Shown in pieces: positions 1 to 48,273 of a DNA stretch of 48,273 bases. The number at the start of each line of letters is the position of its first letter. Positions within the stretch are counted from its first letter, which is position 1. The notes under the pieces were generated by a model. That model had not been told where the DNA came from. It searched no databases and worked only from the letters and a program-made list of their open reading frames with translations. The stretch comes from Parvularculaceae bacterium (lineage in GTDB: Bacteria > Pseudomonadota > Alphaproteobacteria > Caulobacterales > Parvularculaceae), in contig JAJFFW010000079.1 in NCBI GenBank assembly GCA_021776435.1, forward strand, positions 1 through 48,273, read 5' to 3'. The translations under genes were made by a program, and so were the position numbers.

Positions 1-1244
1 GCCTTGTCAGCGCCCTCAATCGGCGCCTCTCCTGCGGCATAAACATCGGAGATGATGGCGATGTCCGCGTCATTCAAACAAGCGCAAAAATCATCAAAAA
101 GATCGCGCAGGCGTGAAAACCGGTGGGGCTGTACGACGGCGATGACCTTGCCTTTTGAAACGTTTCGCGCAGCCCGTAATACGGCGGCGATTTCAACCGG
201 ATGATGGCCGTAATCATCGATGATGGCGACACCATTCCATTCGCCCGCACGTGTAAAGCGGCGTTTAACTCCGGTAAAATTGGCAAATCCATTCTTGATT
301 GCATCATCACTAGCCCCAAACCGACGCGCTACGATAACAGCCGGAATCGAGTTCAATACATTGTGCACGCCTGGCATTGGCAGGCGTATGTTTTTAATAC
401 ACGCCTCTTCACCGCCACGACGACGGAAGATGACGTCATAACACGATGCTCCCTCGTCATACGTAATATTCTCAGCGCGAACATCTGCTTGCGGATTGGT
501 TCCATAAGTGATCAATCGCCGATCGGTGACACGCCCAACAAGCGCTTGCACCTCAGGGTGGTCGAGACAAACGATACCAAAACCATAAAATGGCGTGTTC
601 TCAATAAAGGCGTCAAAGGCCAATCGTAATTCTTCGAATCCGCCCCAATGGTCCAAATGTTCCGGGTCGATATTGGTCACGACAGCGATGGTCGTCGGCA
701 ACCGCAAAAACGCACCGTCGGACTCGTCCGCTTCGACAACCATCCAATCGCCTTCTCCAAGACGTGCATTGGCGCCGTAAGCGTTGATTATACCCCCATT
801 AATAACGGTCGGATCCATGCCCGCTTCATCGAGGAGCGCTGCGATCAAACTCGTTGTCGTTGTCTTTCCGTGAGTCCCTGCAACGCTAATAGTCCATTTC
901 AATCGCATCAGCTCGGCCAGCATATCAGCGCGACGCACCACAGGAACATGGCGCGCGCGCGCGGCGAGCACTTCCGGATTGTCACGTTTAATAGCGGTTG
1001 AAACGACGACTGCGTCTGCATCATCAATATTGCTCGATGCATGTCCAATGGTGACCTGAATCCCCATCGTTCTCAGCCGCTGGACGGTCGCACTCTCGGT
1101 CACATCGGATCCACGCACCTCATAACCCAAATTGTGCATAACCTCGGCGATGCCGGACATCCCGATGCCGCCAATACCGACGAAATGCACCGCGCCGACA
1201 CCAAAAGGCAGCTTGATCTTAATTTTGCGGGGGTCGCTCATCAT
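1..1244 (-). CDS. murC: UDP-N-acetylmuramate--L-alanine ligase MurC (C-terminus cut by window edge)
   Basis: MurC adds L-alanine to UDP-MurNAc, the first cytoplasmic step of the peptidoglycan stem peptide. The frame is open from the start codon to the window edge and gives about 414 residues. The usual length is near 470, so roughly the last 55 residues are missing. The N-terminus has the nucleotide-binding run [13 protein letters not shown], and the last visible part holds the MurC-typical [14 protein letters not shown]. The start at 1244 forms an ATGA overlap with the murG stop; a second in-frame ATG follows directly at 1241. It is the last visible gene of the minus-strand dcw operon. Any further genes such as murB, ddl, ftsQ, ftsA or ftsZ would lie beyond the edge. 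Assignment is firm from sequence and position. Confidence 0.96.
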
Positions 1245-2359
1245 GCGTCCTTTAGCGTTGCGTTCTTGCGCGAGATCTCTTCAACCAGGTCAGCGAGCGC
1301 CACGGACGCCCCGCGTTTTACGCGTCCATGAGCAGCGGCCGCCATTTGTTCGAGACGTCCTGCCTCGGTCAAGAGTGAGACCATGGCGCTGCGCAATGCT
1401 TCTTGTGTAAAATGCTTTTCTGGCAAGACAAAGGCCGCATCAACTTCAGAAAGGACACGGGCATTCCCTGTTTGATGATCATCCATCGCGATGGCGAGCG
1501 GGACTAGGATAGAAGGACGGCCGATTGCACTCAACTCAGTAACGGTCGACGCCCCGGCGCGTGAAACAACGAGGTGCGCCCACGCCATCCGTTCTGGGAG
1601 GTCCTCAAAAAACGGAGCAACTTGATGGACAACCCCGGCGCCACTGTAGCCGGCGCGTACGGCCTCCAGGTCATTTTCACGAACCTGATGGGCGACGCTT
1701 AGTCGGTGGCGAATTGCTTCAGGCAAAGCCGCAATTGCGCGCACTGGCGCCTCCGAAAAGATCGAACTCCCTTGGCTGCCGCCAAAGATAAGGAGGTTTA
1801 TCGGTCCAGATGTATCAGGGGGCGTAAATCCCACGCTTTCCAGTACAGCAACGGTATCGCGCACCGGGTTCCCCACTTCAATGGATTTGAGCCGTGCTTT
1901 GGCTGAGACCTTATCGATAACAGGAAAAGCGTGACCAATAAATTTTGCTCCCCCTGCAAGAAGCCTGTTTGTTCGTCCCAGAACGCTATTTTGCTCGTGC
2001 AGAGCGTAAGGAATACCTATGAGGGCCGCCGCCGTCATCGCGGGCAGGGACGGATAACCGCCAAAACCCACAGCAGCGACGGGTTTATACTCTCCAAACT
2101 TTCGAAATGCGGTGAAGAGACCACCGACGATTGAGAATCCCGCTGACACCTTGGCAATTGGTCCGCCGAGCGATGGTGTCGCTGCAGAAACTTCAAACCG
2201 TGCATCCGCAGGGAAATCTTGCGCATAACGCGCGCCGCGGGCATCTGTCACCAGAAGAACGGACCGGCCGCGGCGTTTTAGCTCTTGTGCGAGGGCTTGA
2301 GCCGGAAAGAGATGTCCGCCCGTTCCCCCAGCCGCCAACGCGATGGGGTTCCTCTTCAC
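1241..2359 (-). CDS. murG: UDP-GlcNAc:lipid-pentapeptide GlcNAc transferase MurG
   Basis: MurG transfers GlcNAc from UDP-GlcNAc to lipid I on the cytoplasmic face of the inner membrane, making lipid II. The 372-residue product is of normal family length. It starts with the glycine-rich [16 protein letters not shown] loop, has the GFGGYPS motif and the [14 protein letters not shown] region near residue 120, and carries the C-terminal nucleotide-sugar segment [20 protein letters not shown]. The start is GTG, which overlaps the ftsW stop as GTGA. The stop overlaps the murC start as ATGA, so it is embedded in translational coupling on both sides. There is no sign of truncation or transfer. Confidence 0.97.
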
Positions 2360-3495
2360 GGCATAATCTCCTTACGCCGCCAAACTGGACCCTGTGCGCG
2401 CGTCAATGCAAGGATAAGCCCAAGCGTCAACCCTGTAGCGATAAGTGAAGATCCTCCGTATGAAATGAACGGTAACGTCATTCCCTTAGCAGGCATTGCA
2501 CGCAACGATACGCCAATATTGATAATCGCCTGCAAACCAAACATCGCTGTTAGTCCGGAAACTGCGCATTGCGTAAATAGGCTACGTTGCTCAAGCGCTA
2601 ACATAAATGATCGCATCACGAACGCTGCAAACAGGATAATAATCAATAGACAAAAGAAGAATCCGAATTCTTCCGCAGCCACAGCAAAGATAAAATCCGT
2701 ATGCGCATCCGGTACGTGCATTTTAAGCGCTGGGGCATCCGGCGCCTTACCGAAAGGACCGCCATTGACGATCGCTTCCAGGCCGCGCTCGACTTGATAG
2801 TTCTCCGTACCGGCCGGGTTTAAAAAACCATCCACCCGCTGCGCCACATGGGGGAAAAAGAAGTACCCGCCGACGAGCGCCGCCCCGGCCAAAACGCAAA
2901 GACTAATGATCCATAACCAGCTCCAACCCGCGATGAAAAACATCGCCGCCCAAACGGCGGTCATCAAAAACCATTGCCCCACATCGGGTTGCAAAAGCAG
3001 GATTACGGCAAATATTCCGTAAAGAGCCATGCCAATCAGACCCCCTGGAAAATTTGAATTTCGCGCACCTTCAGCAAGCATCCAGGCGGCGACTACCACA
3101 AATCCGGGTTTTGCGAATTCAGAGGGCTGAATACCGAAGGCGCCAAGATCTAACCATCGTTTGGCGCCGTTGATCTCAGGCGCGAAAAGAACCGCAACAA
3201 CCATAAGCATCATCGCCCCTACAAACACCAACACACCAAGCCGTCGGGCCTGCAAAGGCGTGAGCAACGATACGCCGAACATCGTCAAGAGCGCAGGTGC
3301 GAGGAAAAAAATCTGCCGAAAGGCAAAATGAAAATCATTACTAATATGAAGACGCGCCGCCGCAACTGGCCCCGCCGCCAGTATCAGCACGATACCCACC
3401 ATGACAATAGCCGCTATCAAAGCGAGGCTAAACCTGTCAACCGACCACCACCAACGTGCAATTTTCGAATTATTCACACGCGAGAGAACTGTCAC
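2356..3495 (-). CDS. ftsW: SEDS peptidoglycan glycosyltransferase FtsW
   Basis: FtsW is the septal SEDS-family glycan polymerase that works with FtsI (PBP3) at the division site in the inner membrane. The 379-residue protein is almost wholly hydrophobic, with about ten membrane segments starting near residue 22. It shows family signatures such as INGAKRWLDLGAFGIQPSE (near 110) and, toward the end, LPFISYGGSSL. The start is GTG, overlapping the murD stop as GTGA, and the stop overlaps the GTG start of murG. RodA is the alternative SEDS member, but placement between murD and murG in a dcw cluster makes FtsW by far the better name. Confidence 0.96.
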   Translation of the reverse strand: MTVLSRVNNSKIARWWWSVDRFSLALIAAIVMVGIVLILAAGPVAAARLHISNDFHFAFRQIFFLAPALLTMFGVSLLTPLQARRLGVLVFVGAMMLMVVAVLFAPEINGAKRWLDLGAFGIQPSEFAKPGFVVVAAWMLAEGARNSNFPGGLIGMALYGIFAVILLLQPDVGQWFLMTAVWAAMFFIAGWSWLWIISLCVLAGAALVGGYFFFPHVAQRVDGFLNPAGTENYQVERGLEAIVNGGPFGKAPDAPALKMHVPDAHTDFIFAVAAEEFGFFFCLLIIILFAAFVMRSFMLALEQRSLFTQCAVSGLTAMFGLQAIINIGVSLRAMPAKGMTLPFISYGGSSLIATGLTLGLILALTRAQGPVWRRKEIMP

Positions 3496-4904
3496 GCCGC
3501 CTCTCCCACCGCATTGGCTAATCCTCGAACAATACGGCGGAAAAAATCACCGCGTTCTTCAAAATTCTTGAATTGATCATCAGGCGCACATGCCGGTGAC
3601 AACAAAACAACCGGCGACTCAGCTTTGCTGGCTTGGGCGTCTTTGAACGCGCGTGCAACTGCCATCGCCAGATCACCCTCCGACACACAATCAACAGCAT
3701 CGCCACGCTGATCCGCAAACAATGATGGCGCTTCGCCAATCAGATAGGCGCGGCGGACACTGTCAACTGCGTCTCGCAACTTACGCACGTCAACCGCCTG
3801 CACCTTGCCGCCAGCAATCCAGAAAACATCCGTATAACTATGAAGAGCCATAGCCGTTGCATCCGTGTTACTCGCACTTGAATCATTTATAAAAGTAACG
3901 TTTCCAATTCGCCCAACCTCTTCCATTCTGTGATTCAATGCTTCGAACCGTTCAGCAGCCCTTACAGCGGCGGCCGGTGAAACACTCAAAAGGCCACTGG
4001 CTGCAAGAGCAGCGGCGGCATTTTGCTGGTTGTGTAACCCGCGAAGCGATGAAACGTCCGAAATGTCACCGGCAAACGTTGTCTTGCCATCCAGGTTATA
4101 AAAGAGACGCCCACTTAACGCGAACACACCGCGCCCAAGCGCACTAAGTGCTGAGAATGGAACAACCCTAATTCGCTCCTCAGCCATCAGCGCTGTGCAT
4201 ATATCTTGCATATTCATGTCATCGACACCGATGATCGCTGTGTCATCAGAAGTTTGGTTCAAAAAGATCCGTTTCATTGATCGGACATATCCGTCGAAAC
4301 TGTCATGCCGATCAATATGAACCATCGCAAGATTCAAAAACACGGCAATATCAGCATGAAATGTACGAGTGAGATCAAGCTGTAACGATGACAACTTCAA
4401 AACATAAACGCTGTTACGCGCTGGCGCCGGCAATTCGAGAACTGGCGCGCCAGGATTGGCGCCGACATGTACGTCGCAACCGTTCTCGCGAAGAATGTGC
4501 CCGATAAGCGCCGTCGTCGTCGATTTCCCGTTGGAGCCTGTTATTGCCACAAGCATCGGTCTTTCGACAGGTTCCAGCGCATTCATTGCACGTGCAAAGA
4601 GTTCAATGTCGCCAATCACCTCAATATCTTCGATCTTCGCCTTTCGTACAATCGGATGTGGCTTTGGATGAGTGAGAGAAATTCCAGAACTCAAGACAAT
4701 CGACGAAAGCTCCTTCCACGGCCATAGCTTCGGATGCTCGGCTAAGTACTCCGTATTCGCAGTTTTTCCACGAACTTCTGGGTTCTCGTCCCAGGTAAAA
4801 ACATGTGCGCCAGATGCAACCAACGCATTAGCCGTCGCCATGCCGGTCTCACCAAGCCCGTAGACTCCAACTTTTTTGTTCTTCATACCCGGAATGATAA
4901 TCAT
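3492..4904 (-). CDS. murD: UDP-N-acetylmuramoyl-L-alanine--D-glutamate ligase MurD
   Basis: MurD adds D-glutamate to UDP-MurNAc-L-Ala. I chose the ATG at 4904 (470 residues) because it falls 11 bases after the mraY stop and has an AGGAA ribosome site. The open frame runs further upstream to 5003, but that part lies inside mraY and does not look like MurD. An inner ATG at 4886 is possible. The N-terminal Rossmann motif VGVYGLGETGMA, the ATP loop ITGSNGKSTTTALIGH, the NHRMEEVG segment and FINDSSASNTDATAMAL are all in the expected order. Genes on both sides overlap or nearly touch it, in keeping with one operon. Confidence 0.96.
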   Translation of the reverse strand: MIIIPGMKNKKVGVYGLGETGMATANALVASGAHVFTWDENPEVRGKTANTEYLAEHPKLWPWKELSSIVLSSGISLTHPKPHPIVRKAKIEDIEVIGDIELFARAMNALEPVERPMLVAITGSNGKSTTTALIGHILRENGCDVHVGANPGAPVLELPAPARNSVYVLKLSSLQLDLTRTFHADIAVFLNLAMVHIDRHDSFDGYVRSMKRIFLNQTSDDTAIIGVDDMNMQDICTALMAEERIRVVPFSALSALGRGVFALSGRLFYNLDGKTTFAGDISDVSSLRGLHNQQNAAAALAASGLLSVSPAAAVRAAERFEALNHRMEEVGRIGNVTFINDSSASNTDATAMALHSYTDVFWIAGGKVQAVDVRKLRDAVDSVRRAYLIGEAPSLFADQRGDAVDCVSEGDLAMAVARAFKDAQASKAESPVVLLSPACAPDDQFKNFEERGDFFRRIVRGLANAVGEAA

Positions 4905-4915
4905 CGGGGTAATTC

Positions 4916-6022
4916 CTATCTGAGTTTTAGTGTGGCGAGTCCCACAAGAGCTAATATGACAGCGATTATCCAGAAGCGAACAACAATGGTCGACTCTTTC
5001 CATCCCAATTGTTCGAAATGGTGATGGATTGGCGCCATGCGAAAGACCCTCTTGCCGAAGAGTTTGAAAGAGGCGATCTGGATCATCACCGAAAGCCCTT
5101 CGAGTACGAAGAGACCGCCGACAATCGCCAGTACGATCTCGTGTTTGGCGGCGACAGCAATCGAACCGATCGCCCCACCGAGCGCAAGTGAACCGGTATC
5201 ACCCATAAAAATCATGGCCGGCGGAGCGTTAAACCACAAGAAACCAAGCCCCGCGCCGATAATCGCACCGCAGATCACAGTTAATTCACCGACGCCAGGC
5301 ACGAAGGGAACCTGAAGGTAATCCGCATAGATTGCATTTCCTACCAGATAGGCGATGACGGCATAGGTAGCAGCGGCAATCATGACCGGAACAGTCGCAA
5401 GCCCATCTAAACCGTCAGTGAGATTGACGGTGTTCGAGGCGCCGACAATCACGAACGCGGCGAACGGTACGAACATCAATCCAAGGGGAATAAAAAGGTT
5501 CTTGAAAAACGGCAGTGGAACAGAACTTTCAATACCTTGCGCAGCTTCGGGTGAAGCGCCCAGGGTGCGCATACAGACGTAACCCGCCACTAACGCCACC
5601 GCGAATTGAATGACCAGTTTGAAACTTCCGGATACGCCAGCCGCACTGCGCCGCATAACTTTCAGATAATCATCAATAAATCCAAGCAACCCAAAGGCCA
5701 AAGTCACGCCAATCACAACCCACACATAAGCATTATCTAGCCGCGCCCATAGAAATGTGGCGACACTTAACGACAAGAGAATCAACACACCACCCATGGT
5801 TGGCGTGCCTGCTTTTTCGATTATGTGACTTTGAGGACCATCGTCTCGAATGGGCTGTCCGCGTCCCTGCTTACGCCGCATCCAGCTAATCAGCGATGGA
5901 CCTAAGAGGAATGACAGAATCAGCGCTGTCATCACCGCTCCACCGCTGCGAAATGTGAGATAGCGGAAAACATTGAAGAATTGAAAGTCATCCGCAAGCG
6001 GCGTTAACAAATGATACAACAT
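4916..6022 (-). CDS. mraY: Phospho-MurNAc-pentapeptide translocase MraY
   Basis: MraY joins phospho-MurNAc-pentapeptide to undecaprenyl phosphate to make lipid I in the inner membrane. The protein has 368 residues, the normal length, with about ten membrane helices. Family motifs include KAGTPTMGG near residue 71, the acidic [12 protein letters not shown] motif, [10 protein letters not shown] in the middle, [12 protein letters not shown], and the [13 protein letters not shown] motif close to the end. It sits between murF, 18 bases upstream, and murD, 11 bases downstream. Nothing is unusual. Confidence 0.97.
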
Positions 6023-6040
6023 ACTCGATCCGACATCCTA

Positions 6041-7468
6041 CTAGGTGCGCGCTTTTAAGGCATGCACGATTTCACTTACTCTCGACGCATTTGAGCCTTT
6101 GATCATGACAACGTCGCCGTCACGTAGGTTGGCGAGAAGACCATCCAATAACCCGGAAGCAGCGGGTGAGATATCACCTCGCATTGAGACAGGCGCCGCC
6201 TCCCAAAGCTCATGCATGAGCGCGCCGGCGACATATAACCTATCAACGCCCGCCGCGACCAACTGTTTTGCCAACCCGGCATGAAGAGCTTTGCTCTCAG
6301 GTCCAAGCTCCAGCATCTCGCCAAGAACAGCGATCCGGCGACCTTTCCCCGCCGGTCGTGTCGCGCCCAATAGCAAGAGCGCCGCCGCCATCGAGGCAGG
6401 GTTTGCGTTATAACTTTCATCGATCAGAACTGCTTCTCCACCACCGGGCAGCGAAAAACGCGTCTGCTCGCCACGTCCCGCAGCGGGTGTGAGATTAGCA
6501 AGCGCGACCATTGCCGCGTCGAGATCCAGGTCAATGGCATGAACGACCGCGAGCGTAGAGAGGCTATTTATCGCTTGATGTTTGCCTGGCATACTAAGTT
6601 TGTAGCTGACTTTTTTGCCCTTCAATTCGGCTGTAATTTGAGCGTACTCACCGTCATATCGATAGCCAGTGAGACGAAAATCTGCATCCGCGTTTTCCCC
6701 AAAACTTAAAATGCGCTTGACGCCAACCTCTTCGGCACGGCGCCTTAGCAATGGGTAATGGGGATTATCACCAGGCAAGATTGCCACACTGCTCGGTTTC
6801 ATACCGAGAAAGATTTCCGCTTTTGCTTCCGCTATTTCCTCTACGGAGGAAAAGAATTCCAGATGCGCCGGCGCCACCGTGGTTATTACACTCACATGTG
6901 GCGCCACGAGACGCGTCAGCGGCGTAATCTCGCCGCTATGATTCATGCCAATTTCAAAGACCCCAAAATCACTCGCCATCGGCATGCGCGCAAGAGTCAG
7001 AGGAACACCCCACTGATTGTTGAAGCTTTTATCCGCTGCATGTACATCGCCTGCGGTCGCCAGAGCCGCGCGCAACATTTCCTTGGTGCTCGTCTTACCA
7101 ACCGACCCTGTAACAGCGACACGTTTCCCAAAATTACGATCACGTGCAGCGCGAGCGAGATCACTCAATCCTTCAAGCGTATCAGGTACAACCAGCAAGG
7201 GAGCGCTGTCAGGTGCGTCCTTCGGCGCGCGCGCAACGAGCGCCGCTGCTGCTCCCGCCTCGAACGCCTTACGAATAAATTCATGCCCGTCTCGGGTATC
7301 CTTCAAAGCGACGAATATTTCGCCCGGCTTCAAAGAGCGAGTATCAATAGAAACACCTTTCGCCGCCCATTCTTCTGCGATCCAACGATCAGGATCACCT
7401 CCTCGCGCGCAAAGCGCACCGCCCGTTGCCGCAGCCGCTTCATATGCCGTCCATAACCCAGTCGTCAT
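6041..7468 (-). CDS. murF: UDP-MurNAc-tripeptide--D-alanyl-D-alanine ligase MurF
   Basis: MurF adds D-Ala-D-Ala to UDP-MurNAc-tripeptide and completes the cytoplasmic pentapeptide precursor. The ATG at 7468 is preferred: it makes an ATGA overlap with the murE stop and has an AAGGAG ribosome site about ten bases upstream. A longer frame starting at 7489 would place that ribosome site inside the gene. The 475-residue product shows DTRSLKPGEIFVALK near the N-terminus, the ATP loop VTGSVGKTSTKEML, FNNQWGVPLTLARMP, the EIGMNHSGEI motif, DESYNANPASM, and a C-terminal VMIKGSNASRV. Confidence 0.97.
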   Translation of the reverse strand: MTTGLWTAYEAAAATGGALCARGGDPDRWIAEEWAAKGVSIDTRSLKPGEIFVALKDTRDGHEFIRKAFEAGAAAALVARAPKDAPDSAPLLVVPDTLEGLSDLARAARDRNFGKRVAVTGSVGKTSTKEMLRAALATAGDVHAADKSFNNQWGVPLTLARMPMASDFGVFEIGMNHSGEITPLTRLVAPHVSVITTVAPAHLEFFSSVEEIAEAKAEIFLGMKPSSVAILPGDNPHYPLLRRRAEEVGVKRILSFGENADADFRLTGYRYDGEYAQITAELKGKKVSYKLSMPGKHQAINSLSTLAVVHAIDLDLDAAMVALANLTPAAGRGEQTRFSLPGGGEAVLIDESYNANPASMAAALLLLGATRPAGKGRRIAVLGEMLELGPESKALHAGLAKQLVAAGVDRLYVAGALMHELWEAAPVSMRGDISPAASGLLDGLLANLRDGDVVMIKGSNASRVSEIVHALKART

Positions 7469-8904
7469 CTCCCGATCTCCTTTCCCCATTGCGCCGCCTG
7501 AGCACGCGCGACCTGCACGTCGTCAAACGGAAGGGTGACCCCGCCCACGATTTGCCCCTGCTCATGCCCCTTTCCTGCTATAAAAAGCACGTCGCCGGGT
7601 TCAATCATCGCAATCCCCATTGCGATAGCCTGCGCTCGGTCACCGATTTCTTTTGCGCCGGGGCATCCTTCGAGCACTTGTTGGCGAATCAGGGCGGGAT
7701 CTTCCGTACGTGGATTATCATCGCTCACGATCACCATATCTGCATTGGCGGAAGCCGCACCACCCATCAAGGGTCGCTTGGATTGGTCCCGATCACCGCC
7801 AGCGCCGATGATAACAATAAGTTTCCCGGTCAGGTGTGGACGCATCGCTTTGAGCGCGATCGCAACAGCATCTGGTGTATGTGCATAATCCACATAGATC
7901 GCGCCGCCATTGACATCCGTGACATGCTCCATACGCCCTGGAACGCCTTGGAGCATTTCAAGCTTTGGCAGAACATCCGCGAACGACACCCCAGATGCAT
8001 TCACAAGGCCCGCCGCGACAAGCGCATTCTCGACCTGAAAAGCTCCAATCAAAGGAAGATTGAGCAGATATTCTCTAGCACCAGCCTCCACCTTGATCTC
8101 AATTCCATCTGAATGCGCAATAGTCCCGAGAAGACGTAAATCCTTCCCGGCGGCGCCAACAGTCAGCATCTTAAGATCGCGCGCCATCACTTCATTCATC
8201 GCACGATTGGCGCCTTGACCATCGGCGTTTATGACGGCAACGCCATCTCGCGGAAGAAGTTCTGTAAACAACCGTAATTTCGCCTGACGATAACTCTCAA
8301 AATCGGTATGAAAATCGAGATGGTCCTGAGTGATGTTGGTAAACGCAGCCGCCGACAGGCGCACCCCGTCAGCGCGATACTGCGCAAGTCCATGAGATGA
8401 GACCTCCATCGCCAAATGCGTAACACCGGCCTGCGTCATTTCATCCAGTGTTTCATGAAGCATGACGGCATGGGGCGTCGTGTGACCGAGTTCACGCTTA
8501 AAATTGGTTGCGGACGCCCCGAGCGTACCAAGGCTCCCTGATTTAAACCCAAGATGCTTCCAGATTTGCTCACAAAAACGAGCCGTAGATGTCTTTCCAT
8601 TGGTGCCCGTGATCCCCACAACGATATCAGGCTGACGTGGGTAGAATCGAGCCGCCATCTGCGCCAAACGACGACGCGGCTCAGGATCACTAATCAGAGA
8701 AACCTGCGTCGATGCACCGGGCCTAGCCAACACAGCCACCGCACCAGCTTTTTCAGCCATCGGAATATATTCAGCGCCATCATGAGCTGACCCAGACAAT
8801 GCCGCGAAGAGAAACCCCGGCGAGACTTCACGACTATCCGCTGTCAGGCCGGTAATTTCAGGATCAATCTTCAGCGATTCACCTACCAGTTGTGACAATC
8901 TCAT
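7465..8904 (-). CDS. murE: UDP-MurNAc-L-Ala-D-Glu--meso-diaminopimelate ligase MurE
   Basis: MurE adds the third residue of the stem peptide. The DDNPRTEDP segment carries the DNPR motif known from enzymes that select meso-diaminopimelate, as expected for a Gram-negative wall. The product has 479 residues. Other signatures are TADSREVSPGFLFAAL at the start, the ATP loop ITGTNGKTSTARF, MEVSSHGL, NITQDHLDFH and VDYAHTPDA. The start overlaps the ftsI stop as ATGA, and the stop overlaps the murF start the same way. All expected motifs are present. Confidence 0.97.
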   Translation of the reverse strand: MRLSQLVGESLKIDPEITGLTADSREVSPGFLFAALSGSAHDGAEYIPMAEKAGAVAVLARPGASTQVSLISDPEPRRRLAQMAARFYPRQPDIVVGITGTNGKTSTARFCEQIWKHLGFKSGSLGTLGASATNFKRELGHTTPHAVMLHETLDEMTQAGVTHLAMEVSSHGLAQYRADGVRLSAAAFTNITQDHLDFHTDFESYRQAKLRLFTELLPRDGVAVINADGQGANRAMNEVMARDLKMLTVGAAGKDLRLLGTIAHSDGIEIKVEAGAREYLLNLPLIGAFQVENALVAAGLVNASGVSFADVLPKLEMLQGVPGRMEHVTDVNGGAIYVDYAHTPDAVAIALKAMRPHLTGKLIVIIGAGGDRDQSKRPLMGGAASANADMVIVSDDNPRTEDPALIRQQVLEGCPGAKEIGDRAQAIAMGIAMIEPGDVLFIAGKGHEQGQIVGGVTLPFDDVQVARAQAAQWGKEIGR

Positions 8905-10673
8905 GGGGCGCCTCCGATAGTAACGGAGCTAACAACCACATTGGCATCGGTTGAAGACTCATCGGAAGCAAAGGCGACGAATGCGGAAGTATCGGTAACT
9001 GGCGTCACACGCAGAATTGGCGCAATGCGAGCTACGATCTGCGAAAATGTCGGTGCTGCGTTCCAACCAGCAGTCGCATATCCATATGTTGAATCTGTCG
9101 GTTTCGGGTTATCCAGAGAAACGAGAACGACATAACGTGGCGAGTACCCTGGAAATGCGCCAACAAAGCTCGCTATACGGACACTCTTATCATACCCGCC
9201 TGCATGAGGTTTATCAGCAGTCGCTGTCTTTCCGATCGGGTAATAACCCTGCACCTCCGCTTGGCGCGCGGTGCCATCTGTGATTACACGCCTCAATACT
9301 CTTCGCATTATGGCGCTTGTTTTTGGCGACAAAACGCGCGCACCTTCACGCACAGTAACAGTCTTCAAAAATGTAGGCGCACGATAGACACCGCCATTAA
9401 CGACACCAGCGTAGGCCGCAAGAAGATGCAGTGGTGTGACGGAGATCCCATGTCCGTAAGAAATTGTTGCGGTCTCAACCGGACCCCATTTAGACGGCAA
9501 ACCGGGAGACCGGTTTTCATAAAGCTCGATTGGAAGCGGTTCCGTTAGACCGAGCGCGGATAACATAGTCCGCAAACGTTCCGGTCCCAGATCAGCAGCC
9601 ATCCGCGCCGCCCCAATATTTGAGGAGTGCTGGACAACTTCTGAAAATTTTAGAATCCGGTTCTCTCCATGAAAATCGCCGATCACCCGATCAGCGACTT
9701 GGTATGTCCCTCGTGCGTCATACTCCGAGGCCTCATCGCCAGCGCCTGTTTCCAATACCGCAGCAGCAGTGAAGGCTTTGAAAGCGGACCCCAGCTCATA
9801 GCGATCATAAGTGGCGCGATTACGGCGCCAATCATCCAGCGCGGCGCCTGGAGCATTGGGATTGAAGTCCGGAAGGCTCACCAAAGCTATGATCTCTCCG
9901 GTATCCGTATCGATCACACCACCCCACGCCGCCTCGGCCGAGAAGATCGCCATCGCCTTCTTCAATTCATCCTCGAGCACTTGCTGAGCACGGATATCGA
10001 TGGATGAAACCAAGGGATTTGTATTTCCGCGCGCCTCCAGAACGCGCTCCAAGCCCATTACACCGCCCTTGCCAGGCGCCGTATGCCCGATCACATGGGA
10101 AGCCAGAGATTGATGCGGATAATAGCGTTGAACGCGTGGGGTAAATCGCACTCCCGGCAGACCAAGAGCAAACACAGCGTCCTGCTCAGCGGGCGTAAGG
10201 TCCGAACGGACTTCGATATAACGGGCCTGCGTAAGTTTTTTCTCTAACGCGTCGACGTCAACACCTTCGAGGACATCAGCCAGTGCATCTGCCGTTTCGC
10301 GCGCATCCCAAATTTCAGCGCGCGTGACCTCAAGCGCCATCATCGGCAAGTTAACGGCCAGCAGGACTCCATTGCGGTCAACAATCTCTGTACGCGCTAA
10401 ATGTTCCGCTGGAGCCCCTGCCCGCACAGCTGCAGACTTAAAACCGACATATCCTAGCGAAACATAAGCAAGTCTCGCGCCCAACCCCGCAAAGGTGACG
10501 CAAAAAACGACAAGAACCATTCCAATCCGCGCGTGCGCTCTTTCTGCGAGTCTCGATTTCGCTCCGCGGGCAGTTATATGCGCATGAGTTTGTTCAATTT
10601 GACGGCTATCTGTCTTCGCTATGACATAGGCGCGCGGCGCTCGCTTTTTTCTAAGCCGCCCGAAAAACGCCAT
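8901..10673 (-). CDS. ftsI: Septal peptidoglycan transpeptidase FtsI (PBP3), with an altered KTG box
   Basis: FtsI is the class B penicillin-binding protein that crosslinks septal peptidoglycan as partner of FtsW. I chose the ATG at 10673 (590 residues) because GGAGG lies 9 bases upstream; the frame also contains a TTG at 10682 that would abut that site. There is a basic cytoplasmic tail, one membrane segment near 50-70, a PBP dimerisation domain, and a transpeptidase domain. The nucleophile motif is S296-A-F-K299 and the second motif is S350-S-N352. The third motif reads K482-T-A484 in the context GKTATADKPH, where the family normally has KTG. This is a real codon (gcg), and the region around it is otherwise well conserved. 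Confidence 0.95.
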   Translation of the reverse strand: MAFFGRLRKKRAPRAYVIAKTDSRQIEQTHAHITARGAKSRLAERAHARIGMVLVVFCVTFAGLGARLAYVSLGYVGFKSAAVRAGAPAEHLARTEIVDRNGVLLAVNLPMMALEVTRAEIWDARETADALADVLEGVDVDALEKKLTQARYIEVRSDLTPAEQDAVFALGLPGVRFTPRVQRYYPHQSLASHVIGHTAPGKGGVMGLERVLEARGNTNPLVSSIDIRAQQVLEDELKKAMAIFSAEAAWGGVIDTDTGEIIALVSLPDFNPNAPGAALDDWRRNRATYDRYELGSAFKAFTAAAVLETGAGDEASEYDARGTYQVADRVIGDFHGENRILKFSEVVQHSSNIGAARMAADLGPERLRTMLSALGLTEPLPIELYENRSPGLPSKWGPVETATISYGHGISVTPLHLLAAYAGVVNGGVYRAPTFLKTVTVREGARVLSPKTSAIMRRVLRRVITDGTARQAEVQGYYPIGKTATADKPHAGGYDKSVRIASFVGAFPGYSPRYVVLVSLDNPKPTDSTYGYATAGWNAAPTFSQIVARIAPILRVTPVTDTSAFVAFASDESSTDANVVVSSVTIGGAP

Positions 10674-10688
10674 CGCCAGCAACCTCCG

Positions 10689-11063
10689 TTATTCTACGAC
10701 TGCAAGATCCGCCATTGCGAGCGCTCGAAGTATGATCGCATCATCAAGATTTGGATCACGCTGAGCTGGTATTACGTCCGGATCTCCAAATACGGCGACA
10801 AATTGATCGGCCGTGAGCAATTGCGCACCAACAAGAGGCCGAAGGTCAGTCTTTTTTTCTGCGATCTTGGCAAGCCGTTCTGGACTCTCAAGATACGCAA
10901 TCTCCGCCCGCAAGGTCTGTATTTTGCGCAGTTCCTGAGCCTTTTCCTGTTGAAGCTTATAGATGTCTTGTCTGGTTTCACGCACCGAAACTTCGGCCTT
11001 ATAGCGACCGGCTGCGGCGGCGGCGAGAAGGAAGCAAAGAAATAACATTGTGATACGGATCAT
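10689..11063 (-). CDS. ftsL: Cell division protein FtsL
   Basis: FtsL is a small bitopic membrane protein that joins the FtsQLB complex and helps activate FtsWI. This 124-residue product has a short N-terminal membrane segment (IRITMLFLCFLLAAAAAG) and then a heptad-rich coiled coil of about 40 residues (KLQQEKAQELRKIQTLRAEI). The C-terminal part includes LESPERLAKIA, a pattern often seen in alphaproteobacterial FtsL. It begins 1 base after the rsmH stop and ends 15 bases before the ftsI start. FtsL sequences are poorly conserved, so the name rests on topology, size and position between rsmH and ftsI. Confidence 0.9.
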   Translation of the reverse strand: MIRITMLFLCFLLAAAAAGRYKAEVSVRETRQDIYKLQQEKAQELRKIQTLRAEIAYLESPERLAKIAEKKTDLRPLVGAQLLTADQFVAVFGDPDVIPAQRDPNLDDAIILRALAMADLAVVE

Positions 11064-11064
11064 A

Positions 11065-12078
11065 CTAAAAACTCCAGTCGCTCAACGCTTTAGATAGTTC
11101 AAACTGTGGAAGACCGAGTGTCGCAAAATCTGCACTGATCGCTGGCGCATCAAGTCGCACAGCAGCCCGCAACTTGGCGGATCGGGCGCGTGGGTTTTCG
11201 GAGATTTCATCTGCGCTGGGCGCTTGCGGCCTTGAAAATAGCAATCGAAAAGTCGGCTTAATACTTGCCTTAGGCGGCGCATGACGTGAAGGGGCGCCCG
11301 CCGCCAAACCGGACCGTTGATTTAAAAACCGCTTAACAATACGATCTTCTAAAGAGTGAAATGCAACGACCACAAGTCTCGCAGACGGACGCAAAAGTCG
11401 TTCACCCGCCGCTAATGACATCGCGAGTTGGCCTAACTCATCATTGACGAAGATTCTCAATGCCTGAAATACGCGCGTTGCCGGGTGGATCTTTTCTTTA
11501 CCTCTTGTCGGGGAGGCATTCTCTACAATTTGCGCCAACTGTTCGGTGGTTTCAATCGGACGGATTTCGCGCACCTTAACAATAGCCCGCGCAATCATTC
11601 TAGCGTGGCGTTCTTCGCCATATGCTTTGAAGATAATCGCTAAGTCGTGCGCCTCAGCGGTTCTGATGACGTCTGCCGCATCAGGCTTGCCACCATCCAT
11701 TCGCATCGATAATGGGCCATTATAACGAAAGGAAAACCCGCGTTCGGCTTCATCAAATTGCATCGACGAGACCCCAAGATCAAATACGATGCCATCAACA
11801 GCTTCAACGCCGAGCTCATTCAAGGCCGACTCCATTTGCGCAAATGGCCGGTTGATAAGTGACAACCGATCGCCATAAGCAGCCGACCATTCACTTGCGC
11901 GCTTTATAGCCGTTGGGTCTCGATCAAACGCATAAACTTTCGATTGAGCAGCGGCTAAAATTGCACGCGTATATCCGCCACCACCAAAAGTCGCATCCAC
12001 ATAGACCCCGCGATCAAATGGCGCGAGCGCCTCGATCGCTTCGGCTTCCATAACTGGCTCGTGTGAAAACGGGTTCAT
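11065..12078 (-). CDS. rsmH: 16S rRNA (cytosine-1402-N4)-methyltransferase RsmH (MraW)
   Basis: RsmH methylates N4 of C1402 in the 16S rRNA P site using S-adenosylmethionine. The 337-residue product starts with the typical HEPVMEAEAIEAL stretch, followed by the SAM-binding motif YVDATFGGGGYTRA. Then come VFDLGVSSMQFDEAERGFSF, PLSMRMD, the TRVFQALRIFVNDEL motif and VVVAFHSLEDRIVKRF. The start forms an ATGA overlap with the mraZ stop. Second gene of the dcw operon, as in most bacteria. Confidence 0.97.
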   Translation of the reverse strand: MNPFSHEPVMEAEAIEALAPFDRGVYVDATFGGGGYTRAILAAAQSKVYAFDRDPTAIKRASEWSAAYGDRLSLINRPFAQMESALNELGVEAVDGIVFDLGVSSMQFDEAERGFSFRYNGPLSMRMDGGKPDAADVIRTAEAHDLAIIFKAYGEERHARMIARAIVKVREIRPIETTEQLAQIVENASPTRGKEKIHPATRVFQALRIFVNDELGQLAMSLAAGERLLRPSARLVVVAFHSLEDRIVKRFLNQRSGLAAGAPSRHAPPKASIKPTFRLLFSRPQAPSADEISENPRARSAKLRAAVRLDAPAISADFATLGLPQFELSKALSDWSF

Positions 12079-12560
12079 TCCCCGCCCCCTCCGCTTCGCA
12101 CAATATTGCGAAGGCCTAATTTAGCTGGACCCGCATCCTTAATTGCTGCGGCGGAAATCACTTCGTATTGGGCTGGATTCCAGATCTGAAAATATTCGCC
12201 TCGCCCTGCAAAAGCCGCTTCACCATCAAGATGAGCATGCGCGCTCAATTTTTTTGGCAAGATAATTCGCCCCTCTGTGTCGAGAGTGACCACATAAGTC
12301 TGAGCCGTAATCGCAAGCTCAAGACTGCGACGCTCCGGTGAATAAGGGTCGAGCTGCGCGATCATCGCCTGCAGGTTCTCGATATAATCAATGCCGCCAC
12401 AATCAAGGCAGGGCTCGTCGCTTGAGGGAATACAATAAATCGCGTTGACGCGCTCCAGGTTGAGCGAGCGGCGAAAGACCGCTGGCGTTGCGATCCGTCC
12501 CTTCACGTCAACCTTATTGATGTGCGACCCATAAAAACAGGTCTCAGCGCCGCGTCGCAT
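12075..12560 (-). CDS. mraZ: Transcriptional regulator MraZ
   Basis: MraZ is a DNA-binding protein of the AbrB/SpoVT fold that controls its own dcw operon. The ATG at 12560 (161 residues) has a GGAG ribosome site; an in-frame GTG at 12581 could add seven residues. Two MraZ repeats are visible. The first begins near GSHINKVDVKGRIATPAVFRR. The second begins near YVVTLDTEGRIILPKKL, with the conserved D-x-x-GR-I/P pattern in both. The C-terminus is somewhat longer than in E. coli and ends in a glycine-rich tail. It is the first gene of the operon, and its predicted binding sites lie about 75-100 bases upstream. Confidence 0.95.
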   Translation of the reverse strand: MRRGAETCFYGSHINKVDVKGRIATPAVFRRSLNLERVNAIYCIPSSDEPCLDCGGIDYIENLQAMIAQLDPYSPERRSLELAITAQTYVVTLDTEGRIILPKKLSAHAHLDGEAAFAGRGEYFQIWNPAQYEVISAAAIKDAGPAKLGLRNIVRSGGGGE

Positions 12561-12635
12561 CCCGTATTTTCTCCGCCTCACCGCAACTTGAATTGGTCGC
12601 GGCGACCCTTCTAAGTGCCTTTTATCGACACTATT

Positions 12636-12666
12636 TGGGATAACATGGGATATTAGGGGCGGTCAA
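12636..12666 (-). promoter_or_regulatory. Putative dcw promoter with overlapping MraZ operator repeats
   Basis: Read on the plus strand, TGGGA (12636-12640), TGGGA (12646-12650) and GGGGC (12656-12660) recur with an exact 10-base period. That is the spacing known for MraZ boxes (TGGGN repeats with 5-base gaps); the third copy is imperfect. Read toward mraZ, TTGACC (12661-12666) and GTTATC (12639-12644) are 16 bases apart and could be the -35 and -10 of the operon promoter. The operator would then cover the -10 and the spacer, consistent with autorepression. The TGGG strand is the one opposite to transcription. Inferred from pattern only. Confidence 0.55.
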
Positions 12667-12761
12667 AGGATGATTCGCAAAAACACCATATTTTACCGAA
12701 TAATCCCCGTTCAAAAACGCAGGTAGCGAATCAGTCCGCGCTTCAGATCAAATATAATCGG

Positions 12762-12776
12762 TTAAGAAGTCATTAA
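12762..12776. promoter_or_regulatory. CtrA binding box TTAA-N7-TTAA
   Basis: The sequence reads TTAA-gaagtca-TTAA, a perfect match to the full CtrA recognition pattern. It lies 201 bases upstream of mraZ and 409 bases upstream of ctrA, so it could serve autoregulation of ctrA, cell-cycle control of the division operon, or both. A perfect 8-of-8 match within a 0.6-kb control region next to ctrA itself is unlikely to be chance, but occupancy is inferred. Confidence 0.65.
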
Positions 12777-13185
12777 TTTTTCACGAATTGAGGTTGGGAA
12801 ATGGCGATCGCATCGCCATGAGCGGAACCAGCCGCCAGAGTTAATTGATGAAAAATGCACCGCGCCATCGGGCTCTTTAATCAATCACTCGCCACACATT
12901 TCAGAAGAGAAAAGTATTAACGCGCGCCACCTTAAGCTCGCGTAAACTAGTGAATCGCTTTAGGGGTCCGGCCGATAGGAAACGTTAACGCGTTTCTCTG
13001 TTCACGAGTTTCGAGCGTACCGGCTCGGTAAGGTTCATTGTCGATCACTTAACGCATTTGCGAAAATGTGGGGGTAAACGGCGCCCCTGTTAACCTTTAT
13101 GAAAGCAAATCAACCTTACCCTTCAGCTGTTGCAGATAATTCGCGCCGCCCAAAAGGGGCTTCGCAGTAAATTAGGAGACAGGCA

Positions 13186-13878
13186 ATGCGGGTATTGCTG
13201 ATCGAGGATGACGGCGCCACGGCCCAGAGCATTGAACTGATGCTTAAATCGGACGGCTTTAATGTATACACGACGGACCTCGGTGAAGAGGGTGTCGATC
13301 TCGGCAAGGTCTATGATTACGACATCATTTTACTGGATTTAAACCTTCCTGACATGACAGGGTTCGATGTTCTTAAATCGCTGCGGGTTGCGAAGGTAAA
13401 CACCCCAATCCTCATCCTGACCGGACAAGGCGACATCGAAACAAAAGTTCGGGGGCTCGGTTTCGGCGCCGACGATTATATGACTAAGCCGTTCCACAAG
13501 GACGAGCTGGTGGCGCGCATTCATGCGATTGTCCGGCGTTCAAAGGGACATTCACAATCGGTCATCACGACAGGCGGTCTCATCGTCAATCTAGACGCCA
13601 AAACGGTTGAGGTCGCGGGTCAACGCGTCCACCTGACCGGCAAAGAATATCAGATGTTGGAATTGCTCTCGCTGCGCAAAGGAACGACACTGACCAAAGA
13701 AATGTTCCTGAACCATCTCTATGGCGGCATGGACGAGCCAGAGTTGAAAATTATCGATGTTTTCATATGCAAACTCCGCAAAAAACTCGCAGCCGCGACA
13801 ACTGGAGAGCATTACATCGAAACAGTTTGGGGCCGCGGCTATGTACTGCGAGACCCCGCCGAAGAAAAAGCCGCATAA
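13186..13878 (+). CDS. ctrA: Cell cycle master response regulator CtrA
   Basis: CtrA is an OmpR-type response regulator that controls cell-cycle, division, motility and pilus genes in Alphaproteobacteria and can silence the replication origin. The 230-residue product has a receiver domain with acidic pair D8-D9 and phosphoacceptor D51 (in [11 protein letters not shown]), then a winged-helix domain. That domain contains the nearly invariant [20 protein letters not shown] and [18 protein letters not shown] runs. It ends in Ala-Ala, the type of tail that ClpXP recognises in Caulobacter CtrA. An AGGAG ribosome site precedes the ATG. The gene ends at a strong hairpin terminator and converges on the chpT group, whose phosphotransferase is the known donor to CtrA. 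Confidence 0.98.
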
Positions 13879-13906
13879 CGGCGGATCTACTGCATTCTCT
13901 ACACGG

Positions 13907-13934
13907 AAAAGCGCTCTTAACGGGGTGCTTTTTT
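13907..13934 (+). terminator. Rho-independent terminator after ctrA
   Basis: A ten-pair stem (AAAAGCGCTC with GGGTGCTTTT, two G-U pairs) closes a six-base loop and runs into a T tract. It begins 28 bases after the ctrA stop. It should end ctrA transcripts before they enter the convergent receiver gene. Confidence 0.7.
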
Positions 13935-14001
13935 CTTGGCCTGACCGCAAAAGACATGCATTGAAATTAAGCGAGCGTAAAGTGACTTGAATTAGAGAGG
14001 C

Positions 14002-14406
14002 TTACGCTTGAGCAGAGTTGCTCACATCGCCGACATCAGCATCTACGATGCCTATTTCCACGAACTTCTCAGCAATAGTGGATTTATCGAACGGCTTCAA
14101 AATGTGATAGGGGGCGCCAGCTGCCCGAGCCAATGTGAATTGTTGCGGGTCATTTTCGGTGGCGCACAAGACAATCACAGGCCGTTTTTCCGGCTCAAGC
14201 CCACCGACACCACGAAGAAAATCCAGGGCTCCCATCGAAGGCAGGTCCCAATCAAGCAAGACAGCATCGGGTTTCTCGCGACGGCACTGATCAACTGCAT
14301 CAGCGGCATTTGCGGCTTCCCAGGGGGTGAGCCCGAGATCTGTCACAATGCGGGCGGCGATTTCGCGAATAACCGGGGAATCATCAACGATCAGACATGT
14401 CTTCAT
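14002..14406 (-). CDS. Single-domain response regulator (CheY-like receiver) next to chpT
   Basis: The 134-residue product is a stand-alone receiver domain without an output domain. It has the acidic pair D8-D9 (CLIVDDSP), phosphoacceptor D52 in VLLDWDLPSM, and the conserved lysine K104 in HILKPF. The ATG at 14406 has a GAGG ribosome site; the frame extends further upstream without receiver sequence. It lies 47 bases downstream of chpT on the same strand. ChpT in Caulobacter phosphorylates two receivers, CtrA and CpdR. This protein is not an obvious CpdR by its N-terminus but could be a further ChpT substrate. Its true partner cannot be told from sequence. Confidence 0.85.
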   Translation of the reverse strand: MKTCLIVDDSPVIREIAARIVTDLGLTPWEAANAADAVDQCRREKPDAVLLDWDLPSMGALDFLRGVGGLEPEKRPVIVLCATENDPQQFTLARAAGAPYHILKPFDKSTIAEKFVEIGIVDADVGDVSNSAQA

Positions 14407-14453
14407 AGCGATCCTCAAAAGTGTCGTACACTTCAATGGCGAACGCCTCACCT

Positions 14454-15134
14454 TCAGACAGTCTGCGCCCTGTCGGTTAGCTCAACGTTAACATTCACTT
14501 TTTCTTGATCTCCAAAGACCACCGCCAAAACAATTTCATCATTTTTGCGCACCGCAGAAACACTGCCGCCTTCAGCTCTCATAAGAACGCCGGCGATGTA
14601 GGCCGGTGTGAACTTGGGTTTCAGATCGTCAGCGTCACCTTCAAGGGTGGCGACAAATTCATCATTCAAAAATAGCCTGTCGCCTTCTACAACGATCCGG
14701 TAACCCGCACCGTCACCGGTCACCGAAATACGCCCTCCACGCGGTACGCAATCCGTCGCCGCATGAACAAGGATCAACAACGCCTTAACTCGGTTTTTGC
14801 GGGCCAATGCCGGTTCAACTCGCCAGTCGAGCTCAGCTTTGGTGAACTCGAAGATCTTCACCAGAACATTCTGCGCATCTTCAAGTTTGATTTCAGCGCC
14901 TGATCCGCCAGCGGCGCCATAGGCCAGTCTAGCATAAGTTAAAAGGGCGATCGCTTTGCCGGCGCCGGATCGCACCAAATCGATCGCAGCATCATGCATC
15001 CCCGCATCCATAGTCGGGTCATCCATCACTTCCAGACCAGAGCCAATGGCGCCAACCGGATTGATCAGATCATGACATACGCGGGAGGATAATAGAGCAG
15101 AAAGCGAAATCGGGTCTAAGGAGTGGGTCATCAT
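14454..15134 (-). CDS. chpT: Histidine phosphotransferase ChpT
   Basis: ChpT carries phosphate from the hybrid kinase CckA to CtrA and CpdR. The product (226 residues from the ATG at 15134) begins with the family signature LSALLSSRVCHDLINPVGAI, with the phosphorylated histidine at H21. A degenerate GHKL-like C-terminal domain follows, with ALLILVHAATDCVPRGG. Start choice is uncertain: ATG codons stand at 15134 and 15131, and an upstream TTG at 15155 has an AAAGG-like site. The gene is convergent with ctrA, with the receiver gene between. In Caulobacter chpT and ctrA are unlinked, so this neighbourhood is informative about the pathway. Confidence 0.93.
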   Translation of the reverse strand: MMTHSLDPISLSALLSSRVCHDLINPVGAIGSGLEVMDDPTMDAGMHDAAIDLVRSGAGKAIALLTYARLAYGAAGGSGAEIKLEDAQNVLVKIFEFTKAELDWRVEPALARKNRVKALLILVHAATDCVPRGGRISVTGDGAGYRIVVEGDRLFLNDEFVATLEGDADDLKPKFTPAYIAGVLMRAEGGSVSAVRKNDEIVLAVVFGDQEKVNVNVELTDRAQTV

Positions 15135-15201
15135 TCCGGTCTTTAAAAGAAACAAAGACCTTTTATCGGCGATTCGCGCGCGATGATACGCATGTTTCCA
15201 T

Positions 15202-15561
15202 TTAAGGCTTTTTCATCCACCGCCGTTGCTGGTCGCGCACGCATTGCCCCGAGGGCGCCTGCTCGATCAGCTTCTGCGCGGTTAGAGTCCCCGTCACTTC
15301 AATCGTAACGCCATTGCGTTGGGCGATCTCGGCGTAATAGGCCTTGCGCTGCTGATTGATGTCGCGAATCTCGCGCTTTAAACTTTCGCTTGCTTTCGCC
15401 TCATCAATGATCCCCAGGTAACCGTCAGCCTGTTCACCAGCGATACACTCGGTCTTCGCATGTTCTACCGTCGCACTGGCAGCAGCTGCATTCGCAATAG
15501 GAGATAGCGCGACAACCGCCAAGGCCGCAGCGACGACAATAGTGATGATAGTGTGTTTCAT
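15202..15561 (-). CDS. ydbL: YdbL-family periplasmic protein (DUF1318)
   Basis: This 119-residue protein has a clear signal peptide (MKHTIITIVVAAALAVVA, probable cleavage after ANA near residue 25) and a DUF1318-type mature part. That part includes QADGYLGIIDEA near residue 44 and then INQQRKAYYAEIAQRNGVT. In E. coli the order ydbH-ynbE-ydbL is the same. There YdbH and YnbE are thought to form a lipid bridge across the periplasm that YdbL tunes. An AAGGGAG ribosome site lies just upstream of the ATG, 21 bases after ynbE. The name is inferred from family resemblance and gene order. Confidence 0.85.
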   Translation of the reverse strand: MKHTIITIVVAAALAVVALSPIANAAAASATVEHAKTECIAGEQADGYLGIIDEAKASESLKREIRDINQQRKAYYAEIAQRNGVTIEVTGTLTAQKLIEQAPSGQCVRDQQRRWMKKP

Positions 15562-15582
15562 CGAATGTGCTCCCTTAAGCGC

Positions 15583-15792
15583 CTAGAAAATAGCGGGGTT
15601 GGCGGTGATCAGGTCATCAATTTCACGATCGAGCGTAACCCGCACTTCCTGATCGATCTTGACGTTCAAATTGATTTCGATCGGCTTGTCCGGCGCTTGC
15701 AGTTTGACCGTCGCGCAGGCGGAAAGCATCGCCGCCGCGGCCAGCGACGTCACGCCCAGACAAGTCCTTATTTTTTGAATTCTGGTCGCCAT
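15583..15792 (-). CDS. ynbE: YnbE-like small outer-membrane lipoprotein
   Basis: A 69-residue lipoprotein. The N-terminal signal ends in the lipobox L-S-A-C. The mature part contains KPIEINLNVKIDQEVRV, which is highly characteristic of YnbE. The ATG at 15792 follows an AGAGGG ribosome site; the frame extends further upstream without a signal sequence. It lies between the ydbH- and ydbL-type genes on the same strand. YnbE in E. coli stacks beta-strands onto YdbH to span the envelope; that role here is inferred. Confidence 0.87.
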   Translation of the reverse strand: MATRIQKIRTCLGVTSLAAAAMLSACATVKLQAPDKPIEINLNVKIDQEVRVTLDREIDDLITANPAIF

Positions 15793-15891
15793 GATCGCGC
15801 CCTCTTTCTCGGGGCGGTCATGCCCCATTTCGAGACTTATACCATAATCGCGCCGTTTGGCGAAAAGGCGGCGGAGTGATGGCCGTCCGCC

Positions 15892-18723
15892 TTATTGACC
15901 CGACCGATCCTGCCGTTTCAGCCGCTCATATTGCAGATGGAAATCGGTCGACACCCGCGCCTGGTCGATCAGCGCCAGAAGCGGGGCTTCGATGCTGATC
16001 CGATAAATAATCGGCGCGACGACGCTTTGGTCCTGCAAGGTGATGTCATTGGCGCCTTCGAAAATAACCCGGATATCAAGGTCGCCGTCGAGCGGCCCGT
16101 TGATTTTCGCCGTCAATTTGTCGAAATGCAGCTCGCGCAGGAGGTCGAACGCCATCCGGGCATTCTCGTTCACCGCCGCCGCCGCTTTGACCGCATCGCC
16201 GGCATAGCGGATAATGCCCGGCCCAGCCGCACTGAGCTCGCCGTTTTCGATGCGGGCCTTGCCATCTTCGATGATCAGCGGCAGCACGCCGTCAACGACG
16301 CCCTCGCCCGACAGGCTTTTGATCTTGAGATATTCCAGCAATTGCGAAAGATCGACGCTGGCTGCGCGCAGCGGCGCCGTCACCTTGTCGCCGGTGAGCG
16401 ACGCGGTCGCCTCATAAACACCAATCCGCCCGCCAAACCACGGAAATTCGCCGTGATGGAGTTGCAGTGTTTCATCGCCCGGCATTTCAAAAATAATCTC
16501 GCCATTTTCGAGCTTGAGCGCATCGAGGTCAACGGTCTTGAGACTGACGGTTTGCGGCCCTTCCGACGCCAGCGGCGACAGGCTGGAAAAACGCAAGTTT
16601 CCGCTGAGCCCATCGGTTTTGCTCACGGCGCGGCCCGGCCCCTGAAACGAAACATCGTCGAGATCTATGACTGCTGACGATTGAAATTCATCTGGCGTCT
16701 TCCCCCACGAAGCATGTGCTACCACTGACGATGCGCCCGACATATTGCGGGCCAAACCGTAAAGCGGGGAGATGACACGGGAGGGCTGAAACCCGATTGG
16801 ACTGAAAATCAACAGGCCTGAATCATAGGTCGCCTTGCCTTTACCCGTCATCATATCATGCATACCCGCACCGTTACCTAGCGGGGCGCCCTCCAGAGAA
16901 ACAATATCAAAATCAAACTGCACCTGATCATCAACGAGCGTCGCAATGCCAGAGCCGACCACGGGTTCAACCTGTTGGTTGCCCCCGGCTTGAGAAATAC
17001 GCATAGCGGTGAAGCGAGATTTCCCGCTCAATGCATCGCCCTCAAGCGCCGCATCAAAAGCGCCTGTCATAGCCGAGAGGTTTAGCACTTTATTGATCAA
17101 AAGGCGCCCCCCCGCGAAGCGCCCACTCACTGTTGTATGGCGACGGTCTGGGGTATAAAGAGCAGTGAAATCGACTTCTGGCGGCGCCCCCTCAATTGTC
17201 GTGTCACCGAGTTTATATCGCACGCTTTTCGCTGAGATGATGCCGCCCACTTTTGCCACGGGAGCTCCCTCCCATTCAAGGGTCAGATATGGATCGTCAC
17301 TCCTGCAAAGTCCGACTTTGTTAAGAACAGTTATCTCGCTCAACCCTTGCAGAACCAATTCGGCGCCTGCAAAATGGACGCAACTATCGGCGATGGAATC
17401 GAGCACGACGCGTTTCTCTGCGAAGACTGAGTTGAGACGGAATGGCGCATCAATCACTGAGTCCTTAATTGTCAGTTGGCCAATGGTCGCCCGTCGAATG
17501 GTCGTTTTCAGTGACAGTTCAGCACCAATCATATTCGCTGATGCTGTGCCTTTGGCCGCCAGGATACTCGGGCCTAATACGGTTGTATCAAGAGTCAGGT
17601 CGTTAATGTCGGCGTCCATATCAAATTGCCATCCTCCACCGGAGACGCTTGCTGCGGAGACTTTCCCCGTCGCATTAACGTCACCTCCCGAAAGTTTGAC
17701 CTGGAATGACGTTTCGCCAGCATCATCGCCCAATACGGCAATCGGTTTGTTATCAAGGCTTTCCAAAACGAGTTCAGCGCCGTTGTCGGCCATAATGCGC
17801 AATGGCTCCTGGCCGAAGACTGTCAATCCACCACGCTCAAACATGGCGCGAAATTCTCCGCTGATGGACAGGACAGAAACAGGAGCGCCCAACATCCCAG
17901 CGCTGTCGCTGGCTACAAATTCAGAGATTATTGGCGAGTCTGAGGATATGAGTTCAGCGGATCGAATGCCAATCAGTATCTCTCCTGAGAGCGCATCGAC
18001 TTCACCGCGCATCGCCGCGCGCCAGGGTGCGCCGTCAACATTCATTTCAATTTTAACATTGCGAAGGGCGCCTGAGGATGCACCCAAATCGCCAAAGTAG
18101 TCCGCCACTGCACGCACTGATCCTGTTTTCTCTAATTCGATCTCTGCCTTGAAAGCTGCGTGTTCAAAAAGTAACTCGCGATAGGCGAAATGGTCCGTAT
18201 CAAGCTGAAGATTGAAGACGCCTCCGTTATCGATATCTAATGCGCCCGTGAGATTGCCCAGAACGTTGCCATTTAAACCTGTAATGAGAAGATCCAAGCT
18301 CTCTAAGGTCACAACGTCGAAAGGTAGCTTTGCATTGGAAGGGGTTCCGTCGCCGTCAACGGATTCAATACCTCCCAAACGTATCTGGCCGTGTTCGTCT
18401 ATATCTGCTCTTACGCCACCCGGACCAAGGCGAATGTGCTCTACACGCCGCAAATTGAAGAGCGCACGCCAGTCGTAATCCACCTCAATCGAAGCAAAAA
18501 AGAACTGAGGCGCCGACGGATTCTCCCCCGCAGCCACATCCGCCAATCGTAACGTGTTCAAAGAAACATTAGTGACGCGAAGCTGTGGATTTTCGAGCCC
18601 TTCACGCACCATGGCCTGGCGCAAAACCAGACCGGTCAACTGTGCGCGGAAAAGGAATACACCCACCGCCACGAGAATGACGATGATCAGGAGTCCTAAA
18701 ATGGCACGCCCGGCCAGACGCAT
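15892..18723 (-). CDS. ydbH: YdbH-like AsmA-family envelope lipid-transport protein
   Basis: This 943-residue protein begins with a membrane anchor (residues about 5-25, AILGLLIIVILVAVGVFLF) and continues as a very long beta-rich periplasmic region, typical of AsmA-like bridges that move phospholipid between inner and outer membranes. The conserved YdbH-type C-terminal half includes LLEYLKIKSLSGEGVVDG and later GELSAAGPGIIRY. I chose the ATG at 18723, right before the membrane segment; a GGAAGGGG site lies about 12 bases upstream. The upstream part of the frame overlaps the divergent promoter region. The 3' third is visibly richer in GC than the 5' two thirds. It forms a unit with the ynbE and ydbL genes. 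Confidence 0.85.
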   Translation of the reverse strand: MRLAGRAILGLLIIVILVAVGVFLFRAQLTGLVLRQAMVREGLENPQLRVTNVSLNTLRLADVAAGENPSAPQFFFASIEVDYDWRALFNLRRVEHIRLGPGGVRADIDEHGQIRLGGIESVDGDGTPSNAKLPFDVVTLESLDLLITGLNGNVLGNLTGALDIDNGGVFNLQLDTDHFAYRELLFEHAAFKAEIELEKTGSVRAVADYFGDLGASSGALRNVKIEMNVDGAPWRAAMRGEVDALSGEILIGIRSAELISSDSPIISEFVASDSAGMLGAPVSVLSISGEFRAMFERGGLTVFGQEPLRIMADNGAELVLESLDNKPIAVLGDDAGETSFQVKLSGGDVNATGKVSAASVSGGGWQFDMDADINDLTLDTTVLGPSILAAKGTASANMIGAELSLKTTIRRATIGQLTIKDSVIDAPFRLNSVFAEKRVVLDSIADSCVHFAGAELVLQGLSEITVLNKVGLCRSDDPYLTLEWEGAPVAKVGGIISAKSVRYKLGDTTIEGAPPEVDFTALYTPDRRHTTVSGRFAGGRLLINKVLNLSAMTGAFDAALEGDALSGKSRFTAMRISQAGGNQQVEPVVGSGIATLVDDQVQFDFDIVSLEGAPLGNGAGMHDMMTGKGKATYDSGLLIFSPIGFQPSRVISPLYGLARNMSGASSVVAHASWGKTPDEFQSSAVIDLDDVSFQGPGRAVSKTDGLSGNLRFSSLSPLASEGPQTVSLKTVDLDALKLENGEIIFEMPGDETLQLHHGEFPWFGGRIGVYEATASLTGDKVTAPLRAASVDLSQLLEYLKIKSLSGEGVVDGVLPLIIEDGKARIENGELSAAGPGIIRYAGDAVKAAAAVNENARMAFDLLRELHFDKLTAKINGPLDGDLDIRVIFEGANDITLQDQSVVAPIIYRISIEAPLLALIDQARVSTDFHLQYERLKRQDRSGQ

Positions 18724-18941
18724 GAACGATGCTGCCCCTTCCAAAATAGTTTCAAACGGACGGCTCACCGTCAGCAATTGGTAAAGCCTAAAAGGCTCTA
18801 ATTCGCCGCGGCGCCCACCTTGCAACGCCAAGCATGCAGAAAAAAAGGCGCTTTGGCGAGCTTTGCAGGGATTCTCGCCCATAGGCTGTTATTGACACGA
18901 CGAACGCACAATCACAGAGTGGCGACCAAATCAGGGGGCGT

Positions 18942-20789
18942 ATGCGTAAACGCCTGAGCGTTATGGACAGAAACGACCCATTATTCGGCCCCGATGCGAC
19001 CTCTTCGCCCAATGCGACCTCTTCGCCCGATGCGACCTCTTCGAACGAAAACGCACGTCACGAGCGCGGCCCAGCAGCGATTGCAACGTCCATTCTGGTG
19101 ATGGCGGCAGGCGCCGGCTTTCTGGCGTTCACGATCTCAGCCGAGCCGCCCGCCGCCCGATCAACCCGTCCGAGCGCCGCCCTATCAAAGCTCACAAAGC
19201 CAGCGCTGGTTTTCGAGAACCCATCGATCGTTGCTGACGCCCCATCGTCGAAGCCAATAGCCTCCAGCGTCGCCCCGACAATCGCCATCGAGACGTCGGC
19301 TGCTATTCAACCAGAGCCGATCGCCTTTGAAGATTATACCCCAAGGCCAAAACCACTGGACTTCCTGAGCACTGAGAAAAACGAGGATGATTTCAGCCCG
19401 CGCATAAAACCTGTTCCCGCCACTGCGCCCACTTACACGCTTGCGAAAGTTTCCGTGGCGCCGAAGGCAATAATTCTTGGGGACCACCATCTCGCAAGCG
19501 CAGATGATCGCCCGCCGTCGTTTTTCAACCCTAACGATCTCGAACCGCGAAGGATACCTCACGACACGCTCGCTGTAACGCTGAGCAGCGACATGAATCA
19601 GGACCCGATGGAGACACTCGTCCAACTCAAACCAGGCGAGACGTTTATTGACGCCCTGAAACGCGCTGACATTGGCGCCGCTGACCGTAATCGGGCGGCC
19701 TACGCATTCGGCAAACATTATAACCTCCGCGGCCTCCTGCCCGGACAGGAATTTCATCTCACCACCAGCGCCCCCAATCAGACCCTTTTCCAACAGGCCG
19801 TCGATGGTCGCGACACGGAAGCGCATCTGTTGGCTCTCGAATTTCGGTCAGACGCAGAAAATCGCATTACCATTAAACGAGATCGTGAGGGCGGCTTTGA
19901 AGGGGAAAAAACAGCTGTCCCTTTGACAACGCGAATGCTCACATTCACAGGCCGCATCGAAGGCAGCCTCTATCTCTCAGCGAAAAAAGCCGGCGCGCCC
20001 GATCAAGTGATCGCAGCCCTCGCCAATATTTTTTCCTATGACGTCGATTTTCAAAGAGATATTTTCGGCGGCGACGAGTTCGAAGCTATCTTTGAAGCGC
20101 GCTATGACAACGCCGGCAATCTGGTCGCCATCGGTGATATTCTATACGGCCGATTGAAATGGCGGGGGCGGAAGAAAGAAAAAGGCTATTATCTTTTCGC
20201 TTCAACCGAGGCGCGTAAGAAAGCGGATTATTTCGACGCTGTCGGGCAAAGCGCCAAACGCCTGTTGATGAAAACACCCATTGACGGTGCGAGGCTTTCT
20301 TCCGGATTCGGAAGACGCAAGCATCCGGTCCTGGGATACGCCAAAGCCCATAAGGGTGTAGATTTCGCCGCTCCGCGCGGCACCCCGATTAAGGCGGCAG
20401 GCGACGGCACAATTGAACGCGCCGGACCTTATGGTAGTTTCGGCAATTACATCCGCATCAAACACGCCAATGGATACAGCACTGCCTATGCGCATATGAA
20501 GGCCCTGCGAAAAGGCATGCACAAAGGCAAGCGCGTCGCGCAAGGCCAGATCATCGGCTATGTGGGAACGACGGGACGTTCAACCGGCCCGCATCTTCAC
20601 TATGAAGTGCACAAGGGCGGCAAGGCCGTGAACCCGCAACGACTGAAGATCGCGACTGGACGAAAATTAACAGGCTCGGAACTGGCGGCGTTCGAAGCGA
20701 TTCGCGATCAAGTCGACGCCATGCGCATTCCGCCCGCTGATGATGCGCAGCTTCTAGCCAAAGACGACACGTCTGGAAGTTCGCTTTAG
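18942..20789 (+). CDS. Membrane-anchored M23 peptidoglycan endopeptidase
   Basis: The 615-residue product has a short cytoplasmic tail with a DATSSP-type triplet repeat, one membrane segment near residues 45-63, and a proline-rich periplasmic stretch. An OapA-like domain follows around 225-275 (LKPGETFIDALKRADI). A C-terminal M23 domain holds intact zinc ligands: H470 and D474 in HKGVDF, and H551 and H553 in HLHYEV. Such enzymes cut peptide crosslinks in the wall; MepM, ShyA and Csd3 are relatives. The first ATG has an AGGGGG site; a second ATG seven codons on is possible. It diverges from ydbH. Exact substrate is unknown. Confidence 0.9.
   Translation: MRKRLSVMDRNDPLFGPDATSSPNATSSPDATSSNENARHERGPAAIATSILVMAAGAGFLAFTISAEPPAARSTRPSAALSKLTKPALVFENPSIVADAPSSKPIASSVAPTIAIETSAAIQPEPIAFEDYTPRPKPLDFLSTEKNEDDFSPRIKPVPATAPTYTLAKVSVAPKAIILGDHHLASADDRPPSFFNPNDLEPRRIPHDTLAVTLSSDMNQDPMETLVQLKPGETFIDALKRADIGAADRNRAAYAFGKHYNLRGLLPGQEFHLTTSAPNQTLFQQAVDGRDTEAHLLALEFRSDAENRITIKRDREGGFEGEKTAVPLTTRMLTFTGRIEGSLYLSAKKAGAPDQVIAALANIFSYDVDFQRDIFGGDEFEAIFEARYDNAGNLVAIGDILYGRLKWRGRKKEKGYYLFASTEARKKADYFDAVGQSAKRLLMKTPIDGARLSSGFGRRKHPVLGYAKAHKGVDFAAPRGTPIKAAGDGTIERAGPYGSFGNYIRIKHANGYSTAYAHMKALRKGMHKGKRVAQGQIIGYVGTTGRSTGPHLHYEVHKGGKAVNPQRLKIATGRKLTGSELAAFEAIRDQVDAMRIPPADDAQLLAKDDTSGSSL
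18993..19046 (+). repeat. In-frame 18-bp tandem repeat, three copies
   Basis: Three consecutive 18-base units encode DATSSP, NATSSP and DATSSN in the cytoplasmic tail of the M23 peptidase. The units differ by one to three bases. Because 18 is a multiple of three, gain or loss of a unit would change tail length without shifting the frame. Confidence 0.9.
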
Positions 20790-20800
20790 GGCGAGGCGCT

Positions 20801-20980
20801 TAATCCTTCCCCCGTTTACGGGGGAAGTGGCCCGCGCCGCCAGGCGCGGGTCGAAGGGGGCGCATTCGAGTCTAATGGAACCGCTGTCGCAATCCTTGTC
20901 AGCGCCGCGCCAGCGAAAACCCCAAACACCCCCATCGCCCCTACGGGGCACTTCCCCCATGAATGGGGGAAGAATAACTG
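20801..20980. repeat. Palindromic interspersed repeat element between convergent genes
   Basis: This stretch fills most of the 295-base gap between the M23 gene and the small gene downstream of clpB. It has a perfect hairpin at 20806-20827 (CTTCCCCC/GGGGGAAG), a second at 20831-20850 (CCCGCGCC/GGCGCGGG), and a third at 20951-20972 (CTTCCCCCAT/ATGGGGGAAG). The outer hairpins share the same C-rich arm, so the element has inverted-repeat ends about 167 bases apart. Similar C-rich palindromes are common between alphaproteobacterial genes. It may also end transcription from both sides, although no T tract is present. Confidence 0.7.
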
Positions 20981-21084
20981 TGCAGCACTGGCGCGCTTCT
21001 CACCCGCTGACGGGGAGGAACACGCCATGTCCGCTTAGCGAGCAAAAACAGGCAATAGAGCCCAAACCCGGGTGCAGGCCACAC

Positions 21085-21294
21085 CTACGCACCGCTCTTC
21101 TTTTTCATCTCCGCCAAAACCTGCTTCACATAGGCCTCGACATCGAGATCGCCGGTCGCCTGCCCACGCAGCGTTTCCTTTAAAAGGTGCGGGATAGAGG
21201 CGGCGTCTAACGGCCCCGCGGCTTCGATCGTTGTACGGATAAGGCGCTTAATAGCTTCACTTTGATCCGGCTTCCAGGTTGATTTTTCGTTCAT
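21085..21294 (-). CDS. Small conserved-looking protein downstream of clpB
   Basis: A 69-residue charged, soluble, probably helical protein with no signal or membrane segment. It begins 13 bases after the clpB stop on the same strand and is preceded by a GGAAAA ribosome-like site, so it is probably cotranscribed with clpB. The sequence EAIKRLIRTTIEAAGPLD and the C-terminal VEAYVKQVLAEMKKKSGA have normal codon use. I do not recognise the family. A role linked to the ClpB chaperone or heat stress would be a guess from position only. Confidence 0.7.
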   Translation of the reverse strand: MNEKSTWKPDQSEAIKRLIRTTIEAAGPLDAASIPHLLKETLRGQATGDLDVEAYVKQVLAEMKKKSGA

Positions 21295-21307
21295 ATTCGT
21301 TTTCCGG

Positions 21308-23962
21308 TTAGTTCAGTAACGCGCCTGGGGGTGCGGCATGTGGACCGGCGCTGTCCGACAACACAAACGTATCACGCCCGCCCGCTGGTTCGCCATTTAT
21401 TATGAGACCTTGGTCATTGGCGGATATTTCAAGCGTTTCACCGTCACCAATCCGACCTGCAAGAAGCAATTCCGCGAGCGGGTCTTGCAAACTCTTTTGA
21501 ATAACCCGCTTTAACGGCCGCGCGCCGTAGGCCGGATCATATCCCGCATCGCCCAACCAGCGACGCGCCTCATCATCCAGATCCAGTGTAATCTTCCGAT
21601 CTTCAAGCAATTGGGACAACCGACCGATCTGAATATCGACAATCAAATCCATATGCGCGCGGCTTAACCGGTGGAACAGGATGATCTCATCAAGCCGGTT
21701 TAGAAACTCGGGGCGAAACTTCGCCTGCACCGCCGCCATCACTTGCGGGCGTACGGCGTCACTATCCTGGCCTTCGGATTGCGCGGCGAGATGCTCGGCG
21801 CCGAGATTAGACGTCATGATGATCAAAGTGTTCTTAAAATCGACCGTACGTCCCTGTCCGTCAGTCAACCGGCCATCGTCGAGAACCTGCAGTAAAACAT
21901 TGAATACGTCTGGATGGGCCTTTTCAATCTCGTCGAAAAGCACAACCTGATAGGGTCGGCGACGCACGCGTTCGGTCAGCATCCCACCCTCTTCATAGCC
22001 GACATAACCTGGAGGGGCGCCAATCAAACGGGCGACCGAATGCTTCTCCATAAACTCCGACATGTCGATGCGTGCGATCGCGGCGTCATCATCGAACAAA
22101 AAGCCAGCGAGCGCCTTCGTCAACTCAGTTTTACCGACACCGGTCGGACCCAGAAAGAGGAAGGATCCCATCGGACGGTTGGGGTCTTTGAGGCCCGCAC
22201 GGGCGCGCCGCACGGCTGATGAAACAGCTGTCACGGCTTCTCTTTGACCAACAACCCGCTGACCGAGGCTATCCTCCATCTTTAGTAATTTCTCACGTTC
22301 GCCAGAAAGCATTTTATCAACCGGCACCCCGGTCCACCGTGAAATGACAGAGGCGATTTGCTCCGCATCAACCACTTCCTGAACCAGCGTGTCACGATCA
22401 CCAACCGCTTCAGCTTCAGACAACCGTTTTTCTAATGCGGGGATGTCGCCGTATTTCAATTCCGATGCTCGCGCCAGGTCGCCGCGGCGTTCAGCCTCAA
22501 TCAATGCCTGTCGAATATGATCCAGCTCTTCTTTCACCTTGGTCGCCGACGCCAGACTTTCCTGCTCCGCCTTCCAGCGCAGAGTAATTTCGTTCGACCT
22601 CTCTTCAAGATCCGCCAGTTCCTTTTCAAGCGTTTCGAGTCGATCTTGTGAGGCTGCGTCAACTTCTTTCTTCAGCGCTTCGCGCTCAATTTTCATCTGA
22701 ATAATGCGGCGGTCGAGTTCATCAAGTTCTTCCGGTTTCGAATCCACCTCCATGCGTAAACGTGACGACGCTTCATCAATAAGGTCGATGGCCTTGTCGG
22801 GGAGAAAGCGGTCCGTAATGTACCGGTTTGAAAGTGTCGCCGATGCGACGATGGCGCTGTCGGAAATCCGCACCCCATGATGTAGCTCGTATTTCTCTTT
22901 CAGACCGCGCAGAATGGAGACTGTGTCCTCGACGCTCGGTTCGTCGATAAAGATTGATTGAAAGCGACGCGCAAGCGCCGCGTCTTTTTCTACATATTTG
23001 CGGTACTCATCGAGGGTGGTGGCGCCAATACAATGCAGTTCACCGCGCGCGAGTGCAGGTTTCAAAAGATTAGACGCATCCATAGCGCCATCTGTTTTGC
23101 CTGCTCCAACCAGCGTGTGCATCTCATCGATGAAAAGGATGATCTGCCCATTCGCGCTCGTAACTTCCTGGAGTACGGCTTTGAGACGTTCTTCAAACTC
23201 ACCGCGATATTTGGCTCCGGCGATAAGCGCACCCATATCGAGTGCTAATAATCGTTTGTCGCGTAAGCTTTCGGGCACATCGCCATTGACGATCCGAAGA
23301 GCCAGTCCCTCTGCAATGGCGGTTTTTCCGACACCGGGTTCGCCAATCAAAACTGGGTTATTCTTGGTGCGCCGTGATAACACCTGCATGGAACGGCGGA
23401 TCTCTTCGTCTCGTCCGATAACCGGATCAAGTTTGCCATCACGCGCAGCATCGGTCAGATCGCGCGCATATCGGGTGAGCGCCTCATAGGCGTCTTCAGC
23501 GCCCGCAGTATCGGCGGTGCGCCCATTGCGCATCTCATTAATGGCTTCGTTGAGTTTGGCCGGAGTGGCGCCGGATTCCCGCAAAGCTTTACTGGCCGGA
23601 GTATCTGTTTCGATCGCCAACGCCGACAAGAGGCGCTCGGCGGATACGAACGCATCTTTAGCCTTTTTGGCGATCTCTTCAGCAGCCGCAAAAACCTTGG
23701 CTGTCGGCGGCGCGAGATAAAGCTGGCCTGATCCGCCTTCTACCTTGGGCAGTTGTGAGAGCGCTTCCTCGACGCCAGTGAGCACTTTTTCGGGCTGCCC
23801 GCCAGCCGCACGGATAAGATTAGCCGCGAGACCTTCGGTGTCGTCTAGCAGCGCCTTCAAAAGGTGTTCTGGAGTAAATTGCTGATGATTCTCGTGAAGC
23901 GCTATCCCCTGCGCCGCTTGAATAAGACCGCGCGCCCGGTCCGTATAATTTTCAAATTGCAT
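21308..23962 (-). CDS. clpB: ATP-dependent disaggregase chaperone ClpB
   Basis: ClpB is a hexameric AAA+ unfoldase that works with DnaK to rescue aggregated proteins after heat stress. The 884-residue product has the N-terminal double Clp repeat ([15 protein letters not shown]), NBD1 with Walker [14 protein letters not shown], and a long coiled-coil middle domain rich in E and K at about 410-520. NBD2 has Walker [15 protein letters not shown] and the [16 protein letters not shown] motif. The middle domain separates it from ClpA and ClpC. A strong AGGAGAGG ribosome site precedes the ATG, and a heat-shock-type promoter lies about 70 bases upstream. The C-terminus is somewhat longer than in E. 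coli. Confidence 0.98.
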
Positions 23963-24030
23963 CGCCTCGACCTCTCCTGAGCATCATTTCTCTTGAGCAC
24001 ACCCCGACTGGCGGCGGCGCGTCCTCAAAA

Positions 24031-24059
24031 TAAATGGGTAGGAATCGCGAAATCTCAAG
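24031..24059 (-). promoter_or_regulatory. Sigma-32-type heat-shock promoter for clpB
   Basis: Read toward clpB, CTTGAGA (24053-24059) is followed after 14 bases by CCCATTTA (24031-24038). This fits the heat-shock consensus CTTGAAA-N13-15-CCCCATNT closely. The distance to the clpB start is about 70 bases. It places clpB, and probably the small gene after it, under RpoH control. Confidence 0.7.
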
Positions 24060-24265
24060 GCATGCGCCGCGCGAGAGGAGCGACGTATCGTCCCCCAGCA
24101 TCGTTAATGCGCCATGAAAGTCAAAAATCGCCCAGACCAATGGGTGTTCCGCTATTAATAATTACGGAATGGCTAATTACCCGTCCGCCAAAACCAGGGA
24201 AGTCGGGAAACAGCTACGCCCGCCAATTATCTGAGCGCGCCTCTCTCCGACCGAGCCATATCGAA

Positions 24266-24811
24266 TTATGTGACAGTCGCTTCGGTTTTTGTCGTTGTTT
24301 CGACTTTGGTCTCAGTCGGTTCTGATTCTTTTTGTTCAGATGTTTCATCACTCGACGCCACACGTCGTGGGCGACGATTGCGGGACCGACGACGTTCGCC
24401 CTCCTCAGCGTTATCCGCATCTCGTTCGTGTGAAACCGTTCTCTCTTCATCTCTGGCGTTATCGGCCGGGCTCTTGGCGTGAACCTCGCTGTCACCGGTC
24501 TGCCGATGATTTCCATCACCAGCGCCCAAAGAAGGCTGATCACCGTCCCCGTCACTCTCGCCGTCCATTTCGGCCTGTGGCGTATGGGCCGGTTGAGACG
24601 CACGAATGAGACGAAAATAATGCTCGGCATACTGATAATAATTCTCAGCTTTGATTCGATCGCCAGCAGATGTGGCGTCGCGTGCAAGCCCAAGATATTT
24701 ATCATAAATCTGATTAGCCGTACCGCGAATGCGTACCTCTGGACCATTCGAATCCAGAGCGCGGTTGATGTTTGTGCCTTGGCGGCGGCGTTGATTGCGC
24801 CCACGCTTCAT
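24266..24811 (-). CDS. DUF4167 family protein, putative RNA-binding
   Basis: A 181-residue protein with a compact N-terminal DUF4167 domain. It starts with the very basic RGRNQRRRQGTNINRALDSN and continues through ANQIYDKYLGLARDATSAGDRIKAENYYQYAEHYFRL. A low-complexity acidic and basic tail follows. The family is almost restricted to Alphaproteobacteria and is usually found beside prmC, prfA or clpB, as here. An arginine-rich start suggests nucleic acid binding, but no function is established. A good sigma-70-like promoter lies about 58 bases upstream, so it probably has its own transcription start. Confidence 0.92.
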   Translation of the reverse strand: MKRGRNQRRRQGTNINRALDSNGPEVRIRGTANQIYDKYLGLARDATSAGDRIKAENYYQYAEHYFRLIRASQPAHTPQAEMDGESDGDGDQPSLGAGDGNHRQTGDSEVHAKSPADNARDEERTVSHERDADNAEEGERRRSRNRRPRRVASSDETSEQKESEPTETKVETTTKTEATVT

Positions 24812-24868
24812 AACGTGTTCCTATGTTTTGCTCGTTGCCCGTAACCCCACCGCATTCACTACTTCGTC

Positions 24869-24897
24869 ATTATCCCATAGGAAATGAGCAGTGTTAA
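24869..24897 (-). promoter_or_regulatory. Sigma-70-like promoter upstream of the DUF4167 gene
   Basis: Read on the minus strand, TTAACA (24892-24897), a 17-base spacer and GATAAT (24869-24874) match the housekeeping consensus at five of six positions each. This is the clearest such promoter I saw in the window, and it leaves a leader of about 50 bases before the DUF4167 start. The surrounding 253-base gap (24812-25064) otherwise holds no gene. Confidence 0.6.
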
Positions 24898-25064
24898 TAA
24901 TTGGCAAGGCTTTGCGCTAGCGGCTAGTTCGCTCCGATTCCGCAGTCAAACTGCGCCATTAAGGTTCTTACCCTGCTGGAGTAAGACAGCTTTGCACTTA
25001 ATCATGTGTAAATTGGTTATCACCAAGCTGCCTGCCAAACATGATAACAAGCCATCTCGGCTTT

Positions 25065-26003
25065 TCAATGCCTTTTTTTCATAAAGGAACAGTCAATCGC
25101 GACCGCGCGTCGTCGATCACTGAGATCCTTGCGGCTAAAAAGGCCCGCTGACGGGAATGTCTCAGCGGCGACCTCCAACAATTGCCCTGCCTGACCGTGA
25201 CCGGCTTCGAAAATCACAAGACCGTCATGGCTGAGCAGCTCAGGCGCGCGCGCCAGTATCGCGCGATAGGCGTCAAATCCATCGAGACCGGCAAATAGGG
25301 CCTCATTGGGCTCATAATCACGCACGGTTGATGCGAGACTGTTGCGTTGATGGTCTGGAATATAAGGCGGATTGGCGATGATAAGATCAAATGGACCGCT
25401 GAGCGTATCTCCCCAATTCCCGACCACGAATTGAGTCCGAGCCTCCATTCCCAACCCCAAAGCATTCGAACGCGCCAAACGCGCCGCCAACTCACTTTTA
25501 TCAATGCCGACGCCAATCGCATTTCTAAACTCGAAAAGGAGCGCACAGAGCAAACATCCAGACCCGGTCCCCAGATCCAGAATATGCATCGCAGAGTCAC
25601 GAGGGCGACGCTCAATTGCCATTTCTATCAGCGATTCGGAATCGGGGCGTGGCGTTAACACGCCCGGCGTAACCGCAAAGCTCAAGCTCCAGAACTCTTT
25701 TTGACCTGTAATATAGGCAACTGGTTCGCCCTCCGCCCGGCGCGCGATCATTGCCTTAAAGGCATGCGCCTGCTGAGAAGACAAACCGTCATTGGCGGCG
25801 ACAATCAAATCGGAATCACTGAACCCGGTTGCTGCTTTTAACAAAACCTTCGCATCGAGCATTGGCGAATCACTGCCTGAGAGGCAGTCAGCGCCGAGAC
25901 GCTGGGCCATCGCAATTTTCACGTCCGGAGGAAACACGCTTTCCACACCTGCATTTTGCCCCACAGTTCGTCTGGAGCGCTCACATGTATTTTTGTCAGA
26001 CAT
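25065..26003 (-). CDS. prmC: Release factor glutamine methyltransferase PrmC (HemK)
   Basis: PrmC methylates the glutamine of the GGQ motif in release factors RF1 and RF2. The 312-residue product has an N-terminal helical domain and a SAM-binding domain with motif I in [12 protein letters not shown]. The catalytic NPPY motif is in [13 protein letters not shown]. The gene begins inside the last codons of prfA (8-base overlap), the classic pairing of enzyme and substrate. The N-terminal 30 residues are longer than in many homologues, so a start further in is possible. Confidence 0.96.
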
Positions 26004-27069
26004 CGGTCTGAATTGAAGACAATCGGTCGGCCCGATCCTGCGTGATCAGGGCTTCGACAAGCTCATCTAGCGATTCACCAGCAATGATATCATTCAGTTT
26101 ATATAGAGTGAGATTGATACGGTGATCCGTCACGCGGCTTTGGGGATAATTATATGTCCGGATGCGCTCCGATCGATCTCCTGAGCCGACCATGCCTTTG
26201 CGGGCGGCGGCGCGCTCGGCGTCGGTGCGGGCGCGCTCGGCTTCGTAAAGACGGGCCCGGAGAATCTTCATCGCCTTGGCGCGGTTCTTGTGCTGGGATT
26301 TTTCATCCTGCTGGATAACCACGACGCCGGTCGGCAAATGGGTGATCCTGACCGCCGAATCGGTCGTGTTGACCGACTGGCCGCCGGGCCCGGAAGCACG
26401 GAACACGTCAATCCGCAAATCCCCTTCACTGATGTCGATATCAACTTCTTCAGGTTCCGGCAGAACGGCGACCGTCGCTGCCGATGTGTGAACGCGACCT
26501 TGGGTTTCTGTCTCCGGCACTCTTTGGACACGGTGCACGCCAGCCTCGAATTTCATCCGCGCGAAAACACCATCACCGGAAATATTCGCCTGGATCTCTT
26601 TATAACCGCCGAACTCCGCTTCCGACGCGGACAGGACTTCAACCTTCCAGCCCGAAATGGCGGCGTAACGCTGATACATTCGAAAAAGATCGCCCGCGAA
26701 AAGCGCCGCCTCATCACCACCCGTACCCGCCCTGACTTCAAGAATGACGCTCGAGTCATCGGCTTTGTCCTTAGGCAACAGCATCAATTGCAGTTCATGC
26801 TCGATATCAGGTGAGGTCAGCTTCAATTCACCGAGCTCGTCCTGGGCCATCGCAGCCATTTCGGCGTCGTCGGATTCCGAAAGTTCTTTTAACTCTGCCG
26901 TTTGTTTTCGAACGGAAATGAGCGCCCGCGCCTTCTCGACGATGGGTCGAAGTTCACCATGTTCTTTAGACAGGCGCACGATTTCCGCAACTTCAGTCGC
27001 CGTCGACATCGCGGTTTCAATCTCTTCGAATTTAGCGACGAGTGCGTCGAGCTTATCCTGCGGAATCAC
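25996..27069 (-). CDS. prfA: Peptide chain release factor 1 (RF1)
   Basis: RF1 recognises UAA and UAG in the ribosomal A site and triggers peptide release. I chose the GTG at 27069 (357 residues, starting [11 protein letters not shown], with V read as Met): it has an AGGA site about 9 bases upstream, matches where RF1 homologues begin, and overlaps the preceding small ORF stop as GTGA. The frame stays open upstream to 27117. The catalytic GGQ lies in [20 protein letters not shown], and the codon-recognition region is present. prmC follows with an 8-base overlap. Confidence 0.97.
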
Positions 27070-27248
27070 GTTGTTGGTTCCTGTATCAAATAATGCATTT
27101 GCCCTGTCTGCATCCACATGGTCAGCGTCAGATTAGCGCGCGTGGTCTTGTTGGTCTGATGGCTCTGAACTAAGATCGCAATCAGCGTCGCTATGATGAC
27201 AACAACCGCAATCGCCTGACCGATATAGTAGATGTTTTCGAGCAACAT
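27066..27248 (-). CDS. Small membrane protein translationally coupled to prfA
   Basis: A 60-residue ORF with an AAGGGCGGGG ribosome site, an N-terminal membrane helix (about residues 11-27, [17 protein letters not shown]), and then [20 protein letters not shown]. It resembles the N-terminal segment of a common class of longer (150-190 residue) single-helix hypothetical proteins that carry a QTNK-TRA stretch after the helix, so it may be a truncated form. Its TGA overlaps the prfA GTG start as GTGA, which argues that it is translated and coupled to RF1. I do not know its function. Confidence 0.65.
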
Positions 27249-27299
27249 CCCCGCCCTTTCAAAGAACTGTTTCGGTAGCGTTCTCCGCGGCAACAAAGC

Positions 27300-27330
27300 A
27301 AACAAAAACGCGCAGGGACGTCCCGCGCGC
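27300..27330 (-). terminator. Rho-independent terminator after ispG
   Basis: On the minus strand, GCGCGGGA and TCCC-T-GCGC form a GC-rich stem with a one-base bulge, followed by GTTTTTGTTT. It lies 22-50 bases after the ispG stop and separates ispG from the prfA operon. Confidence 0.65.
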
Positions 27331-27351
27331 CAGAATCTCCAAACAGCCTCG

Positions 27352-28482
27352 CTACTCCGCCGCGACGGATTCCTGTTCTTCGCGGGCCTTGATCTCGGCG
27401 GCTTTCTTTTCGACCAGCTCGACGAGGTGATCGAGGATTTTGTCATTGTCGATGCGGTGATCAACATCACCGTCGAGATAAATCATCCCGTGCTCTTTGC
27501 CGGCGCCGCCGCCTGTAAAGCCGATATCCGTTTCGCGCGCCTCTCCCGGACCGTTCACTACGCAGCCAATAACCGACAACGACATCGGCGTCGTGACATG
27601 CGCCAGGCGTTGTTCAAGCTTTTCAACGGTTTCGATCACGTTAAAACCCTGCCGTGCACAAGAAGGACACGAGATCACATTGACGCCGCGATGACGCAGG
27701 CCAAGGCTTTTGAGAATGTCAAAACCAACTTTGATTTCCTCAACAGGATCAGCGGATAGCGAAACACGAATGGTGTCTCCGATACCAGCCCAAAGAAGCG
27801 ACCCCATACCAATGGCAGATTTTACCGAACCGATGCGAAGTCCGCCAGCTTCGGTGACACCGAGATGCAACGGACAATCAATAGCCTCAGCAAGCGCATG
27901 ATAGGCGGCGACGGTGAGGAATATATCCGACGCTTTCACCGAAATCTTGAACTCGTGAAAATCTTTATCCTGAAGAATACGGGCGTGATCTAACGCACTT
28001 TCAACCATCGCCTCAGGGCACGGTTCACCGTATTTTTCAAGCAGGTCTTTTTCAAGCGACCCGGCGTTCACACCAATCCGAATCGAGCAACCGTGATCCT
28101 TGGCCGCCTGAATGACTTCTCGTACGCGCTCTTCAGATCCGATATTGCCGGGATTGATCCTGAGGCAGGCCGCCCCAGCCTCAGCAGCTTCAAGGGCCCG
28201 CTTATAATGAAAATGGATATCCGCAATGATCGGTACCGGTGAATTCTTCACAATCGTCGACAATGCGTCTGTCGATTCTTTATCCGGACACGACACGCGG
28301 ACGATATCCGCCCCCGCCTCCGCGATATCGTTGATCTGGCGAATGGTCGCTTCTGCGTCCGAGGTCAGCGTGTTGGTCATCGACTGCACCGCTATTGGCG
28401 CGTCTCCACCGACTGGCGTATTGCCAACCATGATCTGACGAGACTTACGGCGATCAATATCGCGCCATGGACGTATAGACAT
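27352..28482 (-). CDS. ispG: 4-hydroxy-3-methylbut-2-enyl diphosphate synthase IspG (GcpE)
   Basis: IspG is the iron-sulfur enzyme that turns methylerythritol cyclodiphosphate into HMBPP in the non-mevalonate isoprenoid pathway. From the ATG at 28482 the product has 376 residues. It shows VAVQSMTNT-type N-terminal sequence, [11 protein letters not shown], the RINPGNIG loop, and the C-terminal cluster ligands CPSCARQ and later [16 protein letters not shown] two codons upstream is less likely. A terminator follows. Confidence 0.96.
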
Positions 28483-28563
28483 TACCAAAGGCCCCTAACT
28501 GACTAGTGAGTGAGGCTAAGATTGCGTTACGCACCGGGAAGTCAAGTCCCAAGTTCCAACCCG

Positions 28564-29427
28564 CTATAGCGGCCGGTCGAAACGAAAGCGATAGCGCTGA
28601 TCATAAGCGGGGCGCGGGGCGCCGTCGACTGTTCTTGGAGAAAACCGCCACCGCTTAATAGCATTGAGCGCCACGCTGTCAAAACATGGATTTGATGACG
28701 TCACGACCCGTTCACCAGCCACCCGCCCGTCAGAGCCAATATTGAAAGTCACCTCAACGGTCTCGGAACTTTGCGCACCGCTTTCGCAACGGCGTGGGTA
28801 GACGGGCTCAATGCGCTCCTGGATCTGCGCTTCGATAATTTCTTGCGCTCCCGGTTGTGCAACTCTTGGAACCGCAGCCACATCCGTTTCCATTATCGCC
28901 GCCCCTGCAGACGGTTCAGAGATGCGGGGAATTCCCGTTGGCGACATGACCGGGTCAGCCTCTCGCGGACGGGTGATCTGGAACGCACACCAGAGAATAA
29001 ACACAACAATCGCCATGACTGCCCACAAAGACATATCGCGGTTTTCTTCAAGGCCGGTGTTCGCCGTTGCCGCCGAACTCTTTGTCTCGATCGCTTCGGC
29101 GGCCGAATACCCCATGTCCTCTTTGAAGCGCGCTACGATCGGCCCGGCATCCAGTCCAAGAAATTCTGCATAAGTTTTCACGAAACCAATCGCATAAGGG
29201 CGCGACGGCAATGCGGCTGCATCAGACGATTCAATGGCCTCAAGATGTTCTATCTTTAGATGAATGCGCGCACAGATGTCCGAGAGGTCGAGCTCCGTCG
29301 CGACGCGAACGGCTTTGAGGTGGGCGCCGGCGGTCTCAAAATCGCTATAGGGAAGAAGAACTGCGCGTCTCTTCGCGCGTTCATCCTCTATATCGAGGAT
29401 TTCAGCTGTTCCCTTTATTGTCGACAC
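28564..29427 (-). CDS. RodZ-like HTH protein fused to a TonB C-terminal domain
   Basis: The 287-residue product has three parts. Residues about 30-110 are a RodZ-type helix-turn-helix (HTH_25) with LKAVRVATELDLSDICARI, ALPSRPYAIGFVKTYAEFLGLD. A membrane helix follows near 135-150 (LWAVMAIVVFILWCAFQ). After a periplasmic linker, a TonB-type C-terminal domain spans about 205-287, with EPVYPRRC, VEVTFNIGSDGRVAGERVV, and ALNAIKRWRFSP. RodZ links MreB to wall synthesis; TonB-type domains contact outer-membrane or periplasmic partners. There is no long proline-rich TonB spanner, so energy transduction is doubtful. It precedes ispG, the usual place for RodZ-type genes. Confidence 0.82.
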   Translation of the reverse strand: MSTIKGTAEILDIEDERAKRRAVLLPYSDFETAGAHLKAVRVATELDLSDICARIHLKIEHLEAIESSDAAALPSRPYAIGFVKTYAEFLGLDAGPIVARFKEDMGYSAAEAIETKSSAATANTGLEENRDMSLWAVMAIVVFILWCAFQITRPREADPVMSPTGIPRISEPSAGAAIMETDVAAVPRVAQPGAQEIIEAQIQERIEPVYPRRCESGAQSSETVEVTFNIGSDGRVAGERVVTSSNPCFDSVALNAIKRWRFSPRTVDGAPRPAYDQRYRFRFDRPL

Positions 29428-29624
29428 ACAACTCGTCCTAGCCTGACCGCAGCCCGAATGAGAGACATTCGCATCGAGCGTGGAAATTTAACCCATGTTG
29501 ACACTATCCGTCCTGAGATAGCACCTTCTTAAGCAACGAAGCATTAACGGCGCCAACCAAGCCGTCTCGCTCCAATATGTCGCCTTCACGCCTCAGTCTC
29601 TTTTTGAAGAAGCATCAGTGAGTG

Positions 29625-31916
29625 TTAATCGATCGTAACACCATTTTCAGTGAGAAACTTGCGCAGTTCCTCGCGAAGGCTGGATTCCGGTCTTTGAAGC
29701 CTCGGTTCCAGCCAATTGGCCAGCGCGCCGGCGTCCAGGCTTCGCAACATCCGCCTGAACGGCCCTACGGCTGTGGCCGGAACTGAAAACCGCTCCACCC
29801 CGAGTCCGATCAGCGCCGCCGCCGTAAGCCGGTCTGAAACTTGCTCCCCACAATAGGATAACGGTTTGCCCGCCGCTTTCGCTTTTTCCACCACCAGCTT
29901 TAAAAAGCCGAGGAAGCCCGGGTTCAAAGGGTCAAAGCGTTGATTCATCTGAGTCGATTCACGATCGGCGGCAAAATAGAATTGCGCAAGGTCATTGCCC
30001 CCCACCGACACGAAATCGACCCTCGGCGCGATCACATCCAACCGCCAAGCAGCGGCTGGCGTTTCGATCATGGCGCCGGTCTTGATTATTGTGGGTAACG
30101 GTTTGCCACTGCTTTTGCGTCGTTCGATTTCGCGATCGAGCAGCTCACAGGCTCGATCAAGCTCAGCCACAAGTGTGACCAGTGGAAATAATATATAAAG
30201 CTCACGACCGACGGCCGCGCCCAGCAGGGCGCGTAGTTGCGGACGCAAAAGTCCGGGGCGATCGACAGCAATTCGTAAACCGCGCCAACCCATCGCAGGG
30301 TTTCCCTCAACCCCTCGCTTCATATAGGCAGCGCTTTTGTCTCCACCGAGATCGGCGGTGCGAAAAACCACCGGCTTACCTTCAGCGAGATCAAGAACCT
30401 CCCTGTACAAGCGTTCCTGCGCACTCACTCTCGGTAATTGTTGTCCAATGAGAAATTGAAGCTCGGTGCGGAACAACCCTATTCCCTGCGCGCCCGCCGT
30501 CTTGAAATGTGGCATGTCCAGCGCGAGACCCGCATTCATCAAAATGGCGATTTCTTTACCATCTTTTGTAACGGTCGGCAGATCTCGTTCACTCGCAAAC
30601 GCGGCTTGGCGCTCCGATTGCAATTCCTGCTTTTCGCGATAACTTTCTAAAACATCTGATGTCGGACGAATGTGGACGTCGCCGCTTTGACCGTCGATGA
30701 TGACAGCGTCGCCCTCTTCAACCATATCAAGGATATCAGTGAACCCTGTGACCATGGGAATTTCGAGCGCGCGTGCGACAATCGTTACATGCGACGTTGC
30801 CGACACTTCATCGACAACCAAACCCCTGATCTTGGCGCGGTCATATTCGAGGAGCTCAGCAGGGCCCATTATGCGGGCGATCAAAATCGCATCTTCAGGG
30901 AGTTCTCGTGTGGAATCGGCCGTCTCTCCTGACAACAGGCGCATCAAGCGATGAGACAGATCATCAAGATCATGCATCCGTTCGCGTAAATATGGGTCAC
31001 GGGCCCGCATCATCCGGGCGCGATTTTCCCCATTGATCTGTTCAACTGCTGATTCTGCGGTCAGGCCAGAAAAAACGGCGGCTCGCAGCCGGTCCTTCCA
31101 CCCTCGATCATAGGCAAATAACCGATAGGTCTCGAGGACTTCTCGAGACACGCCGCTTAAATTCGCGTTGGAGGCGATCATCGCATCGACGGACACGCGC
31201 AGGTCATCAAGGCCCTTTTCCAGGCGTTGCGCCTCTACGGCGACATTTTCTGCGAAGACTCTGTGTTTTGGCGTCGGCGGTTCATGAAACGCCGCATGAC
31301 CGATGGCAACGCCCTGTACAATGCTTTCGCCCTTAATGTGCTCCGGGCGATGGAGCATTTCGCCGACTTCCGCCGTTTCGCGTTTGTCCAGCAATTCCCC
31401 TGAAGCTGCGACCTCAGCAAGAAGAATAGCCACAGCTTGCGCCGCTCCGATTTCTTCATCCGTATACCGCCGGGCGGCCTTATTCTGAAGAACCAGAACA
31501 CCCAACACTTTGCCCGAACGGATGAGCGGAACACCGAGAAAGGAGTGAAGAGGGTCTTCGCCAGTCTCCGGGCGATAGGCGAATGCGGGATGAAGCGGCG
31601 CATCCGCCGTCACAAGCGGCCTTTGCGTTTTTGCAACGACGCCAACCAAGCCTTCACCCCATTTCAAGCGAGTCTTGTGAACGGCTTCTCGCTTCAGGCC
31701 TTGGGTGGAATAAAGCTCAAGGTCATCGCCCTTGCGACGCAGATAAATCGAACACACTTCCGCGACAATGTGGCTGGCGATTACTTTGGTCAGGTTGTCC
31801 AGGCGTTCCTGCGCGCTGGCCTCTTCCGCCACAGCGTCATGCATGCGGCGCAAGAGCACCGTAATGCCGCGCTCGCCATGCCCTCCGTGGGGTGGCCTGG
31901 TTTTTTCAATACTCAT
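29625..31916 (-). CDS. ptsP: Nitrogen-related PTS enzyme I (PtsP, EI-Ntr)
   Basis: PtsP takes phosphate from phosphoenolpyruvate and passes it to the NPr/EIIA-Ntr relay that senses nitrogen and carbon state. The 763-residue product has a GAF domain at about 20-165 (with FLGVPLIRSGKVLGVLVLQ) and then the PTS enzyme I domains. The phosphorylated histidine is in VSATSHVTIVARALEIPM. The PEP-binding barrel includes GIGLFRTELQFLI and VSVGGNDLAQFYFAADR. The ATG at 31916 lies 4 bases after the lysC stop, so the two are cotranscribed, as in many Alphaproteobacteria. The cysteine segment near the end reads CGEQVSDRL rather than the more common CGEMAG form. Confidence 0.94.
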   Translation of the reverse strand: MSIEKTRPPHGGHGERGITVLLRRMHDAVAEEASAQERLDNLTKVIASHIVAEVCSIYLRRKGDDLELYSTQGLKREAVHKTRLKWGEGLVGVVAKTQRPLVTADAPLHPAFAYRPETGEDPLHSFLGVPLIRSGKVLGVLVLQNKAARRYTDEEIGAAQAVAILLAEVAASGELLDKRETAEVGEMLHRPEHIKGESIVQGVAIGHAAFHEPPTPKHRVFAENVAVEAQRLEKGLDDLRVSVDAMIASNANLSGVSREVLETYRLFAYDRGWKDRLRAAVFSGLTAESAVEQINGENRARMMRARDPYLRERMHDLDDLSHRLMRLLSGETADSTRELPEDAILIARIMGPAELLEYDRAKIRGLVVDEVSATSHVTIVARALEIPMVTGFTDILDMVEEGDAVIIDGQSGDVHIRPTSDVLESYREKQELQSERQAAFASERDLPTVTKDGKEIAILMNAGLALDMPHFKTAGAQGIGLFRTELQFLIGQQLPRVSAQERLYREVLDLAEGKPVVFRTADLGGDKSAAYMKRGVEGNPAMGWRGLRIAVDRPGLLRPQLRALLGAAVGRELYILFPLVTLVAELDRACELLDREIERRKSSGKPLPTIIKTGAMIETPAAAWRLDVIAPRVDFVSVGGNDLAQFYFAADRESTQMNQRFDPLNPGFLGFLKLVVEKAKAAGKPLSYCGEQVSDRLTAAALIGLGVERFSVPATAVGPFRRMLRSLDAGALANWLEPRLQRPESSLREELRKFLTENGVTID

Positions 31917-31920
31917 TTCG

Positions 31921-33180
31921 TTAGGCCGCGCTGTTCGCCTTGTCGAGTCCATATGCCTGATGGAGAGCCCGAACCGCGAGCTCTGTATATTCGGAATCGA
32001 TCAATACACTGATCTTAATTTCTGAGGTCGAAATATTTTGAATATTGATCCCTCTTTCGGCGAGAATTTGAAACATCGTGGAAGCGACACCCGCATGGCT
32101 CTTCATACCCACGCCGATCACAGAAATCTTGGCGACGTTGTGATCCTTTTGAAGTGTGGAATATCCGATGGCTTCCTTTTGCACGGTGAGAAGTTCGACG
32201 GCGCGATCAAGGTCCGCTTCAGTCATGGTGAATGAAATATTCGCGGCGCCCGGATCTCGCGATGGGCTTTGTACGATCATGTCCACATTGATATTTGCAT
32301 CTGCGAGGAGCGTAAATATCTTCGCCGCTCGGCCGGGCTCATCACGCACCGCCAACAGACTGATCTTCGCTTCATCAAGAGCGGGCGTTACGGCGCTGAC
32401 TATTTGTTGTTCCACGATTTCTTCCTCGTCGCAGATGATTGTGCCCTGTCCCGGCGCATCCGGCGGATCAAAACTCGAAAGCACCCTAAGTCGTACATTA
32501 TAGGCCATGGCAAGTTCGACAGAACGGGTCTGGAGAACTTTTGCACCGACAGACGCCATTTCAAGCATCTCTTCATAAGAAATTCGGTCAATCCGCCGAG
32601 CCTGCTTTGTAATTCGCGGGTCGGTTGTATATACGCCATCAACATCGGTATAGATATCGCAACGATCTGCATGGATCGCCGCAGCGAGAGCAACCGCCGT
32701 TGTGTCCGACCCACCCCTACCGAGGGTTGTTATGCGAGAATTCTCAGAAACGCCCTGGAAACCGGCGACGATAGCTATTTCGCCGCTATCGATAGCAGAG
32801 CCGAGCGGTTCCTCAGGAATTCGAAGAATTCTTGCCCTTCCATGTCTCTGATCTGTCTCGGTCGGAAGTTGCCACCCCTGCCAGGAGCGGGCGCGATACC
32901 CAAGATTTTGCAGGACCAGGGCCAGCAGGCCTGACGTTACCTGTTCGCCAGTCGACACAATCGCGTCATACTCAACATAACGCGCATCAAGCGCCGCCGC
33001 CGCCGGTCCCGCTTCTTCAGCAAGCGCAACCAGCGCATTCGTTTGTCCAGACATCGCGGAAACGACCACAATAACGCTATGACCGTCATCCACCTCGCGC
33101 CGTACAAAACGAGCGACGTTGCGAATACGGTCCAAATCGGCGACAGATGTGCCGCCGAATTTCATAACGATACGCGCCAT
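31921..33180 (-). CDS. lysC: Aspartate kinase LysC
   Basis: Aspartokinase opens the pathway to lysine, threonine, methionine and diaminopimelate, so it also feeds the murE step encoded in this window. From the ATG at 33180, which has an AGGGA ribosome site, the product has 419 residues. It begins MARIVMKFGGTSVADLDRI, with a catalytic kinase domain and FTTLGRGGSDTT-like RITTLGRGGSDTTAVAL. Two C-terminal ACT domains for feedback control follow. The frame continues upstream to 33396 but runs antisense into ubiG. It diverges from ubiG by 115 bases. Confidence 0.96.
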   Translation of the reverse strand: MARIVMKFGGTSVADLDRIRNVARFVRREVDDGHSVIVVVSAMSGQTNALVALAEEAGPAAAALDARYVEYDAIVSTGEQVTSGLLALVLQNLGYRARSWQGWQLPTETDQRHGRARILRIPEEPLGSAIDSGEIAIVAGFQGVSENSRITTLGRGGSDTTAVALAAAIHADRCDIYTDVDGVYTTDPRITKQARRIDRISYEEMLEMASVGAKVLQTRSVELAMAYNVRLRVLSSFDPPDAPGQGTIICDEEEIVEQQIVSAVTPALDEAKISLLAVRDEPGRAAKIFTLLADANINVDMIVQSPSRDPGAANISFTMTEADLDRAVELLTVQKEAIGYSTLQKDHNVAKISVIGVGMKSHAGVASTMFQILAERGINIQNISTSEIKISVLIDSEYTELAVRALHQAYGLDKANSAA

Positions 33181-33295
33181 CTGCGTCCCTAAGGTGTTCG
33201 CTGACAGCGCGTATACACGCGCCGTCTTGTCTTCCGGTAACTGGCGCGTATCTCTAAGGACACGCCAAGCGCGAGGCAAGCGAGGATCTATCCCC

Positions 33296-34054
33296 ATGAC
33301 GGCCCAAATCAACACCACCGCGACCATCGATCCCGATGAAGTCAGCAAATTCAGTGCAATTGCTGAGGAATGGTGGGACCCGTTCGGGAAATTCAAGCCG
33401 CTTCACAAATTTAATCCTGTTCGCCTCGCCTATATCCGTGATGCGGTCTGCACCCATTTCAAACGCGACCCCCATTCGAAAAAGCCTTTTGAGGGTCTGA
33501 GGCTTTTAGATGTGGGGTGTGGCGGGGGGCTTGTTGCTGAACCGATGCGTCGGCTGGGAGCCGATGTCACGGCGATTGACGCCTCAGAGCGTAATATCAA
33601 AACCGCCCTCGCCCACTCCATGACGATGAAGCTCGACATTGATTACCGGGCGACGACCGTCGAATCGATTGCCGCGGCAGGATCGCCACCCTTCGACATC
33701 GTCCTTAATCTTGAAGTGGTTGAACACGTCGCAGATATCGATCTTTTTTTGAAAACTTCCGCCGACCTTGTTCGACCCGGTGGGATCATGACACTGGCTT
33801 CTATCAACCGTACACTGAAGGCATTCATCCTCGCCAAAGTTGGAGCGGAGTACGTTCTCGGCTGGCTGCCGCGTGGCGCCCATGATCCCCGCAAATTTGT
33901 GAAACCCGAAGAAGCGCGCCTCATCCTTAAAGGTTCAGGCTTGAACATAACGGCTGTCGCGGGTGTTTCTTATAACCCGTTAATCGACGTCTGGCGCATC
34001 AGTGAGGATACGCAGGTCAATTACATGCTGACGGCGGTGAAGGCACAAAAGTAG
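33296..34054 (+). CDS. ubiG: Ubiquinone biosynthesis O-methyltransferase UbiG
   Basis: UbiG carries out both O-methylations of ubiquinone synthesis. From the ATG at 33296 (GAGGA ribosome site) the product has 252 residues. It begins with the family block DEVSKFSAIAEEWWDPFGKF, then HKFNPVRLAYIRD, the SAM motif LLDVGCGGGLVAEPM, and FDIVLNLEVVEHV. The last residues are VNYMLTAVKAQK. The DNA for VNYMLTAVKA recurs 3.0 kb downstream after the next gene, which suggests that the current 3' end was supplied by an inserted segment. The protein itself looks complete. Confidence 0.95.
   Translation: MTAQINTTATIDPDEVSKFSAIAEEWWDPFGKFKPLHKFNPVRLAYIRDAVCTHFKRDPHSKKPFEGLRLLDVGCGGGLVAEPMRRLGADVTAIDASERNIKTALAHSMTMKLDIDYRATTVESIAAAGSPPFDIVLNLEVVEHVADIDLFLKTSADLVRPGGIMTLASINRTLKAFILAKVGAEYVLGWLPRGAHDPRKFVKPEEARLILKGSGLNITAVAGVSYNPLIDVWRISEDTQVNYMLTAVKAQK
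34016..34044 (+). repeat. Left copy of a 29-bp direct repeat (ubiG 3' end)
   Basis: This 29-base stretch codes for VNYMLTAVKA at the ubiG C-terminus and matches 37012-37040 at 28 of 29 bases. The two copies are 2,996 bases apart and bracket the M28 peptidase gene. It could be one boundary of an insertion into ubiG. Confidence 0.9.
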
Positions 34055-34252
34055 CTACTAGCTGTCTCGCAGGCTAATTGCTTTTCTTGCAGATTCTTTT
34101 GCGGTTTATTACTCTAATTATGACGTAAATGTAATATTGCTCGACGATTCCAGATTGCTTTGCAGTGTTAGCTTTGACGCCTCGCGCGCATCTATCGCTT
34201 TGTGCAGCTTCAAAGGCTTTAAAGCGCGCCAACGAGGGGTCGGGGAAACATC

Positions 34253-36997
34253 ATGAAAGCTATCTTCAGGTCCGTACTCGTGTTGGCGATTTTTGTCGCG
34301 CTGTCCGGCCCGATGAGCATATGGGCGCAACAAAACCACGAGGCAGGCGACTATTCCCCGCAATTTTCCGGCGCAGCGTTTAAGAATCGTGTCCGTTATC
34401 TCGCTTCCGACGAACTGGCGGGCCGGGCGCCGGGAACCGAAGGCGGGCGGCGGGCGGCGGCCTATCTCGCGAAAGAATTCAAGCGCATCGGCCTCGAACC
34501 GCGCGCCGGCGCGAAGGACTTTTTTCAGAACATTCCTCTAGTCGGTTCGACCGTCTCACCCGACAGCGCGCGCCTGACGGTCAACGCCGAAGCCGCGGAC
34601 GGCCCGCTTGTCATCACTCATGACGACATCGCCTTTCGCACCCAATTTATTGACTGCGCGACCTGCATGCTTTCGGGCGAGGTGGTCTTCGGCGGTTATG
34701 GCATCGACGCGAGGGAATACGGCTGGAACGACTACGGCGACGTTTCGCTTGCGGGAAAATTCGTCCTGCTGCTGCGCGGACTCCCGGAAGCCGCCGAAGC
34801 GCTGGTCCCCGGCGGCGGCTACAGCTATTACGAAGACGATGACGTAAAAATCGAACAGGCGCGCCAGCGCGGCGCCGCCGGCGTGATTTTCCTGACTGCG
34901 TCCGACCAAGAATCCAATTTCTCCGATACGGCCGCAGCGTGGCGGCAGGAATTCGTTCAGCCGGACTGGCTGCGCGGCCGGCCCTTATCCGTTATCGCAT
35001 GGCTTTCGCCCGATGCGACTGCACGGTTTTTGGACGCCGCCGGCGGGTCTCTTGACGCCCTTAGCGCTGAAGCCGCGCAGGCCACGTTCGCCGTCCGCCC
35101 TCTCGGCGCATCTCTGCAAGGGAGTTTTACGCAGTCGGTGCGGCGGTTTTCTTCGTCTAATATCGTTGGCGTCGTTCCGGGCGCAGCGCCTGAAACCGGA
35201 ACCGTCGTCGTCACCGCCCATTGGGATCATTTGGGCGTCGGCGCGCCCGACGAGGACGGCGACGCCATATATAACGGCGCAAAGGATAATGCGTCAGGCG
35301 TGGCGGGATTGATCGCCCTCGCCGAAGCGGCGAAAGCGGCGGGCGCGCAGCGAAATATCGTCTTTGTCGCCACGACGGCGGAAGAAGCGGACTATGCGCA
35401 AATCGGCGCGCGCTATTATGTCGAACATCCCGCCTTTCCCATCGCTGAGACGGTCGTCAATTTGAATTTCGACGGCGTCGACGTCATCTGGCCGGCGCGT
35501 AATTTTATGGTCATGCCGCCCAATGGAACATCGGCGGGGCCGACAATGGCCGCGCTCGCCAAACCGCTGAATAAAACGGTCACGGAGCAACCCTGGCTGC
35601 CGAGTCTCAATTTCAGCTTCGATACGGCGGAATTCATGGCGCAGGGCGTGCCGGGCGTCACGCTGTGGGGCGGCTCGGGATTCCGCCTCGAGAACCTGAC
35701 CGTTGACGCGCTGCGCAAGCGCTATGCGCGGCTGGGCGGCAAGATTCATACGCCCCAGGACGAATATTCCAAGGACTGGAGCGAAAAGGCGATTGAAGAG
35801 CATCTCGAACTCTATTGGGCGGCCCTTTCCTATTGGGCCAATGGCGGCGCGGCCCTGATTATCGATCCGAAAGGCCCTCTTGCGCCGCTCCTCGCGGCGG
35901 GCGGTCCGCCCTATCGCGCGCTGGCGGAGAAAATCGTCGAGCGCATGGACCTTCAGCCTGGCGAAAAGGTGCTGATGCTGTGTCATCCGACTCTATTTCA
36001 GAAAATCATTCCGCATTTGCGCTACGCCGTGATGCGCGCCGGCGGCGTCAATCTGGGTTGCCTGCAGGATTTGCCGCAGCCTTTCCCGCGCTACTGGCGG
36101 CGTGATCCCGTCCTGCGCGGCTTTACAGAAAGCCGCGACGCCATGGCCCGCATGGCGCGCGCCGCCGACGCATTTATCGCCCTGCCCGGAACCTGGCCGA
36201 ACCAGTCCGCTTATCTGGGCGTTCAGGATATTTTAAAGAGCGGCCGGGGGCGGATCGTGCATTTCCACTGGCTCGGCGGCTATTCGCTTTTAAGAGAACA
36301 GCTGCCGGCGACGCCGCGGATGGACCGCACCTACGCGGTCGCCGTTCTTGAAACCGATTACGACGCTCTCGCCGATCAGCAGAGGCGTTTTGTCGACGCC
36401 GCGCGCAAGGGCGAAATCAGAGTGACCACGCCCGCCGGCACGGATGTCCGCTTCCGTCTCGGCAAACGCCGCCCTGTCAATATCCAGGACGGCGACGCCT
36501 CGGCGGTGCGGGCGCTCCAGGCGAAGATATTGATCGACCGCGAGGTCGAACTGCCCGCCGGCGCGGTGCGCTTCGCGCCGATCGAGGATAGCGTCGAAGG
36601 CTTCATCGTGTTTACGGATTCCTACTGGAACGACGAATTCGTACGCGCGCCCCGCCTGACGTTCCGGCAGGGACAAGTCGTGGAAGTCTCAGCCGCGGAA
36701 AACGTCGCGGCGCTGGAAGCCGAACTTGAAGGAGGCGGCGAGGCGGCCCGGCGCCTGCGCGGCTTCGCGCTCGGTTTCAATCCGTATCTCGCCGTCCCTG
36801 AAGACGAACCCTGGATTCCCTATTACGGATACGGCGCCGGTGTCGTGCGCCTGTCCCTCGGCGAAAACGGTGAGCTCGGCGGCAAGATCAAAGGCGATTA
36901 TTCCCGCTGGAACTTTTTCACCGACGCGACGGTCGAAATCGACGGCGTCGCCTGGGTTGAAAACGGAAAGCTCGTCAATACGCCGCCGGCGCAATAG
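34253..36997 (+). CDS. Secreted M28 metallopeptidase fused to a degenerate M29/NicX-like domain
   Basis: A 914-residue protein with a signal peptide (cleavage near WAQ, residue 26). Residues about 40-530 form an M28 aminopeptidase with a PA-type insert. All expected zinc ligands are visible: H323 and D325 in TAHWDHLG, D345 in KDNASG, E377-E378, D407 in NLNFDGVD, and H499 in KIHTPQDEY. Residues about 555-914 resemble M29 aminopeptidase T/NicX proteins: LQPGEKVLMLCHP, TTPAGTDVRFRLG, ELPAGAVRFAPIEDS, the FALGFNP motif, and a terminal DATVEIDG. Several residues where M29 has metal ligands differ: GEV is GAV at 770-772, and the expected histidines appear as R866 and W886. This second half is probably inactive as a peptidase. 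The gene is GC-richer than its neighbours. Confidence 0.82.
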   Translation: MKAIFRSVLVLAIFVALSGPMSIWAQQNHEAGDYSPQFSGAAFKNRVRYLASDELAGRAPGTEGGRRAAAYLAKEFKRIGLEPRAGAKDFFQNIPLVGSTVSPDSARLTVNAEAADGPLVITHDDIAFRTQFIDCATCMLSGEVVFGGYGIDAREYGWNDYGDVSLAGKFVLLLRGLPEAAEALVPGGGYSYYEDDDVKIEQARQRGAAGVIFLTASDQESNFSDTAAAWRQEFVQPDWLRGRPLSVIAWLSPDATARFLDAAGGSLDALSAEAAQATFAVRPLGASLQGSFTQSVRRFSSSNIVGVVPGAAPETGTVVVTAHWDHLGVGAPDEDGDAIYNGAKDNASGVAGLIALAEAAKAAGAQRNIVFVATTAEEADYAQIGARYYVEHPAFPIAETVVNLNFDGVDVIWPARNFMVMPPNGTSAGPTMAALAKPLNKTVTEQPWLPSLNFSFDTAEFMAQGVPGVTLWGGSGFRLENLTVDALRKRYARLGGKIHTPQDEYSKDWSEKAIEEHLELYWAALSYWANGGAALIIDPKGPLAPLLAAGGPPYRALAEKIVERMDLQPGEKVLMLCHPTLFQKIIPHLRYAVMRAGGVNLGCLQDLPQPFPRYWRRDPVLRGFTESRDAMARMARAADAFIALPGTWPNQSAYLGVQDILKSGRGRIVHFHWLGGYSLLREQLPATPRMDRTYAVAVLETDYDALADQQRRFVDAARKGEIRVTTPAGTDVRFRLGKRRPVNIQDGDASAVRALQAKILIDREVELPAGAVRFAPIEDSVEGFIVFTDSYWNDEFVRAPRLTFRQGQVVEVSAAENVAALEAELEGGGEAARRLRGFALGFNPYLAVPEDEPWIPYYGYGAGVVRLSLGENGELGGKIKGDYSRWNFFTDATVEIDGVAWVENGKLVNTPPAQ

Positions 36998-37053
36998 ATT
37001 ATAACGTCAGCGTCAATTATATGCTGACGGCGGTGAAGGCGGGGGATCGTTAA
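36997..37053 (+). pseudogene. Detached second copy of the ubiG 3' end
   Basis: Overlapping the stop of the M28 gene by one base, the plus strand reads D-Y-N-V-S-VNYMLTAVKA-GDR-stop in one frame, which is a UbiG C-terminus without the rest of the gene. Its TAA (37051-37053) overlaps the stop of the convergent patatin gene. It is best explained as the original or donor end of ubiG, now cut off by an inserted segment. It has no start and is not expected to be translated. Confidence 0.8.
37012..37040 (+). repeat. Right copy of the 29-bp ubiG-end direct repeat
   Basis: Matches 34016-34044 at 28 of 29 bases, with one C-to-T change in the third position of the Tyr codon. With the left copy it frames a unit of about 3.0 kb. 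Confidence 0.9.
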
Positions 37054-38789
37054 TCACCCCGCGCCGCCTCGGCGATTGGGCCTAGCGTCGCCCAGTGCGC
37101 TTTAATGGCGTCTTTCGTTACTTCATAACCGGACGTCACGGCAGAACCGTATAAGCGCCAGTCGCGTAATTCGACACCGGCAACGTCGGGTGCAATCATA
37201 ATGTCGGCAGGGTGCGCCATGAGCGTATTTTCATGGCGGGCGGTCGCGGAGCGCATCAAAAGACTGACGATCGGCGGCGCGCTGCGAAAACCGTGCTTCC
37301 CTATCCAACGAAGAAAGCCGGGGGGGTCCTCAAAATCAGCGGCTCTGATCGAGCCACGGCGGGCCACATCAATACCGATGGTCAATCCGCGATGCATGCC
37401 CGACATCAAGTCAGTGGGGAAATTATTAATCACCGCGCCATCGACAAGTAGCGCTGCGCCATCGACCACCGGCGGTAGAATTCCCGGCAACGCGATGGAA
37501 GCCCGCAAGGCCTTCCGTAGCAGGCCCCGTCGATGCACCCGCACCACGCCTTCGGTGAGTTCTGAAGAAACGCAGAAAAACGGCAGCATAAGGTCTTCGA
37601 TCCGCGCATCGCCGAAGTGCGTCAGGAGCCTGTCTTCGACGCGCTTTCCCCGCGTCAACGCCACGACCGGCAATACGTGGTCAGAGAGTGGATTAGAAAA
37701 TACAAAAGCTTCACAGATGCGACGCTCTATTTCTTCATCCGACCATTCCATAGCGACGCAGGCGGCAACGATCCCACCCATGCTCGATCCACAAACAAAA
37801 TCAATCGGCACACCCGCTTCCCGCAAAGCTTTAACAGCGCCGATCTGCGCATAAGCGCGCGCGCCGCCACCCGAAAGCACCAGTCCGACTGAAACCCCTC
37901 CAATGGCGCGTGCAAGACGATTAACACAAGCATCATTGCGCAGATGGAAGATCCGATTTGCATCTATCGCGTCCACCCATTCGAGCACCTCACATGCGGG
38001 TTCTCCTTCATGGAGGATCACGAGATCGACCAGCCGGAACTTACGCGCCGGTGAGTCTTCTGCCGGCATTAAAGGGAAAGGTTTTGACGGCCTCGCATCT
38101 CTCCGTGCAAAGACGAAGAAGCGGTCGGCTTGGCGCAAGACAAATCGATACCAGGGCGAGTCGGCAATGCGTGCGGCGAGAATAACAATATCGTGGGTGG
38201 CTTCGATATTTTCAGCGGTTTGCGTCGGTGGCGCCGTCTCCGCGTCCGGCATGAAATGGACCGAGAGGCCATATCGCTCGATTTTTTTCGCCATCCGATT
38301 GGCCAACGCATCGATATCAATCGACGGAGAAGAACCAATCAGGGCAAAAACGCGTGGTGAAGACTGACTAAAGTTCGATTTGGGATGACGGGTTCGCCCC
38401 AACACCGCCCGAACCAAAAGACCTGCGAGGTCTGAATGCTCTTCAAAAAGCGCGTCAAAATCAGCTTGCGACAAAGCGAGGATTTCAGTATCCCGCAAGG
38501 CGTAAACGGACGCCGAATGCCGCTCGTCAGAAAGAAGCGCCATTTCCCCAACGGGTTCGCCGGCGCGAATATATCCAATCACCTCTTCGCCGTCCGGACA
38601 TTGACGAACGACAATCAGACGCCCTGAAAGTACGAAATAGATGGTATCGGACGGCGCGCCCTGTTTAAACAATTCCCATCCACCGGCAAGCGAATACCAC
38701 TGCCCGCGATCAATCATCGCTCTGCGTGTCGCCGGTTCAAGGGAGCGAAAAAATTCGAGTTGGTTAAGGCGTTCGACGACTGGTTTCAT
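37050..38789 (-). CDS. cNMP-binding patatin-like phospholipase (NTE/PNPLA6 type)
   Basis: The 579-residue product joins an N-terminal cyclic-nucleotide-binding domain (about 12-130, with GEPVGEMALLSDERHSAS as the phosphate cassette) to a C-terminal patatin hydrolase domain. The oxyanion loop is LVLSGGGARAYAQIG near 304-318. The nucleophile is S336 in GSSMGG, and the dyad aspartate is D450 in LLVDGAVINNFP. The middle segment (about 145-290) is of the type found in neuropathy-target-esterase relatives. Such proteins hydrolyse lysophospholipids at membranes; cNMP binding may regulate them. It converges with ubiG, its stop overlapping the detached ubiG tail. The 273-base gap upstream (38790-39062) holds no gene. 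Confidence 0.92.
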   Translation of the reverse strand: MKPVVERLNQLEFFRSLEPATRRAMIDRGQWYSLAGGWELFKQGAPSDTIYFVLSGRLIVVRQCPDGEEVIGYIRAGEPVGEMALLSDERHSASVYALRDTEILALSQADFDALFEEHSDLAGLLVRAVLGRTRHPKSNFSQSSPRVFALIGSSPSIDIDALANRMAKKIERYGLSVHFMPDAETAPPTQTAENIEATHDIVILAARIADSPWYRFVLRQADRFFVFARRDARPSKPFPLMPAEDSPARKFRLVDLVILHEGEPACEVLEWVDAIDANRIFHLRNDACVNRLARAIGGVSVGLVLSGGGARAYAQIGAVKALREAGVPIDFVCGSSMGGIVAACVAMEWSDEEIERRICEAFVFSNPLSDHVLPVVALTRGKRVEDRLLTHFGDARIEDLMLPFFCVSSELTEGVVRVHRRGLLRKALRASIALPGILPPVVDGAALLVDGAVINNFPTDLMSGMHRGLTIGIDVARRGSIRAADFEDPPGFLRWIGKHGFRSAPPIVSLLMRSATARHENTLMAHPADIMIAPDVAGVELRDWRLYGSAVTSGYEVTKDAIKAHWATLGPIAEAARGD

Positions 38790-39062
38790 AGCCTATCTTT
38801 TAGACCCTTTTGCTGACCACCGCCCCCTTCATCGTCAGCAATATCTGTTTAGCTTTTATCCAAAAAACCTCTCACGCAACCAGACGCCCCATTCCGGGAA
38901 TCAGATTTTGCGAACATGGTTACCCTGCAGCTCATCACAGATCGCATCAGACCGAATTCAGTCCGGCAAAAAAGGCGGCCTGATTTCGAATACGCCCGTT
39001 TAAATTGGATTGAGCGAAATCATGGCCTGTCAAAGACATAGGATTGCAACCGGCTTTGGTGG

Positions 39063-39500
39063 TCAATTCAGTTTTTTCTTTTCTGCGGTTGTCCATTCGG
39101 GACTTGGCAGCGGCGCCACCTGCACGCCTTCCTCGACCAACTGTTTCACGTCTTCACCGCTCGCCTCGCCGAAAATGCCTCGACCCTTGGCATCCCCATA
39201 GTGAATACGACGGGCTTCTTCAGGAAAGCGCTCGCCGACATAGTCGAAATTCTTTTCGACATAATCACGTGCGCGCCTGGCCGCCTGAACCACATCACTC
39301 CGGATCGCATCGATACGCGTTTTGCGGTCACCGCCGCGACGCGAGATCGATGGCGCCATAACCGCTTTTCTCACTTCGGCTGAACCGCAAACCGGGCACG
39401 ACATGAGGCCTCTATCAGCTTGAGTATCAAAGTCGGCGCTATCGCGAAACCAACCTTCGAAGTCGTGATCGCCGTTACAGAGGAGTTGATATTTGATCAT
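39063..39500 (-). CDS. DUF1178 family protein
   Basis: A 145-residue soluble protein with the DUF1178 N-terminus MIKYQLLCNGDHDFEGWF and a zinc-knuckle-like CPVCGS near residue 35. A conserved GERFPEEARRIHYGDAKGRGI(F/Y)G-type region lies near 90-110. Function is not established. The gene overlaps the upstream nitrilase-family gene by 4 bases and is the last of a four-gene run comF-grx-nit-DUF1178, an order shared by many Alphaproteobacteria. A redox or sulfur-related role is suggested only by its neighbours. Confidence 0.92.
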   Translation of the reverse strand: MIKYQLLCNGDHDFEGWFRDSADFDTQADRGLMSCPVCGSAEVRKAVMAPSISRRGGDRKTRIDAIRSDVVQAARRARDYVEKNFDYVGERFPEEARRIHYGDAKGRGIFGEASGEDVKQLVEEGVQVAPLPSPEWTTAEKKKLN

Positions 39501-40345
39501 GTTTTCACAATGCGGAGTTCGGGGTTTCGTTCAAGAGCAAGATTAGGAATTCTTTGGCGCGCCTCACGCGCCATTGGGGGATCTATGTCTGCAAAAATCA
39601 CGCCTGGGGCATCATCATGCGCTTGCGCCAGGATGTCACCCCATGGCCCGATGATCAGGCTATGGCCGTAAGTATCACGCCCATCCTCATGACGCCCACC
39701 CTGGGCCGGGGCGACAACAAAGGCGCCGCATTCGATGGCGCGCGCACGCAAAAGTGTTTCCCAATGGGCCTCACCCGTTTGTTTCGTAAAGGCCGCCGGG
39801 ACACACAACACCTCTGCGCCCGCTCTTGATAACATACGATACAAATTCGGAAAACGCACATCATAACATATAGTTATACCGAACTTCGCCAGTGGTGTAT
39901 CAACACAAACCGCTTCATCGCCAGCATCATATACAGCCGATTCACGCCAGGTTTCTCCGTTCGGCAGAGCCACATCGAAGCAATGCACCTTATCGTATGT
40001 CGCACCGAGGGCGCCGTCAGGGGCAAACAGATAGCTTCTATTGGCGGCGCGGCGCGGACCTGTTCTGACCGCCATCGACCCAATCAAAAGCCAGATCCGA
40101 TGGTCGCGGGCGGATTGTGCAAACGACCCAATTTCATCAAGGCCGTTCTCGTCGGGAAGGTCAGAAAATAATCGCTCCGGATCACGGTCGAGCACATTGG
40201 TCATTTCAGGCGTCGCAACAAATTGCGCACCGCCCCGCGCCGCCTCGCCGATCAGCTCGAGAGCAACGCGACTATTCTCGGCGCGCACAATGCCGGATCG
40301 CATTTGCACGCAGGCCGCTCGGAACGGTTTTGCTTCATGCGCCAT
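39497..40345 (-). CDS. Nitrilase-superfamily amidase (Nit1/Nit2-like)
   Basis: A 282-residue carbon-nitrogen hydrolase with an intact E-K-C catalytic triad: E47 in FVATPEMTN, K119 in YDKVHCFDV, and C160 in ITICYDVRFP. The overall pattern is that of the Nit branch, whose best-known members hydrolyse deaminated glutathione. Overlap with a glutaredoxin gene upstream (11 bases) and DUF1178 downstream (4 bases) fits a thiol-metabolism operon. Substrate is inferred, and omega-amidase activity is the main alternative. Confidence 0.93.
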   Translation of the reverse strand: MAHEAKPFRAACVQMRSGIVRAENSRVALELIGEAARGGAQFVATPEMTNVLDRDPERLFSDLPDENGLDEIGSFAQSARDHRIWLLIGSMAVRTGPRRAANRSYLFAPDGALGATYDKVHCFDVALPNGETWRESAVYDAGDEAVCVDTPLAKFGITICYDVRFPNLYRMLSRAGAEVLCVPAAFTKQTGEAHWETLLRARAIECGAFVVAPAQGGRHEDGRDTYGHSLIIGPWGDILAQAHDDAPGVIFADIDPPMAREARQRIPNLALERNPELRIVKT

Positions 40346-40595
40346 TCAACAACGGATCCAGCTTGCCAGCCCGATTGAGAGCCGCAAGCTCATCGCTCCC
40401 CCCGACATGGCTCTCACCGATAAAAATCTGTGGATAGGTGCGCCCGCCATTCGACCGCTGGAGCATTTCCTGGCGCTTTCGGGGATCAAAAGCGGCCGAG
40501 ATCTCGGTAATATGCGCGCCCTTTTCGCGCAACAATGCGATCGCCCGAAAACAATAAGGGCAAAGTGGTTTGGTATAAATCGTAACTGGCGTCAT
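40335..40595 (-). CDS. grxC: Glutaredoxin 3 (GrxC)
   Basis: An 86-residue dithiol glutaredoxin that reduces disulfides with glutathione. The active site is C12-P-Y-C15 (KPLCPYCFRA). The glutathione-binding TYPQIFIG segment and the VGGSDEL motif are present, and length is typical for GrxC. It starts 20 bases after the comF stop and overlaps the nitrilase-family gene by 11 bases. Confidence 0.95.
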   Translation of the reverse strand: MTPVTIYTKPLCPYCFRAIALLREKGAHITEISAAFDPRKRQEMLQRSNGGRTYPQIFIGESHVGGSDELAALNRAGKLDPLLNGA

Positions 40596-40615
40596 GGATG
40601 ATCCTTTTGAGGGCG

Positions 40616-41395
40616 CTATATGGCGTCTATGCCGCCTTTAACAACCCGCGCCAAGGCCAATGCGTCAACGGATGCGGCGCCGGCTTTTATAAGCGTACGC
40701 GCCGCCGCTGACAAAGTGGCGCCCGTTGTCAGCACATCGTCGATCAAAACGATACGGGCGCCGGAGATCACCGGGCGCATCGCCTGACTGACCTCGAATG
40801 CGCCCGCCACATTGCGCCGGCGCGCCTCGGCGGAAAGAGTCTTTTGCGGCGGCGTCGCGCGCGCGCGGCTCATCCCATTGATCAGCAATCGCGCGCCGGT
40901 CCGTTTGGCGATTTCTCGCGCCAGCAGCCCGGCCTGATTATAGCGTCTCACGATCAACCGGCGCCGGTGGAGCGGCACCGGCGTTATGATCGTCTGCGCA
41001 TCCAAGAGGCTCGCCCCTGCACGCACCATCCATCTGGCGAACATCGGCGCAAGTTCGGTTCCGTCAGAATGCTTGAAGCGCACAATCATACCATGGCTGG
41101 CGTCATCATAAACAACCGCCGCGCGGGCTCTCCCGAATGCAGGCGGTTCAGCGAGGCATGCAGCACACATCGCCCCGACGCCGTAATCATAAGCAAAGGG
41201 CGCGCCGCAAAGACTGCATATGGGGTCTTCAATAAAATGCAGCCCCGACCAACCCGCCGGGCTTAAATTGCCGGGCGCAGAAACCCCGGATCCCGTCGCC
41301 GGGCAGCTCGGCGGGAGCACCAGGTCAAGTGCATGTTTACCACTCGCGCCAAGGCTTTCCATCGTGCGTGCAAGAAGCAGTCTTGTCGGCTTCAT
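40616..41395 (-). CDS. comF: ComF family phosphoribosyltransferase-like protein
   Basis: A 259-residue protein from the ATG at 41395, chosen for its GAAAGAG ribosome-like site; a second Met eleven codons on is possible. There is a four-cysteine zinc-ribbon region (CSLCGAPF ... CAACLAEPP) and a phosphoribosyltransferase domain. That domain ends with IVLIDDVLTTGAT, the PRPP-binding loop. ComF-type proteins help natural transformation in some bacteria, but in Alphaproteobacteria the role is largely untested. First gene of the comF-grxC-nit-DUF1178 run. Confidence 0.93.
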   Translation of the reverse strand: MKPTRLLLARTMESLGASGKHALDLVLPPSCPATGSGVSAPGNLSPAGWSGLHFIEDPICSLCGAPFAYDYGVGAMCAACLAEPPAFGRARAAVVYDDASHGMIVRFKHSDGTELAPMFARWMVRAGASLLDAQTIITPVPLHRRRLIVRRYNQAGLLAREIAKRTGARLLINGMSRARATPPQKTLSAEARRRNVAGAFEVSQAMRPVISGARIVLIDDVLTTGATLSAAARTLIKAGAASVDALALARVVKGGIDAI

Positions 41396-41486
41396 TGGGG
41401 CTCTTTCATGCCGGACATAACAGCGTGATCTCAAAACGCAGGGCGGATATAAGCATGCATGGCTTCCTAAGTCACCGACTCATAAA

Positions 41487-41710
41487 CCCGGAACTCGTGT
41501 CATCCCGGACCCCGGAACTCGTGTCATCCCGGACCCCGGATCGAGTCCGGGGCAGGCTGTTACAACCGTCCGAATTCCGCAGGAATTCGGCCAATGGTTG
41601 TTAGATCTGGGATCCAGGGCCGCAGGCGAAGTGCACGCTGCTCTGGATCCCAGATAGCTCAATTCGCCAACCAAATCAAAGATTTGGGGCAAATTGGCTT
41701 CCGGGATGAC
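41487..41710. repeat. Composite palindromic repeat element
   Basis: A structured noncoding element. It starts with two perfect 24-base direct copies (41487-41510 and 41511-41534). The segments GTCATCCCGG (41499-41508) and CCGGGATGAC (41701-41710) form inverted ends. Inside are at least four perfect hairpins: CCCCGGA/TCCGGGG near 41534-41552, CCGAATTCC/GGAATTCGG at 41570-41590, a 13-base stem ATCTGGGATCCAG/CTGGATCCCAGAT (41605-41617 with 41643-41655), and CCAAATC/GATTTGG near 41671-41687. It occupies the first part of the 0.5-kb gap upstream of comF. Dispersed elements of this style are common in alphaproteobacterial genomes. The rest of the gap, to 41939, shows nothing recognisable. Confidence 0.8.
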
Positions 41711-41939
41711 GGTTAATGGGTATGTGACCTAAGTTGACCGCCAAGCGTTGCGCACCAGAACGTCATGTGCAAGCCATCGCATGTGTTGGCAGTGGGTCAG
41801 TCTGAAATATTGGCTGATTGGCCGGAACAGGCCCGGCAATTGCCGGTCGCCCATCGTGAGGTCGAGCGGAGGCTCTTCGCCAAAAGGCGGCCCCTCTTGA
41901 GTGATTTGGATTTGACTGCTTTCGGCCCCTAAATTTACG

Positions 41940-42434
41940 CTAACGAACCGTCTGGATTTTGAGGATCACACCGTCAGAAAGAAATAGGCGATACGCCTCG
42001 CCCTTCTTCAGTTGTTTCCTGATATCCGGCAGCAGCTTCATACTTCCGTGAAGCGAACCCGGGACTTCATATGTCTTCCCAGCAAAGGAAAGAGTGGTCT
42101 CGGGAAAGGTCGCCCATGCCACATGCTTGTCCGGCTGCCGGCCGTCGAAAACTGCTTCGATGACTTCGAAATCATCGGATAGCAACGCGGCCTTCTGAGC
42201 TCTCAAAGGAAGTGCCGTCACGAGGAAATGTGGAACAGCTATTAAAGATATGAATAGCGATGTGACGACGCCATTCCATCGGCCATGCTTCTTTAAGAAG
42301 GAAAAAGACGACAACGGCCAAACCCCAGATAGCCCGGGAAACGCAATCAGCGCAGCCGCAATTCCGTAGAATATTGCGAACATTTGCCAGTCGAAGACTT
42401 CCAGAATGGAGATGTCGGCCACGGAAAATATCAT
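41940..42434 (-). CDS. Hypothetical membrane protein
   Basis: A 164-residue protein with two predicted membrane helices (about 19-36, FAIFYGIAAALIAFPGL, and about 57-75, VVTSLFISLIAVPHFLVTAL). A soluble C-terminal domain of about 85 residues is rich in short beta-like segments (TTLSFAGKTYEVPG, GEAYRLFLSDGVILKIQ). No family recognised. It lies in the AT-richer segment between comF and the methyltransferase, 80 bases downstream of the HEIGH protein gene on the same strand, so the two could be one accessory unit. Confidence 0.7.
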   Translation of the reverse strand: MIFSVADISILEVFDWQMFAIFYGIAAALIAFPGLSGVWPLSSFSFLKKHGRWNGVVTSLFISLIAVPHFLVTALPLRAQKAALLSDDFEVIEAVFDGRQPDKHVAWATFPETTLSFAGKTYEVPGSLHGSMKLLPDIRKQLKKGEAYRLFLSDGVILKIQTVR

Positions 42435-42514
42435 CAGCTCATCTCGTTACGCTCGTAATAGGGTTGAACAATTCTACTGCCTCAAGCCCGCCACCTTAAT
42501 GTATCTTAAGTTAC

Positions 42515-43153
42515 CTACGGCCGCTCGTGATAACCATAATGGGTAGCAAACCAATCGGCAAAACCTTCTGCTTTTTTGTCCGACTTGCAATTATGGTTTG
42601 CTCGGTCGACATGATGTCCAATTTCATGCATCAGCACCTCACGCTCGAAGAACGTTTTTAGCGCATCTCGATCAAACCTAATCCTTAGGCCGGATTTATG
42701 TTCTTCCATTATCGCACCCGCTCTTCTATATTCGTATAAAGTGCTGGGTTTCGGGATGGAATAATATATCCTTTCGAGCCGTTTCTTAGGGAATGCATGG
42801 ATAAAGATTTTGTTTGAAAAATAGACCCCGTAAGTAAGAAGACGCCATGACTTAAGTTGCTTATTGGTTCCCCCAAGAAGAACAATCGCTTCGAGATTTC
42901 GCACAAATTCAGCAGGTAACTTACCCACCATAACTTTCACATCAAATAGCTTGAGCGGTGAAACAAAGTTTGGATGTGTGCGTAGCTGTTGAAATAAAAT
43001 ACCCTTATGGTTTTCCAGTTTCTGCTCAATTTTTGAAAGTGCGGCCGAAACCTCAAGGTCCCATGGGTCATAAGACCGCAAATTCGTGTATTTTGATTTT
43101 GACCATGAGCCTGATCTTATGCCGCCGTTGTGCATAAAGATTTTTCCAGACAT
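42515..43153 (-). CDS. Hypothetical HEIGH-motif zinc metallopeptidase-like protein
   Basis: A 212-residue protein with a clear GGAGAAAA ribosome site. Near the C-terminus it has the zinc-binding HEIGH at residues 176-180, followed by E196 in a conserved-looking EGFADWFATHYG, the gluzincin HExxH...E arrangement. No signal peptide is seen. The N-terminal 140 residues are lysine-rich and match no family I know. Codon use and base content (AT-rich, many AAA/TTT) differ from the surrounding housekeeping genes and suggest horizontal acquisition. Its target is unknown; small HExxH proteins of this kind occur in toxin, immunity and phage contexts. Confidence 0.75.
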   Translation of the reverse strand: MSGKIFMHNGGIRSGSWSKSKYTNLRSYDPWDLEVSAALSKIEQKLENHKGILFQQLRTHPNFVSPLKLFDVKVMVGKLPAEFVRNLEAIVLLGGTNKQLKSWRLLTYGVYFSNKIFIHAFPKKRLERIYYSIPKPSTLYEYRRAGAIMEEHKSGLRIRFDRDALKTFFEREVLMHEIGHHVDRANHNCKSDKKAEGFADWFATHYGYHERP

Positions 43154-43770
43154 AGTTTTCTCCAGTCATAGCTCTGAGTATTCCCAAATTCACAAAATGA
43201 ATGGGTTTGTACTCAGTATAGGAATCATAAATTTGATTAATGAGCTATGATATCACTTGACGCAAAACCGCTAGTGTTAGGTATTCCTGTAATGAATAAG
43301 GATTACATTTGCTTGGAGGCAAGCGATATCAATAGCAGGGCAAGTATGTGCCGAGCTGAATTGATCTAGGAGAATATGGACATAAATTTGAACATGTGAG
43401 GCTGTTATATAGCAATGTGCAGACTGTCAAGCTTAGACGTTCCGCAAGGCTAACGCGTTCCGAGCGGCTGAACGCCAAAGACGAACGTGAAGGACGAATG
43501 TCGTATTTTAGGCGACGCTGGTCATTCGAGCGGCCGAGCGTGACCGTCGCAAAAGGGCCATCAAAGCTCATTCGCGGTCCCTCCTGAGCGTGTCTAATCA
43601 CAAGCGCTTTCCATTCCGTTCGGTCTCCGGCGACCGATCGGAGGGGCCGCTCGGACCGTCAACGCGATGCGACCTCATAAATTCAAACTGAAACACGACA
43701 AGTCTGTTCCGGCCTGTTTCTATTGCAAGACCCATTGCGCGCGCGCCCACTCCGCCGTTAGATCAAGAGC
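43154..43770. other. 617-base stretch without a convincing gene
   Basis: The left part (to about 43380) is AT-rich. The right part is GC-rich with repeated GCGG and CGAGCG motifs and short inverted repeats such as CTCCG/CGGAG near 43630. Small open frames exist on both strands (for example minus 43329-43601) but have no ribosome site or recognisable product. No tRNA, RNase P or other RNA signature was found. It may be a decayed gene or repeat at the edge of the accessory segment. Confidence 0.5.
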
Positions 43771-44643
43771 ATGAACGCTCCCCCTGTTATTTTCGATCAT
43801 CGCCTCATCCGTACGCGCAGAGAGCGATCAGGCTCAGCCTTCGCAGCGCATGATTTTTTGCACCGCCGCGCGATGAACGACATCATTGATCGGTTGGAAA
43901 CGGTGACGCGCACCTTCCCGCTCGCCGCCTTTTTCGGCGCTGCATCCCTCACTGAAATGCTCACCCCATCGTGCGGTGTTGGTTCCCTGTTCAGCGTTGA
44001 TCTCGCAACGTCGCGCCTGGACCCAGCCAACGCGCCAGCGCTTGTCGCCGATCAAGAGCGGTCTCCGTTTGCGCCCAACAGCTTTGATTTAATTGTCAGC
44101 GTATTGACGCTGCACCACGCCAATGACCTTGTCGGCGCACTCTCTCAGGCGAGAGCCGCGCTCAAACCTGACGGTCTTTTTATCGCGGCGCTGTTCGGGG
44201 AAGACACGCTGAAAGACCTCCGAACGGCATTTTACACCGCCGAGACTGAAATTGTCGGAGGGGTCAGTCCGAGAGTGGCGCCCTTTGCGAGCGTTCGCGA
44301 TTTGGGATCCGCATTACAGCGCGCCGGATTCGCCTTGCCTGTCGCCGATATCGACCGCGTGCAGGTGCGCTATCAAAATCCCATGCGCCTCATCGAAGAC
44401 TTGCGCGGTATGGGTGAGACAAATGCGCTCATGGACCGCAGTCGAAGCCTGACCCGCACGATCTTCGCGCAGACGATGAGTCATTTCGAGCAACAAGGGG
44501 GAATCGCAGGTTTTGATATCGTCTATCTTACCGGATGGTCGCCGCATGAAGATCAACAAAAACCCCTTAAGCCCGGCGCCGCGAAACAATCACTGCAAAC
44601 AGCGATTACCCAATCCCGTGACGCCGACACGAAGAAACCATAG
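43771..44643 (+). CDS. NDUFAF5/BioC-like SAM-dependent methyltransferase
   Basis: A 290-residue protein of the family that includes mitochondrial NDUFAF5, a complex I assembly factor. It has the family start FDHRLIRTRRERSGSAFAAHDFLH, then FAPNSFDLIVSVLTLHHANDLVGAL and RAALKPDGLFIAALFGEDTLKDLR, and the C-terminal FDIVYLTGWSPHEDQQKP. The usual glycine-rich SAM motif I (DLGCG type), expected near residue 55, is replaced by AAFFGAASLTEM, so cofactor binding may be altered. In many Alphaproteobacteria this gene diverges directly from comF; here an accessory segment of 2.4 kb separates them. A good terminator follows. Confidence 0.86.
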   Translation: MNAPPVIFDHRLIRTRRERSGSAFAAHDFLHRRAMNDIIDRLETVTRTFPLAAFFGAASLTEMLTPSCGVGSLFSVDLATSRLDPANAPALVADQERSPFAPNSFDLIVSVLTLHHANDLVGALSQARAALKPDGLFIAALFGEDTLKDLRTAFYTAETEIVGGVSPRVAPFASVRDLGSALQRAGFALPVADIDRVQVRYQNPMRLIEDLRGMGETNALMDRSRSLTRTIFAQTMSHFEQQGGIAGFDIVYLTGWSPHEDQQKPLKPGAAKQSLQTAITQSRDADTKKP

Positions 44644-44667
44644 GGATTTGTCTCAGAGGTTTGGTCT

Positions 44668-44715
44668 ATCGCATCGAGCGATAAATCAGGATCGCCCGAT
44701 GCGATCGTTTTCTTT
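44668..44715 (+). terminator. Hairpin terminator after the methyltransferase gene
   Basis: ATCGCATCG (44668-44676) pairs with CGATGCGAT (44697-44705), and the stem continues with GCGAT/ATCGC inside. CGTTTTCTTT follows. It begins 25 bases after the stop and separates this gene from the convergent Flp pilin gene. Confidence 0.7.
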
Positions 44716-44744
44716 GTCGTCGCGCCAGTTTTGCGAAAAACCGG

Positions 44745-44770
44745 ACCTCATTCTGAGCTTGTCGAAGGGC
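44745..44770. repeat. Dispersed intergenic repeat (CTGAGCTTGTCGAAGG type)
   Basis: The stretch contains CTGAGCTTGTCGAAGG, a very common dispersed intergenic motif in Alphaproteobacteria. It lies between the methyltransferase terminator and the 3' end of the Flp pilin gene. Only one copy was seen in this window. Confidence 0.55.
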
Positions 44771-44804
44771 CACTTTTTCGCCCGGCGCTCTAACCGTTGC
44801 CGAT

Positions 44805-45011
44805 CTATTCAAGCGCGTTGTCAATCGTGCCGTACAAATCAGACGTGCTGCTTGAGAAAGAAACAACAGCCGTCACGATTACGAGAAATATCAACCCGAC
44901 GATTAATCCGTACTCAATAACAGTTGCGCCGCTCTCATCGCACAGGAAACTTTTAATCTTACCTTGAGAACCCCGCGCATTCGAAAACTTATGTGTCGTA
45001 ATGTTGTTCAT
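44805..45011 (-). CDS. Flp-type IVb pilin
   Basis: A 68-residue prepilin. The leader of 28 residues ends in glycine (CDESG), followed by A-T-V-I-E-Y-G with the essential glutamate at +5. A hydrophobic helix (LIVGLIFLVIVTAVVSF) and a short polar tail follow, giving a mature pilin of 40 residues. Flp pilins form the adhesive Tad pili; no other tad/cpa gene is in the window. The start overlaps the mutT stop as ATGA, so translation is coupled to mutT. A CtrA-like box lies upstream of mutT, and pilA is a CtrA target in Caulobacter. Confidence 0.92.
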   Translation of the reverse strand: MNNITTHKFSNARGSQGKIKSFLCDESGATVIEYGLIVGLIFLVIVTAVVSFSSSTSDLYGTIDNALE

Positions 45012-45409
45012 AACAGGTCTCTCAATTGCGCGGCCAGCGGTCTGTCACCTGGCGGCATCTCGTAACTCAACAACTCCGGCGCCGTCACCCAGCGAAGCGT
45101 GTCATGCACGATCGCTTTCGGCGCGCCTGACCACTTGCGGCAAACGAAGAGCGGCATCAGCAAATGAAACGCCCCGGAATCGCATGACGCAAATGCAATC
45201 GGCGAAAGACATGACTCGACAACGTCAATCTCAAGCTCTTCTTTCAGCTCACGAACAAGCGCCTGCTCAGGCGTTTCTCCATCAACCAGCTTGCCGCCCG
45301 GAAACTCCCACAATCCTCCCATGGGTTTTTTCGGAGGACGTCGCGCGAGAAGTATTCGTCCATCGATATCTATCAACGCACACGCCGCAACAAGAACGAG
45401 CCTTGCCAT
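45008..45409 (-). CDS. mutT: MutT-type Nudix hydrolase (8-oxo-dGTP diphosphatase)
   Basis: MutT removes 8-oxo-dGTP from the nucleotide pool and so prevents A:T to C:G mutations. The 133-residue product has a complete Nudix box (GGKLVDGETPEQALVREL followed by KEELEI) preceded by GGLWEFP, the MutT substrate-recognition region. Length is typical. Its stop overlaps the start of the Flp pilin gene. In many Alphaproteobacteria mutT lies near argJ and secA; argJ is not seen here. Confidence 0.93.
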   Translation of the reverse strand: MARLVLVAACALIDIDGRILLARRPPKKPMGGLWEFPGGKLVDGETPEQALVRELKEELEIDVVESCLSPIAFASCDSGAFHLLMPLFVCRKWSGAPKAIVHDTLRWVTAPELLSYEMPPGDRPLAAQLRDLL

Positions 45410-45539
45410 GTTTTCGCCCCAATCTTACGGTCGCCAACTTGCCAGGGCATTTGCCTGAAACGTAAAGTTTTAGAGACCAAGCAATAATTTTATGTTTTTT
45501 TCAGAATACGCCGATTGTTCGTAAACAAATGCTTGCACC

Positions 45540-45554
45540 TTAACCATCAATTAG
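45540..45554. promoter_or_regulatory. CtrA-like box upstream of mutT-flp
   Basis: TTAA-ccatcaa-TTAG matches the CtrA recognition pattern at seven of eight fixed positions and includes the TTAACCAT core. It overlaps the stop codon of the parvulin gene and lies about 130 bases upstream of the mutT start. It may drive the mutT-flp pair under CtrA. Confidence 0.5.
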
Positions 45555-46806
45555 CCGCATCGTTCTCGACACCGATTTGATTTTCGCTCCCGGTAGGCGG
45601 CCCATCCCGCAACACATTGCCTGTTTCCGGGCGAAAATAAACAACATCACTCGCCTCCGCGAGTTCGGAAAGTGTCGCATCGATCATACGCAATGTTAGA
45701 AACCGTTGAATTTCAGCGCGAACCTCTTCGAATGAGGCTGCCTGTGTCGGCCGACGATCAAGGACTTGCAGGACGTGCCATCCGAATTCAGTTTCAAAGG
45801 GCGGCGCTATATCGCCGACGGCTGTCGCAAAAGCCGCCTGGGAGAAGACACCCGTCATCATGCCTTGGGTAAAATACCCCACTTCCCCACTTAACGGCGC
45901 CGTCGCACGGTCCATCGAACGCTCCCGAGCCAATTCTTCGAAAGCAACCCCGCTGGAGAGTTCTGCGAGAATGTCATCCGCCTCGTCTTTCGTAGCGACG
46001 AGTATGTGGCGGGCGCGGATTTCATCGCCGAGCTTTGTTACACCGGATTGCGATCGATAAAGCGCCTGAACTGAGTCCGGGGTTACAGCCTCCTCGATTC
46101 GATTCTCCATATATGACGCTGCGAGGATGCGGTCTCGCGCAGCGCTGAGTTTTCTGACGATATGCGGCTTGCGCATCAGACCCGCCTCAGAGGCTGCGTT
46201 TGCGAGAAGCTGTTGTTCAACAAAAGTTTTGACCAGTTCGCGGGCAAAGGCTCTTTGCGGGGTGAGCTGCTCTTCTTCTCGCAAAAAGCCCAGGGCGTGC
46301 GCCGCCGCCTCGACCTCCGACAAATGAACATAGCGCCCGTCAATGCGCGCCAGGATTGGATCCGCTTTATCGACAGGCGCTTGAAAGGTGAACGATGCGC
46401 CTGCCACATCGTCATTCGCCATTCTCAGCTCATCGATGATCCAAAGGCAGGCGATAATCAAAACGAAGCTTGAAAAAGCGCTATAGGCCCGCCCCCACCG
46501 GGTGGGCAGCCAGGAAAAAAAGCCCGCAGCCGCGGAGAGCGCCCATCCCCCGCCAATCGTAGCAACCCGCCAGGCGTTTCGGGCAATGATCTTGGTCGCT
46601 CGCCATAAGGCCGAATCGAGAACGCCAACAAACCGCCAAATCGCGGCGACGCCTCTCCCGAGGGCCTGCAAAACCCACAAAAATGCTATCAAAAGCACGT
46701 GAAAAAGCGCCCCGAGCCGCCGCAGAATATAAAGCATCACGCCACCCGCCACAGCCAGAGTGGTCGCGGTGTGTTCCAGTTTTGTTGGTTTTTTTTCAGA
46801 GTTCAT
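45547..46806 (-). CDS. Membrane-anchored parvulin-type peptidyl-prolyl isomerase
   Basis: A 419-residue protein with about three hydrophobic segments in the first 130 residues (one at about 24-54, one near 84-96, one near 110-126). A SurA-like helical region comes next, then a parvulin domain at about 265-360, with IRARHILVATKDEADDILAEL, GEVGYFTQGMM and TEFGWHVLQVLDRR. PpiD- and SurA-like proteins help outer-membrane and exported proteins fold. It diverges from secA, an arrangement shared by many Alphaproteobacteria and consistent with a role in export. More membrane segments than PpiD normally has. Confidence 0.9.
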   Translation of the reverse strand: MNSEKKPTKLEHTATTLAVAGGVMLYILRRLGALFHVLLIAFLWVLQALGRGVAAIWRFVGVLDSALWRATKIIARNAWRVATIGGGWALSAAAGFFSWLPTRWGRAYSAFSSFVLIIACLWIIDELRMANDDVAGASFTFQAPVDKADPILARIDGRYVHLSEVEAAAHALGFLREEEQLTPQRAFARELVKTFVEQQLLANAASEAGLMRKPHIVRKLSAARDRILAASYMENRIEEAVTPDSVQALYRSQSGVTKLGDEIRARHILVATKDEADDILAELSSGVAFEELARERSMDRATAPLSGEVGYFTQGMMTGVFSQAAFATAVGDIAPPFETEFGWHVLQVLDRRPTQAASFEEVRAEIQRFLTLRMIDATLSELAEASDVVYFRPETGNVLRDGPPTGSENQIGVENDAAN

Positions 46807-46962
46807 CTTAGGTGCGCTCTTGCGCTTCGTTGACAGGCAAATCGCCCCTGCTTATCTCTCCGACAACTTCCAAAGGCTGGCTATCTGGGTATCCGCCTAA
46901 AACGGCATACGCAGTCTGCCCAGCCATCGTTTTGATCATCGCTTCACAAGGTGCACCATTCA

Positions 46963-48273
46963 TGGCGCTACTCGGTATCGCAAAAAAAATCTTCGGCTCT
47001 TCTAACGAGCGCCGCTTAAAGCCATTATCGCGTCGTGTGGAGGCGATCAATGCTCTTGAGGACGAAATCGCGCTGTTAAGCGACGATGGGCTCATCGAGC
47101 GCACGGCCGAGTTAAAGCAACGGCACAAAGACGGAGCGACTCTGGATAACCTGCTCGAAGAGGCCTTTGCGACGGTGCGTGAAGCCGCCAAGCGCGCGCT
47201 CGGTCAACGCCATTTCGACGTTCAGCTGATCGGCGGCATGGTGCTCCATGGCGGCGATATCGCCGAAATGAAGACCGGCGAGGGCAAGACTCTGGTCGCC
47301 ACCCTCCCCGTTTATCTAAACGCGCTCACCGGTCGCGGCGTTCATGTGATCACCGTAAACGACTATTTGGCGACGCGTGACGCAGAGTGGATGGGGCGGG
47401 TCTATGAACGCCTCGGCATGACGACAGGCTGTATCGTGCACGGGCTGGACGATCAGGAGCGCCGCCGGGCTTACGCTGCCGACATCACCTATGGCACCAA
47501 CAACGAATTCGGATTCGACTATCTGCGCGACAATATGGTCGTGACCGAGGCCAACCGGGTCCAGCGGGAACCGCATTACGCCATCGTGGACGAGGTCGAC
47601 AACATCCTGATCGACGAGGCCCGGACCCCGCTGATCATCAGCGGCCCCGCCGAAGAACCGGTGCAACTGTACCAGAGCTTCGCCAAACTGGTGACCAGGC
47701 TCGACGATGCCACCGATTACACCATCGACGAACGCACCAAGGCCATCTCCCTAACCGAAAGCGGGATCTCCAAGATGGAGCAGTGGACCAATACCGCCAA
47801 CCTCTACGACCCTGAGAATTACCACCAGGTCCACTATATGGAGAACGCCCTCTCCGCCGAGATCTCCAAATTGCGCGACAAGGACTACGTGGTTAAGGAC
47901 GGCGAGGTAATCATCGTCGACGAGTATACCGGGCGTCTCCAGCCCGGCCGCCGCTGGTCCGATGGGCTGCACCAAGCCGTGGAAGCGAAAGAAGGCTTAA
48001 AGATTCAGCGGGAGAGCATCACCTACGCGACGATCACTCTCCAGAACTACTTCCGCCTCTACGAAAAACTGGCCGGGATGACCGGCACCGCGCTCACGGA
48101 GTCGGACGAGTTCTACAAGATCTACGGGCTGGAGGTTGTGGCGGTGCCGACAAACCTGCCCATGTCCCGGGAAGACCGTTCAGACTTGGTGTTCCAGACC
48201 GAGGACGGCAAGTGGAACGTCGTCAACGAAGATATCGCCTCCCTGCACGAAAGCGGCCAGCCTGTCCTGATCG
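46963..48273 (+). CDS. secA: Preprotein translocase ATPase SecA (3' end cut; chimeric-looking)
   Basis: SecA drives protein export through SecYEG. The ATG at 46963 has an AAGG site. The first 190 residues look alphaproteobacterial: [43 protein letters not shown] (Walker A), [20 protein letters not shown]. After the conserved [13 protein letters not shown] the sequence becomes Chloroflexota-like: [62 protein letters not shown]. Rare-type arginine codons (CGG/AGG) are 3 of 17 before and 6 of 13 after. The frame is intact for 437 residues to the edge; SecA is normally about 900. A misassembly is the simplest reading. Confidence 0.9.

Follow-up and report, generated by a model that had tools for sequence, protein, structure and literature searches.

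The window analysed here, a stretch of 48,273 nucleotides from a Parvularculaceae draft genome, contains a pair of convergent genes with a further gene between them. On the plus strand lies ubiG (33296-34054), an intact gene whose translation of 252 aa ends in VNYMLTAVKAQK before the stop and matches TIGR01983 (UbiG) with 268 bits against a cut-off of 102.95. It is followed on the same strand by the gene of a 914-aa peptidase protein (34253-36997), preceded by a leader of its own (34055-34252), and on the minus strand by the gene of a patatin-like phospholipase with a cyclic-nucleotide-binding domain (37050-38789; PF01734, PF00027). The peptidase gene and its leader are bracketed by two copies of a short repeat which corresponds to the last codons of ubiG.

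Two copies of the ubiG end

The repeat is the 29-nt block GTCAATTAYATGCTGACGGCGGTGAAGGC, present in the last codons of ubiG (copy 1, 34016-34044, plus strand) and, as the first-pass annotation had claimed, again behind the M28 peptidase gene (copy 2, 37012-37040, plus strand) with 28 of 29 bases identical. The single difference is TAC against TAT, and the longest exact run common to both copies is 20 nt. Searches with up to three mismatches retrieve the block twice from the window and never from 100 dinucleotide shuffles, which rules out a chance repeat; in the whole 2.96-Mb genome (142 contigs) the same tolerance returns two matches and no third copy, which rules out a multicopy repeat. The insert presumably comprises the 2967 bp between the two cores (34045-37011, plus strand).

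Copy 2 continues in frame as VNYMLTAVKAGDR and terminates with a TAA at 37051-37053, while the patatin gene stops with a TTA at 37050-37052 as read on the plus strand, TTAA being common to both stops. The same annotation had described a second UbiG tail, ending in GDR-stop, that overlaps the patatin stop, and the translation agrees with it. The complete relic UbiG tail on the plus strand (37006-37053, VSVNYMLTAVKAGDR-stop) is a noncoding remnant, and its part left of 37012 is weakly ubiG-like. The 29-nt block is ubiG coding sequence and is itself conserved at the DNA level within the family: 25 relatives agree with either copy at 17-27 of the 29 positions, and among 300 pairs of relatives one reaches 28/29 and four reach 27. 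Given this conservation, the identity of 28/29 provides neither a date for the event nor proof of direct copying.

The two copies are alike in the core and different in both arms. To the right of the core, copy 2 displays the native end and copy 1 the AQK-stop end followed by the leader. To the left, the arm of copy 1 scores as ordinary ubiG sequence, and the arm of copy 2, at lengths of at least 9 nt, has a ubiG score below those of all 25 relatives. Between 2.4 and 7.9% of the stretches of the M28 gene score as high as this left arm (1.1-21% in gapped alignment, depending on length). A blastn match of 83% over 54 nt connects positions 36988-37041 with the ubiG end of one relative (G060), and tests of the copy 2 arm by itself are weak. 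Since this arm resembles ubiG only weakly, a genuine ubiG need not have been part of the incoming DNA.

Two symmetrical motifs lie at or near the copies. A perfect 10-bp palindrome, AGTAGCTACT, spans the ubiG stop codon at 34050-34059, just within the left end of the insert. At copy 2 an inverted repeat (CGTCAGC-N11-GCTGACG, 37006-37033), recognised by eye, surrounds the left part of the core; it is probably due to chance, and similar coding sequence occurs in the ubiG of some relatives.

The peptidase gene and its leader

The only gene-sized ORF between the two copies encodes the 914-aa protein, whose N-terminus resembles a signal peptide by eye. An M28 domain at about residues 303-521 is matched by PF04389 with 109.9 bits (cut-off 21.3). 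An M29-like domain begins near residue 555 and continues to the C-terminus; its match to PF02073 is weak and partial, covering about positions 193-318 of 406, and scores 29.1 bits with the whole protein and 31.2 bits with only the C-terminal part (cut-off 27). In the four nearest homologues of the M29-like part a (L/S)HRW stretch is found, of which the histidine, presumably among the residues that bind metal in the M29 family, is replaced by serine in the 914-aa protein. Judged from this replacement, the M29-like half may not be catalytic.

The C-terminal half finds its nearest homologues, at 32-34% identity, in ORFs of about 330-414 codons that lack an M28 part. Among the 62 genomes of the family, the whole protein is matched at E 1e-70 or better in its own genome only. 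M28 relatives of about 30% identity do occur in the family, and the same genome encodes two of them; at this distance the peptidase gene is no close copy of a resident gene. The fusion of an M28 with an M29-like domain is so far unmatched: no second full-length example was found in the family genomes, the class, order and phylum samples, the genome contigs or the plasmid records, and no donor of the gene was found in the samples, contigs and plasmid records. The scan of genome contigs with the 914-aa protein returned one distant relative, covering residues 36-522. In the class, order and phylum samples, where matches are those among the best few first-look candidates scored, the protein is matched in 2 of 397 other genomes of the phylum sample by its M28 part only, and the C-terminal part in 8 of 384 others (class sample) and 1 of 397 others (order sample), all of them weak or at most 34% identical. 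None of 15 plasmid records covers 80% of the peptidase gene product.

The composition of the gene deviates from its surroundings. Its GC content is 0.625, compared to 0.538 in ubiG, 0.562 in patatin, 0.46 in the leader (34055-34252) and 0.547 in the window. The contrast between a GC-richer M28 gene and ubiG, which had been reported from sampled lines, thus holds, but the figures given with it (about 70 and 48 percent) do not, the measured values being 62.5% and 53.8%. At third codon positions the M28 gene reaches a GC content (GC3) of 0.725, while 28 other window ORFs, chosen from the ORF list as likely genes, average 0.550 (sd 0.048; z = 3.6).

The leader has no match longer than 23 nt in the compared loci besides its own genome. 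No strong terminator or structured RNA is indicated for the leader, with a fold z of 0.06 and four terminator-like sites where 5.0 are expected. A tRNA or RNA-family target is likewise ruled out, as the window contains no tRNA and the region 33000-38800, leader included, no Rfam match, and a phage protein is ruled out by the lack of any PHROG match.

The ubiG-patatin junction in the family

Matches at E 1e-60 or better were found for ubiG in 59 and for patatin in 37 of the 62 family genomes. Both genes lie convergently on one contig in 26 genomes, including the present one; of the other 11 patatin carriers, ten have ubiG on a different contig and one has no ubiG match. Among the 26 genomes compared, ubiG-patatin is a family-wide variable convergent junction between conserved genes. 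It is empty in 10 of the 25 relatives, with stop-to-stop gaps of -4, -4, 7, 14, 18, 24, 86, 104, 105 and 169 bp, and occupied by 645-5047 bp with other genes in the remaining 15. All empty sites belong to other genera, with UbiG proteins 63-76% identical to the present one; the set contains no genome of the same genus. Two relatives from two genera (G057 and G011) display the same overlap of stops by four bases that is seen here between the relic and patatin. This supports the earlier proposal that ubiG and patatin were ancestrally in direct convergence, and, as to the checks proposed along with it, relatives of other genera provide both junctions that lack the M28 gene and junctions with other genes at the same point.

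The cargo of the occupied junctions is diverse. Four relatives possess an orphan ORF of 482-558 aa, and three a TetR-MFS-HlyD efflux set, in two of them recognised by Pfam and in the third by blastp to those. Related ORFs of about 175 aa are found in two relatives, and a longer relative of these ORFs in a third, beside a tricorn-like S41 protein. A winged-helix regulator together with other genes occurs in two, and unrelated ORFs without Pfam match in three. The junction cargo of the relatives (loci L091-L093 and L123-L134) also includes a sulfotransferase with a 2OG oxygenase. The peptidase ORF matches none of the ORFs of these other inserts and is found at the junction only in its own genome. 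The present insert shares with them its place, an unrelated accessory cargo and the sparing of the core genes. It differs in the duplication, which among the genomes compared occurs only here: a duplicated ubiG end is not recognisable in any of the 15 occupied relatives, in which the best same-orientation ungapped match to the own 29-nt tail is 14-18 of 29.

Because empty junctions exist, because the gene occurs only here, and because its GC3 lies 3.6 sd above that of its neighbours, the peptidase gene is an insertion, acquired at a convergent junction of variable content. Comparison of the sequences makes the old ubiG end the best reading of the copy next to patatin, and the AQK-stop end which ubiG now uses would be the newer one. 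Three observations agree in this. VNYM lies equally far from the stop in G057 (VNYMLTAIKAENH) and in copy 2 (VNYMLTAVKAGDR), the -4 overlaps recur in relatives, and joining the two flanks through the core restores a UbiG of 253 aa with the normal end VNYMLTAVKAGDR, overlapping the patatin stop. An insertion with regeneration of the ubiG 3' end had been suggested at the outset; it is in line with an intact ubiG, an old end beyond the insert and an M28 gene found at the junction only here.

Origin of the insertion

We consider it fairly probable that the last codons of ubiG received a single foreign gene, together with its leader, by way of the 29-nt block, most likely in one crossover. At the start, ubiG and patatin would have ended on overlapping stop codons. 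The incoming DNA, an M28 and M29-like fusion gene with its own leader, would have had the 29-nt block in common with ubiG, and this block would have been the entry point. Most likely a small circle would then have recombined with the chromosome in one crossover, dependent on RecA or on microhomology, unless a linear event had the same effect. The left side of the product would be native ubiG followed by the core and the end brought in (AQK-stop), and the right side incoming DNA, the core and the native GDR-stop end that overlaps patatin. Arms swapped around a common core are the outcome of a single crossover, be it by RecA, microhomology or an integrase, and a long target duplication looks alike. 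A crossover without a dedicated recombinase appears preferable, since no recombinase is encoded in the insert and the site has not been used again. A block of 29 nt, with a longest identical run of 20 bases, comes close to the minimum that RecA requires. We infer both the crossover with its agent and the circle, as well as the origin of the cargo in another organism.

A comparable case is known from Escherichia coli, where the integration of small molecules homologous to the end of lacZ led in most cases to a partial duplication of that end, explained by a single crossover of a circle (PMC3240628). This Campbell-type integration resembles the present locus in that the incoming DNA is flanked on both sides by the duplicated end of its target gene. 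The duplicated stretches measured 109-950 bp in those experiments, however, against 29 (at most about 48) nt here, and for the present insert neither a donor nor a circle was observed.

If the empty sites represent the earlier state, overlapping stops would permit an unharmed entry between ubiG and patatin only when one of the gene ends is supplied twice, which is what happened here; relatives with a spacer between the two genes would have no need for a doubled end. The locus thereby offers a readable before-and-after picture of the gain of a gene at a tight spot, with both neighbours unbroken.

Alternatively, the insert may have arisen by site-specific integration at the ubiG 3' end, with a tyrosine or serine recombinase that acted in trans or has since been lost, and with the repeats as attL and attR; we regard this as unlikely. 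Such integration classically yields a short core flanked by different arms, together with a restored 3' end; the insert deviates in composition, and five PF00589 matches (tyrosine recombinases) are present elsewhere in the genome, on other contigs. Yet the insert has no recombinase gene, the genome no further copy of the core and none of the 15 occupied relatives a repeated ubiG end; nor is there a recombinase among the Pfam-scanned genes, a subset of the ORFs, of the other junction inserts. The lack of duplicated ends in the occupied relatives implies that the duplicated ubiG end is no recurring attachment site. A search of the literature, not an exhaustive one, turned up no paper that describes ubiG as an attachment site; a table of plasticity regions in one source has a single mention of nagC/ubiG (PMC3091717).

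Genomic islands can integrate at the 3' end of tRNA genes or of protein genes such as guaA and prfC. The insert shares with them a short direct repeat at both bounds, one copy of which completes the host gene, the displacement of the old end, a different base composition, and an empty site in relatives (10 of 25, in other genera only). It is unlike them in consisting of one gene, in having no recombinase, and in a repeat that is reused neither in relatives nor elsewhere in the genome. The likeness to elements at tRNA or guaA ends that the first-pass annotation had drawn therefore finds no support, as neither a recombinase in the insert nor a duplicated ubiG end in the 15 occupied relatives is present.

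A different possibility is that the ubiG end was duplicated locally, by tandem duplication or template switching, and that the peptidase gene arrived separately, before or after. Independence of the two is conceivable, since 15 relatives gained genes at the junction without any ubiG duplication. Against such a history, which we judge quite unlikely, copy 2 lies 15 nt past the peptidase stop and copy 1 in ubiG, so that the repeat brackets exactly the foreign-looking stretch, and a single event accounts for both repeat and insert.

A transposition-like event would leave the same structure, a target block directly repeated on either side of 2967 bp, but the duplication of 29 bp would be unusually long, target duplications being usually shorter. 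The insert moreover contains no transposase and no terminal inverted repeats, exact inverted matches of at least 7 bp being absent from the outer 60 nt of its two ends, and we consider this origin very improbable. A similarly slim chance is given to a mobile gene that resembles a cassette, about 3 kb long and without a recombinase of its own, which would have been moved in trans and entered through a short mimic of the ubiG tail, the tail, conserved in DNA across the family, being its attachment site; if this were true, further units of the same set might exist, of which this one would be the first to be seen.

An assembly artefact or contamination is scarcely credible: the genome is a draft of 142 contigs, but the insert is internal to a contig of 48 kb and has synteny with the family to its left and right, the copies agree exactly over no more than 20 nt where common assembly k-mers are longer, sequence differences separate the copies themselves as well as both arms, and other family members vary at the same junction.

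Outside the ubiG-patatin region, a minus-strand ORF at 42515-43153 has a GC content of 42.6%, compared to 54.7% in the window, and a weak helix-turn-helix match below the cut-off. It is possible that this ORF represents a further acquired gene.

Follow-up and report, generated by a model that had tools for sequence, protein, structure and literature searches.

The window, a 48,273-nucleotide stretch of DNA from a Parvularculaceae bacterium, carries a gene whose product joins an M28 peptidase domain with a complete set of metal ligands to a C-terminal domain of predicted M29 fold that lacks every one of the M29 active-site residues. The design is that of a pseudoenzyme domain joined to an active-looking peptidase; the principle is known, and the pairing of M28 with M29 turned up in none of the other genomes searched. 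Our preferred reading, to which we give an even chance, is that of an exported two-domain aminopeptidase in which the M28 domain would cut while the pseudo-M29 domain would bind peptide or select the substrate. Fusions of a dead with a live enzyme are natural experiments on the regulation of catalysis and, to our knowledge, very few M29-fold pseudoenzymes are known (CgnE being a case). Among those found here, only the present domain shares a polypeptide with an active-looking peptidase of unrelated fold.

Domain organization and the M28 domain

The fusion gene occupies 914 codons in one frame without interruption. Its N-terminal portion comprises the following features.

34253..36997, + strand: whole fusion gene, signal peptide plus M28 peptidase plus pseudo-M29 domain, 914 amino acids (single open frame; Pfam)
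34253..34330, + strand: Sec-type signal peptide, residues 1 to about 26 (MKAIFRSVLVLAIFVALSGPMSIWAQ; read by eye)
34676..34909, + strand: PA-like insert in the M28 region, residues 142-219 (PF02225, E = 5.7e-4)
35159..35815, + strand: M28 catalytic domain, residues 303-521 (PF04389, E = 1.7e-31; weak match to the aminopeptidase YwaD, 6hc6)
35219..35749, + strand: span of the M28 ligands and catalytic glutamate (motif positions; conserved with 14 homologues)
35219-35221, + strand: His323, M28 ligand
35285-35287, + strand: Asp345, M28 ligand
35381-35386, + strand: Glu377, catalytic glutamate, and Glu378, ligand
35471-35473, + strand: Asp407, M28 ligand
35747-35749, + strand: His499, M28 ligand

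The N-terminus, MKAIFRSVLVLAIFVALSGPMSIWA-QQ, appears by eye to combine a basic start, a hydrophobic core and a cleavage-like site, IWA-Q. The catalytic domain belongs to family M28, scoring 109.9 bits with PF04389 (Peptidase_M28) against a curated threshold of 21.3, and alignment with 14 M28 homologues shows that the five metal ligands and the catalytic Glu377 are all present (6/6) and conserved. The first-pass annotation, made from the sequence, had described an active-looking secreted M28 peptidase with all ligands present, and these results agree with it. We predict that the domain is an active, exported dizinc exopeptidase. The PA match is sub-threshold, at 20.4 bits against a cut-off of 23.9, and no NCBIfam model scores above its cut-off with the fusion protein. 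The closest relatives of this half are stand-alone M28 proteins, mostly sharing 30-36% identity across residues 30-530. Since the same genome holds two other M28 genes, the fusion represents an extra M28 copy.

Fold of the C-terminal domain

The C-terminal domain is located as follows.

35909..36982, + strand: pseudo-M29 domain, residues 553-910, about 360 amino acids (PF02073 above cut-off; AlphaFold/VIA Z 23-27)

In the whole protein PF02073 (Peptidase_M29) matches residues 709-841 with 29.1 bits, and when the C-terminal domain is taken alone the score rises to 31.3 bits, both above the curated cut-off of 27. Neither the domain by itself nor one stand-alone relative matched any sequence in the PDB, and a wider profile was needed. 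An AlphaFold model of residues 545-914 was obtained with pLDDT 86.7 and pTM 0.88 using a 24-row alignment; it supersedes an earlier, poor model made with five rows (pLDDT 58).

In a Foldseek search with the later model the best eleven chains were all of the M29/NicX fold. The best match by VIA-align was to NicX (Z 26.8, 316 residues, rmsd 3.9), followed by AmpT (Z 25.0, 340 residues), PepS (Z 23.8) and AmpS (Z 23.5), so that the four lie at Z 23-27 with 313-341 residues aligned. CgnE (Z 12.3) and CgnB (Z 11.8) came next, and the first unrelated chain scored 7.9. The Pfam, profile and structure scores together exclude a chance resemblance to M29. The model includes the N-terminal half of M29 and hence both parts of the fold, which by prediction establishes the M29/NicX-like domain that had been proposed from the sequence.

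Retention of the whole fold, N-terminal half included, would also be expected of a scaffold that dimerises or stabilises the M28 domain, or spaces two M28 sites, and binds no substrate. M29 enzymes dimerise through their N-terminal halves. The dimers formed by M29 aminopeptidases are extensive (PMC10070186), and the complete loss of ligands described below is what one would expect if the scaffold alone mattered. The M28 relatives that we found are stand-alone proteins, which tells against such a role. We regard it as a minor possibility, albeit one to be taken seriously, and the evidence for peptide binding fits a pure dimerisation scaffold too.

Loss of the metal-binding residues

AmpS binds its metals through Glu253, Glu319, His348, His381 and Asp383, with Tyr355 nearby, and in Listeria AmpII mutation of any one of the six equivalent residues kills activity (PMC7023490). 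Profile alignment places the following residues of the fusion protein at these positions.

36563..36565, + strand: Ala771, at the place of AmpS Glu253
36761..36763, + strand: Gly837, at the place of AmpS Glu319 (bridging ligand) and NicX His265; Glu in every stand-alone member of the clade described below
36848..36850, + strand: Arg866, at the place of AmpS His348; Arg clade-wide
36869..36871, + strand: Gly873, at the place of AmpS Tyr355
36902..36904, + strand: Ser884, at the place of AmpS His381 and NicX His318; His in all stand-alone clade relatives
36908..36910, + strand: Trp886, at the place of AmpS Asp383 and NicX Asp320; Trp clade-wide

The active-site set E-E-H-Y-H-D is therefore replaced at six of six positions. 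Ala771, Arg866 and Trp886 had already been named as substitutions in the first-pass annotation; they are confirmed, and the loss is in fact complete, with a fold match found and no family ligand retained. The NicX site fares little better. Iron binding by that enzyme needs His265, Ser302, His318 and Asp320 (PMC7910607), which correspond in profile alignment to Gly837, Ser868, Ser884 and Trp886, so that three of the four ligands are lost and the serine alone is kept. Judged by its residues, the domain can act neither as a canonical M29 aminopeptidase nor as a dioxygenase of the NicX type.

A clade of stand-alone relatives

Profile searches identified four stand-alone relatives of the C-terminal domain in Alphaproteobacteria (L019-L022), with 30-34% identity to the fused domain, and a fifth in a Rokubacterium (L059, 4785-6059, + strand), which at 37% identity is the closest and retains Glu319 and His381. 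A partial match in Panacagrimonas (L062) seems to be spurious. The fused domain and the five stand-alone proteins are monophyletic (support 100/99) and separate from the canonical M29 and NicX branches. The fused domain carries the signature of invariant columns that marks this clade, HFHW / DxExExPxG / GxNxExGG / W, of which two elements are located as follows.

36260..36271, + strand: HFHW motif, residues 670-673, the clade hallmark (invariant in six sequences)
36536..36550, + strand: Asp762-x-Glu764-x-Glu766 motif, just ahead of the ancestral Glu253 position (clade-invariant)

The stand-alone members have no evident export signal and their M29 scores fall under the Pfam cut-off. All of them already show the changes His348 to Arg, Asp383 to Trp and Glu253 to Ala or Cys while keeping Glu319 and His381; only in the fused copy are the latter two also gone (Gly837 and Ser884). 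The clade was already without four of the six M29 residues, and the sequences suggest that ligand degeneration mostly predates the fusion. The earlier idea of a pseudoenzyme paired with an active-looking peptidase holds in kind. The domain is, however, more than an AmpT that has broken down: it belongs to an older, altered M29-like clade and has kept that clade's own polar residues.

Positions invariant among the stand-alone members number 106, of which 58 are kept in the fused copy and 48 lost; His670, His672, Trp673, Asp762, Glu764, Glu766, Arg866, Asn872, Glu874 and Trp886 are common to all six members. Invariant positions are enriched near the former ligand segments (23/77 compared with 34/280; Fisher p = 4e-4), on the thin basis of six sequences. 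On account of this enrichment and of the clade residues kept, the pocket looks altered but maintained by selection rather than plainly decayed. The invariance of clade-specific polar residues near the old active-site segments is not obviously needed by a scaffold.

It might instead point to another kind of active site in the clade, such as the HxH of HFHW together with DxExE, Arg866, Glu874 and Trp886, with which the domain catalyses or binds something unlike the substrates of M29 or NicX. That nine polar or aromatic residues (His670, His672, Asp762, Glu764, Glu766, Arg866, Asn872, Glu874 and Trp886) persist in 6/6 members, and that the fused copy retained the clade polar residues even though it lost Glu319 and His381, would be explained in this way; yet the argument draws on six sequences, and the model places HFHW on or beside a strand of the N-terminal half. 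We judge this alternative to be unlikely. A broader version, which we put forward tentatively and with rather little confidence, treats the HFHW proteins as a so far undescribed branch of the M29/NicX fold. Their polar site would have been remodelled and is proposed to consist of HxH, DxExE, and the Arg and Trp that replace metal ligands; in the fusion this site would capture peptides or perform new chemistry on them. The stand-alone clade is an unnamed family with fixed replacements at the ligand positions and with conservation of other polar residues, which makes peptide binding or new chemistry directly testable.

The branch leading to the fused copy is long, at 1.24 changes per site, and this, with the 48 lost positions and the occurrence of the fusion in only one of the genomes scanned, could be read as the mark of a recent accidental fusion or of a functionless domain in decay. 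Against this, the 370-codon frame is intact and free of stops, codon-position bias is normal throughout, GC3 is close to that of the M28 half and the fold prediction is confident. The domain looks maintained, and we consider decay very unlikely.

A check of whether M28 genes lie beside the stand-alone clade genes, following the Rosetta-stone idea, gave no match; it was partial, with two neighbourhoods poorly resolved and several contigs short.

Distribution of the architecture

The first-pass annotation knew of no described protein of this design and suggested a search for the same architecture in other genomes. In about 890 distinct genomes, a partial sampling drawn from sets of 61 relatives, 398 genomes of the phylum, 41 of the family, 385 of the class, and 81 and 23 of two other orders, we found no second M28-M29 fusion. 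A pattern scan across 84,980 species returned none among the matches listed (four loci), viral contigs gave no match, and plasmids yielded no fusion and only one distant aminopeptidase-like gene from Hymenobacter. The literature searched describes no M28-M29 fusion protein, and neither family is mentioned in a review of inactive homologues of metallopeptidases.

Large open frames around some M29 matches (L105-L107) were set aside, since they look like shadow frames and the genes downstream of them are ordinary NicX-like or M29-like ones; L108 and L109 have no shadow-type frame of at least 550 codons. The Hymenobacter plasmid gene (L002, 2683-3603, + strand), annotated as an aminopeptidase, seems to have lost its proper C-terminus by truncation or frameshift, and M29 ligands are absent where it aligns. 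Outside the HFHW clade, a further candidate secreted M29 pseudoenzyme is a lipoprotein-like exported protein of the M29 family, 426 amino acids long (L003, 1489-2769, - strand; PF02073, 1.7e-15), from a genome of gammaproteobacterial appearance (G090); it is without most of the aligned metal ligands.

Genomic context and origin

GC3 is 0.71 and 0.75 in the two halves of the fusion gene, compared with 0.557 ± 0.051 in host ORFs (z = 3.3; 45 ORFs of the same genome, from three contigs). Four of the family genomes examined have ubiG and a CRP-patatin gene as immediate, convergent neighbours, whereas in the window the fusion gene separates the two. The CRP-patatin gene (37050-38789, - strand) encodes a cyclic-nucleotide-binding domain and a patatin-like phospholipase, and adjoins ubiG in the relatives. 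A direct repeat brackets the fusion gene.

34016..34044, + strand: left copy, within the 3' end of ubiG (28 of 29 nucleotides identical to 37012-37040)
37012..37040, + strand: right copy, a second, diverged ubiG 3' end directly after the fusion gene (one mismatch in 29 nucleotides)

Translated by eye, the frame of the right copy gives DYNVSVNYMLTAVKAGDR-stop, which resembles a second ubiG C-terminus and ends GDR-stop. On the simplest reading, recombination at the ubiG end brought in a segment of about 3 kb with the fusion gene only. Since both halves are GC-rich, the ubiG end is duplicated and the flanking genes are adjacent in four relatives, the gene probably arrived as one imported unit. 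The foreign composition common to both halves suggests that the fusion was already formed in the donor and probably predates the import, which it has survived; this too speaks against decay.

The genome is a draft of 142 contigs, and an assembly error or frameshift that joined two genes has to be considered. The join nevertheless lies within one frame, GC3 is uniform across the halves and the junction shows no signal peptide. Native genes flank both sides, ubiG and the CRP-patatin gene being neighbours in relatives, which implies no contig joint and argues against misassembly. We think such an artefact highly improbable.

Proposed function and comparison with known systems

The first-pass annotation had suggested a substrate-binding or regulatory role for the second domain, and such a role may be proposed by analogy. 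In the reading that we prefer, the M28 domain would be a working dizinc exopeptidase and the C-terminal domain an M29-fold pseudoenzyme, unable to hold the M29 metals and with an accessory role. The old M29 substrate cavity would most likely bind peptide, and the bound peptide might thereby be presented to, or selected for, the M28 site. One consideration weighs against a peptide-binding role. NicX is the top fold match, and the substrate of NicX is a small heterocycle; the ancestral ligand of the HFHW clade need not have been a peptide.

The M29 aminopeptidases AmpS (1zjc), AmpT (2ayi) and PepS (4icq) share their complete fold with the C-terminal domain (Z 23-25, 333-341 residues), which differs in that 6/6 active-site residues are replaced and in its position behind a secreted M28 peptidase. 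The resemblance to the 2,5-dihydroxypyridine dioxygenase NicX (7cup, 7cn3) extends to the serine at the place of Ser302, whereas the iron ligands His265, His318 and Asp320 give way to Gly837, Ser884 and Trp886. The stand-alone HFHW proteins are 30-37% identical over the whole domain and have the same changes at His348, Asp383 and Glu253, but are unfused, lack an evident signal peptide and retain Glu319 and His381.

For the M28 half, the exported M28 peptidases of related proteobacteria and YwaD (6hc6) likewise possess all the ligands; they are stand-alone proteins, mostly of 550-600 amino acids, without a C-terminal M29 domain. A dead domain beside live ones has a precedent in carboxypeptidase D (M14), in which an inactive peptidase domain occurs in tandem with active ones (PMC11266112). 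The latter is an animal, membrane-bound protein in which one family is repeated, whereas the fusion combines two unrelated folds.

CgnE, from crocagin biosynthesis, offers a precedent for peptide binding, being a metal-free M29-fold protein from a set of peptide-binding proteins (PMC10070186). This precedent, and the rank of CgnE and CgnB as the next-best structural matches, support the peptide-binding reading. The C-terminal domain is not itself a member of the CgnB/CgnE family: it has the full-length fold, is fused to M28 and has ordinary neighbour genes, whereas CgnE (6zsu), at about 305 amino acids, largely lacks the M29 dimer half, is stand-alone, belongs to a RiPP cluster and matches at a Z of only 12. 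What the two have in common is an M29-derived fold without a metal site.
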